DNA of 64,000 nucleotides, taken from the NCBI RefSeq assembly GCF_029607905.1, contig NZ_JAPHEH010000001.1, forward strand, positions 1,703,530 to 1,767,529, given 5' to 3'. Origin of the DNA: Thiovibrio frasassiensis. GTDB taxonomy: Bacteria > Desulfobacterota > Desulfobulbia > Desulfobulbales > Desulfurivibrionaceae. The position numbers and the translations under genes were made by a program. Shown here piece by piece: positions 1-64,000 of this stretch (its first letter is position 1; each line of letters opens with the position of its first letter). The notes below the pieces were generated by a model, which ran no database searches, was not told the origin of the DNA, and worked only from the letters and a program-made list of their open reading frames with translations.

Positions 1-536
1 GGCTGGTCAAGATCGGCACCACCCAGGCCCAGCGCAAATTGTTTTTCAGCTTGAATAAAGAAAAAAAACTGCTAGAATCGCAGGGCTTTGCGCCCGAGGT
101 CAAATTGCTGGCAGAGCGCCTCAATGTCAAGGAAAGCGAAGTCATTGAGATGAGTCAGCGCATGGACAACTGGGATGTCTCCCTGGAAAGTCCGGTGCGG
201 GAAGGCTCCGATGAGGAGCAGAAGAATTTTCTCCCCATGGTCGGGCCCACCGTGGAAGAACGGGTGGCGGAAAAGGAAGTGCAGGAATGGATGGGCACGG
301 TTCTTGAGAAACTGCGGGAGACCTTAAACGACAAGGAAAAGGCCATTCTGGCCAGCCGGCTGTTGAGTGACGAGCCTCTTACCCTGCAGGACATTGCCGA
401 CCAGTTTGGTATCTCTCGGGAACGGGTGCGGCAGATCGAGGTCAATCTCCTGAAGAAGATGCGGGAATATTTTGAAAAAGAAGTCCCTGATATTAAAGAT
501 TTTCTTGCCGAATTTCTCAACCCCTGGCGCTCCTGA
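1..536 (+). CDS. rpoH: RNA polymerase sigma-32 factor, 3' part (5' end outside window)
   Basis: This is the C-terminal part of a heat-shock sigma factor that directs RNA polymerase to chaperone and protease promoters. The frame is open from base 3, and the first visible residues (LVKIGTTQAQRKLFF) match the region-2.4 segment typical of RpoH. A region-4 helix-turn-helix follows near the C-terminus (ADQFGISRERVRQIEVNLLKKMREYF), which would contact the -35 element. About 177 residues are visible, so roughly the N-terminal third is missing. A TTG at 39 could be mistaken for a start, but the reading frame and the homology continue upstream of it. An hsp20 gene lies at 52590 in the same window, a plausible target, though I see no clear sigma-32 promoter in front of it. 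Confidence 0.93.
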   Translation, partial: LVKIGTTQAQRKLFFSLNKEKKLLESQGFAPEVKLLAERLNVKESEVIEMSQRMDNWDVSLESPVREGSDEEQKNFLPMVGPTVEERVAEKEVQEWMGTVLEKLRETLNDKEKAILASRLLSDEPLTLQDIADQFGISRERVRQIEVNLLKKMREYFEKEVPDIKDFLAEFLNPWRS

Positions 537-590
537 TCGCTGGATAATATTCTTCCCCGCCTTCCTGTGCGAGGCCCTGGAAAAAAACAT

Positions 591-1784
591 ATGCGAGTTC
601 CCCTCCTAGATTTGCATGGCCAGATGGCTCCCCTGCGTGACGAGATCCTTGCCGCAGTGATCGAGGTCATTGATTCGACCCAGTACATCCTCGGCCCCAA
701 GGTCGAACAGTTTGAGAAAAATATCGCCGCTTACTGCGGTGCCGGGTATGGGATCGGGGTTGCCAGCGGCACCGATGCCCTGCTTGCCGCCCTTATGGCT
801 CTGGGTATCGGGCCCGGTGATGCGGTCTTGACCACCCCCTATTCCTTTTTTGCCACCATGGGCTGTATCCTCCGCCTGGGCGCTCGACCGGTTTTCGCTG
901 ATATCGATCCGGTGACCTACAATATCGACCCGGCGCGGATGGCCGAGGTTCTGGCTCAGGATGCCCTGGGTGACAAGCGGATCAAGGCGATTATCCCGGT
1001 GCATCTCTATGGCCAATGCGCGGACATGGATCGGATTCTTGCTCTGGCCAAGCAGTACGGTCTGCCGGTGGTGGAGGATGCCGCCCAGGCCATTGGCGCC
1101 GTGTATCCCATGAAAATGGGCGGCCATACCGCCTGGCACCGGGCCGGTTCCATGGGCGAGGCCGGTTGCTTTTCCTTTTTCCCCAGTAAGAATCTCGGCG
1201 GCATCGGTGACGGCGGCTTGATTACCTGCAACGATCCGGAACTTGCCGAGCGGCTCAGGATCATCCGGGTGCATGGCGGAGCGCCCAAGTACCATCACGG
1301 GGTGGTGGGGGGGAATTTTCGGATCGATCCCATCCAGACCGTGGTTCTTGATATAAAACTCTCCCGTCTGCCCGAGTGGCATAAAGCCCGCCGTCGCAAT
1401 GCCGCCGCCTACCGTCGGCTTTTTGCCCAGACCGACTTGCTTGCAAACGGTGCGGTTTCTTTGCCCGAAGCGGTGTATCAGGCAGAGGGGTTGACGGTAG
1501 GGGAAGAGTGCGATTACCATATCTATAATCAATTCGTCATCAGGGTCAAGGACCGTGACGGGTTGCTCCGCCATCTGCAGAGTCACGACGTCGGGGCGGA
1601 GATCTATTATCCCATTCCCCTCCACCGGCAGGGATGTCTTGCTGGTCTGGGCTACGAAGAGATCTCCTTCCCCGAAGCGGAGCGGGCTGCGCTCGAGACC
1701 TTGGCCTTGCCGATTTTTCCTGAACTCACGTACGAGATGCAATGTTTTGTTGTGGAAAAGATTGCCGAATTTTATACCCGGTAG
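591..1784 (+). CDS. DegT/DnrJ/EryC1/StrS family PLP-dependent sugar aminotransferase
   Basis: A 397-residue fold-type I aminotransferase of the family that aminates keto-sugar nucleotides for surface polysaccharides or lipopolysaccharide. The pyridoxal-phosphate lysine is in FFPSKNLGGIGDGG (Lys200). The upstream SGTDALLAAL, VHLYGQ and VEDAAQAIGA blocks are family hallmarks. I chose the ATG at 591 (MRVPLLDL), which matches the usual family N-terminus; a GTG at 567 would add eight residues of unlikely sequence. The Shine-Dalgarno signal is weak. It follows rpoH by 54 bases and precedes the large TPR/barrel gene by 70 bases, so a role in cell-surface carbohydrate is plausible. The substrate cannot be told from sequence. 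Confidence 0.9.
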   Translation: MRVPLLDLHGQMAPLRDEILAAVIEVIDSTQYILGPKVEQFEKNIAAYCGAGYGIGVASGTDALLAALMALGIGPGDAVLTTPYSFFATMGCILRLGARPVFADIDPVTYNIDPARMAEVLAQDALGDKRIKAIIPVHLYGQCADMDRILALAKQYGLPVVEDAAQAIGAVYPMKMGGHTAWHRAGSMGEAGCFSFFPSKNLGGIGDGGLITCNDPELAERLRIIRVHGGAPKYHHGVVGGNFRIDPIQTVVLDIKLSRLPEWHKARRRNAAAYRRLFAQTDLLANGAVSLPEAVYQAEGLTVGEECDYHIYNQFVIRVKDRDGLLRHLQSHDVGAEIYYPIPLHRQGCLAGLGYEEISFPEAERAALETLALPIFPELTYEMQCFVVEKIAEFYTR

Positions 1785-1854
1785 ATCAGGTTTTCATTTT
1801 TCCCGCTTTTTAAGCCGGTCCTTTTCATAATTGCCAAAAGGACACCTCCTGCTG

Positions 1855-4800
1855 ATGCGTATCAGATTGCCTATCTACCCGCCCTCCTTCCTGCCTTTCC
1901 TGGTTGCCTGCCGCGCGCGCGCCTTCGCCATCGTGGGGGTGTCTTTTCTGTGCCTCTTCGGGCAAATCCTCCTGCCTGCCTCGGGCTCTGCGGCAGAGCT
2001 TGCTGCCCCACAAGGAAAGGAGATTGTTCCTGCCCGGACCATTCAGCTCAAGGAAGATAAGGATGTCGCCTGGAAGTCTTTGTGGGATCAGGGCCGTGAG
2101 TTGGCACGCAACGGCAGGCTTGCGGAGGCAGTGCCTGTGTATGAGGCATTACTTGGCATGCGGGAGGGGCTTGAGGCTGCCCGCTGGGAGTTGGTCACCA
2201 TTCTCCTGCAGTTGAAGCGGGAAGAGGGTGCCCTTTCCCATCTTGAGTCATTGATTGAGGTTGCCCCCGGCAACCTTCAGTATCTGCTCGCCCTGGCAGA
2301 GGCGAGCAAGGGGCAGGGGAATGCCGCCCGGGCTGGGGAGCTATACAAAAAGGTGCTCCAGCGGGAGCCGGCCAATCTTCGGGCCTTGCGTGGTGCGGCT
2401 TCTGCCCTGCTGGTCCAGCAGAAAAAGAGCGAGGCGGCTACGATGTTGGAAGCCCTCCTCCGGCGGGAGCCGGCACGGGTGGGTTTGCGGGAAGAGTTGG
2501 CCAACCTGTATTACGATATGGGTGCCTATGATAAGGCCAGGAAGCATTTCACCGTTCTGGCTGGGAACAATCAGTCCGACCCGGGGATCTTGCTCAAGAC
2601 GGCGCAATCGTATGATAAGTCCGGGCTTGAGAACCAGGCGGTTGAGTATTGGCAGCGTCTGGCGCGGATCTCCCAGACCCCGGAGGCAAAAGAGAGGTTG
2701 ACCGCCTATTATCTCAAGGGGGGCAAGGGCGAAGATGCCTTGGCCTATCTGCTGCCTCTTCTTGAGAAGGAGCCTGCTTCGCCGAGGCTTCTCAAGCGTC
2801 TTGGTCAAATATATGCCGCCCTTTCCCGCCTTCCCGAGGCGCTGGCCTATTTTGAGCGGTATATTTCCCTGAAGCCCGAGGACAAAGAGGTGCTGCGGCA
2901 GGTGATCGACATCCACGCCGGTTTGGGGAATAAACCAGAAAAAATGGTCCTGGGGCGCGGTCTCAGTCTTGAGCCTGCGCCAGACCTTGAGAATCTGGAG
3001 CGTGGGGCAGGGCTGTATGAGACCGCCGGAGAGTTTCGGGAGGCTGTTGCCCTGTATGACCAGATTCTGGCGGTTACCCCCGATGACCCGAAGATCCTGG
3101 CCAAGCGGGCCAAAGCACTCATGGCGAGCGGCAATGAGGACGAGGCCAACTCCATGTGGACTCATCTGGCCCGGCGGGAGAAACTCCTGGAAGTGCTGGA
3201 GGTTCTGTTCAAAATGGAGCCGGCAAACACAACGGTCCTCAAGAAACTGGCCAGCATGTACCTTGACCGGGGAGAACTGTCAAAAAGTCTGGAGATGTTT
3301 TCCCGTCTTGACGCACTCGGTGTTAGGACGCCGGAGGTTTTGGCCGGGCAGGCGTTGGTCTGTGAACGGCTCGGCCGTTTAGCCCAAGCGCTGGTCCTGT
3401 ATGAGCAGCTGCTGGCTGGGGCCGATGCAACAGGGATGTTCCGGTTGCGCTGCGTCCAGCTGGCTGGGGAGCTTGGTCTGCTGAGAAAAACCCAGAGCCA
3501 CCTTGTGCGGCTGCAGGAAAAATTTCCGGAGCTGTATGCCTCTCCGCAGACGCAGCTGCTCGTTGCTCAAGCTCTGGTACAGACAGCTTCCTATGCAGCG
3601 GCCAGAGAATATTATTCCGCAATTCTTGGCAAGTATCAGGGGGACGGGGAGCTGGTCAGGGCTGCTCTGCTCGGCCTGGCAGAGGCTTATCGGCAAAGCG
3701 GCTTGCTCTATGAGGCTGAGCAGGCCTTACGGCAGGCCTATCTCCGCTTTCCTCAGGATGAGGTGATTCTTGGCCGCTTGTTCGCCTTGGCCCTCCAGGA
3801 AAAGCGGTTTGCTGCCGCCTGGGCCTGGCTTGGGCAGTTGGATGCTGCCGGCAAGCGGCAGGAGGCGAAAGAATCGATTGATAACCGACTGTTGCGGGCA
3901 CGGCTGGTGGCGGCTGAGGGCGAAACCGGGAGCGCGCTCAAACTTCTCGGCCAACTGACCAGCGAGTTGCCGAGCAAGGCTGGAAGCGGCGGGTTGTCGT
4001 CCTTGGTGCTGCTGCGCCGCGATATTGATCTGCTGCGTGTCCGGCTGCTGTTTGCCGAAGGCCGGTATGCTGAGGCCGAGCAGCTGGCCGTGACCTTGTC
4101 GGGTCAGCGCGGCAAGCCGGAGGCTGATCTGCTTTTGCTGCGTGTTTATCGTGCCCAGGGAAAGAGTCGGGAGGAGCAGGTGCTTTTTCAGCGAATGCAG
4201 GGGGAGTTTGCCCAGGATCAAGGGCTTGTCCTTGATCTGCTGAAGGGCTTGCAAGAGGAAGGTCTGGTTGCGGAGCTCTGCGCGAGGGGGGAGTTGGCCA
4301 GTCGGGAGTATCCCGATTCTGTTGCCATCCGTTCTCTGGTGGCTTCAGGCCGGGAGGTCAATGGCGAGATCGGTGTGGCCATTGCGCTGTGGCGGGGGAT
4401 TGTCCTGGATTTCCCGGAACAGGAGTTTGCTGCCGTGCGTCTTGCGCAACTGCTCTTCAGCCATGGCCGTTTTGTCGAGGCCAGGGCGGAGGCAGATCGT
4501 TTCCCCGAGCGAGGGCTGCGCCCGGACGTGCTCCTGCTCAAGGCGCGGATTTTCTGGGCCGAGCATGATTGGGAAAAGGCGGTGGCTGTGTACGACACCT
4601 TTCTTCAGCCCTCGGTGGCGGAGAGGGTCATTGCCCGAGGGCGGGAGCTGGGCGTGGTTTTGCCGCAAGGCGAAAAGCCCGGTTTGTGGACGCAGTTGAC
4701 CGTGCCCGAGATTGACAGGCAGACCGTGATTGATGCGCTGATGGAACCGAGCGCTCTGCTCGATTCCGGCTCTGGGGCAACAGCGCTCAACCAGGTGGCG

Positions 4801-5994
4801 GTTCCGTTTTATGCCCAATACCGTTGGCAGAAACAGTTTGCTCTGGAGAAAACTGCCCGGCAGGCAGTGATGCACCGTGAGTATCTGGCGGCGGCAAATT
4901 ATTTCCGGAGCTTGCTGCGGGAATATCCTGCGGTCGCCTCCTTGCAGTTTGATCTGGCTGGGATTTATAGCCGGTTCGGTCAGCTGGGGCATGAGGCGGC
5001 GCTCTATGAGGAGATAAACTCCACCGGCGGCGATTTTCCCGGGCTGGCTGAGGCCAGAGAGAGAAACGAGTTGAAGCGGCGGCCCCGTGTCGCTCTTGGG
5101 TATGGGTATCTTCGCGAAGAGGGCAGGGAGGGGTATAAGGCGATCAAGAAAAGCTGGGAAGAGATCAGCCTGCAATACTCGCCCCATCTCCAACATGACC
5201 TTGTCGTGAATCTTGCCCGGCTCGATTACCAGGATCCCGGCTCCAATGGCAAGATCCGGGGGAACCGTGCCCTGGTCACCTATGCGGCCAATATCAATGA
5301 GCAGCTGCTGTTACGTGGCGGGGGAGGGGCGGAGGTCTTGGAAAACGGCCAGCCAGACACCGCTCTCGTTCAGCTTGCGGCGGAGGGACGCTTTGGGGAT
5401 CGCTTGACCGGGATTCTTTCCTATGGCCGGGATGTGAAGCATGACACCCTGGCCAGCCTCGAACGAAAGATTGTCCAGCAGGATTATAAGGCGGATTTTG
5501 TCTTGGATATGGTCCGCAGTGTTCAGGCGGGTGGGGGATATCTCTATTCCATGTATTCCGATGATAATACCATGAAGGGGTATGACTTATGGGCCGCCTA
5601 CCTGCTGTTTTTTGATCCAGCCTTTTTGAAATTCAGCTATACCTACGACTTTAAGGACACCATCGAGGGAAGGGGAGATGGAGTCCTGTTGGCGGATGGG
5701 TTTGCAGCCTCCGACCATCCGTACTGGACTCCGATGAATTACTGGCAGAACCGCTTCAGCGTTTATTTTAAACACCAGCTTTCCGATGACCAGTTTCGCC
5801 GTGGGGTTCCACGATACTACGACCTTGAGTATGTCGTGGTCTACGATGAGATGGGGTATGCCATGCAAACCTGGAAGGGCGGTTTTTTTGTGGAGTGTGC
5901 CCCGCAGATCATTTTGTCCGCAACGACAGAACTCACCTCGGGCCCAGAATACCGGGCCAAGGAATTTTTTCTTTCGGCGGTTTACCGCTGGTAG
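1855..5994 (+). CDS. Large periplasmic TPR protein with C-terminal outer-membrane beta-barrel (PelB/PgaA/BcsC-like architecture)
   Basis: A 1379-residue protein. Residues 1 to about 45 form a signal peptide with a hydrophobic core ending near SGSAAE. Most of the chain, to about residue 1060, is TPR or TPR-like helical repeats, with recurrent motifs such as 'A..Y...L...P'. From about residue 1075 to the end the sequence changes to alternating aromatic strands (VALGYGYL, VNLARLDY, LTGILSYGRD, FLKFSYTYDF) and ends in FFLSAVYRW, a terminal aromatic as expected of an outer-membrane barrel. Exopolysaccharide export proteins PelB, PgaA and BcsC share this periplasmic-TPR plus barrel layout, and I infer a similar export or assembly role. 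No pel, pga or bcs partner genes lie beside it. The ATG at 1855 is preceded by AAAAGGA; an upstream TTG at 1831 is less likely. A terminator follows at 6130. Confidence 0.75.
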   Translation: MRIRLPIYPPSFLPFLVACRARAFAIVGVSFLCLFGQILLPASGSAAELAAPQGKEIVPARTIQLKEDKDVAWKSLWDQGRELARNGRLAEAVPVYEALLGMREGLEAARWELVTILLQLKREEGALSHLESLIEVAPGNLQYLLALAEASKGQGNAARAGELYKKVLQREPANLRALRGAASALLVQQKKSEAATMLEALLRREPARVGLREELANLYYDMGAYDKARKHFTVLAGNNQSDPGILLKTAQSYDKSGLENQAVEYWQRLARISQTPEAKERLTAYYLKGGKGEDALAYLLPLLEKEPASPRLLKRLGQIYAALSRLPEALAYFERYISLKPEDKEVLRQVIDIHAGLGNKPEKMVLGRGLSLEPAPDLENLERGAGLYETAGEFREAVALYDQILAVTPDDPKILAKRAKALMASGNEDEANSMWTHLARREKLLEVLEVLFKMEPANTTVLKKLASMYLDRGELSKSLEMFSRLDALGVRTPEVLAGQALVCERLGRLAQALVLYEQLLAGADATGMFRLRCVQLAGELGLLRKTQSHLVRLQEKFPELYASPQTQLLVAQALVQTASYAAAREYYSAILGKYQGDGELVRAALLGLAEAYRQSGLLYEAEQALRQAYLRFPQDEVILGRLFALALQEKRFAAAWAWLGQLDAAGKRQEAKESIDNRLLRARLVAAEGETGSALKLLGQLTSELPSKAGSGGLSSLVLLRRDIDLLRVRLLFAEGRYAEAEQLAVTLSGQRGKPEADLLLLRVYRAQGKSREEQVLFQRMQGEFAQDQGLVLDLLKGLQEEGLVAELCARGELASREYPDSVAIRSLVASGREVNGEIGVAIALWRGIVLDFPEQEFAAVRLAQLLFSHGRFVEARAEADRFPERGLRPDVLLLKARIFWAEHDWEKAVAVYDTFLQPSVAERVIARGRELGVVLPQGEKPGLWTQLTVPEIDRQTVIDALMEPSALLDSGSGATALNQVAVPFYAQYRWQKQFALEKTARQAVMHREYLAAANYFRSLLREYPAVASLQFDLAGIYSRFGQLGHEAALYEEINSTGGDFPGLAEARERNELKRRPRVALGYGYLREEGREGYKAIKKSWEEISLQYSPHLQHDLVVNLARLDYQDPGSNGKIRGNRALVTYAANINEQLLLRGGGGAEVLENGQPDTALVQLAAEGRFGDRLTGILSYGRDVKHDTLASLERKIVQQDYKADFVLDMVRSVQAGGGYLYSMYSDDNTMKGYDLWAAYLLFFDPAFLKFSYTYDFKDTIEGRGDGVLLADGFAASDHPYWTPMNYWQNRFSVYFKHQLSDDQFRRGVPRYYDLEYVVVYDEMGYAMQTWKGGFFVECAPQIILSATTELTSGPEYRAKEFFLSAVYRW

Positions 5995-6129
5995 GGAGTG
6001 CTTATCCTGGACCGCTTTCCCTTGCAATCTTTTGGCCTCTGTGCTAATTGAATAGGCTGTTGTAGGCCGATCCTGGCGCCCGGGATTCTTTGGGGCGTGC
6101 CGGGCAGATGATGGGTTGAAAAGATTCTT

Positions 6130-6190
6130 GCCGTTTTAGCCGGGACAATCGCTGCTGTGATTATCTCCCGGGAAAACGGCCATTTTTTTT
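6130..6190 (+). terminator. Rho-independent terminator after the TPR/barrel gene
   Basis: GCCGTTTT pairs with AAAACGGC, and inside it CCGGGA pairs with TCCCGG, around a loop of about 20 bases. The stem is followed by CA and a run of eight T. It lies about 135 bases past the TPR/barrel stop codon, on the same strand. Confidence 0.8.
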
Positions 6191-6206
6191 AGAAGCCGTT
6201 ACGAAA
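6189..6206 (+). repeat. Dispersed repeat copy (TTAGAAGCCGTTACGAAA)
   Basis: This 18-base stretch matches the repeat found twice after purC (TTAGGAGCCGTTACGAAA) at 17 of 18 positions. Here it sits immediately after the T-run of a terminator, upstream of greA. Confidence 0.6.
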
Positions 6207-6342
6207 CTCCCATCGCCGTTTTGCTGCAGCTGTTGATAGCAGCGATCGCTGCGGCTACGGCTGTTTGTGCCGTTCACATTATTTCAAATAGTATCCATTT
6301 TGAACAACGGCTTTAGGGCTATTGTCTCGCAAGGAGGGTGTT

Positions 6343-6828
6343 ATGGTTGAGCGTATTCCCATGTCTCAGGAGGGATATGCCAGATTGCGTCAGGAACTTG
6401 ATCGGCTGCAGAGGAAAGAACGTCCTGCGGTCATTGAGGCGATTGAGGTGGCGCGGGGGCACGGCGATTTGAAGGAAAATGCCGAATACCACGCGGCCAA
6501 GGAGCGCCAGGGGCACATCGAAGGGCGGATCATGGAGCTCAAGGACAAGCTGGGCCGGGCCGAGGTTATCGACTGCTCAAGCGTGGATTGTTCCCGGGTG
6601 GTTTTTGGCACGGTTGTCTCTCTTGTCGACCTGGACACGGACGACGAGATCCGTTATCAGCTGCTGGGGCCATTGGAGGCGGACGTGAGTACGGGCAGTA
6701 TTTCGGTCCTCTCCCCGATTGGCCGGGCAATGATCGGTAAAAGCGTGGGTGATGAGATTACCGTGAAAACGCCGGGCGGCGTACGCCAGCTCGAAGTCAT
6801 GGATATCAAACCGCCGGATCGGGCTTGA
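6343..6828 (+). CDS. greA: Transcription elongation factor GreA
   Basis: A 161-residue Gre factor that stimulates transcript cleavage by backtracked RNA polymerase. The N-terminal coiled coil carries the GDLKENAEYHAAKERQ signature, whose acidic residues at the tip hold the catalytic magnesium. The C-terminal FKBP-like domain contains GRAMIGKSVGDE and a PGG..Q..V ending. Length fits GreA (about 158 residues). I chose the ATG at 6343 because AAGGAGGG precedes it at good spacing; an upstream in-frame start at 6322 would place that Shine-Dalgarno inside the coding region. The next gene (tetR) is convergent, so greA appears to be transcribed alone. Confidence 0.95.
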   Translation: MVERIPMSQEGYARLRQELDRLQRKERPAVIEAIEVARGHGDLKENAEYHAAKERQGHIEGRIMELKDKLGRAEVIDCSSVDCSRVVFGTVVSLVDLDTDDEIRYQLLGPLEADVSTGSISVLSPIGRAMIGKSVGDEITVKTPGGVRQLEVMDIKPPDRA

Positions 6829-6892
6829 TTTGCAAGGCGTTGCTCTTGGGGATTGTCAGAAAGTAAGGTGTCGCAGTGAATTTGTTTGAGGG

Positions 6893-6914
6893 CGAAAATC
6901 AGGACTGATTTTCG
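6893..6914. terminator. Perfect 10-bp inverted repeat at the greA/tetR convergent junction
   Basis: CGAAAATCAG, GA, then CTGATTTTCG form a perfect palindrome around a two-base centre. It spans the end of the tetR coding sequence, including its stop codon at 6899-6901, and lies 65 bases past greA. It could act as a bidirectional terminator, although no long T-run follows; a protein-binding site is the alternative. Confidence 0.4.
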
Positions 6915-7492
6915 GTCATGATCCCGGAAATAAAGATATCGCTGATCTGTTTGGCTGCTTCGACAATGGTATAGTTGTGGTCCGGGGAAAGAACCCAGAG
7001 CCGGGATGTTTCATCCAGGGCCCCGAAAAATGCCCGCTTGAATACGCCGGGAAGAAGGGTTTTTCGGAACACCCCCTCTTGTTGTCCTTTGTGGATAATT
7101 GCGGAAATCACATCCACATATTCAATAAATTTCGTATTTCTGTACTCTTTCATGAATTTGTTGCTCTGCCGCAACTCCATCTGCAGCACTTCGGCCAGCT
7201 CTTTTTGCTCCTCCATGAGTTGCATGTGGTGGAGGGCAAAAATCTGGAGCATCTTCCTGGGGTCGGACTCTTTTTCTATGAGGAGTTTGACCTGCAGGAT
7301 GATCTTGCCGATCTCTTCCTCGAACAGCGAAATGAGAATGTCGTATTTGTTGTTGAAATAGAGATAGATCGTCCCGTCCGCAACCTGGGCTTCCTTGGCA
7401 ATATCGGAAATGCGGGCGCTGAAGAACCCTTTCCTGGCAAAAACGGTGATGGCCGCTTCGATAATCTTTGAATGTTTGTCGGATGTTCTCAT
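6899..7492 (-). CDS. TetR/AcrR family transcriptional regulator
   Basis: A 197-residue repressor-type protein. The N-terminal helix-turn-helix (residues about 8-55: IIEAAITVFARKGFFSARISDIAKEA, then GTIYLYFNNK) is the TetR signature. The C-terminal helical domain is the ligand pocket and dimer interface. Its sequence, with FALHHMQLMEEQKELAEVLQMELRQS and IHKGQQEGVFR, resembles the FadR/RutR-like subgroup that often senses acyl-CoAs, but the ligand is not determinable here. A perfect palindrome resembling a TetR operator lies about 50 bases upstream (7539-7554), suggesting autoregulation. purD is divergent but more than 300 bases away. No transporter or fatty-acid gene is adjacent; an acyl-CoA synthetase fragment lies far off at the window end. 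Confidence 0.9.
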   Translation of the reverse strand: MRTSDKHSKIIEAAITVFARKGFFSARISDIAKEAQVADGTIYLYFNNKYDILISLFEEEIGKIILQVKLLIEKESDPRKMLQIFALHHMQLMEEQKELAEVLQMELRQSNKFMKEYRNTKFIEYVDVISAIIHKGQQEGVFRKTLLPGVFKRAFFGALDETSRLWVLSPDHNYTIVEAAKQISDIFISGIMTENQS

Positions 7493-7538
7493 GGCTTCAG
7501 GAGGATGAGCAGAGGTGGCGGGATGTTCCGATTATGTT

Positions 7539-7554
7539 ATGAATGCGCATTCAT
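7539..7554. promoter_or_regulatory. Candidate TetR-family operator
   Basis: ATGAATGCGCATTCAT is a perfect 16-base palindrome 46 bases upstream of the tetR start, followed directly by a further TCATT half-site. TGAATG/CATTCA half-sites are typical of TetR-type fatty-acid regulators. Autorepression of tetR is inferred from position. Confidence 0.6.
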
Positions 7555-7726
7555 TCATTTTTGGGGCTATCATAGAGGGGGGAAGGGCGGGTGTCAAGGC
7601 AAAAGTTTTTTTGCTGCCTGCGAAAAGGGAATTTGGGCAGAGGGATGAAGTTGTTGGGCAAGGGGAGATAATTGATTTTTAGGGAAGCGTTGCGAAATAG
7701 TCCGATTCCGATCTTTCCATCATATG

Positions 7727-7755
7727 GTGACATTATTTAGTGGCCACGGTTTAAT
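7727..7755 (+). promoter_or_regulatory. Probable sigma-70 promoter of purD
   Basis: GTGACA (5 of 6 to TTGACA), a 17-base spacer, then TTTAAT (5 of 6 to TATAAT), about 115 bases upstream of the purD ATG. Confidence 0.5.
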
Positions 7756-7871
7756 GCTTTCTTGCCGAATCGTTTTGGAGTAAAATAGCGCACTCCGTAT
7801 TGGGGCATTTGCCAATGACTCCAGGTGGATAGAGAACAGTGCGTTTGAGAAAGAACCCGAGGAGATTGTTG

Positions 7872-9146
7872 ATGAAAATTCTGGTTGTTGGGTCGGGGGG
7901 CAGGGAACATGCCCTGGTCTGGAAATTGCGGCAGAGCCCCAAGGTGACAAAGATTTATTGCGCTCCGGGGAATGCCGGTATCAGTGGCCTGGCAACCTGC
8001 GTCACGATCAGCGCCAGCGATATTGACGCGCTTGCGGATTTCGCCCGGCAGGAAGGGGTTGCGCTCACCGTGGTTGGTCCTGAAGTCCCTCTTTCTCTGG
8101 GAATTGTTGATCATTTTGAAGAAAAAGGGTTGCGGGTTTTCGGCCCGCGCCGCAACGCGGCCACCCTTGAAGGCAGCAAGGTCTTCATGAAGGACCTGCT
8201 TGAAAAATATCATATCCCCTCCGCCTTTTACGCCACCTTTACGGACAGGGACAAGGCGCTTCGCTATGTTGAAACGCAGGCCGCGCCCATGGTGGTTAAG
8301 ACCGATGGGTTGGCTGCGGGCAAGGGCGTAGTGGTGGCCCAAACCATTGCCGAGGCCAAGGCGGCGGTTGATCTCTTCATGCAGGAGAAGGCTTTTGGCG
8401 AGGCTGGCAACCGGGTGGTGATCGAGGAATTTCTCCGTGGGGAGGAGGCTTCTTTTCTCGCCTTTACCGACGGGAAGACGGTATTGCCCCTGCCAACCTC
8501 CCAGGACCATAAGGCGATCTTTGATGGTGACAAGGGGCCGAATACCGGCGGCATGGGCGCGTATTCCCCGGCGCCGGTGGTGACCGACTCCCTGCACCGA
8601 CAGGTTATGGAGACGGTGATGCTGCCGACGGTCAAGGCTTTGGAGGCGGAAGGGTGCCCGTATAAAGGCGTGCTCTATGCCGGCTTGATGATTGACCAAG
8701 GGGTGGTCAAGGTGCTGGAGTTCAATTGCCGCTTTGGCGATCCCGAGGCCCAGCCGTTGTTGATGCGGCTTAAAACCGATCTCCTGGAGGTTATGGAGGC
8801 GGTGATTGATGGTCGTCTGAACGAGATCTCCCTGGAGATCGATCCGCGTCCCACCGTTTGTGTGGTCATGGCGGCCGGTGGGTATCCCGGAAAGTATGAA
8901 AATGGCAAGGTCATTGAGGGATTGGCCAAGGCTGGGGAACACAAGGATGTGGTGGTTTTTCACGCCGGCACCGCATGGCAGGGAGAGTCGGTCGTGACCA
9001 ACGGCGGACGGGTCTTGGGAGTGACCGCCATCGGTGATACGGTGCAGGCTGCCATTGCCAAGGCTTACAAGGCGGCGGAAGAAATCCGTTGGGACGGCTG
9101 TTATTACCGGAGAGATATCGGCCGCAAGGCCATGGATCGAAAATGA
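7872..9146 (+). CDS. purD: Phosphoribosylamine--glycine ligase (GARS)
   Basis: A 424-residue ATP-grasp enzyme that makes glycinamide ribonucleotide, the second step of purine synthesis. The N-terminus KILVVGSGGREHALVWKL is diagnostic. The ATP-grasp core has VVKTDGLAAGKGVVVA, the EEFLRGEEASFLAF block, the DHK..FDGD.GPNTGGMGAYSPAP block and the metal-binding EFNCRFGDPEAQ. Length matches the family. The ATG at 7872 has an AGGAG sequence nine bases upstream; a start at 7839 is less likely. purE follows after 85 bases and tsaC overlaps purE, so the three probably form one transcript from the promoter at 7727 to the hairpin at 10387. purC lies separately at 18971. Confidence 0.96.
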   Translation: MKILVVGSGGREHALVWKLRQSPKVTKIYCAPGNAGISGLATCVTISASDIDALADFARQEGVALTVVGPEVPLSLGIVDHFEEKGLRVFGPRRNAATLEGSKVFMKDLLEKYHIPSAFYATFTDRDKALRYVETQAAPMVVKTDGLAAGKGVVVAQTIAEAKAAVDLFMQEKAFGEAGNRVVIEEFLRGEEASFLAFTDGKTVLPLPTSQDHKAIFDGDKGPNTGGMGAYSPAPVVTDSLHRQVMETVMLPTVKALEAEGCPYKGVLYAGLMIDQGVVKVLEFNCRFGDPEAQPLLMRLKTDLLEVMEAVIDGRLNEISLEIDPRPTVCVVMAAGGYPGKYENGKVIEGLAKAGEHKDVVVFHAGTAWQGESVVTNGGRVLGVTAIGDTVQAAIAKAYKAAEEIRWDGCYYRRDIGRKAMDRK

Positions 9147-9231
9147 GCGTGAAGCTGCTTGCTTCGTTGCTGTAATTCTTTGCTTGGCATGTTGTTGCGC
9201 GGTTAACTATTTCTATCTTTGCGAGGGTGTT

Positions 9232-9720
9232 ATGATTGGCATTGTTATGGGCAGTGATTCGGATTTGCCGGTTATGCAGGGTTGCATGGATTTTTTGAAG
9301 AAGATGGATATCCCTTACGAAATTACGGTGGCTTCGGCCCATCGCAGCCCAGCGAGGGCATTGGAATATGCAAGCAGCGCCAGGGGCCGCGGCTTGAAAA
9401 CGATCATCGCCGCAGCCGGAATGGCGGCCCATCTGGCCGGAGTTTTGGCGGCCCACACCACCCTGCCCGTTATCGGGGTGCCGGTGGATTCCTCCTCCCT
9501 AAACGGCCTGGATGCTTTGCTCTCCACGGTGCAGATGCCTCCCGGGGTGCCCGTGGCCACCATGGGCATCGGCAAGGCCGGGGCGAAAAACGCGGCTATT
9601 CTGGCGGCGCAGATTCTTGCGCTTGGGGATGAAAAATTGGCCGCCAGGCTTGCGGCCTTTAAAGAAGAGATGGCCCGCGAGGTAGAGGAAAAGGCGCAGC
9701 GGCTTGTCGGGAGCCTGTGA
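9232..9720 (+). CDS. purE: 5-(carboxyamino)imidazole ribonucleotide mutase, class I
   Basis: A 162-residue PurE that converts N5-CAIR to CAIR in purine synthesis. It shows the class I features GSDSDLPVM at the N-terminus, SAHRSP (the catalytic His region) and AGMAAHLAGV, then GVPV and VATM.IGKAGA.NAA. Length is right for a stand-alone PurE. A GAGGGTG sequence precedes the ATG at 9232; the longer upstream reading frame runs into the purD 3' end and is not part of it. Class I PurE normally works with PurK, which is not in this window. Confidence 0.95.
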   Translation: MIGIVMGSDSDLPVMQGCMDFLKKMDIPYEITVASAHRSPARALEYASSARGRGLKTIIAAAGMAAHLAGVLAAHTTLPVIGVPVDSSSLNGLDALLSTVQMPPGVPVATMGIGKAGAKNAAILAAQILALGDEKLAARLAAFKEEMAREVEEKAQRLVGSL

Positions 9721-10373
9721 CCGGGCAGGGTGAGGTGGAACACCTTGTGACAGATGAGGCCCTTGCCCGTGCCTGTGGCGTTCTTCGGGCAGGAGGGGTT
9801 GTTGCTTTTCCTACGGAAACATATTACGGCCTGGCGGTTGATCCGTTCAACCCGGCGGCTCTCTCCCGCCTTTTCGCCCTGAAAGGCCGCTCTCCCGACA
9901 AGCCGGTTTTGCTGATTATTGAAAATCCCTCCCAGCTTTCCGGTCTTGTTGCGGAGTTTCCCCCTCCCTTCACCATTCTGATGGAAAAGTTCTGGCCCGG
10001 CCCCTTGACCCTGGTTTTTCCGGGGGCTGAGTCCTTGCCGGATTTGCTTACCGGATACGGGGGCACCATCGGGGTCAGGGTCTCCTCCCATCCCTTGGCC
10101 CGGAGGCTGGTCAGGGGTTTTGGCCGGCCGATAACGGCGACCAGCGCAAATTTTTCCGGACACCCCGCCGCAGTGGTTGCCAGTGACGTTCTAGCTCAGC
10201 TGGGCCATGGGGTGGATGTCGTCCTCGATGGCGGGCTCACTCCCGGCGGCCAAGGCTCCACTCTCCTCGGCTACCAAGAGGGTAAGGTCTGCCTGCTCAG
10301 GGCCGGAGTTGTATCTTTTGCCGAGATTCAGGCCGTACTGGCCGGGGCAGAGAAATCGAATCTTTTCTCCTGA
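9717..10373 (+). CDS. tsaC: L-threonylcarbamoyladenylate synthase (Sua5/YrdC family)
   Basis: A 218-residue single-domain YrdC-like enzyme that makes threonylcarbamoyl-AMP, the precursor for t6A modification of tRNA. Key blocks are VVAFPTETYYGLAVDPFN (substrate pocket), LFALKGRSPDKPV, WPGPLTLVF, VRVSSHPLA and ATSANFSGHPA. The GTG at 9717 overlaps the purE stop as GTGA, implying translational coupling; GTG codons at 9732 and 9747 are alternatives. tsaE, the ATPase of the same t6A pathway, lies at 13598 on the other strand. A related YrdC domain also occurs inside HypF at 33842, but this gene is a stand-alone protein. Confidence 0.9.
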   Translation: MTGQGEVEHLVTDEALARACGVLRAGGVVAFPTETYYGLAVDPFNPAALSRLFALKGRSPDKPVLLIIENPSQLSGLVAEFPPPFTILMEKFWPGPLTLVFPGAESLPDLLTGYGGTIGVRVSSHPLARRLVRGFGRPITATSANFSGHPAAVVASDVLAQLGHGVDVVLDGGLTPGGQGSTLLGYQEGKVCLLRAGVVSFAEIQAVLAGAEKSNLFS

Positions 10374-10386
10374 GGAAGCAGAGCAT

Positions 10387-10408
10387 AAAAAATCACCGGA
10401 GATTTTTT
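10387..10408. terminator. Terminator-like hairpin after tsaC
   Basis: AAAAAATC, ACCGGA, GATTTTTT form a perfect 8-bp stem whose descending arm supplies six T. It lies 14 bases after the tsaC stop and just ahead of the next promoter. The symmetry would let it work in both directions. Confidence 0.55.
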
Positions 10409-10420
10409 CCATTTATACCT

Positions 10421-10449
10421 TTGCCGATCTGGAGCACTTTCTGTATGAT
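10421..10449 (+). promoter_or_regulatory. Probable sigma-70 promoter of the Hpt-HDOD-kinase cluster
   Basis: TTGCCG, exactly 17 bases, then TATGAT (5 of 6 to the -10 consensus). It lies about 100 bases upstream of the Hpt gene. Confidence 0.6.
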
Positions 10450-10549
10450 AACTCAATGAATCGAAAAAGTTATGTGCGTGGTGCTGTGTCGCTGGCTCAT
10501 TATTGTTTTCCGGCTGTGGCGACCACTAACTTCATGATAAGGAATAACG

Positions 10550-10876
10550 ATGGCAGATCTTGAGTGGGATAGAAATTTTGCCCTGGAGCAGTCTGGAGAC
10601 GACGAGGAGATGTTGGCGGAGCTGCTGGTCCTGTTTCGCGATTCTTCCGCCTCGGATCTGGCGCGGATCAATGCGGGCCTTGCTGCGGAAAACCCGGTGA
10701 TGGTGGCTGACGCCGCGCACAGCATCAAGGGCGCCTCGGCCAGTCTGGGGGTGGAGGGCGTGCGGAAGGTTGCCTCCGAGCTTGAAAGAATCGGGCGGCT
10801 GGGCGACCTTTCTCAGGGGAGAGATCTTGCCGCCCAGCTGGGTACGCTGCTCAAAGCCTTTGATGGCCAGCGATGA
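10550..10876 (+). CDS. Stand-alone Hpt (histidine phosphotransfer) domain protein
   Basis: A 108-residue protein that is almost entirely one Hpt four-helix bundle. The phospho-accepting His is His57 in DAAHSIKGASASLG, matching the H-x2-KG-x-S/A family motif. The protein would relay phosphate between a hybrid kinase receiver and a final response regulator. Two genes downstream lies a hybrid kinase ending in a receiver (11792-13576), the natural partner. The start has an AAGGA sequence nearby. It is separated by 65 bases from the HDOD gene, and all three genes are on one strand behind the promoter at 10421. Confidence 0.88.
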   Translation: MADLEWDRNFALEQSGDDEEMLAELLVLFRDSSASDLARINAGLAAENPVMVADAAHSIKGASASLGVEGVRKVASELERIGRLGDLSQGRDLAAQLGTLLKAFDGQR

Positions 10877-10941
10877 CTTCCACGAGAGCAAGCAACAAAG
10901 CTTTGCCGGGAGATCTTTTTTTGGATTTGTGTGCTTGAGCC

Positions 10942-11784
10942 ATGCCCAGCGCTAAAGATATACTGAAAAAATTCACCGAGCTGAAAACGCTCCCCCATGT
11001 GGCGATCAAAGTGACCCAGCTGGTCAATGACGATCGCAGCACCATGCAGGATTTCGAGGAAATCATCAAGCTCGATCCTGTGCTCGTTACCCGCCTGTTG
11101 CGTTTGGTCAACAGTCCCTATTTCGGCTTGTCCCAAAAGGTTGAATCCATTTCCAAGGCCGTGGTTTTTTCCGGCATGCGGCAGCTTCGCAATTTGGTTG
11201 CGGTTGAAGCCCTGCGCGGGATGTTCAAGGGTGACGATGCCGAATTTTCGGCTCAGAAACTCTGGCTGCATTCCGCCACCGTTGCCATCCTCTCCGGCAT
11301 GATCGCCAAACGCATTTTCGGTAAGGATGGTGAGGATGTTTTTTTGGCCGGTATCATCCATGATATCGGACTCATCGTTGAAAATCAGATCGTTGGCGAA
11401 CAATTACGAGAAGCCTGCAAGGCATTCCGCGAGGGAAAGGGGCCCCTGGTAGAGTGTGAACGCAATGCCATCGGGGCCGATCATGCCGAGGTGGGGTATC
11501 TTGTTACCAAGGCTTGGGGGCTGCCCCAGGATGTGCTCAGTTCCATCAAGTCGCATCATGTTGTCAAGCAGGTGAAATCGGTCTCCAGCACCAGCAGTAT
11601 TCTGCAACTAGCCGAATTTATGGCGGGAAAAATGAAATACTGGCATATCCCCGGCCCCATCGAGCCGCTGCCTCCCGAACTCTCGGCACATGTGAAGGAG
11701 AAGATGGCGGATTACAAGATTATTATCAGGGATCTGCCTGGGGAAATGGCCAAGGCTAAAGAACTCTACGAAACGGACGAGTGA
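10942..11784 (+). CDS. HDOD domain signalling protein
   Basis: A 280-residue single HDOD-domain protein. The domain covers about residues 10-210 and includes LDPVLVTRLLRLVNSPYFG and SISKAVVFSGMRQLRNLV. An HD-like doublet is retained in GIIHDIGLIVE, although most HDOD proteins are not phosphohydrolases. Such proteins act as scaffolds in signalling, motility and stress pathways; the exact role is unknown. The spacing to the kinase gene is only 7 bases, so coupling is likely. The Shine-Dalgarno before the ATG at 10942 is weak. Confidence 0.85.
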   Translation: MPSAKDILKKFTELKTLPHVAIKVTQLVNDDRSTMQDFEEIIKLDPVLVTRLLRLVNSPYFGLSQKVESISKAVVFSGMRQLRNLVAVEALRGMFKGDDAEFSAQKLWLHSATVAILSGMIAKRIFGKDGEDVFLAGIIHDIGLIVENQIVGEQLREACKAFREGKGPLVECERNAIGADHAEVGYLVTKAWGLPQDVLSSIKSHHVVKQVKSVSSTSSILQLAEFMAGKMKYWHIPGPIEPLPPELSAHVKEKMADYKIIIRDLPGEMAKAKELYETDE

Positions 11785-11791
11785 AGCGCCG

Positions 11792-13576
11792 ATGACCGAG
11801 CCCACGTTTGACGACATATTCGATGAATTGATCGATGGCAACGAGGAACTGCAAGGTTTCCTGTCGATTCTTGATGGCTTGCTGCCCGAGGCCTCACTGC
11901 TCTTAGTGAGCGAGTCGGGTACGCTGCTTGAGGGAGCACGGCCCCTGGCTCTTGCCCCGCCGGTACGGGAACGTCTGGTGCATGAGGCAAAATCGACCGA
12001 TGACTTTGTCGTGGGAAAGGCGGATAACGGCAGCCGTTGCCATGCGGTGTATCTTCCCAAAATGTCGGCGGTGCTGCTTATTACTTGCACCGCGGCCCCG
12101 AGTGCTGACTGGGAGACAGGTTCCGCGATGATCTCCCTGTTGCGCAATACCCTGGAGCTTGCTCTGTACAGGCAGGAACGGGAGGTGCTTGTTGCCGATC
12201 ATGAGCAGTCGGTCCGGCAGATCAATATCCTCCAGCAACAGCACGGCAAGCTGATCGAGGACAATTACCGTCAATACCGCCTCAACCAAGAGCGGGAAAA
12301 AGAGTATGCCCGGAAGCTGGAAAGTGAAATAGCGCAACAAACCTCAGAGTTGCGAGAGGCCAATGCACGGCTTGAGGAGATCAGTCGGCTGAAGAGCGAT
12401 TTTTTAGCCAATATGAGCCATGAATTGCGGACGCCCATGAACGCCATCATCGGGTTCAGCGAACTCCTCTCCGAGACCCCTCTTGCCGAGGAGCAGCTCG
12501 ATTATACTCGGACCATTGCTCAATCCGCGACAAGTCTGTTGACCCTGATCAACGACATCCTTGATCTGGCAAAAATTGAGGCGGGAAAACTCGAACTTGA
12601 GCGAATGCCTTTTGATCTTCCCGAGGTGATCGACAACGTGGCTGCCATGTTCAAGATTCCTGCCCGGGAAAAGGGGGTTGCGGTCACCTGTAAGATTGAC
12701 AGTCGCATTCCGAAAAGAATAATGGGGGACAGTAATCGGTTGCGCCAGGTTTTGATAAATCTTGCCGGCAACGCGATGAAATTCACCGAGCAGGGCGGCA
12801 TTGATATCCGGGTTGACTTTGAGCGCGAAGCTGCCGGTCGCATTGTCAGTCGTTTTTCGGTGCATGACAGCGGCATAGGCATCCCCCCCGACCGGGTGGA
12901 GGCGATTTTTGAAAAATTTACCCAGGCTGACGGCTCGACCACCCGAAAGTACGGCGGCACTGGGTTGGGTCTTGCCATCTGCCTCCAACTCGTGGAACTC
13001 ATGGGGGGGCATCTCACGGTGGCGAGCGAGGTGGGCAAGGGCAGTACCTTTTATTTTGTGATTCCCGTGGAAGAGGCCCCGGCAGAGATTATCTCCTTGC
13101 AAGAGCACAAGGAGGCAGGGCTGGAAAAGGATCTCAGCGGCGGGAGGATTCTCTTGGTTGAGGACAATGCCGTCAACCAGCGGCTGGCCAGCATCCTGAT
13201 CACCCGGCAAGGATATGAGGTCGAGGTGGCCTCCGATGGGGCAGAAGCCTTGGAGCATCTGCGGCATCAGACCTTTGACCTGGTCCTGATGGATGTGCAG
13301 ATGCCCATTATGGACGGCATGGAAGCCACCCGCAGAATCAGGGAGATTGAGGCGGATCAGGCCCTCCGGCAGGATTATGTCGGTCTGCGGGCGTTGTCGC
13401 AGCCGCTACCTATAGTTGGGCTCACGGCCCATGCCAGAAAAGAGGATGAGACGGCCTGCTACGAGGCCGGGATGAACGGCTTTCTTACCAAGCCCATTAT
13501 CAAGGCGAAGCTGACCATGATCCTCAGTGAGATGATGCCGCGGAGTTCCTGCCTGGAAAACCCCGATCCTTCCTGA
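11792..13576 (+). CDS. Soluble hybrid sensor histidine kinase (HisKA-HATPase-receiver)
   Basis: A 594-residue protein with no obvious membrane segments. Residues 1-125 are an unrecognised, possibly GAF-like, input domain. A coiled coil spans about 130-200. HisKA follows with phospho-His210 in FLANMSHELRTPMNAIIGF. The ATPase domain (about 310-425) has N-box LINLAGNAMKFT, DSGIGIPPDR, and GGTGLGLAI. The receiver (about 452-580) has VEDN, Asp501 in LVLMDVQMP and a late KPI. With the Hpt protein two genes upstream it could form a His-Asp-His relay. The signal is probably cytoplasmic. The output regulator is not in the cluster. Confidence 0.92.
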   Translation: MTEPTFDDIFDELIDGNEELQGFLSILDGLLPEASLLLVSESGTLLEGARPLALAPPVRERLVHEAKSTDDFVVGKADNGSRCHAVYLPKMSAVLLITCTAAPSADWETGSAMISLLRNTLELALYRQEREVLVADHEQSVRQINILQQQHGKLIEDNYRQYRLNQEREKEYARKLESEIAQQTSELREANARLEEISRLKSDFLANMSHELRTPMNAIIGFSELLSETPLAEEQLDYTRTIAQSATSLLTLINDILDLAKIEAGKLELERMPFDLPEVIDNVAAMFKIPAREKGVAVTCKIDSRIPKRIMGDSNRLRQVLINLAGNAMKFTEQGGIDIRVDFEREAAGRIVSRFSVHDSGIGIPPDRVEAIFEKFTQADGSTTRKYGGTGLGLAICLQLVELMGGHLTVASEVGKGSTFYFVIPVEEAPAEIISLQEHKEAGLEKDLSGGRILLVEDNAVNQRLASILITRQGYEVEVASDGAEALEHLRHQTFDLVLMDVQMPIMDGMEATRRIREIEADQALRQDYVGLRALSQPLPIVGLTAHARKEDETACYEAGMNGFLTKPIIKAKLTMILSEMMPRSSCLENPDPS

Positions 13577-13597
13577 TTCGTTTCGCTTTCCTTTCTT

Positions 13598-14095
13598 TCA
13601 CTCCTCGCTGCTTGGCGAGAGCCACTTCTTGCTGTCCTGCAGTGCTACGATTTTTTCCCGCCATCCCCCGCCATGTCCGGTTATCTCCGCGAGCCGTGCG
13701 GTTTCGTTCAGCAGGGTGATCTCGATATGGAGCCGCTCCTCGGGCATGAGGCTGCCCAGTCTGTCGGGCCATTCGATCACGGTGAGTCCTGTTCCGTAGA
13801 GATACTCCAGCAGCCCGATCTCCTCGATTTCGGTTTCATCGCTCAATCGATACAGATCCAGATGATAGAGGGGCAGCCGGCCGGGATATTCGTGCAGGAG
13901 GCTGAAGGTGGGGCTGGTGATATAGTAGGCTTCCGGCACCTGTAACCCCTGGCCGATGGCCTGGGTGAGGGTGGTTTTCCCTGCCCCGAGAGAGCCGCCC
14001 AGGGTGATCACCTCACCGGGGCGGGCAACCTTTCCGAGATAGCGGCCCAAGGCGAGGGTGGTGTGTAGATCCGGCAGGGGAATGGTGAGGGTCAT
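13598..14095 (-). CDS. tsaE: tRNA t6A biosynthesis ATPase TsaE
   Basis: A 165-residue P-loop ATPase that works with TsaB and TsaD to transfer threonylcarbamoyl to tRNA A37. Walker A is GGSLGAGKTTLTQAIGQGL, followed by TSPTFSLLHEY, LYHLDLYRL and VIEWPDRL, all typical of TsaE. The ATG at 14095 follows the upstream gene's stop codon by a single base, so translation is probably coupled to the small diheme protein. A longer in-frame extension to 14305 lies entirely inside that gene and is rejected. It is convergent with the hybrid kinase gene, 21 bases away. Confidence 0.93.
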   Translation of the reverse strand: MTLTIPLPDLHTTLALGRYLGKVARPGEVITLGGSLGAGKTTLTQAIGQGLQVPEAYYITSPTFSLLHEYPGRLPLYHLDLYRLSDETEIEEIGLLEYLYGTGLTVIEWPDRLGSLMPEERLHIEITLLNETARLAEITGHGGGWREKIVALQDSKKWLSPSSEE

Positions 14096-14096
14096 C

Positions 14097-14369
14097 TTAA
14101 TTGTATTTCTTATGGCAGAAGAGGCACCGGTATTTCGGGGGATGATCCTTGGGGAGAGGGGCCAAGCCATCGGGGGCATGGCAGGTACCGCAATGCTTTT
14201 CCGCTGCCTTTTTTTCCATGGCATAAAATTGGAGATGATTTGCATCGCGGGGCAGCTTGGTGGTTGATTCGGGCGGGGCCTTGAGTAAAAAGACCAGGAT
14301 GGCACTGCAGCTGGCGATAAAGAGGAGATTGAGCAACCGGGTTTTCTTTTTGTTGGGCTCTGGGTTCAC
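14097..14369 (-). CDS. Small membrane-anchored diheme c-type cytochrome-like protein
   Basis: A 90-residue protein. Residues 1-10 are basic and 11-29 hydrophobic (LLNLLFIASCSAILVFLL), giving an uncleaved anchor or signal peptide. Two CXXCH haem-attachment motifs follow, CGTCH (60-64) and CLFCH (82-86), in a short periplasmic tail rich in His, Pro and Lys. The length fits a minimal two-haem electron carrier; I do not recognise a named family. Its start overlaps the end of the flavoprotein gene by four bases (ATGA) and its stop is one base before tsaE. It could pass electrons to or from the adjacent flavoenzyme, but the flavoprotein looks cytoplasmic, so that link is speculative. Confidence 0.8.
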   Translation of the reverse strand: MNPEPNKKKTRLLNLLFIASCSAILVFLLKAPPESTTKLPRDANHLQFYAMEKKAAEKHCGTCHAPDGLAPLPKDHPPKYRCLFCHKKYN

Positions 14370-15412
14370 AGGAAGATCCTTCGTGAGGGTTGGTCAATTC
14401 CCATTTCCAGGGAGCTGAAGGGGAGAAGACCGGTGCGCAGGCAGAAAACCAGTCCCTCCAAAATAAGTTTGCCGGTCAGCGGATGGCCGGAGGCCAACTC
14501 GAGAATGCGAGCATGTTGCTGGTGTTTCTTGATGAGCTGGGTCATTTTTTTGCTTTCATACCCTGGATGCAGGATGGTGCGAGCAACCTCTTCCCCGGAA
14601 ATGATGGCGGAATAGATTCCTTCCCCGGTGAGGCCCGAGGCCAGGCCGGCCGCATCGCCAACCAGAAAGCGGTTGTTGAAACGGTAGCCGCGAAAATCGA
14701 AGTTGATCAGGGCGGCCTGGGGCTGACGGGATTTGAGCTCAAGGTTGTGGCGGGCACCCCAATGGTGCAGGCTGTTCAGCAGATCCCCTGGTTTGCTGGT
14801 GCTGCGCCGGGCATATACCCCGATGGAAGCGCTATCCTGATGGGGGAAGATCCAGGCGTAGCCATTGCCGAAAAGATCGGTGTTGAGATGCCACTGCATT
14901 TCGGGGAAGTTTCCCGGCACCTGGTAATTGATGCCGACCCCGATGTTTTCGGTGGGAATCCCGAGCTGACGCCGGACCACGGAACTGCTGCCATCGGCGC
15001 CCACCAGAAAAGAAAAGCCAAACTCTTCCCCGCCCCGGGTGTGGACCCGGTCGTCGCTGATTTTGAGCACCAGGGTGTTGGTGGCGATGGTGACTCCGGC
15101 GGCCACGGCTCTGTCCGCCATCCACCGGCCGAGTCTGCCTCGGTCAACGGTGCGGATAATCGGGGTGTCGTCTTGGACCATGGCATGTTGCCAGTTGCTG
15201 CGGATATGCTGTTGGACAAAGGAGCGTTCCCAAAGGGTTTCCGGGAAGCCGAGACCCTGGGCCGCAGAGGGAATGCCGCCGGCGCAAACCTTGGGGCCGA
15301 TGGTGCTGTTGCGTTCAAGGACCAGGACCTCTTTGCCCTGTCGTGCGAGATGGGTGGCGCATGCCAGTCCTCCCGGGCCACCGCCGACGATGACGGTATG
15401 GAAATTTTTCAT
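14366..15412 (-). CDS. Geranylgeranyl reductase family FAD-dependent oxidoreductase
   Basis: A 348-residue flavoprotein. The N-terminal Rossmann motif is VIVGGGPGGLACATHLARQGKEVLVLERN. The second FAD contact is NRFLVGDAAGLASGLTGEGIYSAIISG, and FLVGADGSSSVVRRQLG is the family's central block. Members saturate isoprenoid chains on quinones, lipids or pigments, or oxidise other substrates; the substrate here is unknown. I chose the ATG at 15412 because GGAGG lies 9-10 bases upstream. It heads a three-gene overlapping set with the diheme protein and tsaE. Confidence 0.85.
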   Translation of the reverse strand: MKNFHTVIVGGGPGGLACATHLARQGKEVLVLERNSTIGPKVCAGGIPSAAQGLGFPETLWERSFVQQHIRSNWQHAMVQDDTPIIRTVDRGRLGRWMADRAVAAGVTIATNTLVLKISDDRVHTRGGEEFGFSFLVGADGSSSVVRRQLGIPTENIGVGINYQVPGNFPEMQWHLNTDLFGNGYAWIFPHQDSASIGVYARRSTSKPGDLLNSLHHWGARHNLELKSRQPQAALINFDFRGYRFNNRFLVGDAAGLASGLTGEGIYSAIISGEEVARTILHPGYESKKMTQLIKKHQQHARILELASGHPLTGKLILEGLVFCLRTGLLPFSSLEMGIDQPSRRIFL

Positions 15413-15571
15413 GGTCGTTGCCTCCGATTCCCTGCGGAAAAACAGATCGCACACTATATGAGGATAGCTTTTCCTGTCAAGATATTAAGAGCTCTGGAAT
15501 CACGGAACGGTTCATGGTATTATCGCAAGAATTTTAAAACGATTGCGAGCCTTGGGGATACCCCTGCGGGG

Positions 15572-15612
15572 CAACGTTTTCACATTAAATGAGTCTCATT
15601 TGAGGGACGTTG
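15572..15612. promoter_or_regulatory. Nested inverted repeats in a divergent intergenic region
   Basis: The inner repeat is AAATGAG-T-CTCATTT (15587-15601). The outer arms are CAACGT (15572-15577) and ACGTTG (15607-15612). The site is 18 bases upstream of the M23 peptidase ATG and in the 217-base gap that also serves the divergent flavoprotein operon. It looks like an operator, but I cannot name the regulator. Confidence 0.4.
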
Positions 15613-15629
15613 TGTAAAAGGATGGATGT

Positions 15630-17000
15630 ATGAAGCTTGACCCGTTTGATAAGGTGGTAAAAAAAAGGAACGGATTTCCCTTGTTGATTCTTGGGGGGGC
15701 AGGGTTACTTGGTCTTATTCTGGCTGCGTTTTTTTGGTTGATGGGGGATATAGAAAAGCCGCAGGTGACCATCGCGGCGGATAGCGTCCAAATCGGTCTG
15801 GACAAGCAGGTTTCCTTTGAGATCAAGGATGCAAAGAGCGGTCTCCGTTCCATCGAGGTGGCATTGGTTCAGGAAAACAAGAAAGTCTTGCTGTTTGGGA
15901 AAACCTATCCCCGGAAGGGCTATTTAGCTGGAGCCGGGCCGCAAAAGATAGAAGAAACCATCGAGATAAAGGCAAAAGAGCTTGGTTTTAAGGACGGTGC
16001 GGCTGAACTGGTGGTTACGGCGGCTGATTTTTCCTGGTGGAACTGGCTGCGAGGGAATAGCACCGTTAACGCTTCTGCGATCACCATCGACACCAAGCCT
16101 CCGATGATCAGTGTGATGGAATCGCCTACCTATATCAAGGGCGGCGGCGCGGGGGTGGTTGTCTACCGGGTCAGCGAACCAGCGGGCCGCCATGGAGTGT
16201 TGGTCAACGATATATTTTATCCCGGTTTTGCCATGCCTAAACGGGGAGAAGGGGTCTATGGCGCCTGTCTGGGGTTGCCGTACGATATCGCCGTCATCGA
16301 AAAGGCTTTTGTCGTGGCGGCGGACCGGGCCGGCAATGAGGCCAAGGCTCCCTTTACTATGGCTCTGCATGTGCGCAAGGTTGTCAGTGATAAGATCACC
16401 ATCAGCGATGGGTTCCTTTCCGCCAAGTTGCCGGAATTTGCCAGTCATTATCCGGAGCTCGCCGGCACGCCGGTTGAGCAGTATATCAAGGTAAACAATG
16501 AGGTCCGGGCGGCGAATTATAAAAAAATCCAGGAGGTTTGTGCGAAGTTCCAGCCCGAGCGGTTATGGGATGGCCGTTTCGGACGGATGGAAGGGAGCCC
16601 CCGGGCCGGATACGCCGATCACCGCACCTACCTCTATAACGGCGAAAAGATCGATGAGCAGGTGCATCTTGGCGTTGATATCGCCTCGCTCGAACATGCC
16701 AATGTCGAGGCCGCCAATCGGGGGCTGGTGGTTTTTGCCGAATACCTGGGGATTTACGGGAATACCGTTATTCTTGATCACGGGCAGGGGATCTTCAGCC
16801 TCTATTCTCACCTGAGCCAGATCGAGGTCCCGTTGCATACCATGGTCGAGAAGGGGACCGTCATAGGGCTTTCCGGCACCACCGGCATGGCTGGCGGTGA
16901 TCATCTCCACTTCGGCCTCCTGGTCAACGGGATCTTTGTCGATCCGATTGAATGGTGGGATGAGGAGTGGTTGAAAATTCATATGTTGAGTGTTCTCTAA
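15630..17000 (+). CDS. M23 (LytM-type) peptidoglycan endopeptidase with N-terminal membrane anchor
   Basis: A 456-residue protein. A single membrane segment lies near residues 17-38, with the rest in the periplasm. Residues about 45-270 look like Ig-like beta domains (for example VSFEIKDAKSGLRSIEVAL and FVVAADRAGNEAKA). The C-terminal peptidase domain has the zinc ligands HLGVD and HLHFG plus IYGNTVILDHG and LYSHLS. All catalytic positions appear intact, so it should cut peptide crosslinks or activate amidases during growth. mutL starts three bases after its stop. Confidence 0.9.
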   Translation: MKLDPFDKVVKKRNGFPLLILGGAGLLGLILAAFFWLMGDIEKPQVTIAADSVQIGLDKQVSFEIKDAKSGLRSIEVALVQENKKVLLFGKTYPRKGYLAGAGPQKIEETIEIKAKELGFKDGAAELVVTAADFSWWNWLRGNSTVNASAITIDTKPPMISVMESPTYIKGGGAGVVVYRVSEPAGRHGVLVNDIFYPGFAMPKRGEGVYGACLGLPYDIAVIEKAFVVAADRAGNEAKAPFTMALHVRKVVSDKITISDGFLSAKLPEFASHYPELAGTPVEQYIKVNNEVRAANYKKIQEVCAKFQPERLWDGRFGRMEGSPRAGYADHRTYLYNGEKIDEQVHLGVDIASLEHANVEAANRGLVVFAEYLGIYGNTVILDHGQGIFSLYSHLSQIEVPLHTMVEKGTVIGLSGTTGMAGGDHLHFGLLVNGIFVDPIEWWDEEWLKIHMLSVL

Positions 17001-17003
17001 ACG

Positions 17004-18848
17004 TTGTCCAGGATCAGGGTTCTTCCGGAAAATCTGGCCAACCAGATAGCCGCCGGTGAGGTGGTCGAACGGCCTGCCTCGGTGGTCAAGGAGCTGCTGG
17101 AAAATGCCATCGATGCAGGGGCCAGCCAGGTCACCATCCAGGTGGAAGGGGATGGCACGCGCCTGATTCGGGTGATTGACGATGGCTCCGGCATGGATCA
17201 GGATGATGTGTTGCTCTGTCTGGAGCGCCATGCCACCAGCAAGATTACCAGCCTTGGGGAACTTGGCTCCATCCGAACCCTGGGGTTTCGGGGAGAGGCC
17301 GTACCCAGTATCGCCTCGGTGGCCCGCTTGCGGATCACCTCGCGTCCGGCGACGGAACCTTTGGGGACCCAGGTTGATCTCCGTTTTGGCCGGATTCTCA
17401 AGGTGCACGAGATGGGGGGAAGTCCAGGGACCTCTTTTGAGGTGACGGACCTTTTCGGTAATGTTCCCGCCCGGAAAAAATTCTTGAAATCCACCAGAAC
17501 GGAACTGGCCCATATTGAAGAGGTGGTAAAGAATTATGCCTTGGCCCGTCCGGGAATTGGGGTGCGTTTTACGGTGGACGGCCGCGAGCTTCTTCAGCTT
17601 CCAGCCGGGCTGGACACCCCCAGAAGCAGGGTGGAACGGATTCTTGGCAAAGGAAGTACCGTTCTGGTGGCGGTGGGCCACCAGGATCAGATCGGCAACG
17701 AGCACGCTCTTCTGGTTTCCGGCTTTCTTCTCCCGCCGGACGGGCCGGCCTCTGCCCGGTTGCGGATCTTTGTCAACGGGCGGGCGATCCATGACCGGTT
17801 GGTAAGCCATGCGGTGAACGAAGGGCTCCAGAACTATCTCATGAAAGGGCGGGGGCCGGGCGGGGTGATTTTTCTGCGCATGCCGCTGGAGAGCGTTGAT
17901 GTGAACGTTCACCCCACCAAGCAGGAGGTCCGGTTTCACAAGCCGGCCCTGGTGCATCAGGCCGTGGTCGCTGCGGTGCAGAGTGGTATAGCGGATTATC
18001 AGCAGACCTTGAAGCAGGAAATTTTCCGCCCCTGGCCTGCTGCATCTGGTACGGTGCCGGATGCACTCATCTCCGCCAAGAGCTATGCGCCGGTTTGCGG
18101 GAATCCGGCGCTTGCGGTGCAGGAGCCGCTGCCCTTGGTTAAGGCCCCCTCTGCTTCAGAGGGGGCTCAGAGCCCTGTGCCTGCGATGGGGGGATTTGGG
18201 CCGACAGAGGAAGAGGGGCGTGCGGCAGATCTGCCTCAGGCTCCGGGGGGCTCAGAGGGAGAGGATGTGCCGCATGGCAGATTGCGTTATCTCGGCCAGT
18301 TGCTGGACACCTATCTGTTATGCGCTACGGAAAATGGCTTGCTTGCCATTGATCAGCATGCCGCCCATGAACGCTTGCTCTTTGAGAGGCTGAAAAGACA
18401 GTTTGCCAGCAAAAAGATCGTCCGCCAGACCCTCTTGTTTCCAAAGGTCATGGAGTGCAGTCTGGAGGAGCTTCAGATCCTCAGCCAGTATGCGGAGGAG
18501 ATTGGTGCCCTTGGGGTCGAGATAGAGGATTTCGGCGGGGGCAGCCAGGTGGTGAAAGCCGTGCCCGCGGTGCTTGGCCGTTCTCCGGTGGAGGAGGTGC
18601 TGGCCGGGATTTTTGCCCGCTTTGCTGAGCCAGGCACCGGCAAAGGCGGGGTGCGGGCCGAGGAGGTGCTTTCCGACATGGCCTGCAAGGCAGCGATCCG
18701 GGCAGGGCAAAGGTTGACCCCCAAGGAAGCCGAAGCCCTGCTTGAGGAGATGCAGCGGGCCGAGGTTTTCTCCCATTGCCCCCATGGTCGCCCCGTGGCC
18801 AAGAGCTTTACCGCCCATGACATTAAGAAGTGGTTCTATCGCGGCTGA
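17004..18848 (+). CDS. mutL: DNA mismatch repair protein MutL, endonuclease type
   Basis: A 614-residue MutL that couples mismatch recognition by MutS to strand removal. The N-terminal GHKL ATPase has RVLPENLANQIAAGEVVERP, ENAIDAGA, DDGSGM and TLGFRGEA. A Pro/Ala/Gly-rich linker spans about 350-425. The C-terminal domain carries the endonuclease motif DQHAAHERLLFE (about 450-461, matching DQHA-x2-E-x4-E), ACK at about 560-562 and CPHGRP at about 592-597. This indicates a metal-dependent nicking MutL, as in bacteria without MutH. The start is a TTG at 17004, fixed by the conserved MSRIRVLPENL start; no good Shine-Dalgarno precedes it, so coupling to the M23 gene is likely. Confidence 0.96.
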   Translation: MSRIRVLPENLANQIAAGEVVERPASVVKELLENAIDAGASQVTIQVEGDGTRLIRVIDDGSGMDQDDVLLCLERHATSKITSLGELGSIRTLGFRGEAVPSIASVARLRITSRPATEPLGTQVDLRFGRILKVHEMGGSPGTSFEVTDLFGNVPARKKFLKSTRTELAHIEEVVKNYALARPGIGVRFTVDGRELLQLPAGLDTPRSRVERILGKGSTVLVAVGHQDQIGNEHALLVSGFLLPPDGPASARLRIFVNGRAIHDRLVSHAVNEGLQNYLMKGRGPGGVIFLRMPLESVDVNVHPTKQEVRFHKPALVHQAVVAAVQSGIADYQQTLKQEIFRPWPAASGTVPDALISAKSYAPVCGNPALAVQEPLPLVKAPSASEGAQSPVPAMGGFGPTEEEGRAADLPQAPGGSEGEDVPHGRLRYLGQLLDTYLLCATENGLLAIDQHAAHERLLFERLKRQFASKKIVRQTLLFPKVMECSLEELQILSQYAEEIGALGVEIEDFGGGSQVVKAVPAVLGRSPVEEVLAGIFARFAEPGTGKGGVRAEEVLSDMACKAAIRAGQRLTPKEAEALLEEMQRAEVFSHCPHGRPVAKSFTAHDIKKWFYRG

Positions 18849-18970
18849 GTCCGGCTAAAAAAAATATCGCACAAGCGGATTGGAAAATGTATCCTTTTTG
18901 CAAAGGATCAGGCATGTCCATGCCCTTGCCGCTGCTGCGCCACTGTAAATTTTTCGATAAGGAAGACGTC

Positions 18971-19861
18971 ATGACCACACCGGTAAGCCAAACGAATTTT
19001 GCCAATCTCCATCTGCTGCACCGCGGCAAGGTCCGGGATCTCTACGAGGTGGAAGACCAGCTGCTGATGGTGGCCTCGGACCGGATCTCCGCCTTTGACG
19101 TGATCATGGACGATCCCATCCCCAACAAGGGTGCGATCTTGACCAAGCTCTCTCTTTTCTGGTTTGACTATCTCAAAGACATTGTCCCCAATCACCTGAT
19201 TACGGCAAATGTCGAGGAATATCCGGCAATATGCGCTCCCTATCGGGATCAGCTCGCGGGCAGGAGCCTGCTGGTGAAAAAGGCCAAGCCCCTGCCGGTG
19301 GAGTGTATCGTCCGCGGGTATCTTTCCGGCTCCTTCTGGCAGGCATATAAAAAAGATCCCACCGTCTGCGGCTTTGCCTTGCCGGCAGGCATGCAGGAAT
19401 CGGACAAGTTTCCCGAACCGCTTTTTACCCCGTCCACCAAGGCGGCGCTCGGCCTGCACGATGAGAACATCTCCGTGGCCGAGATGGAAAAAATCGTGGG
19501 CAAGGAACAGACCGCCCGGATCAAAGAGATCTGTGTGCGCCTTTATGAAAAGGCAGCGGACTATGCTCGCAGCAAGGGGATCATTATTGCCGACACCAAG
19601 TTTGAATTGGGCATCTATAACGGCGAGATCATCCTCATCGATGAGGTGCTGACTCCCGATTCTTCCCGGTTCTGGCCGGAAGATCAATACCGGCCCGGCG
19701 CCGGCCAGCCGAGTTTTGACAAGCAGTTTCTCCGGGACTATCTTTCCACCCTCAATTGGGGGAAAACCCCGCCGCCGCCCAAGCTGCCCCAAGAGATCAT
19801 CGACAAAACCGCATCCCGTTATCGGGAGGCCCTGCTCAAGATAACCGGCGGAGATATTTAG
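18971..19861 (+). CDS. purC: Phosphoribosylaminoimidazole-succinocarboxamide synthase (SAICAR synthetase)
   Basis: A 296-residue enzyme that joins aspartate to CAIR in purine synthesis. The N-terminus HRGKVRDLYEVEDQLLMVASDRISAFDV and the blocks PLPVECIVRGYLSGS, FTPSTKA, IADTKFELG, LIDEVLTPDSSRFWP are diagnostic. The ATG at 18971 is preceded by AAGGAAG; an upstream in-frame start at 18830 lies inside mutL and is rejected. A small hairpin ATCCTTT-TTGC-AAAGGAT is at 18891-18908 in the mutL-purC gap. The purC stop codon (19859-19861) lies within the first copy of a 20-base repeat, so the gene ends exactly at a repeat boundary. Confidence 0.96.
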   Translation: MTTPVSQTNFANLHLLHRGKVRDLYEVEDQLLMVASDRISAFDVIMDDPIPNKGAILTKLSLFWFDYLKDIVPNHLITANVEEYPAICAPYRDQLAGRSLLVKKAKPLPVECIVRGYLSGSFWQAYKKDPTVCGFALPAGMQESDKFPEPLFTPSTKAALGLHDENISVAEMEKIVGKEQTARIKEICVRLYEKAADYARSKGIIIADTKFELGIYNGEIILIDEVLTPDSSRFWPEDQYRPGAGQPSFDKQFLRDYLSTLNWGKTPPPPKLPQEIIDKTASRYREALLKITGGDI

Positions 19862-19877
19862 GAGCCGTTACGAAATA
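19858..19877 (+). repeat. Direct repeat copy 1 (TTAGGAGCCGTTACGAAATA)
   Basis: Twenty bases identical to the copy at 19951-19970, 93 bases downstream, and 17 of 18 identical to the copy at 6189. It overlaps the purC stop codon and forms the left arm of the hairpin at 19861-19902. Confidence 0.75.
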
Positions 19878-19902
19878 AGCCTTGCGGTTTCGTTACGGCT
19901 CC
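19861..19902 (+). terminator. Long hairpin directly after purC
   Basis: GGAGCCGTTACGAAA pairs with TTTCGTTACGGCTCC with one mismatch, around a 12-base loop. It starts at the purC stop codon and is the obvious transcript end, although no T-run follows. It is made from the dispersed repeat. Confidence 0.5.
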
Positions 19903-19950
19903 TTATGCCGATATTGTCGAGCAGAAGATTGAGTTCAGTGAGAGAACGGC

Positions 19951-19970
19951 TTAGGAGCCGTTACGAAATA
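19951..19970 (+). repeat. Direct repeat copy 2 (TTAGGAGCCGTTACGAAATA)
   Basis: Identical to copy 1. Together with the preceding bases it also forms the inverted repeat AACGGCT-TAGG-AGCCGTT (19945-19962). Confidence 0.75.
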
Positions 19971-20071
19971 TTCGTTTCGGTTTCATTCCTGCTCGTTATG
20001 CAGGTTGTTGGGGTGCCGTTTCTTTTTGGCGGACCTGTGAGCTGAAAATCCTTGTGCTGCGAGGTGTTGTG

Positions 20072-20785
20072 ATGCCGAGGCCCGTTGTCGGGGCCCTGTT
20101 TAAAGACGTTGCCCTCATACTGCTGCTCTGTGTTCCGTTCGGACTTGCCGGCTGCGGTGTGTCCGGGAGCAATAGCAACAAAGGTGTCAGGGATTTTTTT
20201 ACCCCGACCGATGTCAGCATTATTCGTCACCATGTGCAACTGTATCGCGGTTCCTTGCGTGACTTCACCGTCCGCCTGTATGCCAAGAACCCCAAGTATG
20301 AAAAGGATCCGTCCCGACAACGGCAGAAAATCGATTCCATCTTTGGCCAATTGCCCACCGGGGAGCAGGTCTACGCCTTCAAGCCCTCCCATGAGATACT
20401 CGCTGCGGCCTTTCAAGGGGAGGTGAGTGAGCCGGATCGGGTCTATCTCTTGAGTCTCGGCCTGTGGAAGGGGATCCAGGAGGCCTACCATGTTCGGGAT
20501 GAGGGGGTTTTTTTCAGCGGCCTGCAGATTTCTTTGGAGCGGCTGCAGCGGCTCCATCATAATGTCAGTCAGGTGAACTGGCGGTTGAAGACTTACAAGG
20601 ATAAGGACGGGAAGCTGCTGTTTGTCACCAACGAAGCCGGGGAAAACGGCTACATCAATATGGGCTACGAGGTTATCATGACCCAGATCCTCACCCGCAT
20701 TGAAGATGATATCATCATGCGGGGAGGGCTGCCCGAGAAGTACATCTTCAGTGTTTCCACCATGTTTCTCGGCATTGTTATCTAA
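20072..20785 (+). CDS. Lipoprotein of unknown function
   Basis: A 237-residue protein. The N-terminus has a hydrophobic stretch (VALILLLCVPFG) ending in a lipobox LAGC, so it should be lipidated. The mature part is mostly helical and polar, with no motif I recognise; segments such as VYLLSLGLWKGIQEAYH and GYEVIMTQILTRIEDDI suggest a globular helical domain. I chose the ATG at 20072, preceded by GAGGTG. It is alone between the purC repeats and the convergent DnaJ-like gene, with a shared terminator at 20784. Confidence 0.7.
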   Translation: MPRPVVGALFKDVALILLLCVPFGLAGCGVSGSNSNKGVRDFFTPTDVSIIRHHVQLYRGSLRDFTVRLYAKNPKYEKDPSRQRQKIDSIFGQLPTGEQVYAFKPSHEILAAAFQGEVSEPDRVYLLSLGLWKGIQEAYHVRDEGVFFSGLQISLERLQRLHHNVSQVNWRLKTYKDKDGKLLFVTNEAGENGYINMGYEVIMTQILTRIEDDIIMRGGLPEKYIFSVSTMFLGIVI

Positions 20786-20809
20786 TCCGGCACTTCTAAA
20801 GACCGGATT
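20784..20809. terminator. Hairpin between convergent lipoprotein and dnaJ-like genes
   Basis: AATCCGG (20784-20790) pairs with CCGGATT (20803-20809), followed by CTTTC. It overlaps the last codons of the minus-strand gene and probably ends transcription from one or both sides. Confidence 0.5.
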
Positions 20810-21737
20810 CTTTCAGGCTGTTCACCAACTCCCGCTGTTCCTCCGACAAGGTCTTCGGCACCGCCACCACGATTTTTACCAGCAGGTCACCGCGTGCTCC
20901 TCCCGGGCTTTCTGGCAGCCCCTGTTTGCGCAGGCGAAGTTTTGCCTGGGGCTGACAGCCGGGCGGAACCTTGACCTTGAGTTGTTTGCCGTCCAGGGTG
21001 GGGACTTCCACCTCCGCGCCAAACACGGCGGAGCTGTAAGGTATTTGCAGGTCCATGCTGAGGTCGGCCCCTTCCCGGGTAAAGGTCGGGTGCGGTTCGA
21101 CCCTGATCAGCAGATAGAGGTCGCCCGGCGGCCCACCCATGGGGGAGGGGGAGCCCTTGCCGGAAACCCGCAGTTTCTTGCCGGTTTCGATTCCGGCCGG
21201 AATTCTTACGGAAACCTTTTCCGCTGCAGCGCCGCGGCCAAGGGAGATGGTTTTTTCCGTCCCGGTCAGCACATCAAGCAGGGTGATCGGCAGTTCCAGG
21301 GAAAGATCATTGCCCTTCACCGGCTGCTGCTGGCGGAAATCCTGAAAGCCCTGGCTGCTCCGGCCGGTTGCTCCTGGCTGATGGAACATCTCATCGAATA
21401 TGCTGCCCCCCGAGCCGCCGCTTCGGAAGGTGGTGCGTCCGCCGCCGAAGTTGATCCCGAATTCCCGCAGGATATCGCCCAGGTCGGCGTTGCGGAAAAT
21501 ATCTTCCTGTGAATAGCGCTGCTGGAAGCCTGCGGAGCCGAAGGAATCGTATTGCTGCCGCTTTTCCTTGTCGGAGAGAACGGCGTACGCCTCGCTGATC
21601 TTTTTAAACTGCTCCTCCGCCTCCTTGTTGTCCTTATTGCGGTCCGGGTGGTACTTGAGGGCAAGTTTGCGGTAGGCTTTCTTGATTTCCTCCGGGGTAG
21701 CGCTTTTTTCCACACCGAGTAATTTATAGTAATCCAT
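20796..21737 (-). CDS. DnaJ-family co-chaperone without zinc finger (CbpA-like)
   Basis: A 313-residue protein. The J domain (residues 1-70) has [22 protein letters not shown] and the HPD motif in KYHPDRN that stimulates DnaK ATPase. A Gly/Phe/Gln-rich linker follows (about 80-135), then two C-terminal substrate-binding beta domains (about 140-300: [44 protein letters not shown]). There is no CXXCXGXG zinc-finger domain, which separates it from DnaJ proper. I chose the ATG at 21737 with AGGCAGGT upstream; a start at 21764 is possible. ssb lies upstream on the same strand, separated by a hairpin. Confidence 0.9.
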
Positions 21738-21792
21738 ACCTGCCTGCCTGTCCTGGGCCTTCATTGCAAAAGGGAATCGTTCATAATCAGCA

Positions 21793-21824
21793 AACCCCAG
21801 TCAGAAAATAATCTGCCTGGGGTT
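21793..21824 (-). terminator. Hairpin downstream of ssb
   Basis: AACCCCAG-t-CAGA pairs with TCTG-c-CTGGGGTT around AAATAA. It lies 25 bases past the ssb stop, and on the minus strand it is followed by TTTGC. Probably the ssb terminator. Confidence 0.6.
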
Positions 21825-21848
21825 GTTCGCGTTTTTCAGCAGGGAACT

Positions 21849-22259
21849 CTAGAACGGAACGTCATCGCCCATGACCGGCTCGGGGAAAGGCTGGTCGTTG
21901 TACTGCTGAGACTGGGAGGAATCTCCACTGCTGCCGCGGGGGGAGAGCATCTTCATCTCCCGGGCCACGATCTCGGTGGTGTATTTGGTATTGCCGTCTT
22001 TGTCATCCCATTTGCGGGTCTGCAGTCTGCCTTCGATGAAGACCTTGGAGCCCTTTGAGAGGTATTCGCCGCAAATCTCCCCCAAGCGGCCGAAGGCGAC
22101 GATCCGGTGCCATTCGGTCAGCTCTTCCTTGGAGCCGTCCTGCTTCTTCCAGGTTTCGGTGGTGGCCACATTGAAGCTGGCGATGGCTGCCCCTGCCTGC
22201 GAGTAACGTACTTCCGGGTCTTTGCCGAGGTTGCCGATGAGGATGACTTTATTGACCAT
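21849..22259 (-). CDS. ssb: Single-stranded DNA-binding protein
   Basis: A 136-residue SSB that coats single-stranded DNA in replication and repair. The OB fold covers residues 1-105 ([62 protein letters not shown]). A short Ser/Gln-rich linker precedes the acidic C-terminal tip MGDDVPF that recruits partner proteins. The ATG at 22259 has AAGGAG upstream. The linker is short relative to E. coli SSB (178 residues). Confidence 0.95.
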
Positions 22260-22498
22260 TTCTTCTCCTTATATTTTTGATCAGGTTTGCAAAAAAAAAT
22301 GAGGTGCGGTTGTGATAGCCCGCCCATCATAACGGCTATTCCCTGCGCCTGCACCAACCTTTTCCTGGGGCGGGATTTCACTTGATCTCGCGCTTGGCTG
22401 TCAGGGAACGATATACCATAGTAAGGATGGGGTGGGTAAAAATCAACACCCAAAAGCGATTCGGTAATTGGCGTAACCCGTGGTTGCAGGCTGCGGAT

Positions 22499-23638
22499 TC
22501 AGCTGGGGGTGCATTTTATTCGCGCAGCCAGATCGAGCATGCCGGGCAAGCCGCCTTTTTCTTCCGGAGAAAAGCCAAAAACATCCCGCCAGATCTCATC
22601 GCTTTCCATGCAGAAATAGAGGCAGGTGTCCGGGTCCAGGTGGCGGGAAAGGTGTTCTGCCATGAACCGGTACATCTCGGTGCGCAGCGGTCGGAAATAT
22701 CGATATTTGTTGTCCAGCCCGAGGACAAACTCTTCATGGAAAAACCGGGAGCTGGGGAAACGGCTGGTGGCGATGCCCCTCAGGGCAGGAAGAAAGCGCA
22801 ACGCTCCCATGCTGATCCAGACGATGCTCGCGGCCGGCACCGTGGCAAAGAGCCGGTCGATGGTCTCTTTGTAGCCCTTTTCCCAGCCGGGATGATAGAT
22901 GAGCGGGTCGAAATGAAAGGCCAGCTTATAGCCCCATTCGGCGCACTGGGCCGCCGCAGCCAACCGCTGCTCCAGGGTGGCGGTGCGCAGTTCTTCCTTA
23001 CCCATGATTTCCGTACTGTTGAGCGACCAGGCCATGATGGTGCGGCCGCCATGCTCGCTGTGCTCCAGATTGTCCAGAGCCACCGCCTTTGATTTCAGCT
23101 CAAGCACCGCATTGGGCTGATCCTTGAAAAATTCGATGAGGATTCGGCTCAAGCCCGTGACCCGGTCCAGGGCCATGGAGTCGGTAAATTCTCCGGTGCC
23201 GATGCGCCGGAAGGTCTGCGGAGTTTCGGCGAAGGCAGTGGTGAGTTCGGCCAGTAGATCATCGGTATTCACAAAAAAAGAAAGCCAGGGGTTGTTCAGG
23301 TAGGCTTGCAGAATGCAATACACGCAATCCATGGGGCAGTTCATCCCCACATTGAGCACCTGGTAGTCGCAACAGCGGTATTCCCTCGTGGCGGGGCAGG
23401 GCTTGAGGAAGCGGCCCCGGTTTTTGCAGAGGACAAGATGTTTCTTTCCGCTCGTGAGGCTCTGGGGGCCGAAGGTGGCAGGTGAAAGATCCGGGCCGGA
23501 GCGGGGCGGAATAACCCGTACCGTGCGTCCCGGGAGATTGGCCAGGATATTTTTGGTGAGGGGGAGATCCCGGCAATCATCCTCCACATACAGATGCTGG
23601 ATAATGTCGGCCGGATTAAATTTGGCGGTATGCGGCAT
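22499..23638 (-). CDS. Radical SAM protein of the spore-photoproduct-lyase (SPL) family
   Basis: A 379-residue radical SAM enzyme. The cluster motif CPMDCVYC (Cys101, Cys105, Cys108, a CX3CX2C pattern) ligates the [4Fe-4S] that cleaves S-adenosylmethionine. The downstream barrel has GTGEFTDSMALD and LELKSKAVALDNL, typical of the SPL group. In true spore photoproduct lyases a catalytic Cys lies about 45 residues after the motif; here that stretch has no Cys, so it may not repair spore photoproduct. I chose the ATG at 23638 (MPHTAKFNP), with AGAGGA upstream; the reading frame to 23743 adds unlikely sequence. It is divergent from hybO. Confidence 0.8.
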   Translation of the reverse strand: MPHTAKFNPADIIQHLYVEDDCRDLPLTKNILANLPGRTVRVIPPRSGPDLSPATFGPQSLTSGKKHLVLCKNRGRFLKPCPATREYRCCDYQVLNVGMNCPMDCVYCILQAYLNNPWLSFFVNTDDLLAELTTAFAETPQTFRRIGTGEFTDSMALDRVTGLSRILIEFFKDQPNAVLELKSKAVALDNLEHSEHGGRTIMAWSLNSTEIMGKEELRTATLEQRLAAAAQCAEWGYKLAFHFDPLIYHPGWEKGYKETIDRLFATVPAASIVWISMGALRFLPALRGIATSRFPSSRFFHEEFVLGLDNKYRYFRPLRTEMYRFMAEHLSRHLDPDTCLYFCMESDEIWRDVFGFSPEEKGGLPGMLDLAARIKCTPS

Positions 23639-23747
23639 GGTGTTGGGTTTTCCTCTTTGCCTTTTGGTTGCGCACCATACCGCAAAGAATCGGGTCGGCC
23701 AATGAGAAAATTCTTGACCCCCGGGTGAAAACTGCACTACCATTTTC

Positions 23748-23858
23748 TAGGTGTTTGTACCTATGCTTATCGGGCTTGACTTGTGACCGGCCGTTATGGT
23801 GCAATAACGAATAATCTTTTGAAGTTCCGCTGTTATTGAGAATGGAGAGAACTCTCCA
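23748..23858 (+). promoter_or_regulatory. hyb operon upstream region: candidate operator, promoter and leader hairpin
   Basis: The region holds TAGGT-N6-ACCTA (23748-23763), a TTGACT (23776-23781) with TGCAAT 18 bases on (23800-23805), a perfect CGTTAT-GGTGCA-ATAACG overlapping that -10 (23792-23809), and TGGAGAG-AA-CTCTCCA (23843-23858) in the leader. I see no sigma-54 GG-N10-GC promoter. The promoter call is tentative; the palindromes are exact. Confidence 0.4.
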
Positions 23859-23879
23859 CACACGTAAAAGAGGCGAACG

Positions 23880-25004
23880 ATGAAAGAGCAGGATTTTTCC
23901 AGGGTCAGAGACCGTCTGAACGGGATATCACGTCGTGATTTTATGAAATTCTGTACGGTGATGGCTGCCGGCATGGGGCTTCCCCTTGAGGTTGTGCCGC
24001 AGATCGCGGCGGCGGTCACCGCCCCGCAACGGCCCCCGGTGATCTGGCTTTCCGGTTCGGCCTGTACCGGCTGTACCGAATCGTTGCTGCGGCCCTCCCA
24101 TCCCTCCCTCGAGCATCTGATTCTTGATCTTATCTCCCTTGATTACAACGAAACTCTCAATGCCGGAGCCGGACATCAGGCGGAAGCGGCTTTGCAGGAT
24201 TCGATTCACAAGAATGCAGGAAAGTTCATCCTTGTGGTGGAAGGCGCCATTCCCGTTAAAGATGGCGGGGTGTACTGCATGATCGGCGGCAAGCCTTTCA
24301 GTGAAATTGTCCGTGATACCGCAGCCAAAGCCGCGGCTGTTGTTGCCATTGGCTCCTGTGCTTCCTGGGGCGGGGTTGCCGCGGCAAAGCCGAACCCCAC
24401 CGGCTGCATCGGCGCGCCTGAGTTTCTCAAGGGCAAGACCGTGGTGACGATCCCCGGCTGTCCGCCCAATGCCTATAATTTCCTTTCCACCGTGATCCAC
24501 TTCCTGACCTTTAAAAAACTCCCCGCGCTCGATGAAAAAGGGAGGCCGAAATTCGCCTATGGCCGCCTCATTCACGAAAATTGCGAACGCCGGCCCCATT
24601 TTGACGCGGGCCGTTTTGCCCTCAAGTTCGGTGACGATGGGCATCGCAAAGGCTATTGCCTGTATAAGCTCGGTTGCAAGGGGCCGATGACCTTTGCCAA
24701 CTGCCCGGCCATTCTTTTTAATGATGTGGGCCCAGGCGCTTGGCCGGTGGGTACCGGGCATCCCTGTTTCGGCTGCACCGAGGAAGGGGTGGGTTTTACT
24801 CTCCCCCTCCATGCTCAGGCTGACCTGAAGTACATCACCCCCGGGTCCGCATATCCGCATATCGTCTCCGAGCGGGGGGAAAGCGCCTCGGTGGGTGCTG
24901 CCGCCCTTGTTGCGGGCGTGGCGGGCGTGGCACTGGGAGCCGGGGTGGCGGTTGCCAAAAACCTTGGCCAGACCGAGCAAGAGTCTTCCTCAGAGGGAGA
25001 ATAG
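23880..25004 (+). CDS. hybO: [NiFe] hydrogenase small subunit, Tat-exported (Hyd-2 type)
   Basis: A 374-residue iron-sulfur subunit that carries electrons from the Ni-Fe site towards the quinone pool. Residues 18-24 hold the twin-arginine signal SRRDFMK followed by a hydrophobic stretch ending before AAAVTA. Proximal-cluster cysteines are in SACTGC, GSCASWGG and PGCPPN. Distal ligands are in IHENC and YCLYKLGC, and medial ones in NCP and HPCFGC. A C-terminal transmembrane helix (about 338-360, Ala/Gly/Val-rich) anchors the complex. Order O-A-B-C-D matches E. coli hybOABCD. RBS AAGAGG precedes the ATG. Confidence 0.95.
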   Translation: MKEQDFSRVRDRLNGISRRDFMKFCTVMAAGMGLPLEVVPQIAAAVTAPQRPPVIWLSGSACTGCTESLLRPSHPSLEHLILDLISLDYNETLNAGAGHQAEAALQDSIHKNAGKFILVVEGAIPVKDGGVYCMIGGKPFSEIVRDTAAKAAAVVAIGSCASWGGVAAAKPNPTGCIGAPEFLKGKTVVTIPGCPPNAYNFLSTVIHFLTFKKLPALDEKGRPKFAYGRLIHENCERRPHFDAGRFALKFGDDGHRKGYCLYKLGCKGPMTFANCPAILFNDVGPGAWPVGTGHPCFGCTEEGVGFTLPLHAQADLKYITPGSAYPHIVSERGESASVGAAALVAGVAGVALGAGVAVAKNLGQTEQESSSEGE

Positions 25005-25007
25005 GGT

Positions 25008-25958
25008 ATGAAGATACGCCGCAGGGATTTATTAAAAGGGATCGCGGCCAGCGGGTTGCTGGTGGCGGCGGAACAAAGCCCGGCCCAAGCCAAACGGGCC
25101 AGAAAGGATTTGCCCCCCAATGCTGTTGGCATCCTGTACGACTCCACCCTCTGTATCGGTTGCAAGGTTTGCGAGTATGCCTGCAAACAGGCCAACAATA
25201 TGCCGGTGGAACACACCAGCTCCAAAGAGGTGATGTGGGATGATCCCCAGGATTTGTCCGCCAAAACCCTGAATATCATCAAGCGCTACGGCGTTGAGGG
25301 GCCAAAAGATACGGTTGAGGGATTTGCCTTCATCAAGCGGCACTGCATGCACTGCCTTGATCCAGCCTGTGTTTCTGCCTGCCCAGCCTCGGCACTGGTG
25401 AAAAATCCCGAAAACGGGGTGGTGACCTATAATAAAAAGGCCTGTATTGGTTGCCGTTATTGTCAGGTGGCCTGTCCCTATAACATTCCCAAATTTGAAT
25501 GGGATTCTCCCTTCCCGGAGATCGTCAAATGCCAGTTGTGCGCCCATCTTCTGGTCAAGGGCGGGATTTCCGCCTGCTGCGCTGCTTGTCCCACCGGCGC
25601 TTCATTGTTTGGTCCGGTTGAGAAGCTGCGTAGCGAGGCCAAGCGGCGCATGGCCATGGAGCCAGGAGAGTACTACGATTTTCCGGTGGCCAATATCGAT
25701 GGCACTGAGGTGCAGCAGCATCGGGCCGGTGCTTATGTCCAGCATATCTATGGTGAGCGTGAGCTTGGCGGTTCTCAGGTCCTTTACCTGGCCGGAGTGC
25801 CGTTTGCCTCCCTCGGCTTGCCCGAACTGCCGGAGGATTCCTACGTCGCCTTGGCGGACGGCATCCAGTACGCGATTTACAAGGGCATGGTCTATCCCCT
25901 CGTGGTCCTGGGCGGTTTGATCTATATCATCCGGAACAGGGAAGAGAAAAAAGAGTAG
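25008..25958 (+). CDS. hybA: Hydrogenase-2-type ferredoxin subunit HybA
   Basis: A 316-residue protein that links the small subunit to the membrane subunit. It starts three bases after the hybO stop. The N-terminal RRRDLLK is a Tat signal. Four cysteine groups for four [4Fe-4S] clusters are visible: CIGCKVCEYAC, CMHCLDPACVSAC, CIGCRYCQVAC and CQLC...CCAAC. The C-terminus has a transmembrane segment (MVYPLVVLGGLIYII) and a basic end, as in E. coli HybA. All cluster cysteines appear present. Confidence 0.94.
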   Translation: MKIRRRDLLKGIAASGLLVAAEQSPAQAKRARKDLPPNAVGILYDSTLCIGCKVCEYACKQANNMPVEHTSSKEVMWDDPQDLSAKTLNIIKRYGVEGPKDTVEGFAFIKRHCMHCLDPACVSACPASALVKNPENGVVTYNKKACIGCRYCQVACPYNIPKFEWDSPFPEIVKCQLCAHLLVKGGISACCAACPTGASLFGPVEKLRSEAKRRMAMEPGEYYDFPVANIDGTEVQQHRAGAYVQHIYGERELGGSQVLYLAGVPFASLGLPELPEDSYVALADGIQYAIYKGMVYPLVVLGGLIYIIRNREEKKE

Positions 25959-25997
25959 GGATTTACATCCTGTTTTCTCACGGAAAGGAGTGTTCCC

Positions 25998-27134
25998 ATG
26001 CAGGAAAGACAAGCATTAGGAGGCAAGGTACTGACCGTGCCTTTCAAGGTATGCGCAGCCATCGTGCTCATTGGCCTTTTTTTTCTCGGTAAACGGTTTA
26101 TTTTTGGCATCGGTTCGGTCACCAACATGAACGACGGCTATCCTTGGGGGATCTGGATCGCCTATGATGTGGTGGTGGGTACGGCCCTGGCCTGCGCCGG
26201 GTATTCCATCGCCCTGATCGTCTATGTGTTTAACAAAGGTGAATATTCGCCCCTGGTGCGACCCGCCTTGATGACCAGCATGTTCGGCTACACCCTGGCC
26301 GGAATCTCGGTTATTTTCGACATCGGTCGCTACTGGCAGGCCTACAATATCTTTCTGCCGTGGCTCAGTAACTTGCATTCGGTGATGTTTGAGGTTGCTC
26401 TCTGTATCGGCACCTATATTCTGGTATTGTGGATGGAATTTGCCCCGACCCTGCTGGAAAAATTCAAAGCAGCCAGATTGCAGGCCAGGCTCAACCGGAT
26501 CATCTTCGTCTTCATCGCCCTGGGCATCCTTCTGCCCACCATGCATCAGTCCTCCCTGGGCACCATGATGCTCATGGCCGGGCACAAGCTTTCCCCCCTC
26601 TGGTGGAGCGGCTTTCTCCCGCTGCTCTTTCTCATTACCGCCGTGGTCATCGGCTATGCCGCGGTGATCTTTGAGTCGCTTATTGCCTCGGTTGCCTTCA
26701 AGCGGCCGCTTGAGCTGCATCTGCTCAGTAAGATTTCAGCGCTCATGCCCTGGCTGCTTGGTCTGTATCTGGTAATTCGGATCGAGGATGTGAATCTGCG
26801 CGGCTATCTGCCCCTTGCCTTTGAAGGCGGGCTTTTGGGCAATCTCTTCCTGCTGGAAAATCTGTTGCTGCTTGCCGCCCTGCTGATCCTGGCCTATCCC
26901 AACAACCGACAGAATCCGCGCCTTTTGTTCATCGCTTCCTGCGCCATGTTGCTGGGCGGGAGCATGTACCGTTTCAATACCTACATTGTCGGGTTTGATC
27001 CCGGCACCGGCTGGCGGTATTTTCCCTCGGTGCCGGAACTGTTCATCACCTTCGGCATTATTGCCGCGGAAGTGATGGCCTACCTGTGGTTTGTCAAGAC
27101 CTTGCCGGTATTGCCCAAATTCACTAAGGCATAA
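25998..27134 (+). CDS. hybB: Hydrogenase-2 membrane subunit HybB (NrfD/PsrC family)
   Basis: A 378-residue integral membrane protein with about nine or ten hydrophobic segments. It contains the conserved MNDGYPWGIWIAYDV and FDIGRYWQAYNIF blocks of the HybB quinone-reacting family. It would pass electrons from HybA to quinone, or draw them from quinol for hydrogen production. It has no haem-binding CXXCH. The ATG at 25998 follows GAAAGGAG. The unusually long 203-base gap to hybC contains a structured repeat. Confidence 0.94.
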   Translation: MQERQALGGKVLTVPFKVCAAIVLIGLFFLGKRFIFGIGSVTNMNDGYPWGIWIAYDVVVGTALACAGYSIALIVYVFNKGEYSPLVRPALMTSMFGYTLAGISVIFDIGRYWQAYNIFLPWLSNLHSVMFEVALCIGTYILVLWMEFAPTLLEKFKAARLQARLNRIIFVFIALGILLPTMHQSSLGTMMLMAGHKLSPLWWSGFLPLLFLITAVVIGYAAVIFESLIASVAFKRPLELHLLSKISALMPWLLGLYLVIRIEDVNLRGYLPLAFEGGLLGNLFLLENLLLLAALLILAYPNNRQNPRLLFIASCAMLLGGSMYRFNTYIVGFDPGTGWRYFPSVPELFITFGIIAAEVMAYLWFVKTLPVLPKFTKA

Positions 27135-27196
27135 ATTCGAAGGTAACTATTCAGCTCAGGGCTGGAAAGGTTCATAAAACACGAAACGTAATTGTT

Positions 27197-27325
27197 CAGC
27201 AGTGCCGCAGATGCACGGAAGAGGTCTGCGAAGTGTGCTGTTGCACACAAGCAGGCCGATGACAGCTAAGCGAGCGCAGCGAGACTGCGAAGCAAGATGC
27301 GGTGCTGCTGGGCAGTTACACCTGA
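27197..27325 (+). repeat. Intergenic repeat/structured element between hybB and hybC
   Basis: CAGCAGTGCCGCA (27197-27209) can pair fully with TGCGGTGCTGCTG (27298-27310) if two G-U pairs are allowed. An inner perfect hairpin GTGTGC-TGTT-GCACAC is at 27233-27248. The element resembles the region 55145-55285 upstream of metF: both share AGAGGTCTG.GA and, further on, GATG..AGC, AGCGCAGCGAG, AAGCAA and GCGGTGC in the same order. I infer a repeat family of about 130 bases. It may be an ERIC-like mobile repeat or an RNA element that adjusts hybC expression. Confidence 0.5.
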
Positions 27326-27337
27326 AGGAGAGAGTGC

Positions 27338-29041
27338 ATGGCTAAGAGAATCGTCGTTGATCCCATCACCAGAATCGAAGGGCATCTCCGGATTGATTGC
27401 GAGATTGACAACGGGAGGGTGACCAAGGCTTGGTCTTCCGGTCAGATGTGGCGCGGAATCGAGTTGATCCTCCAAGGCCGCGACCCGCGGGAGGCCTGGC
27501 TCTTCACCCAGCGGATCTGCGGGGTCTGCACCACTGTCCATGCCATTGCTTCGGTAAGGGCCGTGGAGAATGCCCTGAGCCTAGAGGTGCCCCTCAACGC
27601 CCAATACATCAGGAATATGATCATTGGCGCCCATGGGATATTTGATCATATTGTTCATTTTTATCATCTTTCCGCCCTGGACTGGGTGGACATCGTTTCC
27701 TCCCTTAAGGGCAGCCCCAAGGGGGCCGCAGCCCTTGGCCAGCAGCTTTCCCCCTGGCCCCGCAACAGCGAGCAGGAAATCCGGGCGGTGCAGGAAAAAC
27801 TGAAAAGTTTTGTTGGTACCGGTCAGCTTGGCATCTTTGCCAGCGGCTACTGGGGACACCCGGCCATGAAACTCTCTCCGGACGTTAATCTGCTTGCCGC
27901 CACCCATTATTTCCAGGCCTTGGAATATCAGCGGAAGATCAACAAGGTGGTGGCCATTCTCGGCAGCAAGACCCCGCATATCCAGAATCTGGCCGTGGGC
28001 GGAGTTGCCAATCCCATCAACCCCGACAGCCAGTCCACCCTGACCATCGAGCGGCTTTTCTATATTAAAACCCTGATCGATGAAATCGGAGATTTTATTA
28101 AGAATGTCTATATGGTTGATGTCGCGGCCATCGGCGCTTTTTATGCGGAGTGGACCCAATACGGAGCCGGGGTGACCAATTATCTCTCGGTGCCGGATAT
28201 GCCCCTGGACACCAAGGGGACAGCGTTTGATCTCCCTGGTGGGTACATCGGGGATGGCAAGGTGGGCTCGTTTAAGCCGATCACCGGCTTCAACGATGAT
28301 TTCTTCAAGCAGGGGGTCAAGGAGGGGATCAAGCATTCCTGGTACAAGGGAGACTGGGACCGGCATCCCTGGGAGGAAGATACCGTGCCCCAGCACACCG
28401 ATTTCCAGGACAACGGCAAGTATTCCTGGGTCAAGTCCCCGACCTTCAACGGCAAGCCGGCCCAGGTCGGACCATTGGCCAACGTATTGTGCATGTATGC
28501 CGCAGGGCACGCCCCGACCAAAACGTATACCGACATTCTCTTGGCAACAGTGAGCAAGCTGGCCGGAGCCAAGGTCGGGATCGCTGCCCTCCATTCCACC
28601 ATCGGCCGTCATGCGGCCCGGGCGGTCCGGTGCGCGGTGTTGCACGACTCCCTGCTTGGCCAGTGGCAATCCTTGATGGACAACATCGGCAGGGGGGATT
28701 ATGCAACCTTCAATGCCCCGGTCTTTCCGAAAGGAGAGCAGCGCGGGGTTGGTTTTCATGAGGCGCCGCGCGGGGTGTTGTCCCACTGGGTTGTGATCCA
28801 GGACGGCAAGATCAAGAATTATCAGTGCGTGGTCCCGTCCACCTGGAATGCCGGGCCCAGAAACAATAAAGACGAACCTGGCCCATACGAGGCCTCATTG
28901 TTGGGCAATCCGGTGGCGGATCCGGAAAAGCCTCTTGAGGTTTTGCGGACGGTCCATTCCTTTGACCCCTGCCTTGCCTGCGCCATCCATCTTCTGGATC
29001 CCGAGAGTCGGGAAATCGTCACCGTCAGGACCATGGTATAA
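27338..29041 (+). CDS. hybC: [NiFe] hydrogenase large subunit
   Basis: A 567-residue catalytic subunit that oxidises or produces H2. The N-terminal Ni-ligand motif is RICGVC (Cys61, Cys64). The C-terminal motif is DPCLACAIH (Cys545, Cys548, His551). A 16-residue tail after His551 (LLDPESREIVTVRTMV) should be removed by the protease HybD after nickel insertion. The enzyme lacks its own signal and is co-exported with HybO. Together with HybO, HybA and HybB it fits the group 1c (Hyd-2) type. The ATG at 27338 is preceded by GAAGGAGAG. A terminator follows directly. Confidence 0.97.
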   Translation: MAKRIVVDPITRIEGHLRIDCEIDNGRVTKAWSSGQMWRGIELILQGRDPREAWLFTQRICGVCTTVHAIASVRAVENALSLEVPLNAQYIRNMIIGAHGIFDHIVHFYHLSALDWVDIVSSLKGSPKGAAALGQQLSPWPRNSEQEIRAVQEKLKSFVGTGQLGIFASGYWGHPAMKLSPDVNLLAATHYFQALEYQRKINKVVAILGSKTPHIQNLAVGGVANPINPDSQSTLTIERLFYIKTLIDEIGDFIKNVYMVDVAAIGAFYAEWTQYGAGVTNYLSVPDMPLDTKGTAFDLPGGYIGDGKVGSFKPITGFNDDFFKQGVKEGIKHSWYKGDWDRHPWEEDTVPQHTDFQDNGKYSWVKSPTFNGKPAQVGPLANVLCMYAAGHAPTKTYTDILLATVSKLAGAKVGIAALHSTIGRHAARAVRCAVLHDSLLGQWQSLMDNIGRGDYATFNAPVFPKGEQRGVGFHEAPRGVLSHWVVIQDGKIKNYQCVVPSTWNAGPRNNKDEPGPYEASLLGNPVADPEKPLEVLRTVHSFDPCLACAIHLLDPESREIVTVRTMV

Positions 29042-29065
29042 AATCGTTGTTTGGCGTTTCTATTG

Positions 29066-29102
29066 AAAAGAGGCCGCCCCGGCTATCGGGACGGCCTCTT
29101 TT
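29066..29102 (+). terminator. Rho-independent terminator between hybC and hybD
   Basis: AAAAGAGGCCGCCCCG pairs with CGGGACGGCCTCTTTT with one mismatch, loop GCTAT. It ends in TTTT and lies 24 bases after hybC. It probably reduces read-through into hybD and the hyp genes, so maturation genes would be expressed at a lower level. Confidence 0.85.
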
Positions 29103-29114
29103 ATAAGGAGGAGT

Positions 29115-29603
29115 ATGGCTCTTAATATTTTGGTGCTTGGCGTAGGGAACGTCCTGTTGGCCGACGAGGGGGCGGGGGTACGAGCGGTGGAGCAACTCCA
29201 GCACCGCTATGTTTTTCCTCCCCAGGTGGAGCTGATCGATGGCGGGACCATGGGGCTTGATCTCCTCGGCTATCTTGATGATAAGAGCCATCTGTTCATT
29301 CTCGATGCAATCCTTTCGACTGAGCCTCCCGGTTCAGTGGTCATAAAAAAATTGCTTGACCCTCCAGCCTATTTCCGGCAGAAAATTTCCCCGCACCAGA
29401 TCGGGATTTCCGAGCTTTTGGCTGTTGCGGCCATGCAGGATTGCCTGCCCCCCTCCATTACCCTCTTCGGCATTGTTCCTCTGGATTTGTCCACCGGCAT
29501 TGAGATGTCTTCTGAGGTCAATTCCGCGGTGGCAGGGGTGGTTTCGGCCGTGGTCAAAGAGCTTGGCCTCCTCGGGGTTGAGGTGGCCTCGGCAATTCGT
29601 TGA
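29115..29603 (+). CDS. hybD: Hydrogenase maturation endopeptidase
   Basis: A 162-residue protease that clips the C-terminal tail of HybC after nickel insertion. The N-terminal motif is LVLGVGNVLLADEGAGVRA. The three nickel-sensing residues of the family are present: Glu18, Asp64 in FILDAI and His94 in SPHQIG (equivalent to Glu16, Asp62 and His93 of E. coli HybD). GGAGG precedes the ATG at 29115. It follows the hybC terminator and precedes a response regulator gene. Confidence 0.95.
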   Translation: MALNILVLGVGNVLLADEGAGVRAVEQLQHRYVFPPQVELIDGGTMGLDLLGYLDDKSHLFILDAILSTEPPGSVVIKKLLDPPAYFRQKISPHQIGISELLAVAAMQDCLPPSITLFGIVPLDLSTGIEMSSEVNSAVAGVVSAVVKELGLLGVEVASAIR

Positions 29604-29785
29604 GTTTTCCCCCTGGGGTATCGTCTTATCCATTTCCCGCGCCAACTCTGGAAAAAAGCTTGATCCTGATCTCCAAATAGTATTGTATAAAAACTCTATC
29701 CGCATCAGGGGGCGGCACGGCCAAGGCTGGTATGCGGGGTTGTCTGTTCCGGGAACATGGGACGTGTTTTTTTCTAGGAGAAAGG

Positions 29786-30460
29786 ATGGCGAAGATCGCG
29801 GTTTTTGTGGCGGATGATCATTCCATCGTCAGGGAAGGGCTGCGGGAGATGCTTGCCAGAAGCAAAGATCTTGCGTTGGTTGGCGTGGCGGCGGATGGCG
29901 AGGTGGCTGTCAAGGAGATCCGGAGGTTGCAGCCGGACGTGGCGATCCTTGATATCGCCATGCCCATGGTCAGCGGCCTTGAATGCATCCCGCTTATTAA
30001 AAAAGATTCTCCCGGCACCGCAATCGTAATTCTGTCCATGTTTGCCCGCGAGATGTATGTGCATCAGGCATTGTCTGCCGGAGCCCATGGCTATGTGCTG
30101 AAAACCGCCCCCTGGTCCGAGATTCTTGAGGGGGTAAAGATGGTGGCGCAGGGCAAGTATTTTCTGAGCCGGGAGATCAATTCCGAACTTATCCGCGGTT
30201 ACCTCAACAATGAGGAGCAGAAATCCGCCGAGTCGAGCAGGTATGACATGCTCTCCGATCGGGAACAGCAGATATTCCGGCTGGTCATTGAGGGAAACCC
30301 CACCAAACGCATAGCCGAGCTCTTGTGTCTTAGCCCGAAAACGGTGGAGAAACACCGTTCCAATATCAGCAAGAAGATCGGGATGAGCGAGCCATTGGCC
30401 ATGTTGAAGTTTGCCATGAAGATTGGGGTGGCCGATCCCGATCTCTGGCCTGATTCATAA
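29786..30460 (+). CDS. NarL/FixJ-type response regulator in the hydrogenase locus
   Basis: A 224-residue DNA-binding response regulator. The receiver (1-120) has ADDHSIVREGL, the phospho-Asp in VAILDIAMPM near residue 55 and a Lys in GYVLKTAP. The LuxR-type helix-turn-helix follows (about 155-215: LSDREQQIFRLVIEGNPTKRIAELLCLSPKTVEKHRSNISKKIG). AGGAGAAAGG precedes the ATG at 29786. It lies between hybD and a haem-sensor kinase (30598), then hypA. I infer that the pair controls hydrogenase genes, but no binding site was recognised. Confidence 0.92.
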   Translation: MAKIAVFVADDHSIVREGLREMLARSKDLALVGVAADGEVAVKEIRRLQPDVAILDIAMPMVSGLECIPLIKKDSPGTAIVILSMFAREMYVHQALSAGAHGYVLKTAPWSEILEGVKMVAQGKYFLSREINSELIRGYLNNEEQKSAESSRYDMLSDREQQIFRLVIEGNPTKRIAELLCLSPKTVEKHRSNISKKIGMSEPLAMLKFAMKIGVADPDLWPDS

Positions 30461-30597
30461 GGGGAGCAGGATTTGTTCGTGCTGGGCTCTCTCTCGCATC
30501 CCGGTTTTTTTACATGGCAAGAACGAGATAAAGATCCGTAACGCAATGGCCGTACGAATGGTTGTTTTGTGACGGGCCCTGAATTTTTGGTGGGTAT

Positions 30598-32616
30598 GTG
30601 AACGACTCCGCAGAGCCGCATATTTCAAAAATCCTGCCCGTGCCTATCCAGCAGTTTACCTGGATTCTGGTCGGGATCTGGACCCTCTTCATCGCCGCGC
30701 TTTCCTTTAACGCAATAAGCGGCATCCATCAGATTACTCAAGAGATTGCGATCAGTGAAATCAGGGCCTATTGCAACAAGGATCGCGCCCTGCGCACCTG
30801 GGGCGCGTCCCATGGCGGGGTGTATGTGCCGGTCGATGCGCGCACCCCACCCAATCCGTATCTGGCGCATCTTCCGGAAAGGGATTTGGTCACCCCCTCA
30901 GGCAGGCAACTTACCTTGATGAATCCTGCCTATATGATGCGGCAGGTTGGCGAGGATTTTTCAAGCCTCTATGGGGTTATTGCCAGGATGACCAGCCTGA
31001 ATCCATTGCGTCCGGAGAATGGGCCGGATGCGTGGGAACGCCGTAACCTTGAGGAGTTCTCCCACTCCCGGCGGCCGGAAAAGATCGAATTTACCGAGAT
31101 CGGTGGAGTGCCTCACCTGCGCTTGATTCAGGCGGTGGTTGCTACCCGGGACTGTCTCTACTGTCATGGGCATCAAGGGTATAAGGAGGGGGATGTTCGG
31201 GGCGGCATCAGTGTCAGTCTGCCAATGACAGAAGCTCTGGCTCTCCAGAAAAAGCAGGTTCTTTCCAGTCTCCTCCGCTCGGGGTTGACCTGGCTCATCG
31301 GGGTGGCCGGACTGCTTTTGGGCGGCTCTCTTTTGCAGCGGCGGATTGCTGAACGTGATGAGGCGCAGGAGGCGTTGCAGCAATCCCGCGACCGTCTTGC
31401 CCGAAAAGGCGAGGAGCTGGAGGAGGCTAATGCCGCGCTGCTCAAGGAGATTGACGAACGGAAAAGGGTTGAGGCCGAGATTTTGGTCAGTGAGGAAAAG
31501 TTCCGCACCGTTGCGGATTTCACCTATGACTGGGAATATTGGCTGGATCCGGCGGGAAAATTTCTCTATGTGTCTCCAGCTGCGGAGCGGATCACCGGCT
31601 ACCGGCCTGCGGAATTCAAAGAAAATCCCGGGTTGATCGTCGAGATCGCCCACCCGGACCACAAGGACCAGCTCGAAAATCATTTCAGGGATCTGGGGCC
31701 GGAGCGCGGGGTATGTATGCTGGAGTTTCGGATCATTACCAGGACCGGGCAGGAACGCTGGATAGGCCATATCTGTCAGCCCGTCTATGGACGCTCCGGC
31801 GAGTTTCTCGGCAGCAGAGCGAGTAATCGTGATATCACCGGCAGCAAGTGGAGCGAAAAAGCCCTCAATAAGTTTGCCGTGGAACTGGCCCAGAGCAACA
31901 AGGATCTGCAGGATTTCGCTTCCATGGCCTCCCATGACCTGCGGGAGCCGCTGGTTATTGTCCAGGCCTTTAGTGAGAGATTGCGTACCCGCTGCGGGGA
32001 AAATATTCCCGAGCAGGGGCTGGAATATATTCGCCGGATCGAAGCGGCAGCCGGACGGATGCAGGAGCTGATCTCCGGGGTCCTCGCCTATTCCCGGGTT
32101 TCCGCCAAGGCAGAGCCTTTCGAGGAAATTGATTTGGAGAGGGTCGTGCTACAGGTGGTTGCCGACCTGGAGGTGCGCATTGCGGAGACCGGAGGGCGGG
32201 TTGCGGTTGACAGTCTCTGCCGGATCAAGGCGGATCCTCTCCAGATCCGGCAACTTTTTCAGAACCTCATTGCCAATGCCCTGAAATATCAACACCCCGA
32301 GGTCCCTCCGCGCGTTGTGGTGTCCAGCCGGGTTATTCCCAACCCGGATGCCGACGGAATGGGGGAGTTGTGTCGTATTACCGTGGAGGATAACGGCATC
32401 GGTTTTGCCGCGGAGTCAGCCGAGAAGATCTTCGGCCTTTTTCAGCGGCTGCATGGTCGGGGCCGATACGAGGGGACCGGCATCGGTCTCGCGGTGTGTA
32501 AACGGATTGTCGAGCGGCATGGCGGGACGATCACCGCAGAGAGTTCTCCGGGGATGGGGGCGCGGTTCATTATTAGCCTGCCGGTGCATGGTCCAGTGCT
32601 TGATGATCTCCCATAG
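30598..32616 (+). CDS. Membrane sensor histidine kinase with predicted c-type-haem sensor domain (DUF3365/Tll0287-like) and PAS
   Basis: A 672-residue kinase. A membrane helix (about 21-41) and a second (about 228-246) enclose a periplasmic domain. That domain carries RTWGASHGGVYVPV and ends with a CXXCH haem motif, CLYCH (186-190), then DVRGGISVSLPM; this is the layout of the DUF3365 haem-sensor family. A coiled coil (255-295) leads to a PAS domain (300-415) and HisKA with His446 in MASHDLREPL. The ATPase has LFQNLIANALKY, DNGIGF and GTGIGLAVCKRIVERHGG. The start is GTG at 30598, with GGTGGG upstream. The context, hybD then regulator then kinase then hypA, suggests redox or ligand sensing for hydrogenase control. 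Confidence 0.88.
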   Translation: MNDSAEPHISKILPVPIQQFTWILVGIWTLFIAALSFNAISGIHQITQEIAISEIRAYCNKDRALRTWGASHGGVYVPVDARTPPNPYLAHLPERDLVTPSGRQLTLMNPAYMMRQVGEDFSSLYGVIARMTSLNPLRPENGPDAWERRNLEEFSHSRRPEKIEFTEIGGVPHLRLIQAVVATRDCLYCHGHQGYKEGDVRGGISVSLPMTEALALQKKQVLSSLLRSGLTWLIGVAGLLLGGSLLQRRIAERDEAQEALQQSRDRLARKGEELEEANAALLKEIDERKRVEAEILVSEEKFRTVADFTYDWEYWLDPAGKFLYVSPAAERITGYRPAEFKENPGLIVEIAHPDHKDQLENHFRDLGPERGVCMLEFRIITRTGQERWIGHICQPVYGRSGEFLGSRASNRDITGSKWSEKALNKFAVELAQSNKDLQDFASMASHDLREPLVIVQAFSERLRTRCGENIPEQGLEYIRRIEAAAGRMQELISGVLAYSRVSAKAEPFEEIDLERVVLQVVADLEVRIAETGGRVAVDSLCRIKADPLQIRQLFQNLIANALKYQHPEVPPRVVVSSRVIPNPDADGMGELCRITVEDNGIGFAAESAEKIFGLFQRLHGRGRYEGTGIGLAVCKRIVERHGGTITAESSPGMGARFIISLPVHGPVLDDLP

Positions 32617-32711
32617 TCTGTTACTCCGCAATAAACTTTCGGCAGAGCGAAAAATCGTGCGGTTGCCTCTCTTGCCTGGCTCAATCCCGGACCTTTGTGT
32701 ATCATGAATCC

Positions 32712-33056
32712 ATGCATGAGATGTCTTTGGCTATGAATATCGTCGAACTTGTTTCGGCCAAGGCGCAGGACGCCGGGGGGCAGAGGGTTACCTCGGTCGA
32801 ACTGGAGGCCGGCACGCTTTCCGGCGTGATGGTCGAGGCCTTGGTTTTCTGTTTTGAGGCTGCGGCCCGCAATACCCTGGCTGAAGGCGCTCGCCTTGAG
32901 GTGCGTGAGGTCGAAGGGTGCGGCCGTTGTCAGGGGTGCGGGCATTCCTTTGCGCTGGACTCCCTGCTTGCCCAATGCCCCCAATGCGGCGGATATGGGG
33001 TGGAGACTCTACAGGGTCGGGAATTAAAGGTCGTATCCCTTACCGTCGATGAATAA
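32712..33056 (+). CDS. hypA: Hydrogenase nickel-incorporation protein HypA
   Basis: A 114-residue metallochaperone that delivers nickel with HypB. The N-terminal MHEMSL supplies the nickel ligand His2; this sets the start at the ATG 32712 rather than the in-frame codons at 32697. The zinc site is CGRCQGC plus CPQCGG. No strong Shine-Dalgarno is seen. It begins the hypABFCDE run after the kinase, whose stop is 95 bases upstream. Confidence 0.95.
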   Translation: MHEMSLAMNIVELVSAKAQDAGGQRVTSVELEAGTLSGVMVEALVFCFEAAARNTLAEGARLEVREVEGCGRCQGCGHSFALDSLLAQCPQCGGYGVETLQGRELKVVSLTVDE

Positions 33057-33066
33057 GAGGTGAGCC

Positions 33067-33819
33067 ATGTGTGATTCCTGCGGCTGCAGTCAGCCGGGAA
33101 ACAGCGTAACCATCACCAGGCCAGGACAGGCCATGCCTGTCCCCGGCTCGGGAGAGTCCGTTCATTCGCACCAGGGCCGGGTTTTGGAGGTGCAGGAGGC
33201 GGTGCTCGGGAAAAACGATGGGATTGCCGTCCATAACCGGGATTTCTTCCAGAAAAGAGGGGTCCTTGCGCTTAATCTGGTCAGTTCTCCCGGCTCCGGC
33301 AAAACAACGATCCTGGAACGGACCATCCGGGAGCTGCCCCAGGGGATCCCCCTCGCAGTAATCGAAGGGGACCAGCAGACCATGCTCGACGCCGAACGGA
33401 TTGCCGCCACCGGGGTGCCCGTGGTTCAGGTGAATACCGGGGCCGGATGCCATCTTGATGCGGAGATGGTGCACCGGGCCCTGCACCAGATGGAGGTGGC
33501 AGCAAACTCTCTGCTCTTTATCGAAAATGTCGGCAATCTGGTCTGTCCGGCCATGTTTGATCTGGGCGAGGCGGCCAAGGTTGTGATCATCAGCGTCACC
33601 GAGGGAGAGGATAAGCCGCTCAAGTATCCGGCCATGTTCGATGCCGCCACGCTGTGTTTGATCAACAAGATCGACCTTCTTCCCTATGTTGATTTTGATC
33701 TGGCCCGTTGCCGGGAATATGGATTGCGGGTGAATCCCCGGCTGGAATTTTTTGAAATCTCAGCCAGGACCGGTGCGGGCATGCCAGCCTGGCTGGCCTG
33801 GCTGCGTCGGCAACTCTGA
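33067..33819 (+). CDS. hypB: Hydrogenase nickel-incorporation GTPase HypB
   Basis: A 250-residue GTPase. The N-terminal MCDSCGC is the high-affinity nickel motif of HypB. The P-loop is SSPGSGKTT, and [22 protein letters not shown] and NKIDLLPY are the other nucleotide- and metal-site blocks, including the Cys-His pair of the second metal site. The linker after the N-terminus has only two His, with no His-rich nickel-storage stretch. AGAGGTG precedes the ATG. hypF follows by 22 bases. Confidence 0.96.
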
Positions 33820-33841
33820 TTCGTGGACGCTTAAGGATTGC

Positions 33842-36109
33842 ATGCCAATTGAGCGCTGGAAGATATCGGTCGGCGGCATTGTCCAGGGCGTCGGTTTCCG
33901 GCCCAATGTGTATCGTCTGGCCACGGAACGCGGGCTGGTCGGCTGTGTGGCCAATACCCCGGAGGGGGTTGCCATCGAGGCGCAGGGCCGGGCTGCGCAG
34001 CTGCAGGATTTTTTGGTTGCCCTGCGGGGGCAAGCGCCCCCTTTGTCCCAGGTCGCCGAGATTGTTTCTATTTCCATCCCCTGTGTCCGGGATAGCGAAT
34101 TTGTTCTCCGCCATTCAGCGCTTTCCGGTCCGGTTTCCACCCTGATCTCGCCGGATGTCGCCGTGTGCGAGGCTTGTCTGGCCGAGTTCTTTGCTCCAGA
34201 TGACCGCCGCTTTCGCTATCCCTTCATCAACTGCACCAACTGCGGCCCCCGCTATACCATCATCGAACGCATTCCCTACGACCGTCCCCATACGACCATG
34301 CGCGATTTTGCCATGTGCGCGACCTGCCAACGGGAATACGATGATCCCGCGAACCGGCGCTTTCATGCCCAACCAAATTGTTGCCCCGACTGCGGTCCGC
34401 AGCTCGTCCTGCTTGATCCGGACGGACAGCCGGTGGCCGAGCGGGATGGGGCACTGTGCGAGGCTGTGCAGCGGCTCGCGGCAGGGGAGATCGTGGCGGT
34501 CAAGGGAATTGGCGGCTTTCATCTGGCCGTGGATGCGGCGAACTCCCAGGCGGTAACCCGTTTGCGGCAGAGGAAGGGTAGGGCGGCCAAGCCTCTGGCG
34601 GTCATGGTGGATGATCTTGCGGCGGCCCGCAGGATCTGTCTGCTGGAGCCCATGGAAGAACACTCCTTGCAAAGTCCGGAACGTCCCATTGTTTTGGCCA
34701 CAAAAAAAGAGGGGCATGGCTTGGCGGAAGAGGTCGCGCCGGGATACGATCAGTTCGGTCTCATGCTGCCCTATGCGCCGCTCCATCATCTTTTGCTGCA
34801 GGGGACGGTGCGGGCGCTGGTGATGACCAGCGGGAATCGCAGCGAAGAGCCGATCTGCATCGAAAACGGCGAAGCGGTCCAGCGGCTGGCCGGGATCGCC
34901 GACTGGTTTCTGCTGCATGACCGGGGGATTCACCTGCCCTGCGATGATTCCCTGGTCGCTCTTCAGGCAGGAACGATCCGTCAAATTAGGCGCAGTCGGG
35001 GTTTTGCCCCGAAACCCATCACCCTTGCCGATACCGGGGGGATGGTTCTCGGGGTGGGAGCGGAACTCAAGAACACCGTCTGTCTGCTCAAGGGAAAGCA
35101 GGCTTTTTGCAGCCAGCACATCGGGGATCTGAAAAATCTGGAGGGTTACCAACTCTTCCAGCAAACTCTCGGTCAGTTGGGAGCACTTTTTGAAATCACT
35201 CCATCCCTGATTGTGCACGATCTCCATCCCCAGTATCTTTCAAGCCGCTGGGCCTTGGAGCAGACGGTGCTGCCCACCATGGGGGTGCAGCACCACCATG
35301 CCCACCTGGTCGCCTGTCTGGCCGAGAATCGGCACCAGGGCCCGGCCATCGGCATTATTCTCGATGGCGCGGGCTACGGGGTGGATCAGGCCATCTGGGG
35401 AGGCGAGGTGCTGCTGGGAGATGCCAGCGGTTATCAGCGATTTGCTGCCCTGGAAGCCCTTCCCCTGCCGGGTGGTGATGCCGCAGTCCAGGCTCCGTGG
35501 CGGACCGGTCTGAGTTATCTCCGCGCTGCCTACGGCGCAGAACTCCCCGAGCTGCCTTTTATGGCGGCGCATGAGGGCGCGCCGATCCTGAGCATGCTGG
35601 AGAAGGGGTTGAACTCCCCTTTGACCAGTAGCTGCGGCAGGCTTTTTGATGCGGTGGCCGCCATGAGCGGGGGCAGGCAGGTTATCCAGTATGAGGCTCA
35701 GGCCGCCATTGAACTGATGCAGACAGCAGGGCAACTCGGCGAGGAGACCTTTCCCTGCGAGGTATACGAAGAAGATGCTATGCTGAAAATATCGGTGCGC
35801 TCTTTGGTCCGGGCGGTGGCGCAAGCGGTGCAGGGCGGGATGGCGCGGCGGGAAATCAGTCGCAGGTTCCATCGTGCTGTGGTTACGGTCTTCACCTCGG
35901 TGGCTGTGGAGGCGCGACGTCGGGAAAATATCAATACCGTTGCCTTGAGCGGCGGCGTTTTTCAGAACAGGTTGCTTCTGGAAGGGATGATTGCCTCTTT
36001 GGGGCGCACCGGGTTCCAGGTGCTGATCCATAAAGAGTTGCCCTGCAATGATGGGTGCATCTCTCTGGGCCAGGCTGTGATTGGTCGCAAGGCGTTGGAA
36101 AAAGGGTGA
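33842..36109 (+). CDS. hypF: Carbamoyltransferase HypF
   Basis: A 755-residue enzyme that makes carbamoyl-AMP from carbamoyl phosphate and passes it to HypE for cyanide-ligand synthesis. Domains in order: acylphosphatase (about 5-95, GIVQGVGFRPNVYRLA); two Cys4 zinc motifs (CEACLAEFF...CTNC and CATCQREY...CPDC); YrdC-like (about 200-385, KGIGGFHLAVDA, LMLPYAPLHHLLL, TSGNRSEEPI); Kae1-like (about 390-755, with HHHAH in MGVQHHHAHL and ALSGGVFQNRLLLE). The ATG at 33842 follows AAGGA; the longer frame from 33752 overlaps hypB. Confidence 0.96.
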   Translation: MPIERWKISVGGIVQGVGFRPNVYRLATERGLVGCVANTPEGVAIEAQGRAAQLQDFLVALRGQAPPLSQVAEIVSISIPCVRDSEFVLRHSALSGPVSTLISPDVAVCEACLAEFFAPDDRRFRYPFINCTNCGPRYTIIERIPYDRPHTTMRDFAMCATCQREYDDPANRRFHAQPNCCPDCGPQLVLLDPDGQPVAERDGALCEAVQRLAAGEIVAVKGIGGFHLAVDAANSQAVTRLRQRKGRAAKPLAVMVDDLAAARRICLLEPMEEHSLQSPERPIVLATKKEGHGLAEEVAPGYDQFGLMLPYAPLHHLLLQGTVRALVMTSGNRSEEPICIENGEAVQRLAGIADWFLLHDRGIHLPCDDSLVALQAGTIRQIRRSRGFAPKPITLADTGGMVLGVGAELKNTVCLLKGKQAFCSQHIGDLKNLEGYQLFQQTLGQLGALFEITPSLIVHDLHPQYLSSRWALEQTVLPTMGVQHHHAHLVACLAENRHQGPAIGIILDGAGYGVDQAIWGGEVLLGDASGYQRFAALEALPLPGGDAAVQAPWRTGLSYLRAAYGAELPELPFMAAHEGAPILSMLEKGLNSPLTSSCGRLFDAVAAMSGGRQVIQYEAQAAIELMQTAGQLGEETFPCEVYEEDAMLKISVRSLVRAVAQAVQGGMARREISRRFHRAVVTVFTSVAVEARRRENINTVALSGGVFQNRLLLEGMIASLGRTGFQVLIHKELPCNDGCISLGQAVIGRKALEKG

Positions 36110-36113
36110 TACT

Positions 36114-36386
36114 ATGTGTTTGGCGATTCCCGGTAGGGTGGTGGAGATATTTCAGGAAAATGGGCTGATTATGGGACATGTGGACTACAGCGGCACGGTC
36201 AACAAGATCTGTCTCGAGTATGTGCCGGAGATTGAAGTGGGCCAGTACACCGTGGTGCATGCCGGCTTTGCCTTGTCGGTGCTCGACGAGGAAGAAGCGC
36301 GGCAGAGCTTTGCGGCCTGGCAGGAATTGGTTCAGGCCGTGGCAGCCCAGGGCACGGATATTTTCGGCAATCCTTTGGAAAAGTGA
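36114..36386 (+). CDS. hypC: Hydrogenase assembly chaperone HypC/HybG
   Basis: A 90-residue chaperone that carries the Fe(CN)2CO unit with HypD to the large subunit. It starts with MCLAIPGRV, whose Cys2 is essential, which fixes the ATG at 36114 (AAAGGG upstream). It starts five bases after hypF. In E. coli the Hyd-2 chaperone is HybG and that of Hyd-3 is HypC; a single copy here probably serves the one hydrogenase in view. Confidence 0.95.
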   Translation: MCLAIPGRVVEIFQENGLIMGHVDYSGTVNKICLEYVPEIEVGQYTVVHAGFALSVLDEEEARQSFAAWQELVQAVAAQGTDIFGNPLEK

Positions 36387-36404
36387 AGAGGTGCTTTTCT
36401 CCCC

Positions 36405-37499
36405 ATGAAATTTGTTGATGAATACCGTGATCCTGCCTTGGCTGGGCAATTGCTAGCGGAAATCCGTCAGACTGTGACTCGCCCTTGGGTGATCATGGAG
36501 ATCTGCGGTGGCCACACCCATGCCATCATGAAAAACGGGCTTGATCAGCTCTTGCCGGCCCAGCTTGAGCTGGTGCATGGGCCGGGATGCCCGGTCTGCG
36601 TGACCCCGGTGGAAACCATCGACCGGGCAGTGGCCATCGCCGCCCGACCTGAGGTGATCTTTACCAGCTTCGGCGATATGCTCCGGGTGCCGGGCAGCGC
36701 TTCCAGTCTGTTCATGGCCAAATCCACCGGGGCTGATGTACGCATGGTCTATTCGCCCCTTGAGGCCGTGGCCTTGGCTCGGCAGCATCCAGAGCGGGAG
36801 GTGGTGTTCTTCGCCGTTGGTTTTGAAACAACGGCACCGGGAAACGGTATGGCTCTGCTGCAGGCCAAGCGGGAAGGGCTGACCAACTTCAGCCTGCTGG
36901 CCAGCCATGTCCTGGTGCCGCCGGCCATCCGCGCCTTGCTCTCTTCGCCCACCAATCGGGTGCAGGGGTATCTGGCTCCGGGCCATGTCTGCACAGTCAT
37001 GGGCTGGCAAGAATACGAGTCGCTTGCCGAGGAATTCCGGGTGCCCATCGTCCCCACCGGTTTTGAACCCGTCGATATCCTTGCCGGTTTGCTCATGGCC
37101 CTCCGTCAGCTTGAGGCGGGGCGGTATGTCGTGGAAAATCAGTACGGTCGTTCGGTGAGCCGGGAAGGTAACCGGGCGGCGCAACGGGTTATGGCTGAGG
37201 TGTTTACGGTGCGTGATCGTGCCTGGCGGGGGATCGGGGTGTTGCCTGCCAGCGGCCTGGTGATCCGGGACGATCTGGCCGGTTATGATGCCGAACGGAA
37301 GTTTGCCGTGGAGAGTATCCGGGTGCGGGAATCGGAGCTGTGCCAGAGCGGCAGTGTGCTGCAGGGTTTGATCAAGCCCGATGGCTGCCCGGCTTTTGGC
37401 CGGGAATGCACCCCGGAACATCCCCTGGGCGCGACCATGGTCTCAGGCGAGGGAGCCTGCGCCGCCTACTACAGATATCACAGGACATCCCATGCATAA
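36405..37499 (+). CDS. hypD: Hydrogenase formation protein HypD
   Basis: A 364-residue [4Fe-4S] protein that is the scaffold for the Fe(CN)2CO group. Conserved blocks are [41 protein letters not shown] and the C-terminal cluster region [22 protein letters not shown]. The ATG at 36405 lies 18 bases past hypC. Its stop overlaps the hypE start by eight bases. Confidence 0.97.
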
Positions 37500-38547
37500 T
37501 CTGAATCCGGAAGATTTCAGCTGCCCCCTGCCCATTATGGAATATGAGACGATCCAATTGGCACATGGCAGCGGCGGCCGGCTCTCCGCCGAGCTTGTCA
37601 GCCGGTTGTTTCTGCCGCGCTTCGGCAATGAAACCCTGAACCGGCTGGAGGATCAGGCTGTGGTTGATTTTTCCCAAGGTCGGTTGGCCCTGACCACCGA
37701 TTCCTTTGTGGTTGACCCTCTTTTTTTTCCGGGCGGCGACATCGGCGATCTGGCAATCAACGGAACCGTAAACGATGTCTGTATGAGCGGCGCCACCCCG
37801 CTTTATCTGGCCGCCGCCTTTATCATTGAAGAGGGGTTGCCCTTATCCATTTTGCATCGAGTCCTGCTCTCCATGGAAAATGCGGTAAAAGGTGCCGGGG
37901 TGCAGATCGTGACCGGGGATACCAAGGTGGTCAATCGGGGCTGTTGCGACAAGCTTTTCATCACCACCACCGGGGTGGGCCGGGTGCCTGAAGGGGTGAA
38001 TATCTCCGCCGCGAAACTCGAAGCGGGGGATAAGGTTATTCTCTCCGGGACCATTGCGGACCATGGCATGGCGATTCTGACCTCTCGGGAAGGGCTTTCT
38101 TTTGCTTCACGGGTGCAAAGCGATACTGCCCCCCTGAATGGCTTGGTGGCAGAGATGTTGCGGGTATCTCCCCTTATCCATGCCATGCGTGATCCCACCC
38201 GTGGCGGCTTGGCCACCACGCTCAATGAGTTTGCCGCCTCCTCTCGGGTCGGAATCATGCTGGAGGAAGCGGCTGTGCCGGTGCGACCAGAGGTGCGGGG
38301 GGCCTGCGAGGTCCTCGGTATCGACCCCATGTATGTCGCCAACGAGGGCAAATTGGTGGCCGTTGTCCCGGCTCAAGTTGCCGACAAGATCGTGGCTGCC
38401 ATGCGCAGCCATCCCTTGGGGCGTGAAGCCGTGATTATTGGGGAGGTTGTCGCGGACAAGCAAGGCCTGGTTGTCATGCGTACAACCTTAGGGGCGCAAC
38501 GAATTGTCGATATGCCGGTGGGCGAACAGCTCCCCAGGATTTGCTGA
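37492..38547 (+). CDS. hypE: Hydrogenase expression/formation protein HypE
   Basis: A 351-residue ATP-dependent dehydratase that turns a carbamoylated C-terminal cysteine into thiocyanate, the cyanide source. The N-terminal [10 protein letters not shown] and [22 protein letters not shown] form the nucleotide site, and [15 protein letters not shown] is typical of the PurM-like fold. It ends in PRIC, the obligatory modified Cys. The ATG at 37492 overlaps hypD by eight bases. The hyp run ends here. Confidence 0.97.
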
Positions 38548-38605
38548 TTTGGGGGAAAGGGGAACAAAACCTAATGAAATAAGGGATTAACGGGAGGCAG
38601 AAAAA

Positions 38606-38704
38606 ATGAAAAAGTTGGATGATATGTTGACTTTTTTTAAAGTAACCAGTTATAAACTTTCAAGAAACAGGATTTCTGTTATCAATTTTTGGAAAGGGAG
38701 GTGA
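38606..38704 (+). CDS. Possible 32-residue ORF (uncertain)
   Basis: An ATG at 38606 with GGGAGGCAG seven bases upstream opens a frame of 32 codons ending at TGA 38702-38704, just before the cytochrome start. The product (MKKLDDMLTFFK... ending in FWKGR) is basic and has no match I know. A good sigma-70 promoter lies inside the frame, so it may be a chance ORF or a leader peptide. Confidence 0.2.
   Translation: MKKLDDMLTFFKVTSYKLSRNRISVINFWKGR
38627..38656 (+). promoter_or_regulatory. Probable sigma-70 promoter of the cytochrome c/porin pair
   Basis: TTGACT (5 of 6), an 18-base spacer, TATAAA (5 of 6), about 50 bases upstream of the cytochrome start. It suggests that these two genes are transcribed independently of hyp. 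Confidence 0.55.
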
Positions 38705-38708
38705 GTTG

Positions 38709-39011
38709 GTGCAGAAGCGAATCGTAACAATGTTGACAGCAATGTCGCTGATGCTTCCCGCGGTCGCCTTAGCGGCCAGCGGAGACGCGCTCTTTTTACA
38801 GAGCTGTGGCGCATGTCACAAAAAGGGAGGCAAGGCGGCTACTGTGAACCCTGCCGACAAGGCCGGCAGTGTGTGGGAAAAATACTTTGCCCGAGGACGT
38901 CATCCTGGTGATATGGGCATGAGTGATGCTGATCTGCAGACGGTGATCAAGTATTTGGTGGCGCATGCAGCCGACAGTGATCAACCGGCAGCCGCGGTCA
39001 TCCCCAAATAA
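38709..39011 (+). CDS. Periplasmic monohaem c-type cytochrome
   Basis: A protein of about 100 residues with a cleavable signal peptide (MLTAMSLMLPAVALAA) and a mature cytochrome c fold of about 75 residues. One haem motif, CGACH, lies near the mature N-terminus. The distal methionine is probably in PGDMGMSDADLQ. It resembles class I cytochrome c. I favour the GTG at 38709, seven bases after GGAGG; the TTG at 38706 is the alternative. It precedes a porin-like barrel by 41 bases and could shuttle electrons in the periplasm. Confidence 0.85.
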   Translation: MQKRIVTMLTAMSLMLPAVALAASGDALFLQSCGACHKKGGKAATVNPADKAGSVWEKYFARGRHPGDMGMSDADLQTVIKYLVAHAADSDQPAAAVIPK

Positions 39012-39052
39012 TGCACTGACGAAAAACGATATTCACTGGGAGGAGGAGAGAA

Positions 39053-40510
39053 GTGAAAAAAATATTATTGACTGCAGGTGCATTACTGGCCTGGACAAGC
39101 TGCGCTGTAGCAGCAGGTGGCCAGACTGTGGCCATCCCGGCTGAGGACTATAAAGCGATCCTGGAGCGTCTGGACACCTTGCAGAAGCGGGTTGACCAGA
39201 TGGAAAAAGCCGAAAGCCCTTCCGGTAAGGCTGCAACCGCGGCCATGCCGAGCAAGCTGGCCAAGGATGTGGAAACCATCTACGATACCTTGGACAAGGT
39301 TGAAACCAAGACGTTGAAAGACCGGATCAACCTGGGTGCCGAGCTGCGGACCAGGGTAGACAGTTTTAAGTTGAAGGATGATAATATCCTTGGCGGTGAC
39401 GGTACTGTTGATCACAATGATAATTACTGGACCAACCGCTTCCGCTTGAACCTTGATTCCGAGATTCAGAAGAACCTGTTGTTCACCGGTCGTCTTGCTG
39501 TGTACAAAAATTTTTCTAACCAAGGTGATACTGCTGGCAATGATGCCAGTCAAGCCCATGTGCCTGGCGACTCCACTGTAAAGCTGGATCGTGCCTATGT
39601 GGACTGGATTCCCGAGGGCATGCCCTTCCCGCTGGCATTGACCTTTGGTCGGCATCCCTCCTCCGAGGGTCCTCCCTCCGAGTTGAAGGAAGATAGGCTA
39701 CGGCAGTCCACCTACCCTTCCCTGCTCTTTGACGGCGAGGCAGATGGCGTGGTGGCCACGGTTGGTTTGGAACGGTATTTGGGTTGGAAGAACTCCGGCA
39801 TCCGTTTTGCCTATGGCAAGGGGTATCAGGATCAGGATACAAATAGCGTGAGTTACGTTGATAACGGGGCCAACCCGTATGATGATATCAATGTCTATGC
39901 CATGTTTTTTGAAACCGAGATCCCTGGCGTACGGGATAGCTTGATGGTATTGAGTGCTCTTCATGCAACAGATATCAACGGCATGAACATCCCCGGAGGG
40001 GACAAGTTAGGCAATATGAGTCTGTACGGTGTCCATGCCCAGGCCAATAATGTTGCGGATTCCGGGTTTGATATCTTCCTTTCCACCGGTATTAATAAAA
40101 CGGACCCAAGTGGAAGGACATTTGTGCACCCGGTAACCGGTGCAGATATTGGGCTCTTGAACAGTGATGGAACAAGCGAGCATACCGGTTGGTCGGTCTA
40201 CACCGGGTTGCGCTACAACATCCCTTACAAGGCTTGGAACAACCCCAAGGTTGGCTTTGAGTACAACCACGGCAGTGAATACTGGGCCAGCTTCACCTGG
40301 GGTCCCTCTGAATTGTACAATAAGCTGGGTACCCGTGGGGATGCCTACGATTTTTACTACATCCAGCCGTTTAATGACAACCTCTTTGGCCGTTTAGGGT
40401 ATACCCATATCAATTACAATTATGGGTCGATGTCTCAGGTGTTTGGCGAGCCTGGTGAATCCAACGCCGAGCTTGATAACGTCTACTTCCTGCTTGACGT
40501 TCGTTTCTAA
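39053..40510 (+). CDS. Outer-membrane porin-like beta-barrel with N-terminal coiled coil (DUF3373-like)
   Basis: A 485-residue protein with a signal peptide (to about residue 21). A coiled coil follows (about 30-75: YKAILERLDTLQKRVDQMEKAE), then a barrel of alternating strands (from about 85), for example NYWTNRFRLNLDSEIQKNLLFTGRLAVYKNF, ending in VYFLLDVRF with a terminal Phe. I think it belongs to the DUF3373 family of porin-like proteins, but the name is tentative. The start is GTG at 39053 behind a very strong GGAGGAGAG. A terminator follows. Co-transcription with the monohaem cytochrome seems likely. Confidence 0.75.
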   Translation: MKKILLTAGALLAWTSCAVAAGGQTVAIPAEDYKAILERLDTLQKRVDQMEKAESPSGKAATAAMPSKLAKDVETIYDTLDKVETKTLKDRINLGAELRTRVDSFKLKDDNILGGDGTVDHNDNYWTNRFRLNLDSEIQKNLLFTGRLAVYKNFSNQGDTAGNDASQAHVPGDSTVKLDRAYVDWIPEGMPFPLALTFGRHPSSEGPPSELKEDRLRQSTYPSLLFDGEADGVVATVGLERYLGWKNSGIRFAYGKGYQDQDTNSVSYVDNGANPYDDINVYAMFFETEIPGVRDSLMVLSALHATDINGMNIPGGDKLGNMSLYGVHAQANNVADSGFDIFLSTGINKTDPSGRTFVHPVTGADIGLLNSDGTSEHTGWSVYTGLRYNIPYKAWNNPKVGFEYNHGSEYWASFTWGPSELYNKLGTRGDAYDFYYIQPFNDNLFGRLGYTHINYNYGSMSQVFGEPGESNAELDNVYFLLDVRF

Positions 40511-40539
40511 AGCGCGAGCAAGACTGGTTGGTTCTTTGA

Positions 40540-40567
40540 GGGTGGCCATTTGGCCACCCTTTTTTTA
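40540..40567 (+). terminator. Rho-independent terminator after the porin gene
   Basis: GGGTGGCCA, TT, TGGCCACCC is a perfect 9-bp stem followed by seven or more T. It lies 29 bases past the stop codon. Confidence 0.9.
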
Positions 40568-40746
40568 TGGTTTTTTCGGGAAGTCAGGGTCTTGGCGCAA
40601 TCGACGCTGCTTGCGTTTGCGCGAGGGAATGAATAGAATGGCAGGACATTATTCAACCCCTTGTGTCACTGTCCCCCGGCAAGCAAATGTCTGTTTTTTC
40701 TCTTGGTTGCACGGTCTGTGGCTATAACTCAGGTAGGAATCCTCGT

Positions 40747-42060
40747 ATGCGTCGTATCCAATGGCTTATCCTTTCCGTTCTTGTCCTGGTTCAGCCCTTA
40801 ATCTTAAGCTGTGCGGTGAATCCTGTCACCGGCAAGTCCGAGTTGGCTTTTTACAGCTTAAGTGAACAGGAAGAGGTCTCCCTTGGCAAAAAAGCCTTTC
40901 CCGAGGCGATCCAGCAGATGCAGGGAGAATACGAGGACCAGCATCTGAAAAAGTATGTCACTGCGGTGGGTATGCGGTTGGTCAAGACCAGCCATCGTCC
41001 GAATCTTCCCTATGCTTTTAAGATCGTCAACGACTCAAGCCCCAACGCCTTTGCCATGCCCGGCGGTAATATCGCCATTACCCGCGGCTTATTGGTTGCC
41101 TTGGAGAGCGAGGGGCAACTCGCCGCGGTGCTGGGGCATGAGCTTGGCCATGTTACGGCCCGGCATTCGGTGCAGAATCTGCAACGGGGCATGCTCCTCA
41201 ATATGGGGATGCTGGTTTTATCCGCTTCGAGCAGCGGCACTTCATACAGCGGAGCTGCCCAACAGGCAGGGCAGTTGGCCGGCTCTATTCTCTCCAGTTC
41301 ATACAGCCGGGAGCAGGAGCGGGAGGCCGATCGGTTGGGCATCGACTATATGGTCAATGCCCAGTACAGCCCTAAAGGAGCGGTGGAGTTGCAGGAATTT
41401 TTAGCCAAGAAAAGTGGTGAGGGAGAAGCACAGTGGCTGCAGGGACTGTTCCGCACCCATCCTTTTTCTCAAGAGAGGATGCGGGATAACCAGTACTATA
41501 TCGACAGCAAATACAGCTGGGCGATGAACAATGAGGCATATGCCTCCGGGGAAGGGGATTTTAAGCGGGCGATGGCATCGTTGATGAAAACCAGCGCGGC
41601 GTACAGTGATTACGATAAGGGCAGGGTAAAAGAACAGGCCAAGGACCTACCCGGAGCCATAGCCCTGTATGGGCAGGCGGTTCACAAAGCTCCGGAGCAG
41701 GCCCTGCTGCAAAATGCCCTGGGAATGGCTCACTTGAAAAATAACAGTCTTGCCGACGCCAAGAAATATCTGACTAAGGCCGTGCAACTCGACGCGGAGT
41801 ATTTCGAGAGCCATTTTGGCCTTGGCGTCCTCTATCTGAAAGAGAACAATCCCGCCTTGGCCAAGGAACATCTGCAAAAAAGCATGAAGCTCATGCCTAC
41901 CCTGGGCAGCGCCTTTTTTCTTGCGGAAAGCTATGAAAAAACAGGGGAGTTGGCAAAGGCTCAGACCTTATACGGTCAAGTGGCAGCGGCGGACTCTCGC
42001 GGCAACCTGGGCAGGGCAGCGGCGGCCAGATATAGAGCCCTTGGTGGGGCGCGCCGTTAG
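40747..42060 (+). CDS. M48-family periplasmic metalloprotease lipoprotein with C-terminal TPRs (BepA-like)
   Basis: A 437-residue protein. The N-terminus has a hydrophobic segment and a lipobox-like LILSC at about residue 20. The protease domain carries HELGH (zinc site) in LAAVLGHELGHVTARHSVQ, with the third ligand in REQEREADRLGIDYM. The C-terminal third has TPR motifs (LQNALGMAHLKNNSLADAKKYLTKAVQLDAEYFESHFGLGVLYLKE). This matches BepA, a quality-control protease for outer-membrane barrel assembly. I chose the ATG at 40747 with AGGTAGGAA upstream. Its stop TAG overlaps the stop of the convergent gene in TTAG. Confidence 0.85.
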   Translation: MRRIQWLILSVLVLVQPLILSCAVNPVTGKSELAFYSLSEQEEVSLGKKAFPEAIQQMQGEYEDQHLKKYVTAVGMRLVKTSHRPNLPYAFKIVNDSSPNAFAMPGGNIAITRGLLVALESEGQLAAVLGHELGHVTARHSVQNLQRGMLLNMGMLVLSASSSGTSYSGAAQQAGQLAGSILSSSYSREQEREADRLGIDYMVNAQYSPKGAVELQEFLAKKSGEGEAQWLQGLFRTHPFSQERMRDNQYYIDSKYSWAMNNEAYASGEGDFKRAMASLMKTSAAYSDYDKGRVKEQAKDLPGAIALYGQAVHKAPEQALLQNALGMAHLKNNSLADAKKYLTKAVQLDAEYFESHFGLGVLYLKENNPALAKEHLQKSMKLMPTLGSAFFLAESYEKTGELAKAQTLYGQVAAADSRGNLGRAAAARYRALGGARR

Positions 42061-42770
42061 TGGACTGTTTTCAGGAACGGCTCGAACAGGTAGCGGAGTT
42101 CTTCCAGCGATTGTTTGATCACATACGGTAGGGCCTTGGCGTACATGTCGAGCAGTACAATGGCATTGACGGACGAGTCTGTTTTTGACCCACTCCGGAC
42201 CCTTTTTGCCATGGCCAGATTGATCTCCTGTATGGTGCGGTAGAGATCCGTCAATTTTTCCAGGTTAAAATCTGCCTGTTCACCCTTGTTTTTCACAAAA
42301 TATTGGGCCAGTAAATAGGTTGCCGCGGCCCGGAAGATGGTCTCCTCTTCGCTGGCCAGCGGTAAATGAAAGCGGGCCATGGGCTTGAAAAATACGGTGT
42401 GCGGGCAGTCGCTTGTCGCGATAACAAGTCCCATCAGGGAGGAGAGCGCCCTTTGCGCCGTGGTTTTTTGGGAAGTTACTCGTTCGGCGGTTGTCACCTG
42501 AAGATCAACGAGATCAAAGGAGAGAAGCTTTTCGCCCCGCTGGACAATGGGGGCAAGGTTGACCGCGACCGGACAGTGGGGGGAGACACCCTCGCTTAAC
42601 GGGCAACTGGCGCACTGGGCGAAGGAGAGCGCCGTCCAGTGGGGCAGGGTGTCTGTGTCGGTACTGGAGATGGTTGCAAGGGTCAGGGGATCGAGGTGGA
42701 TGGTAAACAGCTCTTCGCTGTTGTCCCGCAGGCGGAAGAGGTATTCGATGACCAGTGGCTGCGGTTGCAT
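42057..42770 (-). CDS. Conserved hypothetical protein with Cys cluster
   Basis: A 237-residue protein with no signal peptide. Residues near 45-65 read LPHWTALSFAQCASCPLSEGVSPHC, a Cys group (CXXC plus a later Cys) that may bind metal. The rest is a mixed helical domain. I recognise the Trp-x2-Leu-x-Phe-x-x-C-x-x-C-P-L pattern as conserved in uncharacterised proteins, but I cannot give a function. Its stop overlaps the M48 gene in TTAG. Upstream is a 378-base intergenic region. Confidence 0.65.
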   Translation of the reverse strand: MQPQPLVIEYLFRLRDNSEELFTIHLDPLTLATISSTDTDTLPHWTALSFAQCASCPLSEGVSPHCPVAVNLAPIVQRGEKLLSFDLVDLQVTTAERVTSQKTTAQRALSSLMGLVIATSDCPHTVFFKPMARFHLPLASEEETIFRAAATYLLAQYFVKNKGEQADFNLEKLTDLYRTIQEINLAMAKRVRSGSKTDSSVNAIVLLDMYAKALPYVIKQSLEELRYLFEPFLKTVH

Positions 42771-43148
42771 GGTTGGGCTGTTCTCTCTTTCTTGTTGTTT
42801 GCCAAGTTGGCTGCGCAGTGAGATGCCAGCGCCGAAGAGGCGGCATCAGCCAATGGTAAGGGAAAACATTGTGAAAAGCAATGATTGTTGAAATCGTAAA
42901 AAGCTGTGCCTGCAACAGTGGCTGTCGTGGAAATCTTTGCCGTTATGGGCTGGGCCCGGGACTGCCAATTATTATGAAGAACATGCAGTAAAGATTCCTT
43001 TCTCCCATTGGGTATGCTTGGGAAGTCCTGTTGTTTAGAGATTTTGACTTTCCCGCAGTCACTCGGTACACTGATTGCACCCAGGCTAAAATGCTTATGA
43101 AAAGCTGGAGGCCTCAGAGGAACTTCTTGCCTTGTCGGGAAATTGCAT
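42771..43148. other. Intergenic region before the HD-GYP gene
   Basis: 378 bases without a supported gene; the reading frames here are shadows of flanking genes. Small hairpins include CATTG-TGAAAAG-CAATG near 42869 and GATGC/CGCC...GGCG/GCATC near 42821-42846. I checked for a c-di-GMP riboswitch because the next gene is an HD-GYP protein, and saw none. Confidence 0.5.
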
Positions 43149-44630
43149 ATGACTTCGAGCCAATTATTCTCCATCATCCTGGTTATTCCAGGGATAATTT
43201 TTCTGATTGCCGCGGCACGTCTCTGCATGCAGACCCGGAGGGAGGTTCCCCTTTCCTGTGTGGGGAAATGGAGGGCCTTGTCGGCCCTGAACGTTTTTTT
43301 TATTGCCGGCTACCTTTTTTTTATCGCCATTCAGGTCAGGCAGCTTGTTTTTCCCGTGGAAATCGTCACCGGTCTGATTTTTCTCGGCGGCTCCCTTTTT
43401 GTCTTTCTGGTTATCGGCCTGTCCAGGCTCACCATTTCCAAGGTGCATGAGGCGGACAGGGAAATCCTCCGGGCAAATAGCGCCCTTGTTCAGAAAAACA
43501 CGGAACTTGAAAAGGAGATTGCTGCCCGTCTTGAGGCGGAAGGGCGAGCCCGGGCAAGGCTTCAGCATCTGACCACCCTGCACGGCATCGATTTGGTGAT
43601 CACCGCGAGTCTGGACCTGCGGTTGACCATGAAATTATTCCTGGAGCAGACCGTGGCCCAACTGGGCATGGATGCCGGAGCCATTCTCCTGCTGAACCCC
43701 CATACCCAGAACCTGGAACATGGGGCTGACTGGGGCTTTGAGGGAATGGGCATCCGGAAATCCAAGGTGCGGCTTGGCGAGGGCGCTGCGGGGCTGGCTG
43801 CCTATGAGCGGCGGGTTGTCCATATCCCCGATCTTACCGAGCAGCCCAACCCCTTTGACCGCCGGAAGCTGCTCCAGAATGAGAGATTTATAACCTATTA
43901 TGCGGTTCCCCTGATTGCCAAAGGGCAGGTGAAGGGCGTTTTTGAGATTTATTGCCGACAGTGGTTTGAGACCGCTCCCGAATGGTCCGATTTTTTCGAG
44001 GCTCTGGCCATCCAGGCGGCAATTGCCATCGATAATGCGACCCTTTTTCGGAAACTCCAGGAGTCGAATATCGAATTGACCCTGGCTTATGACACCACCA
44101 TTGAAGGTTGGGCCAAGGCCTTGGAATTGCGCGATTCGGAAACCGAGGGCCATACCCAGCGGGTGACCGAGCTTACGATGAAGGTCGCCTGCGCCGTGGG
44201 CATTCGAGAGGATGAGCTTGATAATGTCCGTCGCGGCGCAGTGCTCCATGATATCGGCAAGATGGCGGTGCCCGATTCCGTTTTGATGAAGGCCGGTCCG
44301 CTCACCGAAGAAGAACAGGTGATCATGCGGCAGCATCCGGGCTTTGCCTTTGAACTGCTGTCTCCTATCCATTATCTCCGTCCGGCGCTTGATATTCCCT
44401 ATTGCCACCATGAATGGTGGGACGGCACCGGCTATCCCCGCGGCCTGAAAGGCGAGCAGATCCCCCTGGCGGCCAGGATCTTTGCCATTGCCGATAACTG
44501 GGACGCTCTGATTTCGGACCGCAGGTACCGCGAGGCATGGCCGCAGGCAAAGGTTGCCGAACACATCCGTTCCTTGGCCGGAACCCACTTCGATCCGAAT
44601 CTGGTGGATATCTTTCTGGCCACGGTGTGA
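43149..44630 (+). CDS. GAF/HD-GYP protein, probable membrane-bound c-di-GMP phosphodiesterase
   Basis: A 493-residue protein with three N-terminal membrane helices (about 8-27, 47-65 and 75-95). A coiled coil follows (100-150), then a GAF domain (about 150-300, GAILLLNPHTQNLEH and YYAVPLIAKGQVKGVFEIY), then HD-GYP (about 310-480). HD-GYP residues are all present: HTQRVTEL, LHDIGKMAVPD, and HHEWWDGTGYPRGLKGEQIPLAARI. It should degrade cyclic di-GMP. I chose the ATG at 43149; an upstream TTG at 43143 adds two residues. The Shine-Dalgarno is weak. Confidence 0.9.
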   Translation: MTSSQLFSIILVIPGIIFLIAAARLCMQTRREVPLSCVGKWRALSALNVFFIAGYLFFIAIQVRQLVFPVEIVTGLIFLGGSLFVFLVIGLSRLTISKVHEADREILRANSALVQKNTELEKEIAARLEAEGRARARLQHLTTLHGIDLVITASLDLRLTMKLFLEQTVAQLGMDAGAILLLNPHTQNLEHGADWGFEGMGIRKSKVRLGEGAAGLAAYERRVVHIPDLTEQPNPFDRRKLLQNERFITYYAVPLIAKGQVKGVFEIYCRQWFETAPEWSDFFEALAIQAAIAIDNATLFRKLQESNIELTLAYDTTIEGWAKALELRDSETEGHTQRVTELTMKVACAVGIREDELDNVRRGAVLHDIGKMAVPDSVLMKAGPLTEEEQVIMRQHPGFAFELLSPIHYLRPALDIPYCHHEWWDGTGYPRGLKGEQIPLAARIFAIADNWDALISDRRYREAWPQAKVAEHIRSLAGTHFDPNLVDIFLATV

Positions 44631-44785
44631 GTATTGCCGCGCCGGGCTTCCAGAGTCCGAACGTTCCCGGTTGCCTCCCCCCGCTCTCTTCCCGTTGTCG
44701 TTCTGAGTGAGCGGGTTATTTTTTACAAAGCCATCATAATGAACAGGTGGCAGCACCCTGTGCTCTAATTGTGCCGAAGGCATTT

Positions 44786-46219
44786 ATGGAGAAGGTACGC
44801 TCCTGGAGGAGACGTTTATTGAAGATTCTTGTGCTTGTGGTGCTTGTTTTTTCGTTGCTCCTTGTGGCCTATGGACAAGGGAAGTCTCTGCCAAAAGGAA
44901 TCTCAATGGAGGGGGGGCTTCGCGCAGCACCGGATATCGAGTTTCTCGCTGATTATACCTATCAGCGGGATGGCCGGCCGGTGCGCGAGCAGGTCATTTT
45001 TAAGCGGATGTGCCGCATCATTGACGGGGCAGAGCGTTTTGTTCTGCTCGATCTTTTTTTATTCAATACCGTGCATCCCCCGGGGGAGACTTTTCCTGCC
45101 CTGGCTGACGAGATGACCCGCCGGCTCGTGGAAAAAAAACAGCGTTCGCCCCAGGTGGACATCGTTTTGGTCACCGATACCATCAACCGCGGTTACGGGG
45201 CCGAGGAACCGGAACATTTTAAGCGGCTGCGGGCAAGCGGGGTGCGGATCATTTACACGGACACCACCAGGCTGCGCGATTCCAACTTCATCTATTCGGC
45301 CTGGTGGCGGCTTTTGGCGCAATGGTTCGGAACGGAAGGGACTGGTTGGCTGCCGTCTCCCTTTGCTAAAAATGGTCCTGCCATGTCGATGCGGGGGTAT
45401 TTGAGCTTGCTCAACTTCAAGGCCAATCATCGCAAGGTTGTGGTCAATGAAAAAGAAGCGCTCATAACCTCCGCCAACCCCCATGACGCCAGCGGGTATC
45501 ATTCCAACATCGCTTTTATTGCCCAGGGGGCGGTGGTGCAAGATGTCGTAGCCTCGGAAGTTGCGGTGGCAAGCTTCTCCGGAGAGCCTTTCCCCCGCTG
45601 GCAGATCCCGGCACGTTCCGAATCCGGCGAGGTCCATCTGCGTCTGCTCACCGAAGGGAAGATCAAGTCGCGCCTTCTGCAGACCCTTGCCCGTTGCGGG
45701 AAAGGGTCCTCGGTGCGGATGGCCATGTTCTATCTCTCCGATCGTCAGGTGATTGCTGGGCTTCTTGATGCGGAGGCCAGAGGGGCCGAGGTCCGGCTGC
45801 TCCTTGATCCCAACAAGGATGCTTTCGGCCGCAAGAAAAATGGGATTCCCAACCGGCCGGTGGCCCGGGAGCTGGTCGATAAATCCCAGGGCCGGATCGC
45901 GGTGCGCTGGTATGGAACGCACGGCGAGCAGTTTCACTCCAAGTTAACCATAATGAGCTTGCCGGAGGAGACCGTACTCATCGGCGGATCGGCAAATCTG
46001 ACCCGAAGGAATATTGACGACCTGAACCTGGAGACCTGCCTTGAGGTGACTGCCCCGGCGGATTCGCCGGTGGTCCGGCAGGCAAGCGGGTATTTCGAGC
46101 GGATCTGGCGCAATGAGGATGGGATCTATTCTCTTGATTTTGACGCATTTGCGGAGCAATCGGCGTTGAGGTATGCCGTGTATCGTTTCCAGGAGTGGAG
46201 CGGGATGGGTACATTTTAA
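44786..46219 (+). CDS. PLD-like (phospholipase D/cardiolipin-synthase-like) membrane-anchored protein with degenerate HKD motifs
   Basis: A 477-residue protein with a basic N-terminus and one membrane segment (about 9-30). Two PLD half-domains follow. The first motif is NHRKVVVNEKEALITSAN (His about 215), the second FHSKLTIMSLPEET...GGSAN (His about 384). The usual Asp of H-x-K-x4-D is replaced by Glu in the first and by Ser in the second. His, Lys, Ser and Asn are kept, so it may still act as a phosphatidyltransferase or hydrolase. The ATG at 44786 follows GAAGG. It is 155 bases past the HD-GYP gene. Confidence 0.8.
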   Translation: MEKVRSWRRRLLKILVLVVLVFSLLLVAYGQGKSLPKGISMEGGLRAAPDIEFLADYTYQRDGRPVREQVIFKRMCRIIDGAERFVLLDLFLFNTVHPPGETFPALADEMTRRLVEKKQRSPQVDIVLVTDTINRGYGAEEPEHFKRLRASGVRIIYTDTTRLRDSNFIYSAWWRLLAQWFGTEGTGWLPSPFAKNGPAMSMRGYLSLLNFKANHRKVVVNEKEALITSANPHDASGYHSNIAFIAQGAVVQDVVASEVAVASFSGEPFPRWQIPARSESGEVHLRLLTEGKIKSRLLQTLARCGKGSSVRMAMFYLSDRQVIAGLLDAEARGAEVRLLLDPNKDAFGRKKNGIPNRPVARELVDKSQGRIAVRWYGTHGEQFHSKLTIMSLPEETVLIGGSANLTRRNIDDLNLETCLEVTAPADSPVVRQASGYFERIWRNEDGIYSLDFDAFAEQSALRYAVYRFQEWSGMGTF

Positions 46220-46307
46220 CCTCCTGGCGGCTGGTAAGGATGTGCTACAATCAAGATAAGCGGTGCGGCAACGGTGTCGGCATGGCCTAAAAGCTTTGGG
46301 GACGACC

Positions 46308-48743
46308 ATGAATGAAAAAATTCTGGTAGTGGACAACCAACCGCTGATGCTCCGGCTGATGAGCAATTTCCTGGGCAAAAAAGGCTATGCGGTGAAAACC
46401 GCGCCGGACAGCCTGACCGCCTTGACCGTTCTTGCCGATTTTGTTCCGGATATCATGTTTGTGGACATGGTCATGCCCAATATCAGCGGCGACAAGCTGT
46501 GTCGGATTGTGCGTTCCATGCCTGAATTGAAAAACGTCTGCATTATCATCCTCTCCGCCATCGCCGCAGAAGAAAAGATCGACTACGCCTCTTTCGGCGC
46601 CAATGCCTGCATCGCCAAGGGTCCTTTCGGAGATATCGAAGAGCACATCTCGCAGGTGCTTGCCGCGCACCAAAACAAGGAAGAATTAGCCTTTCCCGGG
46701 GTTGTTGGGATAGAGAGCGTGTACCAGCGGGAAATCACCAAGGAGTTGTTGAGCTCAAGGAAGCATTTCGAGGTTGTCCTCGGCAATATCGGCGAAGGGA
46801 TTGTCGAGTGCAACGCCGAAGGGATGATTGTCTATGTCAATGCCGCCGGCGCCGCCTTCCTTGGTGCCCGGGAAGAACGCATTCTGGCGGCGAAATTTTT
46901 TGATTTTTTCGACCCAAGCATCCGGCAGGAAGTGACAGGTGTTTTCGCTGGCTTGGGCGACCGTCCCATTGCCCTCGGCGAGGAGGCAGTCCTGTTATTG
47001 AAAGGGCGGAGGGTTGCCATGATTGTTTTGCCGATTGTCGATGCCGGCCAGCGCACGGCCATCGTGATCATTCAGGACATTACCGAACGTAAGGCGGCGG
47101 AAGAGAAGCTTGCCAGCTATCGGGATCATTTGGAAAAGATGGTGGTGGCGCGCACGGCAGAGCTTTCCCATACAAATGAGCAGCTCCGCAAGGAGGGCCT
47201 TGAACGCCGCTCTGCCGAAGAACGGATGGGAGAGGCCCAACGGGAGTGGGAGCGGACCTTTGACGCCGTGGCTGACATCATTACCCTGCAGGATGCCTCT
47301 CTGCGTCTGACCAGGGTCAACAAGGCGACCTGTCGCATTTTGCAAAAAACACCGGAGGAGTTGCTCGGCCGCTATTGTTACGAGGTGTTCCGGGGAGTCA
47401 GCGAACCGTGCCCGGGTTGCGTGGAGCATCTTGCCTCCCTGGAGCGCAAGTCCTACAGCCAAGAGTTTTTTCATCCCGAACTGAAAAAGACCTTTCTGCT
47501 CACCGCCACTCCGGTCATGGATGACCAGGGGAGGATCAGCGGGGTCACCCATTTCGCCAAGGATATCAGCGAACAGAAAAAGTTGGAGTCTCAGCTCCTG
47601 CAGGCCCAAAAGATGGAGGCCATCGGCACCCTGGCCGGCGGCATTGCCCATGATTTCAACAATATCCTTGCCGCGGTGGTGGGCTACACCGAGCTGGCCA
47701 TGATGGATCTGCAAGAGGATATGCCCGCCTATGCCAAGTTGGAGGAAGTGACCCTGGCCGGCAAGCGGGCCAGGGATCTGGTGGCGCAGATTCTTACCTT
47801 CAGCAGGCACAGTGAGGCGAAGCGGGAGCCCCTTGAGTTGCGGAGCATCGTCAAGGAGGCCATGAAGCTGCTCAGGGCTTCCTTGCCCAGCACCATCGAA
47901 ATGAAACAGGAAATCAGCGATCAGCCCTGTTGGGCTTTGGCGGATCCGGTGCAGATCCACCAGGTGTTGATGAATCTCTGTATCAATGCCGCCCAGGCCA
48001 TGCGCGGGCAAGGGGGCACTCTTTTGGTTGCCCTGGGTCCCGAAGTGATTGATGAGGCCCGCGCTGCTGTGCATCCGGACCTCAAGCCCGGGCGCTATGT
48101 CCATTTGGGGGTGCGGGATAGCGGCAAGGGAATAGCAGAGGATGTGGTGGGGCGGATCTTCGAGCCGTTTTTTACCACAAAACAAACCGGGGAAGGAACC
48201 GGGATGGGGCTTGCCGTGGTCCACGGGATAGTGAAAAATCATCAGGGCGCGATTGAGGTTGCCAGCTTGCCGGGGGAGGGAACGGTTTTCGATCTTTATT
48301 TCCCCTGCATTACGGAGGTGGGGGAGGAGGTAGGCATCGCCCGGAGCGCTTCTTCTCCCTCCCGGGGCACGGAACGTATCCTCTTTGTTGATGATGAGCC
48401 TGCTCTGGCCGAATTGGGGAAGCAGGCCCTTGGTGCCTTGGGATACCAGGTTCAGTCCTATGCCGACAGTCTGGAGGCATTGAAGCGGTTTCTTGCCGAC
48501 CCCGAGGATTTTGATCTGGTTATCACCGATCTGACCATGCCGGGCATGACCGGGGCCCAGCTTGCCGCAAAGATCCTCGCCTTGCGCCCAGCAATTCCGG
48601 TGATTCTCACCACCGGATACAGCGACATCCTTACCGAGGAAGAGGTCAAGGAACTTGGGGTGCATGAGTATCTGCTCAAGCCCTTTGGTACCGGAAGGCT
48701 GGCAGAGGTGGTGCGGCGGGTGCTTGATGCCAATGGACAATGA
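46308..48743 (+). CDS. Hybrid histidine kinase (receiver-PAS-PAS-HisKA-HATPase-receiver)
   Basis: An 811-residue soluble kinase. The N-terminal receiver has phospho-Asp53 in IMFVDMVMP. Two PAS domains follow (about 155-265, then about 315-435, the latter with CPGC in SEPCPGCVEHL, possibly redox or metal related). HisKA has LAGGIAHDFNNILAAVVGY, with the phospho-His in the latter group. ATPase blocks are LCINAAQAM, DSGKGI and GTGMGLAVVHGIVKNHQG. A C-terminal receiver ends the protein (LVITDLTMPGM, LLKPFG). I chose the ATG at 46308 (GGGGA upstream). It overlaps the next kinase gene by 17 bases. Confidence 0.9.
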   Translation: MNEKILVVDNQPLMLRLMSNFLGKKGYAVKTAPDSLTALTVLADFVPDIMFVDMVMPNISGDKLCRIVRSMPELKNVCIIILSAIAAEEKIDYASFGANACIAKGPFGDIEEHISQVLAAHQNKEELAFPGVVGIESVYQREITKELLSSRKHFEVVLGNIGEGIVECNAEGMIVYVNAAGAAFLGAREERILAAKFFDFFDPSIRQEVTGVFAGLGDRPIALGEEAVLLLKGRRVAMIVLPIVDAGQRTAIVIIQDITERKAAEEKLASYRDHLEKMVVARTAELSHTNEQLRKEGLERRSAEERMGEAQREWERTFDAVADIITLQDASLRLTRVNKATCRILQKTPEELLGRYCYEVFRGVSEPCPGCVEHLASLERKSYSQEFFHPELKKTFLLTATPVMDDQGRISGVTHFAKDISEQKKLESQLLQAQKMEAIGTLAGGIAHDFNNILAAVVGYTELAMMDLQEDMPAYAKLEEVTLAGKRARDLVAQILTFSRHSEAKREPLELRSIVKEAMKLLRASLPSTIEMKQEISDQPCWALADPVQIHQVLMNLCINAAQAMRGQGGTLLVALGPEVIDEARAAVHPDLKPGRYVHLGVRDSGKGIAEDVVGRIFEPFFTTKQTGEGTGMGLAVVHGIVKNHQGAIEVASLPGEGTVFDLYFPCITEVGEEVGIARSASSPSRGTERILFVDDEPALAELGKQALGALGYQVQSYADSLEALKRFLADPEDFDLVITDLTMPGMTGAQLAAKILALRPAIPVILTTGYSDILTEEEVKELGVHEYLLKPFGTGRLAEVVRRVLDANGQ

Positions 48744-50559
48744 GTGGCAGCAGGGCGAAATCTTTTCTCTCCGGATGCGCAAAAGCATCCTGAACATCCT
48801 TTCTTTTCTCGGAGGGGCGGTGCTCCTCTCCCTCCTCTCACTGTTACATCCCGGGCATCTGCGTGCTGATTTTTCTCTGGAGACCAGCTTGTTGTTGCTG
48901 TTCGGCGGCTGCAGCGGGATATTCCTTCGGCTTTGGCTTGTGCAGCGCTGGGAGTCCAGGATCCGGGAGGCCAATCTCCTTTTGCTTGTGCGGACGGTGC
49001 GCCGGATCCATCTGCTGCTGGCCGGGAGAAAGAGCCGTGACGAGTTACTCCAGGGAATTTGTCGAATTTTGGTTGACGAAGCCCATTATTGCACGGCCTG
49101 GCTTGCCTTGCTGGACAAAGAGGGGGCGGTGGTCCGCTCTGGTGAAGTGGGTTTGGCCGAACAATTTTCCCGGGTGCGCCAGGGGATGGAACAGGGGATC
49201 TTTCCAGTCTGCGTGAAAAAGGCCATGTCCGGAAATGGGCTGGTGGTGAGCGACCAGGCAAGCCGTTGTCCGGACTGCCCCCTGGCTGCAAAGGATGCGG
49301 ACAGGGTTTGTTTTACCGCCAGACTCGGTCACCGGAATCAGAATTATGGGCTATTGAGTATTTCCACCTCGGCGGCCCATAAGTACAATTCTGAAGAACG
49401 GCTGCTCTTTGGCGAGATAGCCCGAGATGTGGGACAGGCCTTCTATCTTATGGAGCTTGAGGAACAGCGGCTCATGAGCGAAAACAGGTTCCGGGAGTTG
49501 GTGGAAAATTCCCTGGCTGGGATTCTCCTGATTCAAGACAATGCGATCATCTATCGCAATCCCGAACAGAAAAGACTTTTTGGCCCGCTTCCCGGCAAGT
49601 TCCGGGCAAACGCCTTTGCCGGCGTGCATCCCGAGGATCTGGAAAAGGTAGAGGCTGCTTATGGCAGGGTCAGTCGCGGTGAAGTTGCCACCGTGGATCT
49701 TGATTTCCGCTTTTATCCGCTGCAGAAGGATAGCGGAGCCCCGGGCATGAAATGGGTCTTCTGCCGGGCCAGCCGCATCGAGTATCAGGGGCGGGAAACG
49801 GTGCTGGTCAGCATGGTCGACATCACCCGGAACCGGGAGCTGGAACAGATTGTCCGGGTGCAGGACAAGATGTCTTCTCTTGGCCGGGTGGCTGCGGGCA
49901 TTGCCCATGAGATCCGCAACCCCTTGTCCGGCATCAATATCTATCTCGATACCCTGGCCAAGATGTTTGTCCGTGGGGAGAACTTGGATACGGTGGGCGA
50001 GATCATTACCCAGGTGAAAGGTGCCTCCGGAAAAATAGAGGCGGTGATCCGGCGGGTTATGGATTTTTCAAAGCCGGGGCATCCGCGGCTGATCCTGACT
50101 GATATCAATCAGCCGGTGGAAAATGCTCTTTCCCTGTGCGGGGCCACCTTGCGGAAACACAGGGTGGAGTTGGAAAAAGAGCTGGCCTGCACCTTGCCCC
50201 GCTGTCGTCTTGATGCCACCCTGATCGAACAGGTCGTTCTCAATCTTTTGACCAATGCGGCTGAAGCCCTGCGTCAGTCCGAAGCCAAACGGATAAGGGT
50301 GCGGACCGCTCTTGAACAGGGGGCCGTGGTCATCCGCGTCGCTGATTCTGGGCCGGGAATCGCGGAAGGGTTGCGGGATAAGGTTTTCGATCCGTTTTAC
50401 ACCACCAAGAGTGACGGGACCGGCATCGGCCTGAGTCTGTGTCAGCGGATCCTGAATGATCATCACGGGACATTGATCGTGGAGGAGAGCGGTTGGGGCG
50501 GCGCTGAATTTGTTGTTTCCTTGGCCCCTGAGTCGGAGAGAGACGATGGATCCCTATAG
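48727..50559 (+). CDS. Membrane sensor histidine kinase (GAF-PAS-HisKA-HATPase)
   Basis: A 610-residue kinase with two hydrophobic segments (about 20-42 and 55-75). A GAF domain follows (about 95-245), containing CPDCPLAAKDADRVC, a Cys-rich insertion, then a PAS domain (about 255-375). HisKA has GRVAAGIAHEIRNPLSGI and the ATPase has LLTNAAEAL, DSGPGI, TKSDGTGIGLSL. I chose the ATG at 48727, six bases after GGCGGG; 48733 is also possible. Its end overlaps the regulator gene, so the pair is probably cognate. Confidence 0.9.
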   Translation: MPMDNEWQQGEIFSLRMRKSILNILSFLGGAVLLSLLSLLHPGHLRADFSLETSLLLLFGGCSGIFLRLWLVQRWESRIREANLLLLVRTVRRIHLLLAGRKSRDELLQGICRILVDEAHYCTAWLALLDKEGAVVRSGEVGLAEQFSRVRQGMEQGIFPVCVKKAMSGNGLVVSDQASRCPDCPLAAKDADRVCFTARLGHRNQNYGLLSISTSAAHKYNSEERLLFGEIARDVGQAFYLMELEEQRLMSENRFRELVENSLAGILLIQDNAIIYRNPEQKRLFGPLPGKFRANAFAGVHPEDLEKVEAAYGRVSRGEVATVDLDFRFYPLQKDSGAPGMKWVFCRASRIEYQGRETVLVSMVDITRNRELEQIVRVQDKMSSLGRVAAGIAHEIRNPLSGINIYLDTLAKMFVRGENLDTVGEIITQVKGASGKIEAVIRRVMDFSKPGHPRLILTDINQPVENALSLCGATLRKHRVELEKELACTLPRCRLDATLIEQVVLNLLTNAAEALRQSEAKRIRVRTALEQGAVVIRVADSGPGIAEGLRDKVFDPFYTTKSDGTGIGLSLCQRILNDHHGTLIVEESGWGGAEFVVSLAPESERDDGSL

Positions 50560-51922
50560 TATCTCTATTATCGACGATGAGGAGAGTATCCGCCAGAGTG
50601 TCAGGCTGGCGCTGCAGTCGCAGTATCGGGTTTCGGTCTTTGCCACGGCCGAGGATGGGATTGCCGCAATGGAGGAGGGTGCTCCGGATCTGGTGCTGCT
50701 CGATATTGGCTTGCCGGGGATGAACGGGATAGAGGCCCTGCAGGCAATCATGGCGCGGTTTCCCGAGATGGCGGTGGTGATGATCACCGCCTATGAGGAT
50801 GTGCAGACCGTGGTGCAGGCCATGCGCCACGGGGCCCAAGACTATGTGGTGAAACCGCTCTCCGGCGAGGGACTTTTGCAGACCATCCGCAATGCCATGG
50901 AACGGGTCCGGCTGCGGCGGGAGCTGTTTGTTTTGCAGGAGCAATGCCTGCAGGAGGACATGCCCTGGTGTCTCGGTGAAAGCGGCGCTCTGCAGGGGGT
51001 TATGGAGCTGGTGGGGATGGTGGCGAAAAGCCCGGATACCCCGGTGCTTATTATGGGCGAAACCGGCAGCGGCAAGGAGCTCGTGGCCAGGGCGGTCCAT
51101 TTCCGGAGCCCAAATTTCCAGGGGCCGTTCGTGGCCGTGAATTGCGCGGCCATTCCCAAGGAGCTGATCGAGAGCGAGCTGTTCGGCTACGAAGCAGGGG
51201 CCTTTAGCGGCGCCAGGCCGGGTGGCAAGAAAGGCCTGATCGAAGAGGCCCATGGCGGCACACTGTTTCTCGATGAAATCGGCGATCTCCTGCCCGAGGC
51301 CCAAGCCAAGCTGCTCCGTTATCTCGATTCCGGAGAATTTTTCCGGATCGGCGCGGGGAAAAGTACCCGGGTGCAGGCCCGGATCGTTTCCGCCACCAAC
51401 CACAATCTCAAGGAGATGGTCGAGTGCAAGCAGTTTCGCCCCGAGCTGTATTATCGCCTCGGCGTGGTCACGATTCAGGTCCCTTCCCTCAATGCGCGGA
51501 GGGCAGACATCCTGCCCCTGGCCCTCTTTTTTCTCAAACGGTTTTCCATAAAATTCGGCAAGAAGGTGGAGGATATCTCCGCCGGAGCCCGAAAATTGCT
51601 TTTGGCGCATCATTTTGTCGGCAATGTCCGGGAACTGAAAAATATGATCGAGCGCGGGGTGCTGGTGAGCCAAGGGAGGCTTCTTGAGCCGCTGGATATC
51701 TCGGAGCCGGAGGCTACGGGGAGTGTGATGGCTAGGGAATCCTGCCAGGAGGGGTATCCACCCCTTACCCCTGCCGGCTTCGACTTGGAAGGGGCGCTGC
51801 ATGCCATGGAGCGCCATTTTATCGAGGAGGCGCTCCGCCATGCGGGGGGGAATGAATCCATGGCGGCCAGGCTGTTGCGGATGAATCATCATACCTTCCG
51901 GTACCGGAAGAAAAAGATCTAA
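50546..51922 (+). CDS. NtrC-family sigma-54-dependent response regulator
   Basis: A 458-residue regulator. The receiver has DDEES and Asp53 in LVLLDIGLPG. The AAA+ domain (about 145-375) has Walker A GETGSGKE (171-178), the sigma-54 contact loop GAFSGA (218-223; the usual GAFTGA with Ser for Thr) and GGTLFLDEIGD. The C-terminal Fis-type helix-turn-helix ends ...MAARLLRMNHHTFRYRKKKI. It should activate sigma-54 promoters; no target was found in the window. The ATG at 50546 overlaps the kinase stop by 14 bases, with GGAGAGAG upstream. Confidence 0.93.
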   Translation: MDPYSISIIDDEESIRQSVRLALQSQYRVSVFATAEDGIAAMEEGAPDLVLLDIGLPGMNGIEALQAIMARFPEMAVVMITAYEDVQTVVQAMRHGAQDYVVKPLSGEGLLQTIRNAMERVRLRRELFVLQEQCLQEDMPWCLGESGALQGVMELVGMVAKSPDTPVLIMGETGSGKELVARAVHFRSPNFQGPFVAVNCAAIPKELIESELFGYEAGAFSGARPGGKKGLIEEAHGGTLFLDEIGDLLPEAQAKLLRYLDSGEFFRIGAGKSTRVQARIVSATNHNLKEMVECKQFRPELYYRLGVVTIQVPSLNARRADILPLALFFLKRFSIKFGKKVEDISAGARKLLLAHHFVGNVRELKNMIERGVLVSQGRLLEPLDISEPEATGSVMARESCQEGYPPLTPAGFDLEGALHAMERHFIEEALRHAGGNESMAARLLRMNHHTFRYRKKKI

Positions 51923-52078
51923 CCGCAGTTCAAAAAGCTCTCCGTTTATTTTCTCAATGGTTCCATTTTTCTTTGATATTTTGAGAAACCCTCCCGCGTT
52001 TTATTCTTTCCCGTCCTGTTTCCCTTGGTATTACATGCGGTTATCGCACCATTCTTTTTGGCATGTTTTGTGCTTTTT

Positions 52079-52111
52079 AGCCCGATAAAGGGGCACCCCT
52101 TTGTCGGGCTT
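52079..52111. terminator. Long hairpin upstream of the receiver/hsp20 pair
   Basis: AGCCCGATAAAGGGG pairs with CCCCTTTGTCGGGCT (one wobble) around CA. On the plus strand it is followed by only TT, but on the minus strand it is followed by a run of A then T-poor sequence. It may be the end of the NtrC operon transcript or a leader structure of the next gene. Confidence 0.5.
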
Positions 52112-52132
52112 CTGGAATGAGGAGAGCACAAT

Positions 52133-52573
52133 ATGGACCTGTTTGCGCGGTTGCAGGGCATGAAGGTGTTGCTTGTTGAGGATGAACCGTTGATCAGGGA
52201 TTCTTTGCAGCGCTTTTTTGCCAATGAAAATTGTCCGTTTATCGCCGTTGAGACAGGGGAGGATGCGCTGGAGGTTATCAAGGACACTGATTGCGACATC
52301 ATCATTACCGATTACCGTCTGCCAGGCATGGACGGCCTTGAATTTTTAAAAAGAGCGCAGCGTCTCAATGTCCAATTTAAGAAAATCCTCCTTACCGCCT
52401 ACATGACCGAAGCTGTTATTTCCGAAGCCTTCCGCATCGGGGTGCATGAGTTCATCGAAAAACCGTTTGCCATGGAGGACCTGGAAGAAGCCTTGATCCG
52501 GGTTCTTGAGAAAAAAATAATAAGCAACGGGCCGCCTTTGGCCAAAAAAAACCTGGATCCCAGGGGAGACTAA
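52133..52573 (+). CDS. Single-domain receiver (response regulator) protein
   Basis: A 146-residue protein that is a receiver (about 8-125) with a short basic tail. It has VEDEPL, phospho-Asp in IIITDYRLPGMDG, the Thr-like LLTAY and KPF. It lacks an output domain, so it may relay phosphate or bind a partner. It starts at ATG 52133 after GAGGAGAG and a leader hairpin. It lies 17 bases upstream of hsp20, on the same strand, and may be co-transcribed. Confidence 0.9.
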   Translation: MDLFARLQGMKVLLVEDEPLIRDSLQRFFANENCPFIAVETGEDALEVIKDTDCDIIITDYRLPGMDGLEFLKRAQRLNVQFKKILLTAYMTEAVISEAFRIGVHEFIEKPFAMEDLEEALIRVLEKKIISNGPPLAKKNLDPRGD

Positions 52574-52589
52574 TCTCAGGAGGTGCATC

Positions 52590-53039
52590 ATGATGGATCT
52601 TATCCCAAAAAAACCGTTTTCAGAACTCAGCACCGTACGCAATGAAATGGATCGCTTGTGGAACCGGTTTCTGGATGATTGGCCATTGCCGACCGCGTTT
52701 ACCAGGGGGTGGGCGCCCATGGCCGACATCTCGGAAACCAAGGACAAGTTGATTGTCAAGGCCGAGCTGCCCGGTCTTGAGCCGGAAGACATCAAACTGA
52801 GTCTTTCGGGCAATCTGTTGACCATTGAGGGGGAGAAGAAAAAAGAAAAAGAGGAAAAAGACGAGCACCATTATTATATGGAGCGGTACAGCGGCTCGTT
52901 TCAGCGTTCTTTTCGCCTGCCGGTGGAGGTGCAGGAGAACAAGATTGATGCCAAGTTCGATAAGGGCGTGCTCACCATCACCATGCCCAAGACCACAAAG
53001 AGTCAGAAAAAGGAAATCAAGATCGCCAAGGCGAAGTGA
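52590..53039 (+). CDS. Small heat-shock protein, Hsp20/IbpA family
   Basis: A 149-residue holdase chaperone. The alpha-crystallin domain covers about residues 40-140 (APMADISETKDKLIVKAELPGLEPEDIKLSL, FQRSFRLP, and FDKGVLTITMPK with the conserved G-V-L). It starts at ATG 52590 after a strong AGGAGG. A lysine-rich stretch (EKKKEKEEKDEHHYY) is an acidic/basic insertion. The gene is convergent with the pentapeptide protein, 87 bases away. Confidence 0.93.
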   Translation: MMDLIPKKPFSELSTVRNEMDRLWNRFLDDWPLPTAFTRGWAPMADISETKDKLIVKAELPGLEPEDIKLSLSGNLLTIEGEKKKEKEEKDEHHYYMERYSGSFQRSFRLPVEVQENKIDAKFDKGVLTITMPKTTKSQKKEIKIAKAK

Positions 53040-53126
53040 CAAAAAGTGCTCGCCCGGCGTTGTTGCCCCTTGCCCGGGTGCTATTCTCGCTTTTGTTGCA
53101 GCGGAGGAGCACCCGGGGTTCTTGCT

Positions 53127-55052
53127 TTATTCCTGTGGTCCGTCTGCCCGTTTCAGCCCTGAAGCATTCTTGAGCTTGGCCCCTGTGAGATTGGCGTTAC
53201 TCAGGTCGGCCTTGTAGAAATCAGCCTCTTCCAGATTGGCATTTTCCAGATTGGCCCCGCTCAGATTTGCGCCCTTGAGGTTTGCCCCTTCGAGATTGGC
53301 GCCACGCAGGTTCGCGCCGGAAAGATTGGTTCGCTCCAGGTGTGCTCCTTGCAGTTTTTTGCCGGAAAGATCCTGGCCGCTCAGGTCGCATTCCACGCAG
53401 CGGTTTGCTTGCAGGAGTTTTTCCAGGTCGGTAAGCTTCGGGGGCTCAGGCGGTTTCACCTCTTCCGGCGGTTTGACCGGAGCCGGAGAGGGTACAGAGG
53501 GTGGGGGAGCTATGGCTGCCGTGGTAACACTTGCGGCGGCCGGCATAATCTTTTCCGCTGGAGCTGTTTTGGCAGGCGAAGGTGCCGCGGACTGGGCGGC
53601 TGGCGCCGGGGGGATGGGAAGAGCTTCTGCCGATTTCGCCATCTCCGGGGTGATGATCGGCGCCGGGGCGGGCGGTGTTGCAGCGAGAGACTCTCCGGTT
53701 TCGGTTTTCGGAGCCGGAAGACTCTGCGCGGTCGTTGTCTCCGTGGTCGGCGGGTAGCTGGGAGCCCAAAGGTTTCCCATCCCCGCCTGCTCTTGTTCCA
53801 GGGGATCTGTTTTTTTCGATGGGGTGGGGGTTTTGTCCCGGTACTCGGTGAGGAAGGCATCGATATCCTCTTTGTTGCCTTTCTGGCGCTCTTGCTCGAG
53901 GATTGTTCCGATCAGGTATGCGCCTTCGAGGTCCGCCCCGGTCAGGATTGTCCCGCTGAGATTGGCCCTGTAAAGATCGGCTCCGGCCAGATTGGCTCCG
54001 CTGAGATTGGCCTGGCTGAGATTGGCCTCGGCAAGGTCTGCCGTTTTGAGGCTGGCGCCTTGAAGATTGGCGCCACTGAGGTTGGCCCCGCTCAGGTTTG
54101 CTCGATTCAGGTTGATCCCGACAAGGTCGGCCCCGGCGAGGTTGCAGCCGGGGCAACCGTTTTGGGCGATTAATCGATCCACTTCCGAGCTGGCTCCCGA
54201 CGGCAGGGGTGCAGGTGCCGGCTTCGGTGCAGGCCGTAAAGGAGCGGGTTGCATCCCGGCGGAAGCGATGGGTTCCGGTGCTTGGCTAACAGCGCGCGGC
54301 TCGGGCAAGGCAGCTGGCGGAAGAGTTGTTGGCTTCGCCTGGGGAGTTTGTGCCGGCGGTGGGGTGGGCAACGATTCAGGGGCGGCCATGGGGGCTGGCG
54401 CTGATGGAGGCGGCGTTGGGATCGCAACAACCGGCGCGGCAACAACCGGGGCGACAACCGGAGCAGGCAGCGGGACAGGTGTCTGTGCCGCTGCCTGCTC
54501 CGGTTGGGTTATGGCTGCCTTAGGTTCGATTTTCTCTTCAAGAACAGGCGGGACGGCAACCGGCGGCGGCAAGGGTTTTTCCGGTACGGTCAGTGCGTTT
54601 TCCGGAGGGGTGTAAGTGGTGCTGCCCTCGAGGATTGCCCGCTCATAGTTGCTGCTGGTAAAGGAGGCGTTTTTGGTCTTGGCTCCCTTGAGAAAGGCTC
54701 CGGTAAGATCCGCCTTGTAAAAATCAGCCTCCTCCAGATTGGCGTCGGTCAGGTTCGCTCCGGAAAGATCAACCCCCTTGAGGTTTGCCCCTTCCAGGTC
54801 TGCCCCTTCCAGATTTGCCCTGGAGAGATTGCTCCGTTCCAGATAGGCCTGGCCAAGCTTTGTCCGGCGCAGGTCAGCACCGGCGAGATCGCATTCCACG
54901 CAGCGGTTGGTCGCCTTCAGGGTTTCCAGGTCTTTTTGGGTGTAGGCCGCCGCCTGGCGGGGTGAGGCAGCCAAGCACAGAGAGCAGAACAGCAGGGCCG
55001 CCGCAGGTGTTTTTCTTTTTGAATATGCCAACGTTTCGTGGTCCCCGGCCAT
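53127..55052 (-). CDS. Secreted pentapeptide-repeat protein with three repeat blocks and Pro/Ala-rich linkers
   Basis: A 641-residue protein. A signal peptide is seen (KRKTPAAALLFCSLCLAASPRQAAA). Three blocks of A(D/N)LxG pentapeptide repeats lie near residues 50-125, 300-390 and 550-640. Between them are long Pro/Ala/Thr-rich linkers. Each block is preceded by a CXXC motif: NRCVECDLAG, NGCPGCNLAG and NRCVECDLSG. These repeats fold as right-handed beta-helices; the role here is unknown. I chose the ATG at 55052 (AGGAAG adjacent); a TTG at 55091 is less likely. The DNA itself looks repetitive because of the coding repeats. Confidence 0.8.
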   Translation of the reverse strand: MAGDHETLAYSKRKTPAAALLFCSLCLAASPRQAAAYTQKDLETLKATNRCVECDLAGADLRRTKLGQAYLERSNLSRANLEGADLEGANLKGVDLSGANLTDANLEEADFYKADLTGAFLKGAKTKNASFTSSNYERAILEGSTTYTPPENALTVPEKPLPPPVAVPPVLEEKIEPKAAITQPEQAAAQTPVPLPAPVVAPVVAAPVVAIPTPPPSAPAPMAAPESLPTPPPAQTPQAKPTTLPPAALPEPRAVSQAPEPIASAGMQPAPLRPAPKPAPAPLPSGASSEVDRLIAQNGCPGCNLAGADLVGINLNRANLSGANLSGANLQGASLKTADLAEANLSQANLSGANLAGADLYRANLSGTILTGADLEGAYLIGTILEQERQKGNKEDIDAFLTEYRDKTPTPSKKTDPLEQEQAGMGNLWAPSYPPTTETTTAQSLPAPKTETGESLAATPPAPAPIITPEMAKSAEALPIPPAPAAQSAAPSPAKTAPAEKIMPAAASVTTAAIAPPPSVPSPAPVKPPEEVKPPEPPKLTDLEKLLQANRCVECDLSGQDLSGKKLQGAHLERTNLSGANLRGANLEGANLKGANLSGANLENANLEEADFYKADLSNANLTGAKLKNASGLKRADGPQE

Positions 55053-55144
55053 CTTCCTGATGGCGCAATGTTTCCATTCTTTGCCGGACAATAGGGCACA
55101 GTCTGGAACCGTGAGCTACGCTTTGCCCCAAACCCGTATGCGAG

Positions 55145-55285
55145 AGCAGGGGCTCGTAGGTGCGCGCGAGAGGTCTGTGATGACGTCGTTTCGCGGTTAT
55201 CCCCGATTGTGTGAGCGGGTCGATGGTAGCGCAGCGAGCGTCGCAAGAGTGCAAGCAAAAGCGGTGCACTGTACTTACTTCACCA
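55145..55285 (+). repeat. Second copy of the about 130-base intergenic repeat
   Basis: It resembles 27197-27325 in the hybB-hybC gap: AGAGGTCTG.GA, then GATG..AGC, AGCGCAGCGAG, AAGCAA and GCGGTGC occur in the same order, and both end in a TTAC..CACC.GAA pattern. It is somewhat longer, and the outer stem is not conserved. Confidence 0.45.
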
Positions 55286-55344
55286 GAATCTGATTACAAC
55301 CCTGAGCCGGACTTTGTCAAGTCAAGATGAGAGCCGGACTTGTC

Positions 55345-55393
55345 CGTTTGCTGAATCCCGGCGGTGAATTTGTCGGCAAACGCGTATTTTTTT
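55345..55393 (+). terminator. Terminator-like hairpin in the metF leader
   Basis: CGTTTGC (55345-55351) pairs with GCAAACG (55376-55382), followed by CGTA and seven T. It is about 100 bases upstream of metF on the same strand, so it could attenuate metF or end another transcript. Confidence 0.45.
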
Positions 55394-55496
55394 CCCGTTG
55401 GGCGTGAATTTTTCGAGCAATCAGAGACCATATTTGGTAGATAGGTGGTTCTTTGATATTTGAAATTTTTCACCAAAACAACGGGTTAGAGAGACG

Positions 55497-56387
55497 ATGC
55501 TGGTTAAAGACATTCTCGAGAACAATAGGATTTCCTTTAGTTTTGAATTTTTTCCGCCCAAGGATGAGCCGGGCTGGGAAAATCTTTTTGCCAATATCTC
55601 CGACCTGATGCCCCTCAAGCCCGCCTATGTCAGCGTGACATACGGGGCGGGCGGCTCAACCCGGGACCGGACCCATAAACTGATCGTCAGGATTCAGCAG
55701 GAGACCAACCTCACCGTTGTCTCCCATCTCACCTGCGTTGGCTCAAACCGGACGGAAACAGGAGAGATCCTCCGTACCTATGCGGCAAGCGGGGTTAAGA
55801 ATATTCTCGCCCTGCGTGGCGATCCTCCCAAGGGGCAGACGGATTTCGTCCAGCCCGAGGATGGCTTTGCCTATGCCGCCGATCTGGTCACTTTTATCAA
55901 AAAGAATTTCCCGCAGATGGGCGTCGGGGTGGCCGGTTTCCCGGAGGGACATCCCGCGACCCCCAACCGGCTGCTGGAAATGGACTATCTCAAGGCCAAG
56001 GTTGATGCCGGGGCGGATTATATTGTTACCCAGCTCTTTTTCGATAATCGGGATTTCTATGATTTTCGTGACCGTTGCGCCTTGGCCGGCATCACGGTCC
56101 CCATCATTGCCGGGCTCATGCCCATCACCACCAAGAGTGGCATGGTGCGGATGGCGGAGCTTGCCGCCGGGGCCAGGATTCCGGCCCCCCTGCTGCGCGC
56201 CGTGGATCGGGCCAGAAGCGATGAACAGGTGGAAAAGGTCGGTGTGCATTGGGCCAGCGAGCAGGTCCGTGATTTGATCGACAACGAGGTGCGGGGCATC
56301 CATTTTTACACCCTGAATCATTCCCGCCAGGCCTTGGATATTTACCAGTCCCTCGGCGTTGAGGATTCCATTCAATTGGGGGCGTAA
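55497..56387 (+). CDS. metF: Methylenetetrahydrofolate reductase
   Basis: A 296-residue TIM-barrel flavoenzyme that reduces methylene-THF to methyl-THF for methionine synthesis (or acetyl-CoA pathways). Hallmarks are SFEFFPPKDE, VSVTYGAGGST, HLTCVGSNR, LALRGDPP, GVAGFPEGHPATPN and TQLFFDNRDFYDFRDR. The length fits the bacterial single-domain form. The ATG at 55497 lacks a good Shine-Dalgarno. The gene is preceded by a structured leader. Confidence 0.95.
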   Translation: MLVKDILENNRISFSFEFFPPKDEPGWENLFANISDLMPLKPAYVSVTYGAGGSTRDRTHKLIVRIQQETNLTVVSHLTCVGSNRTETGEILRTYAASGVKNILALRGDPPKGQTDFVQPEDGFAYAADLVTFIKKNFPQMGVGVAGFPEGHPATPNRLLEMDYLKAKVDAGADYIVTQLFFDNRDFYDFRDRCALAGITVPIIAGLMPITTKSGMVRMAELAAGARIPAPLLRAVDRARSDEQVEKVGVHWASEQVRDLIDNEVRGIHFYTLNHSRQALDIYQSLGVEDSIQLGA

Positions 56388-56399
56388 CAACCAGGGGGG

Positions 56400-56627
56400 T
56401 CACTCTTTTTCTTCCCCGGGAGTGGGTGTCCACCATTTGAAGATGCCGTACACAGAGAGCACCAGATAGACCGAGAAGAGAAAGGCCTCGGCCATCATGT
56501 CCTTTTGGAAAAAACAGACAATCCAGCCGATATTGGCGATGCTCCAGATTACCCAGCCTGCCACGCGTTTCTGTAGGTTGTATAGGGTCCCCAGGATGCT
56601 GAGCCCGGTGAGAATCCATTCGTACAT
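56400..56627 (-). CDS. 75-residue three-helix membrane protein resembling one half of PnuC
   Basis: The protein is MYEWILTGLSIL... with three hydrophobic helices (about 3-18, 22-40 and 44-66). The pattern IANIGWIVCFFQKDMMAEAF followed by YLVLSVYGIFKWW is like the N-terminal half of PnuC-type nicotinamide riboside transporters (three helices, then Y-x-x-x-S-x-Y-G-x-x-x-W). Full PnuC has seven helices, about 220 residues. Its ATG at 56627 follows AAAGGA. An upstream extension to 56852 is noise. It is convergent with metF (12 bases) and divergent from the FKBP gene. Confidence 0.7.
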   Translation of the reverse strand: MYEWILTGLSILGTLYNLQKRVAGWVIWSIANIGWIVCFFQKDMMAEAFLFSVYLVLSVYGIFKWWTPTPGEEKE

Positions 56628-56845
56628 GATAAGTCCTTTCCCGGCGCTGCTTTGTTGCCGCAGCGCTTCTCTTTGGCAATGATGTTGTTTGATAAGTATG
56701 TGCACGGCCCAGCTTAAAGCCAAAGACGGGCCTCGGCAAGCACCATTCTTGAAAAATGGCACGGCACCGTGGGTGGTGTGCAATAATACCCGTAATTGTA
56801 TTGAGATAAAATCCCTTTCCGGGAGAAGACAAAAAGGAGAAAGAT

Positions 56846-57274
56846 ATGTCACAGGCCAAAAAAGGAGATAGCGTCAAGATCCATTATACCGGCACGCTGG
56901 AGGATGGCACTGTTTTTGATTCCTCTGCCGGGCGCGAACCTCTGGATTTTACCCTTGGTGGCGGGCAGGTAATCGTGGGTTTTGATGAAGCGGTTACGGG
57001 TATGGCCATCGGCGACAAGAAAACGGTCACGATTCCTTCCCATAAAGCATACGGCGAAAAGAAACTGGAGCTGGTCATCGAGGTGCCGCTGAGTCAGGTT
57101 CCCCCGGATCTCAACCCGGAGGTTGACCAGAAATTGCAGATGGGCGGCCCCAACGGGGAGCTGGTTGTGGTTACGGTTGTGGCGGTTACCGACGATGTTG
57201 TCATTCTGGATGCCAATCCGCCTCTGGCGGGAAAGGATCTCACCTTTGAGCTGGAGTTGGTAGCGATCTCTTAA
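56846..57274 (+). CDS. FKBP-type peptidyl-prolyl isomerase, SlyD-like
   Basis: A 142-residue protein. The FKBP domain is interrupted by an insert-in-flap domain, as in SlyD: VKIHYTGTLEDGTVFDSS, then PLDFTLGGGQVIVGFDEAVTGMAIGDKKT, then HKAYGE and QVPPDL. It lacks the His-rich metal tail of E. coli SlyD. It folds proteins in the cytoplasm. ATG 56846 is preceded by AAAGGAG. A terminator follows. Confidence 0.93.
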   Translation: MSQAKKGDSVKIHYTGTLEDGTVFDSSAGREPLDFTLGGGQVIVGFDEAVTGMAIGDKKTVTIPSHKAYGEKKLELVIEVPLSQVPPDLNPEVDQKLQMGGPNGELVVVTVVAVTDDVVILDANPPLAGKDLTFELELVAIS

Positions 57275-57300
57275 GCCGGCAATAACTGCGTCTCACCCTG

Positions 57301-57334
57301 TGCCCCGGTAATTTTTTTGCCGGGGCATTTTTTT
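57301..57334 (+). terminator. Rho-independent terminator after the FKBP gene
   Basis: TGCCCCGG pairs with CCGGGGCA around a T-rich loop, followed by seven T. It lies 27 bases past the stop. Confidence 0.9.
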
Positions 57335-57349
57335 GTGCTTGATCCGGGT

Positions 57350-58372
57350 TCAGTCTTCTTGGCCGGCAACCCTGACCGGCCAGACAAAAAATGATTCTCC
57401 TTTTTTGTGTCCGACTCCCAAGGCGCCTTTGTGAAGATACAGAGCCCAGGCCCAGTCTGTTTCGAAAAAACTGGTGGTGGATGACCAATAGGCCTCGCGC
57501 ACCTGCAAAAACGGGTGATCAGTTGGCAGGGCGGGTTCTGCCTGCGAACAGTCCACCAGAGATTCAAGAGCATTTATGTCGGGAAGTCGCCACTCATTGC
57601 TCCCGTGCAGGCCGCGGCTGTTTATTTCGCTTATGAGATCCAGGGCACCGGACCAGCTCATGGTCTTTCCACCTGCATCGGCATTCTTGAGCCAGATAAG
57701 TTTGGTCAGGTTGTCGAGGACCGTCTCGCCGAGATCTGTAAAGCGCGGCTGGGGCCAGGCGAAGCCCCGTTGCTGTTCTCCGTCCTGCCCTGTGCCCTGG
57801 CAGGGAATCTCCCGGCCAAAGGGATCATGGCAAATTTTCTGCCCGGTTTTTGGCAAAAGGTCATATCCTGTGCCGCGAACCGGCCAGAGTAGAGAGTTCT
57901 GATCTTTTCGCCCGTAAAACATGCGGGCGCCTTCGAGATGAATCCACCAGGCATAGGCCGGGTGGATCGCGGCCGTGGTGGAGCTCCAGTACCAGCCCAA
58001 GAAAATGTTGGTGAACGGATGGTTCTCCGGCAGCGAGGGGTTTTTGGTCTGGTAGCTCATAAGAGAACGGAGTTCCCGGCGGTTGGGCAGCCGCCAGTCA
58101 TCAAAGCCGGACCATTTTCGGCGATTCATTTCGGCGATGAAATCGAGGGCTTCCTGCCAGGTCATGGGAAACTCGCCGAGATTGGCATCCCTGGGCCAGG
58201 TGAATCCAGTGAGATGGTCAAAAACCACTTGGGATCTCAGGGAAAATCGTGGTGTCGGCCATGGCAGGCCGAGGCGGAATTCGCCGTCCTGACTGCTGTC
58301 CTGGCAGGGGATAACGGTTCCCGTTCCGTCGTAGCAAAAAAGTTGTCCTGTGTGTAATAATCCTGTTTTCAT
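57350..58372 (-). CDS. Protein with two DUF1566 (Lcl C-terminal-like) domains
   Basis: A 340-residue protein with no clear signal peptide. Two tandem modules of about 150 residues each contain: TGQ..C.D..G..IPCQ; then D..TGLTW..-like stretch; W.EALD.I.E.N; W RLPN/D..EL.SL; PF...YWSST; and WPVR. These are typical of DUF1566 proteins (function unknown, often extracytoplasmic). It starts at ATG 58372. It precedes, in the antisense sense, pcm by 59 bases. Confidence 0.8.
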   Translation of the reverse strand: MKTGLLHTGQLFCYDGTGTVIPCQDSSQDGEFRLGLPWPTPRFSLRSQVVFDHLTGFTWPRDANLGEFPMTWQEALDFIAEMNRRKWSGFDDWRLPNRRELRSLMSYQTKNPSLPENHPFTNIFLGWYWSSTTAAIHPAYAWWIHLEGARMFYGRKDQNSLLWPVRGTGYDLLPKTGQKICHDPFGREIPCQGTGQDGEQQRGFAWPQPRFTDLGETVLDNLTKLIWLKNADAGGKTMSWSGALDLISEINSRGLHGSNEWRLPDINALESLVDCSQAEPALPTDHPFLQVREAYWSSTTSFFETDWAWALYLHKGALGVGHKKGESFFVWPVRVAGQED

Positions 58373-58431
58373 CAAATCTTCTTGGGTAGTAGGGTGGAGT
58401 GTGGTGGTTTTTTGCGCGGATGTTGCCTCCG

Positions 58432-59094
58432 TCAGGGTTCAATCTGTCCGGTGAACGGGACAAAGGCGACGGAGAGAATGCTCCGGGTGCTGATCTTGCT
58501 GTCGAATTTTTCCACCAGCATGAGATCCTGCGGCATATGCGGACGCCCCACCGGAATGACCAGCCTGCCGAAAGGCGCCAGCTGCTCGAGCAAGGGTTCG
58601 GGGATTCGCGGGGCGGCGGCGGTGACGATGATTCCGTCATAGGGGGCGTGTTCCGGTAGCCCGGAAGAGCCGTCGGAGGCAAGGACTTCCACCGTATCAT
58701 ACCCCAGTTGCCGCAAGCGCTTGGCCGCCTGTTGCGCCAGCGCGGGAACGATCTCCAGGCTGTACACCTGTTTGACCAGTTGGGACAAAACGGCGGCCTG
58801 ATAGCCGGAGCCGGTGCCGATTTCCAGGATAACGTCCTCCGGGTCCGGCTCCAGCAGGTCGGTCATCAGTGCGACGATAAAAGGCTGGGAGATGGTCTGG
58901 CCGTTGCCGATGGGCAGGGGGGTGTTGTCGTAAGCGTAGGGCTTGAATTCGTCCGGAACGAAATCCTCGCGCCGTACCGCGGCTATGGCGTCAAAGACTT
59001 GTTGGCGCAGGGTGTAGCGGCCGGTGAGGCCGCCGGTAAAGCGACATTCCTCTTCAATGGTGCGGAGCATGGCCTGAAGCATTTCCGTGCTCAT
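58432..59094 (-). CDS. pcm: Protein-L-isoaspartate O-methyltransferase
   Basis: A 220-residue repair methyltransferase that converts isoaspartate in damaged proteins to aspartate. The SAM-binding core is ILEIGTGSGYQAAVLSQL, preceded by NGQTISQPFIVALM and followed by DGSSGLPEHAPYDGIIVTAAAP. The ATG at 59094 has GGAGG five bases upstream; a GTG at 59100 is the alternative. It lies upstream of the DUF1566 gene on the same strand, 59 bases apart, so the two may be co-transcribed. Confidence 0.94.
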   Translation of the reverse strand: MSTEMLQAMLRTIEEECRFTGGLTGRYTLRQQVFDAIAAVRREDFVPDEFKPYAYDNTPLPIGNGQTISQPFIVALMTDLLEPDPEDVILEIGTGSGYQAAVLSQLVKQVYSLEIVPALAQQAAKRLRQLGYDTVEVLASDGSSGLPEHAPYDGIIVTAAAPRIPEPLLEQLAPFGRLVIPVGRPHMPQDLMLVEKFDSKISTRSILSVAFVPFTGQIEP

Positions 59095-59329
59095 GATCAC
59101 CTCCGATCCAAACAGGATGGGGATTGACTGGACAAGAACAGCGCCTGTTTTTATGATTGCTCATTCCGCCGGCCGAAGTCAAAGATTTTGTTGGCCGGGG
59201 ATCCGGCAGGGGGATGACCCTGGTCTGGGAGAGGGAGGTGTTCACTAAAAGCTTGTGTCGCTTAAAAATTCAGATTAGTTAAAAATATAGAGAGAAATTA
59301 TCCCTTTTTCCACAAGGCGGAGACGGACA

Positions 59330-60199
59330 GTGATAGAATTTTTCATGATACGGGCTGGCTTTCTTTTCGATTGGATCGAGCTGCATGTGGAAAGCAAGCA
59401 GGGGTTGAAATTTTTCGCCACGGTGCTGGTGAGTTTCTTTGTTGCGGCCATTATTCTCATCGAATTGAATCGGCGGCATTTTCTCCCTGAGCCGTTTGCC
59501 TCGCATTTTTCCCTTTCCCACCTTGCCGCCATTGAACAGGCTTTCAATCTGCTGCTGGCCCTGGAGGTGGTGAGCCTTATTTTCAGCCTTTCCCATTCGG
59601 TGACCAAGTCGGTGGGCAAGCAGTTTGAGATCCTTTCTCTTATTCTTCTGCGGGATACCTTCAAGGAATTTGCCCATTTCAGCGAGCCGCTGGTCTGGGC
59701 GGAAATTTACCCCTCTCTGGGCAGCATTGTCGCCTCTGCCGTGGGAGCGTTGCTTATTTTTGTGGTCCTGGGTTTTTTTTACAAGGCGCAGCGCTCCCAC
59801 CCCATCACTGCCGATGAGAAAATCCGCAGTCATTTTATTTTGGCCAAAAAAATGATCGCCCTGCTGCTGCTTTTTTCTTTTGTCGGTATCTGTGTGGTGG
59901 ATCTCTGGGGGTATTTCGCCCTGGGATTGCCGGAAAATGCCTTTTCTTCCTTCTACACCCTGCTTGTTTTCAGTGACGTCCTGGTGGTACTTATTTCGCT
60001 TCGCTACAGCGCAGAATACCAGGTGTCCTTCCGTAATTCCGGCTATGCAGTGGCCACGGTTCTTATCAGGCTGGCCCTGATTGCGCCAATTGTTCTCGGT
60101 GCCGTAATTGGGGTGGGTACCACCATTTTTGCCCTGGGGATCAGCCTGGCGTACAATGCCTTTGCTCCCAAGCCGGAATCGCTTAGAGACGTCAACTGA
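59330..60199 (+). CDS. Six-helix integral membrane protein of unknown function
   Basis: A 289-residue protein with six hydrophobic segments (about 25-45, 72-90, 130-155, 178-200, 210-230, 245-275). I recognise no family. There are no binding motifs. I chose the GTG at 59330 because AAGGCGGAG precedes it; the ATG at 59345 is also possible. Downstream lies a NarL-type regulator. Confidence 0.65.
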   Translation: MIEFFMIRAGFLFDWIELHVESKQGLKFFATVLVSFFVAAIILIELNRRHFLPEPFASHFSLSHLAAIEQAFNLLLALEVVSLIFSLSHSVTKSVGKQFEILSLILLRDTFKEFAHFSEPLVWAEIYPSLGSIVASAVGALLIFVVLGFFYKAQRSHPITADEKIRSHFILAKKMIALLLLFSFVGICVVDLWGYFALGLPENAFSSFYTLLVFSDVLVVLISLRYSAEYQVSFRNSGYAVATVLIRLALIAPIVLGAVIGVGTTIFALGISLAYNAFAPKPESLRDVN

Positions 60200-60392
60200 A
60201 AAAAGTTGCGCAAAGGCGCTGGTCGACGGCCGTGACGCGGACGATGGTTTTGCACGATTTTCTCCCCCCGCTGTGCTTATCGTAAGTTTTTTCTTGTCGC
60301 AAATTTTACAGCGATAAATTTTCGACTACGGTATATAACCAGGGAATATAATGTGATTTTTTCTTGTTCCTCTGACCTGAAAGGGGAGAGCT

Positions 60393-61052
60393 ATGGGTAT
60401 CTGTCGTATAGTGCTTGCTGATGATCATGCCCTGATTCGGCATGGGGTCAAAAAAATGATCGAAGAGGATCCCGGTCTCAAGGTTGTCGGCGAAGCAGGT
60501 GATGGCCTGGAACTCATCGAACTCTTAAAAACCACCCCTGCCGATCTTGCCATCCTCGATATCTCCATGCCGAACCTCCGCGGAATTGAAGCAATCAGAG
60601 AGGTCCGCAAGATCTGTCCGCAGATCAAGGTACTCATGCTGACCATGCACAAGGGCGAACAATATCTTTGTTCCTCCTTTGCTTCCGGGGCGGACGGCTA
60701 TCTGCTCAAGGAGGACTCCGATACCGAGCTGTTGCCGGCCATCGCCAAGGTCCGCCAGGGCGAATTTTACATCTCCCCCAATCTCTCCCGGGAATTCCCG
60801 GAAGATATCATCGCCTCCTGCACCCGCTGGCGTGATGGGGAGGGGGAGATCCTGACCCCGCGGGAAAAACAGATCCTGCAGCTGGTGGCTGAAGGGGTGA
60901 CCAGCCGGGATATCGCCGAAAAACTCGATATCAGCAAACGGACCGTTGAACACCACCGGGCCAATATGATGAAAAAACTCAATATCAAACGCGTTGCCGA
61001 CCTTATCAAGTATGCCATTGGCAGGGGGCTTTCCGACACGCCCCCTGAATAA
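60393..61052 (+). CDS. NarL/FixJ-type response regulator (orphan)
   Basis: A 219-residue regulator with receiver (phospho-Asp in LAILDISMP near residue 55, Lys in YLLKED) and a LuxR-type helix-turn-helix (about 150-210: LTPREKQILQLVAEGVTSRDIAEKLDISKRTVEHHRANMMKKL). It has the same layout as the regulator at 29786. No histidine kinase is adjacent. GGGGAGAG precedes the ATG. A TATAAT lies at 60347-60352, upstream. Confidence 0.92.
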   Translation: MGICRIVLADDHALIRHGVKKMIEEDPGLKVVGEAGDGLELIELLKTTPADLAILDISMPNLRGIEAIREVRKICPQIKVLMLTMHKGEQYLCSSFASGADGYLLKEDSDTELLPAIAKVRQGEFYISPNLSREFPEDIIASCTRWRDGEGEILTPREKQILQLVAEGVTSRDIAEKLDISKRTVEHHRANMMKKLNIKRVADLIKYAIGRGLSDTPPE

Positions 61053-61139
61053 GGGCTCCGCCCCGCTTCTTTTGTTTTAAGATCCCGAAAAATTGTTGCC
61101 ATAATGATGTTCTGGCGTATGCGCCACAGGAGAAAGAAT

Positions 61140-63173
61140 ATGAAAAAAATCGTCGGTTTTCTTTGTTTGTTGCTGTCTGTTTTTTTCTGGGCGGCACCGA
61201 GCTGGGCCCTCGATGCGCTTGAGGTGCAGGCTTTGCGCCAGAAAGCACAGGTGAGCTTCCAGCCCATGGAGGAGGGCAAGGTGCTGGTTTCCGTTCAGGA
61301 TAAGGGCGGGGAGGCGATCCTGAACTTGAAGAAAGAGGATTTTTCCATCAAGCAAGGCATTAAAACAGCGAAGATCCTCTCGGTGGAAGATGTCCAGGAG
61401 CAACGGAACATCGGCCTCAATATCGTGCTGGTGGTGGATAACTCCTATTCCATGGAGCAGCGCAAGGCGGTGGAACCCCTGCTGGCCGCCATGAACAGCT
61501 TCCTTACCCTTGTCCGGCCCATCGATAATGTCCATGTGGTCACCTTTGTCGATCCGGGTTCGAAAGAGCCCCGCGTTTCCACCCGGACCTTTCAGGCCAA
61601 CGAGGTATCGGCCTTGGGGCAAGCGCTTCGAAGCAGTTTTTTCCCTGCCACCACCGACGGTACCTATCTCTATGACAGCATGCAGAAGGGGTTGGAGATC
61701 ATCGGCCAAATGCCTGCGGACAGCCAGAAGTTCATGCTCGTTTTTTCCGACGGGGAAGACATCAACAGTCAGGTAAAAGGAGCGGAGGTCGCCCTGGCAG
61801 CCAAGGGCGTGCAAAACTTTTCCGCCTTTGCCGTGGATTATATGGATAAACCCGGCCTGGATCCCTTTCTGACCACCTTTGCCCAGGGCCATAACGGCAT
61901 GATCCGCAAGGCCACCTCGGCCAGCGATTTCCTGCCCATTCTCAAGAAGTTTTCCACCACCATCTTTCATCGTTACGTGGTCACCTACCGCTTTCTCAAC
62001 CCACCAGCCGGTACCCTGGTGAGCGTTCCTCCTGTCGTGAACATCGAGGAGATCACGGTGGTGGACAGCTCGCCCATGCTGAATCATGTCTATTTTGATA
62101 CGGGCAAAAGCCGCATCCCCGAGCGATACGTGGCCTTGTCCGGTCCGGAAGCCACTGCGGGTTTTGCCGAGGAGAAACTCAAAGACACCATGGAGAAACA
62201 TCACCAGGTCTTGAATGTGATCGGCAAGCGGTTGCTGGCCAAGCCGGAGGCCCGGATAACCCTGGTGGGCTGCAATTCCAATACCGGCGTGGAACGGGGG
62301 AAGGTTGGGTTGGCAAAGAGTAGGGCCGAGGCGGTTGCTGCCTACCTCAAGGGGATCTGGGGCATTGACCCGTCCCGGATGGAAATCAAGGCGCGGAATC
62401 TTCCTCTGGTGCCCAGCTCCAGCCGGGTGCCGGAAGGTATTGTGGAAAATCAACGGGTGGAGATCCTCGCCAGTGATCCCGCCATCCTGGACACCATCAA
62501 GAGTAGTTACGTGCAGGAGCAAAGCGACACCAAGGAACTTCGGCTCACCCCCTCTCTGCAGGCCGAGGTCGGAATCGAGCATTGGCAGCTCAAGCTGCTG
62601 GGTGCGGAGAAGGTCCTCGGTACCCAAGAAGGAACGGGGGATCTGCCGGCAGAGGTGGTCTTTGCCTTGGCACCGCTGGGGCTGCACAACCTTGCCCAAC
62701 TGGGCCAGCTCAGGGCGGATTTGTCAGTGAAAGATAAGGAGGGTAATACCTTCAGCACCACCACCCCGATCGCCATCAATTTTCTCCGGCGGGAGGAGCG
62801 CAGTGCGCAGAAAACCGGGAATAAGGTGATCGAAAAATATGGTCTGATCCTCTTTGATTTCGACCGGGCGGAGGTGAAGGATCGCAATCAGGTCATCGTC
62901 AACCGGGTGCTTGCCAGGGTGGCAGAGCTCAAGGGGGTTGCCATGGATATCGCCGGGCACACCGACAGCATCGGCAAGGAAAAATACAATATCGACCTGT
63001 CCGGCCGGCGGGCAAAGGCGGTGTATGATACCACGCTCAAGAGTGGGATCGCCGCTGCCGCCCAGATAAATCATGTGGGCAACGGGCCCAACAACCCACC
63101 CTATGACAACAGCCTGCCCGAGGGGAGATCGCTCAACCGGACAGTAATCATCAATCTTCAGTATACGGAGTAG
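61140..63173 (+). CDS. Secreted vWA protein with two OmpA-like domains
   Basis: A 677-residue protein with a signal peptide (about 1-23). A von Willebrand A domain follows (about 85-290, metal site DNSYSM, and FSDGED). Two OmpA-like peptidoglycan-binding domains come later: the first at about 320-450 (ITLVGCNSNTGVERGKVGLAKSRAEAVAAYL), the second at about 570-677 (LFDFDRAEVKDRNQ, DIAGHTDSIGKEKYNIDLSGRRAKAV). I infer an envelope-anchored protein that binds another protein. The ATG at 61140 follows CAGGAGA. It is 87 bases after the regulator. Confidence 0.88.
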   Translation: MKKIVGFLCLLLSVFFWAAPSWALDALEVQALRQKAQVSFQPMEEGKVLVSVQDKGGEAILNLKKEDFSIKQGIKTAKILSVEDVQEQRNIGLNIVLVVDNSYSMEQRKAVEPLLAAMNSFLTLVRPIDNVHVVTFVDPGSKEPRVSTRTFQANEVSALGQALRSSFFPATTDGTYLYDSMQKGLEIIGQMPADSQKFMLVFSDGEDINSQVKGAEVALAAKGVQNFSAFAVDYMDKPGLDPFLTTFAQGHNGMIRKATSASDFLPILKKFSTTIFHRYVVTYRFLNPPAGTLVSVPPVVNIEEITVVDSSPMLNHVYFDTGKSRIPERYVALSGPEATAGFAEEKLKDTMEKHHQVLNVIGKRLLAKPEARITLVGCNSNTGVERGKVGLAKSRAEAVAAYLKGIWGIDPSRMEIKARNLPLVPSSSRVPEGIVENQRVEILASDPAILDTIKSSYVQEQSDTKELRLTPSLQAEVGIEHWQLKLLGAEKVLGTQEGTGDLPAEVVFALAPLGLHNLAQLGQLRADLSVKDKEGNTFSTTTPIAINFLRREERSAQKTGNKVIEKYGLILFDFDRAEVKDRNQVIVNRVLARVAELKGVAMDIAGHTDSIGKEKYNIDLSGRRAKAVYDTTLKSGIAAAAQINHVGNGPNNPPYDNSLPEGRSLNRTVIINLQYTE

Positions 63174-63384
63174 CCTTCCGGCAGCATTTTCCGGGTGGCT
63201 ACCGGCAAGCGGCTCTCCGCCGTGCGCTGGGGGGGCCGAGCACGGTCATGGCCTGGGGCATGACCGTGCCTGCTGCCGGTTTGGTCGCGGTCTTTCTTCG
63301 GAGCTGCACATGGCCATGGGGCTTGGGAAATTGTAAGGAGCCGTTCTCCGCTTATCCCGGCCGTTCCATTCGTCACAGCATGAT

Positions 63385-64000
63385 TTATTGTTTTTCGTTT
63401 CTCTCCTCTTGCAGCCTGGCCACGGCAAGCTCTCGCATCTTGTACTTCTGGAGCTTGCCGGTGACGGTCATGGGGAACTCCTCCACCAACCAGATATAGC
63501 GCGGGATCTTGTAATGGGCGATCTTGCCCCGGCAGAAGCTGCGGATCTCCTCTTCGCCGAGCGTTTCTCCGCTCCGGGGTTTGAGCCAGGCCATGATCTC
63601 CTCGCCGTAATAATCGTCCGGCACTCCGAATACAGCAACCCCGGCGACTTTAGGGTGGGTGAAGAGGTAATCCTCGATCTCTCGGGGGTAGATGTTCTCC
63701 CCGCCCCGGATAATCATCTCCTTGAGTCTGCCGGTGATCTGTAAGTATCCGTCCTTGTCCATCCTGCCCAGGTCGCCGGAGTGGAGCCAGCCCTCCTGAT
63801 CAATGGCCTTGTCCGTCGCTGTCGGGTCGTGATAATACCCCGCCATGATATGGTAGCCGCGAAAGCAGATTTCTCCCACCTCACCCAAGGGCAGGGTGTG
63901 GCCGAAGGTGAGATCCACCACCTTCACCTCCTGGTGGGGGAGATTTCTGCCCACCGTGTTGATCCGCCGTTCCAGACTGTCTTCCCGGGTGGTAAGGTGG
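63385..64000 (-). CDS. Acyl-CoA synthetase (AMP-forming), C-terminal part; 5' end outside window
   Basis: An adenylate-forming enzyme fragment of about 205 residues, reading in from the window edge. The visible C-terminal part has TVGRNLPHQEVKVVD, GEVGEICFRGYHIMAGYY, the hinge GDLGRMDKDGYLQITGRLKEMIIRGGENIYPREIE and the catalytic Lys in MTVTGKLQKYKMRE. It activates a carboxylic acid to its CoA thioester, probably a fatty acid; the substrate is unknown. The frame continues past 63954 to the end (HLTTREDSLERRIN), so 63954 is not a true start. Confidence 0.92.
   Translation of the reverse strand, partial: HLTTREDSLERRINTVGRNLPHQEVKVVDLTFGHTLPLGEVGEICFRGYHIMAGYYHDPTATDKAIDQEGWLHSGDLGRMDKDGYLQITGRLKEMIIRGGENIYPREIEDYLFTHPKVAGVAVFGVPDDYYGEEIMAWLKPRSGETLGEEEIRSFCRGKIAHYKIPRYIWLVEEFPMTVTGKLQKYKMRELAVARLQEERNEKQ

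Follow-up and report, generated by a model that had tools for sequence, protein, structure and literature searches.

The gap between hybB and hybC in the 64,000-nt stretch of Thiovibrio frasassiensis DNA analysed here (the window) is occupied by a 177-bp mobile unit at positions 27143-27319. With a probability of about 0.8, we consider that the unit belongs to a family of non-autonomous DNA transposons (MITEs) of the Desulfobulbales which carry a strand-specific folded hairpin as cargo.

Structure of the copy in the hybB-hybC gap

As shown in Table 1, the unit consists of a 45-bp left end (X) followed by a hairpin (27188-27319), the 22-bp arms of which enclose a conserved purine-rich core. X starts with GTAACTATTCAGC and is an imperfect inverted repeat of the right arm R. 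From the 5′ end, the hairpin contains arm L2 (22 nt), a 2×2 GA/GA loop, stem P2, an AAGA/GATGA loop, P3, a GAA/GA loop, P4 with a four-base loop, and the 3′ arm R. This copy also bears the optional module m3. It folds far better than shuffled sequences (z = −7.1). The first-pass annotation, made from the sequence of the window alone, had placed a structured repeat at 27197-27325 with ends paired over 13 bases. The structured repeat and the pairing of its arms are real, but the element is longer than described: 22 bases are paired in each arm, and the unit begins upstream of the hairpin. The target-site duplication of this copy is degenerate, with 5 of 8 positions matching. Neither an intrinsic terminator nor a promoter was found in the copy by consensus scan (sigma-70-like for the promoter).

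Table 1. Features of the mobile unit, its host genes and the related relic in the window.
Feature	Position	Strand	Remark
hybB, hydrogenase cytochrome b subunit; upstream host gene	25998..27134	+	
Left target-site duplication, degenerate (ATTCGAAG; ATTTGAAG in relative L225)	27135..27142		Empty sites of relatives are CCCTGAAG or TTCTGAAG
Left end X of the mobile unit (GTAACTATTCAGCTCAGGGCTGG...CACGAAAC)	27143..27187	+	
Arm L2 of the hairpin, forming the 5′ side of stem P1 (22 base pairs with R)	27188..27209	+	
Conserved core: GA/GA loop, P2, AAGA loop, P3, GAA loop, P4 hairpin, GATGAC	27210..27263	+	
Optional module m3 (GCTAAGCGAGCGCAGCGAGACTGCG...) and 3′ side of P2	27264..27297	+	Orthologous copies L220 and L225 are without m3
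Right arm R, forming the 3′ side of P1 and the terminal inverted repeat at the right end (...GGGCAGTTAC)	27298..27319	+	
Right target-site duplication (ACCTGAAG)	27320..27327		Directly 5′ of or overlapping the hybC Shine-Dalgarno sequence (GAAGGAG)
hybC-like hydrogenase large subunit; downstream host gene	27338..29041	+	
Decayed long-form relic upstream of metF	55145..55278	+	Arms and hairpins now unpaired

Copies and distribution of the element

With the hyb copy as query, a DNA search of the organism's own genome (G000, 2.84 Mb) detected some 30 strong places. Covariance model R1, built from 13 copies of this genome, placed the hyb copy at 27186-27321 with a score of 102 bits and gave about 30 genomic hits as well as some weaker ones. 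Many further copies, for which the first-pass annotation had proposed a genome-wide search, are thus present. The repeat was detected by BLAST in all 16 same-genus relatives. Model R2, built from 67 copies, gave matches at E ≤ 1e-6 in 89 of the 116 genomes of the order, representing 43 of 49 genera, and in 18 of 247 genomes drawn from the phylum. Some R2-positive genomes outside the order contained 9-15 copies among the matches listed. With R1, the matches listed for single genomes numbered 147, 138, 76 and 70; these copy numbers are approximate, since palindromic copies can match on both strands and 150 candidates were scored. Across the Desulfobulbales, the copy number of the hairpin in a genome ranges from tens to a hundred or more.

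Named records containing the exact core were MAGs labelled Desulfobulbaceae, Desulfobacterales, Desulfurivibrio sp., and unclassified Deltaproteobacteria or Proteobacteria. No match was detected in the plasmids, phages and viral contigs searched. Rfam 15 returned no family at gathering or relaxed thresholds, the best models being microRNAs far below threshold, and no earlier description of the family was found in the open-access literature, to which the search was confined (subscription papers lay outside it). Contig C2 (35.9 kb), which may be a plasmid, carries one intact copy (L011, G000:C2:8865-8974). In the orthologous copy of G007 (L346), the hairpin has been lost except for GTAACTAGTTAC.

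Evidence for transposition

The repeat is almost certainly a MITE. It is short, non-coding and multi-copy, it has terminal inverted repeats beginning with GTAA, and it is flanked by target-site duplications of a fixed length of 8 bp. Among 108 genus copies, the 8-mer left of X matched that right of R at 7 or more of 8 positions in 24 copies, against 0-7 in shuffled pairings; the same test taken at the hairpin start gave one match. Exact 8-bp duplications were found in 12 genus copies (shuffled mean 0.12), counted under a slightly looser boundary rule than GTAA...TAC. Outside GTAA...TAC itself, exact duplications (8/8) were present in 8 of 31 copies from other genomes and in none of 200 shuffles. 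These eight copies come from G024, G026, G027, G033 and G046, which are five families according to the kinship table. Sites that are empty in relatives were seen in the hyb gap, for L054 compared with L093/L108, and for L111 compared with the window. In the window, 33777-33817 and 20753-20829 are the element-free counterparts of the L111 and L060 sites of related genomes.

Genome G027 contains two size classes of the unit, one of 61-62 bp without the hairpin (L319, L320 and L335) and one of 157-159 bp with it (L321, L322, L325 and L328), and both have identical ends and duplication. Because the 61-62-bp units carry the same duplications, the hairpin is an optional cargo of the mobile unit. The unit moves as X...R, with GTAA-type ends and duplication of an 8-bp target. 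X...R exists in a form of 61-62 bp; the form found in the hyb gap has in addition a hairpin cargo of ∼97 bp (L2 arm and core), and the 3′ side of the stem that closes this cargo is provided by R, the right terminal repeat. The hairpin alone was rejected as the mobile unit, as the duplications sit at X and not at the hairpin start. Relationships to integron attC sites and to bridge-RNA (IS110) systems were dropped because of the 8-bp duplications.

IS66-type ends

The combination of GTAA ends and 8-bp duplication is of the IS66 type and is also shown by IS66 elements L195, L204 and L205. L205 and the genus repeat have GTAACTGTTCAG in common, and the IS66 of G019 and an element copy in G019 have GTAAGCGCTCAGCA in common, a 14-bp match of ends. 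Judging from the ends and the duplication size, an IS66-like transposase supplied in trans probably moves the element. The element is thus like the IS66 family in its GTAA ends, its 8-bp duplications and a 12-14 bp terminal repeat common with the IS66 of related genomes, but unlike it in carrying no transposase. IS66 transposase was absent from the 17 genomes of the own genus, in which no transposase with the same ends was therefore found in the same genome as the element, and also from several element-rich genomes. In the order, IS66 was present in 39 of 116 genomes whereas the element was present in 89. IS66 was for these reasons rejected as the resident mobiliser.

Modules of the hairpin

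Three optional modules, m1 (CGCCGCTTCGCTGC), m2 (TGTCAATTGTCGGCAGAAGTGCCGACA) and m3 (GCTAAGCGAGC...GACTGCG), have fixed positions in the hairpin, and a copy may bear any number of them from none to three. Modules have been gained or lost precisely at fixed orthologous insertions (L063/L083, L056/L026, L092/L130, L093/L108 and, in the hyb gap, L214/L215/L220/L225), which suggests gene conversion between copies. L153 has the same flanks as L092 and L130 at the orthologous site, but between these flanks the complete element, X included, has been inverted in place.

Conservation of the fold

The main covariation set comprised 67 short-form copies, in which 95.8% of the cells were paired and 31 of the 39 pairs had changes on both sides. 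Cells changed on both sides numbered 313, against 64 ± 7 in shuffles, and the covariation score was 0.446, compared with 0.174 for shuffled alignments and at most 0.111 when the partner was slid. Compensatory base changes thus exceed the controls, and the structured RNA that the first-pass annotation had thought possible is strongly supported at the level of the family. The fold of the + strand, with its mismatched loops, is conserved across families, and its conservation does not depend on how the neighbouring genes are oriented.

Stem P1 of 48 copies contained 158 G-U and 8 A-C pairs, or 30 and 6 outside four mostly-GU positions; this set mixed copies chosen by the core pattern with own-genome copies chosen by BLAST, which leaves the bias open to ascertainment. 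Copies lying antisense in operons gave the same sign (16 G-U versus 3 A-C, and 32 versus 6 in another count). Differences in P1 between orthologous copies at the same site, whose arms were transcribed by hand and whose within-site comparisons are not independent, comprised 39 single changes that keep pairing via G-U and 21 compensated doubles; pairing was broken by 20 singles (A-C in 5 cases), and 3 doubles were unpaired. The orthologue comparison and the antisense G-U bias argue for selection on the + strand after insertion, and against a mere palindrome or a function in host mRNA. Selection seems to act on the folded + strand, most likely as RNA, and a strand-specific function of the fold is likely. 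The + strand would serve the element's own life in folded, single-stranded form rather than regulate the host operon in cis; it may bind a host or element protein, be processed, or steer transposition.

The sequence fits either RNA or single-stranded DNA, and we lean towards RNA. Folded single-stranded DNA, comparable to attC sites or IS200/IS605 ends, with the R end shown as a duplex to a recombinase, would account for the strand specificity of the fold and for the service of R as both terminal repeat and hairpin arm, and G-T is better tolerated than A-C in DNA too. We consider this reading unlikely, as the 8-bp duplications and the mobile hairpin-free form point to ordinary double-strand transposition, and as a tandem UG/GU pair, retained in 52 and 56 of the 67 copies, and GA-rich internal loops are typical of RNA. 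Still less probable is a neutral palindrome whose arms stay complementary through template-switch correction or gene conversion between copies, with no selection on the fold. Recombination between copies does seem to occur, given the exchange of modules at fixed sites and the copy inverted in place, but such a palindrome predicts no excess of G-U over A-C, which was observed, and predicts erosion of the mismatched loops, which are conserved across families.

For the MITE with a folded cargo, we tentatively suggest a wider reading, in which the family extends across the phylum and the cargo is an undescribed structured RNA. This + strand RNA would be transcribed, and either the spread of the element or the host would require it, in cis or in trans; many copies would for this reason be kept foldable after insertion.

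Neighbouring genes and the hybB-hybC gap in relatives

Neighbouring genes were called by a simple longest-ORF rule. Within same-strand gene pairs, 23 unique loci were antisense and 8 sense; between other pairs, 12 were convergent and 11 divergent. A terminator role in convergent gaps was rejected, since convergent and divergent neighbours were about equally frequent. In many cases the minus-strand gene has its stop codon within the right end of the element or directly beside it, and at 13 of 32 unique loci this stop is exactly the TAA within the element end GTAAC.

The hybB-hybC gap was compared in 13 same-genus genomes. Four gaps were empty and five were filled, one of the latter (L218) on a contig that begins inside or just before the hairpin, X not being seen. 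Three gaps retained X and had one common deletion of the hairpin, and one (L222) contained an independent insertion of another subtype on the opposite strand. Since the gap is empty, or the hairpin deleted, in relatives, the hairpin is dispensable at hyb. The copy there would be an insertion that is tolerated, the ribosome-binding site of hybC having been preserved. At another locus (L098 compared with L127/L163), two different subtypes occupy one ribosome-binding-site target (CTCCTT on this strand); this site and the hybB-hybC gap look like insertion hotspots.

The regulatory RNA suggested in the first-pass annotation for the hyb operon was not supported at this locus, where four of the 13 gaps are empty and three more have lost the hairpin, and copies elsewhere lie beside unrelated genes. 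A riboswitch-like or mRNA-stabilising cis leader of the hyb operon and other genes is very improbable: hyb and some other copies do lie a few bases 5′ of a ribosome-binding site and the fold is very stable, but no placement upstream of one common gene class in the same orientation was seen, most copies within operons are antisense, the + strand G-U bias persists in these, and 7 of the 13 gaps are empty or without hairpin.

The relic upstream of metF

The motifs reported in the first-pass annotation as common, in the same order, to 27197-27325 and 55145-55285 were borne out: the local alignment of the hyb and metF copies scored 36, compared with 14.6 ± 2.6 for 2000 dinucleotide shuffles, none of which reached 36, and, outside the hyb region itself, the hyb repeat scored best at position 55126 of the window. 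Chance similarity and a lack of further copies, either of which would have told against a repeat family, were thus not found. The second site, which had also been taken for a structured repeat, folds no better than shuffles (z = −0.6); it was missed by R1 and R2 in the normal scan and reached 9.4 bits in an exhaustive covariance scan. This z value and the low covariance score identify the metF copy as a decayed relic, the arms of which have lost their pairing. It is adjoined by a 654-aa open frame with several pentapeptide-repeat stretches (53127-55091, minus strand).

Comparison with known elements and significance

The closest systems in behaviour appear, by analogy, to be ERIC, Correia and BOX elements, MITEs with stable folded transcripts or a modular build. 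ERIC/IRU of enterobacteria, carried by E. coli among others, are intergenic hairpin-forming MITEs present in tens to hundreds of copies per genome (PMC10969869). The present element is like them in these respects but differs in its GTAA ends, 8-bp duplications and hosts. The earlier label "ERIC-like" is apt for a short, multi-copy, mobile intergenic palindrome; identity with ERIC is ruled out by sequence, as no match was found in a collection of 5,426 E. coli genomes. Correia elements (CREE/NEMIS) of Neisseria are MITEs with a stable folded transcript for which inversion has been reported (PMC10969869). Our element shares the folding, known here from sequence, and the inversion, in one case; its fold covaries on one strand across the order and its hairpin is optional, unlike Correia, from which it is set apart by description and by the lack of an Rfam match. 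BOX elements of pneumococcus are modular repeats whose modules vary at fixed loci (PMC3049150). Our element shows such variation too, but, compared by description, it has three different hairpin modules at fixed places in one conserved fold.

Most bacterial MITEs are regarded as palindromic-looking relics. In this element, two-sided changes on one strand appear to keep the fold intact in copies fixed at orthologous sites, and they do so over no fewer than 43 genera of the order and, elsewhere in the phylum, over scattered families. Should the folded strand be RNA, transposons would be carrying a large RNA family that has not been described; should it be single-stranded DNA, this would be a new use of a hairpin in transposition. 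Model R2 is a ready covariance model for annotating many intergenic regions in sulfur-cycling bacteria.
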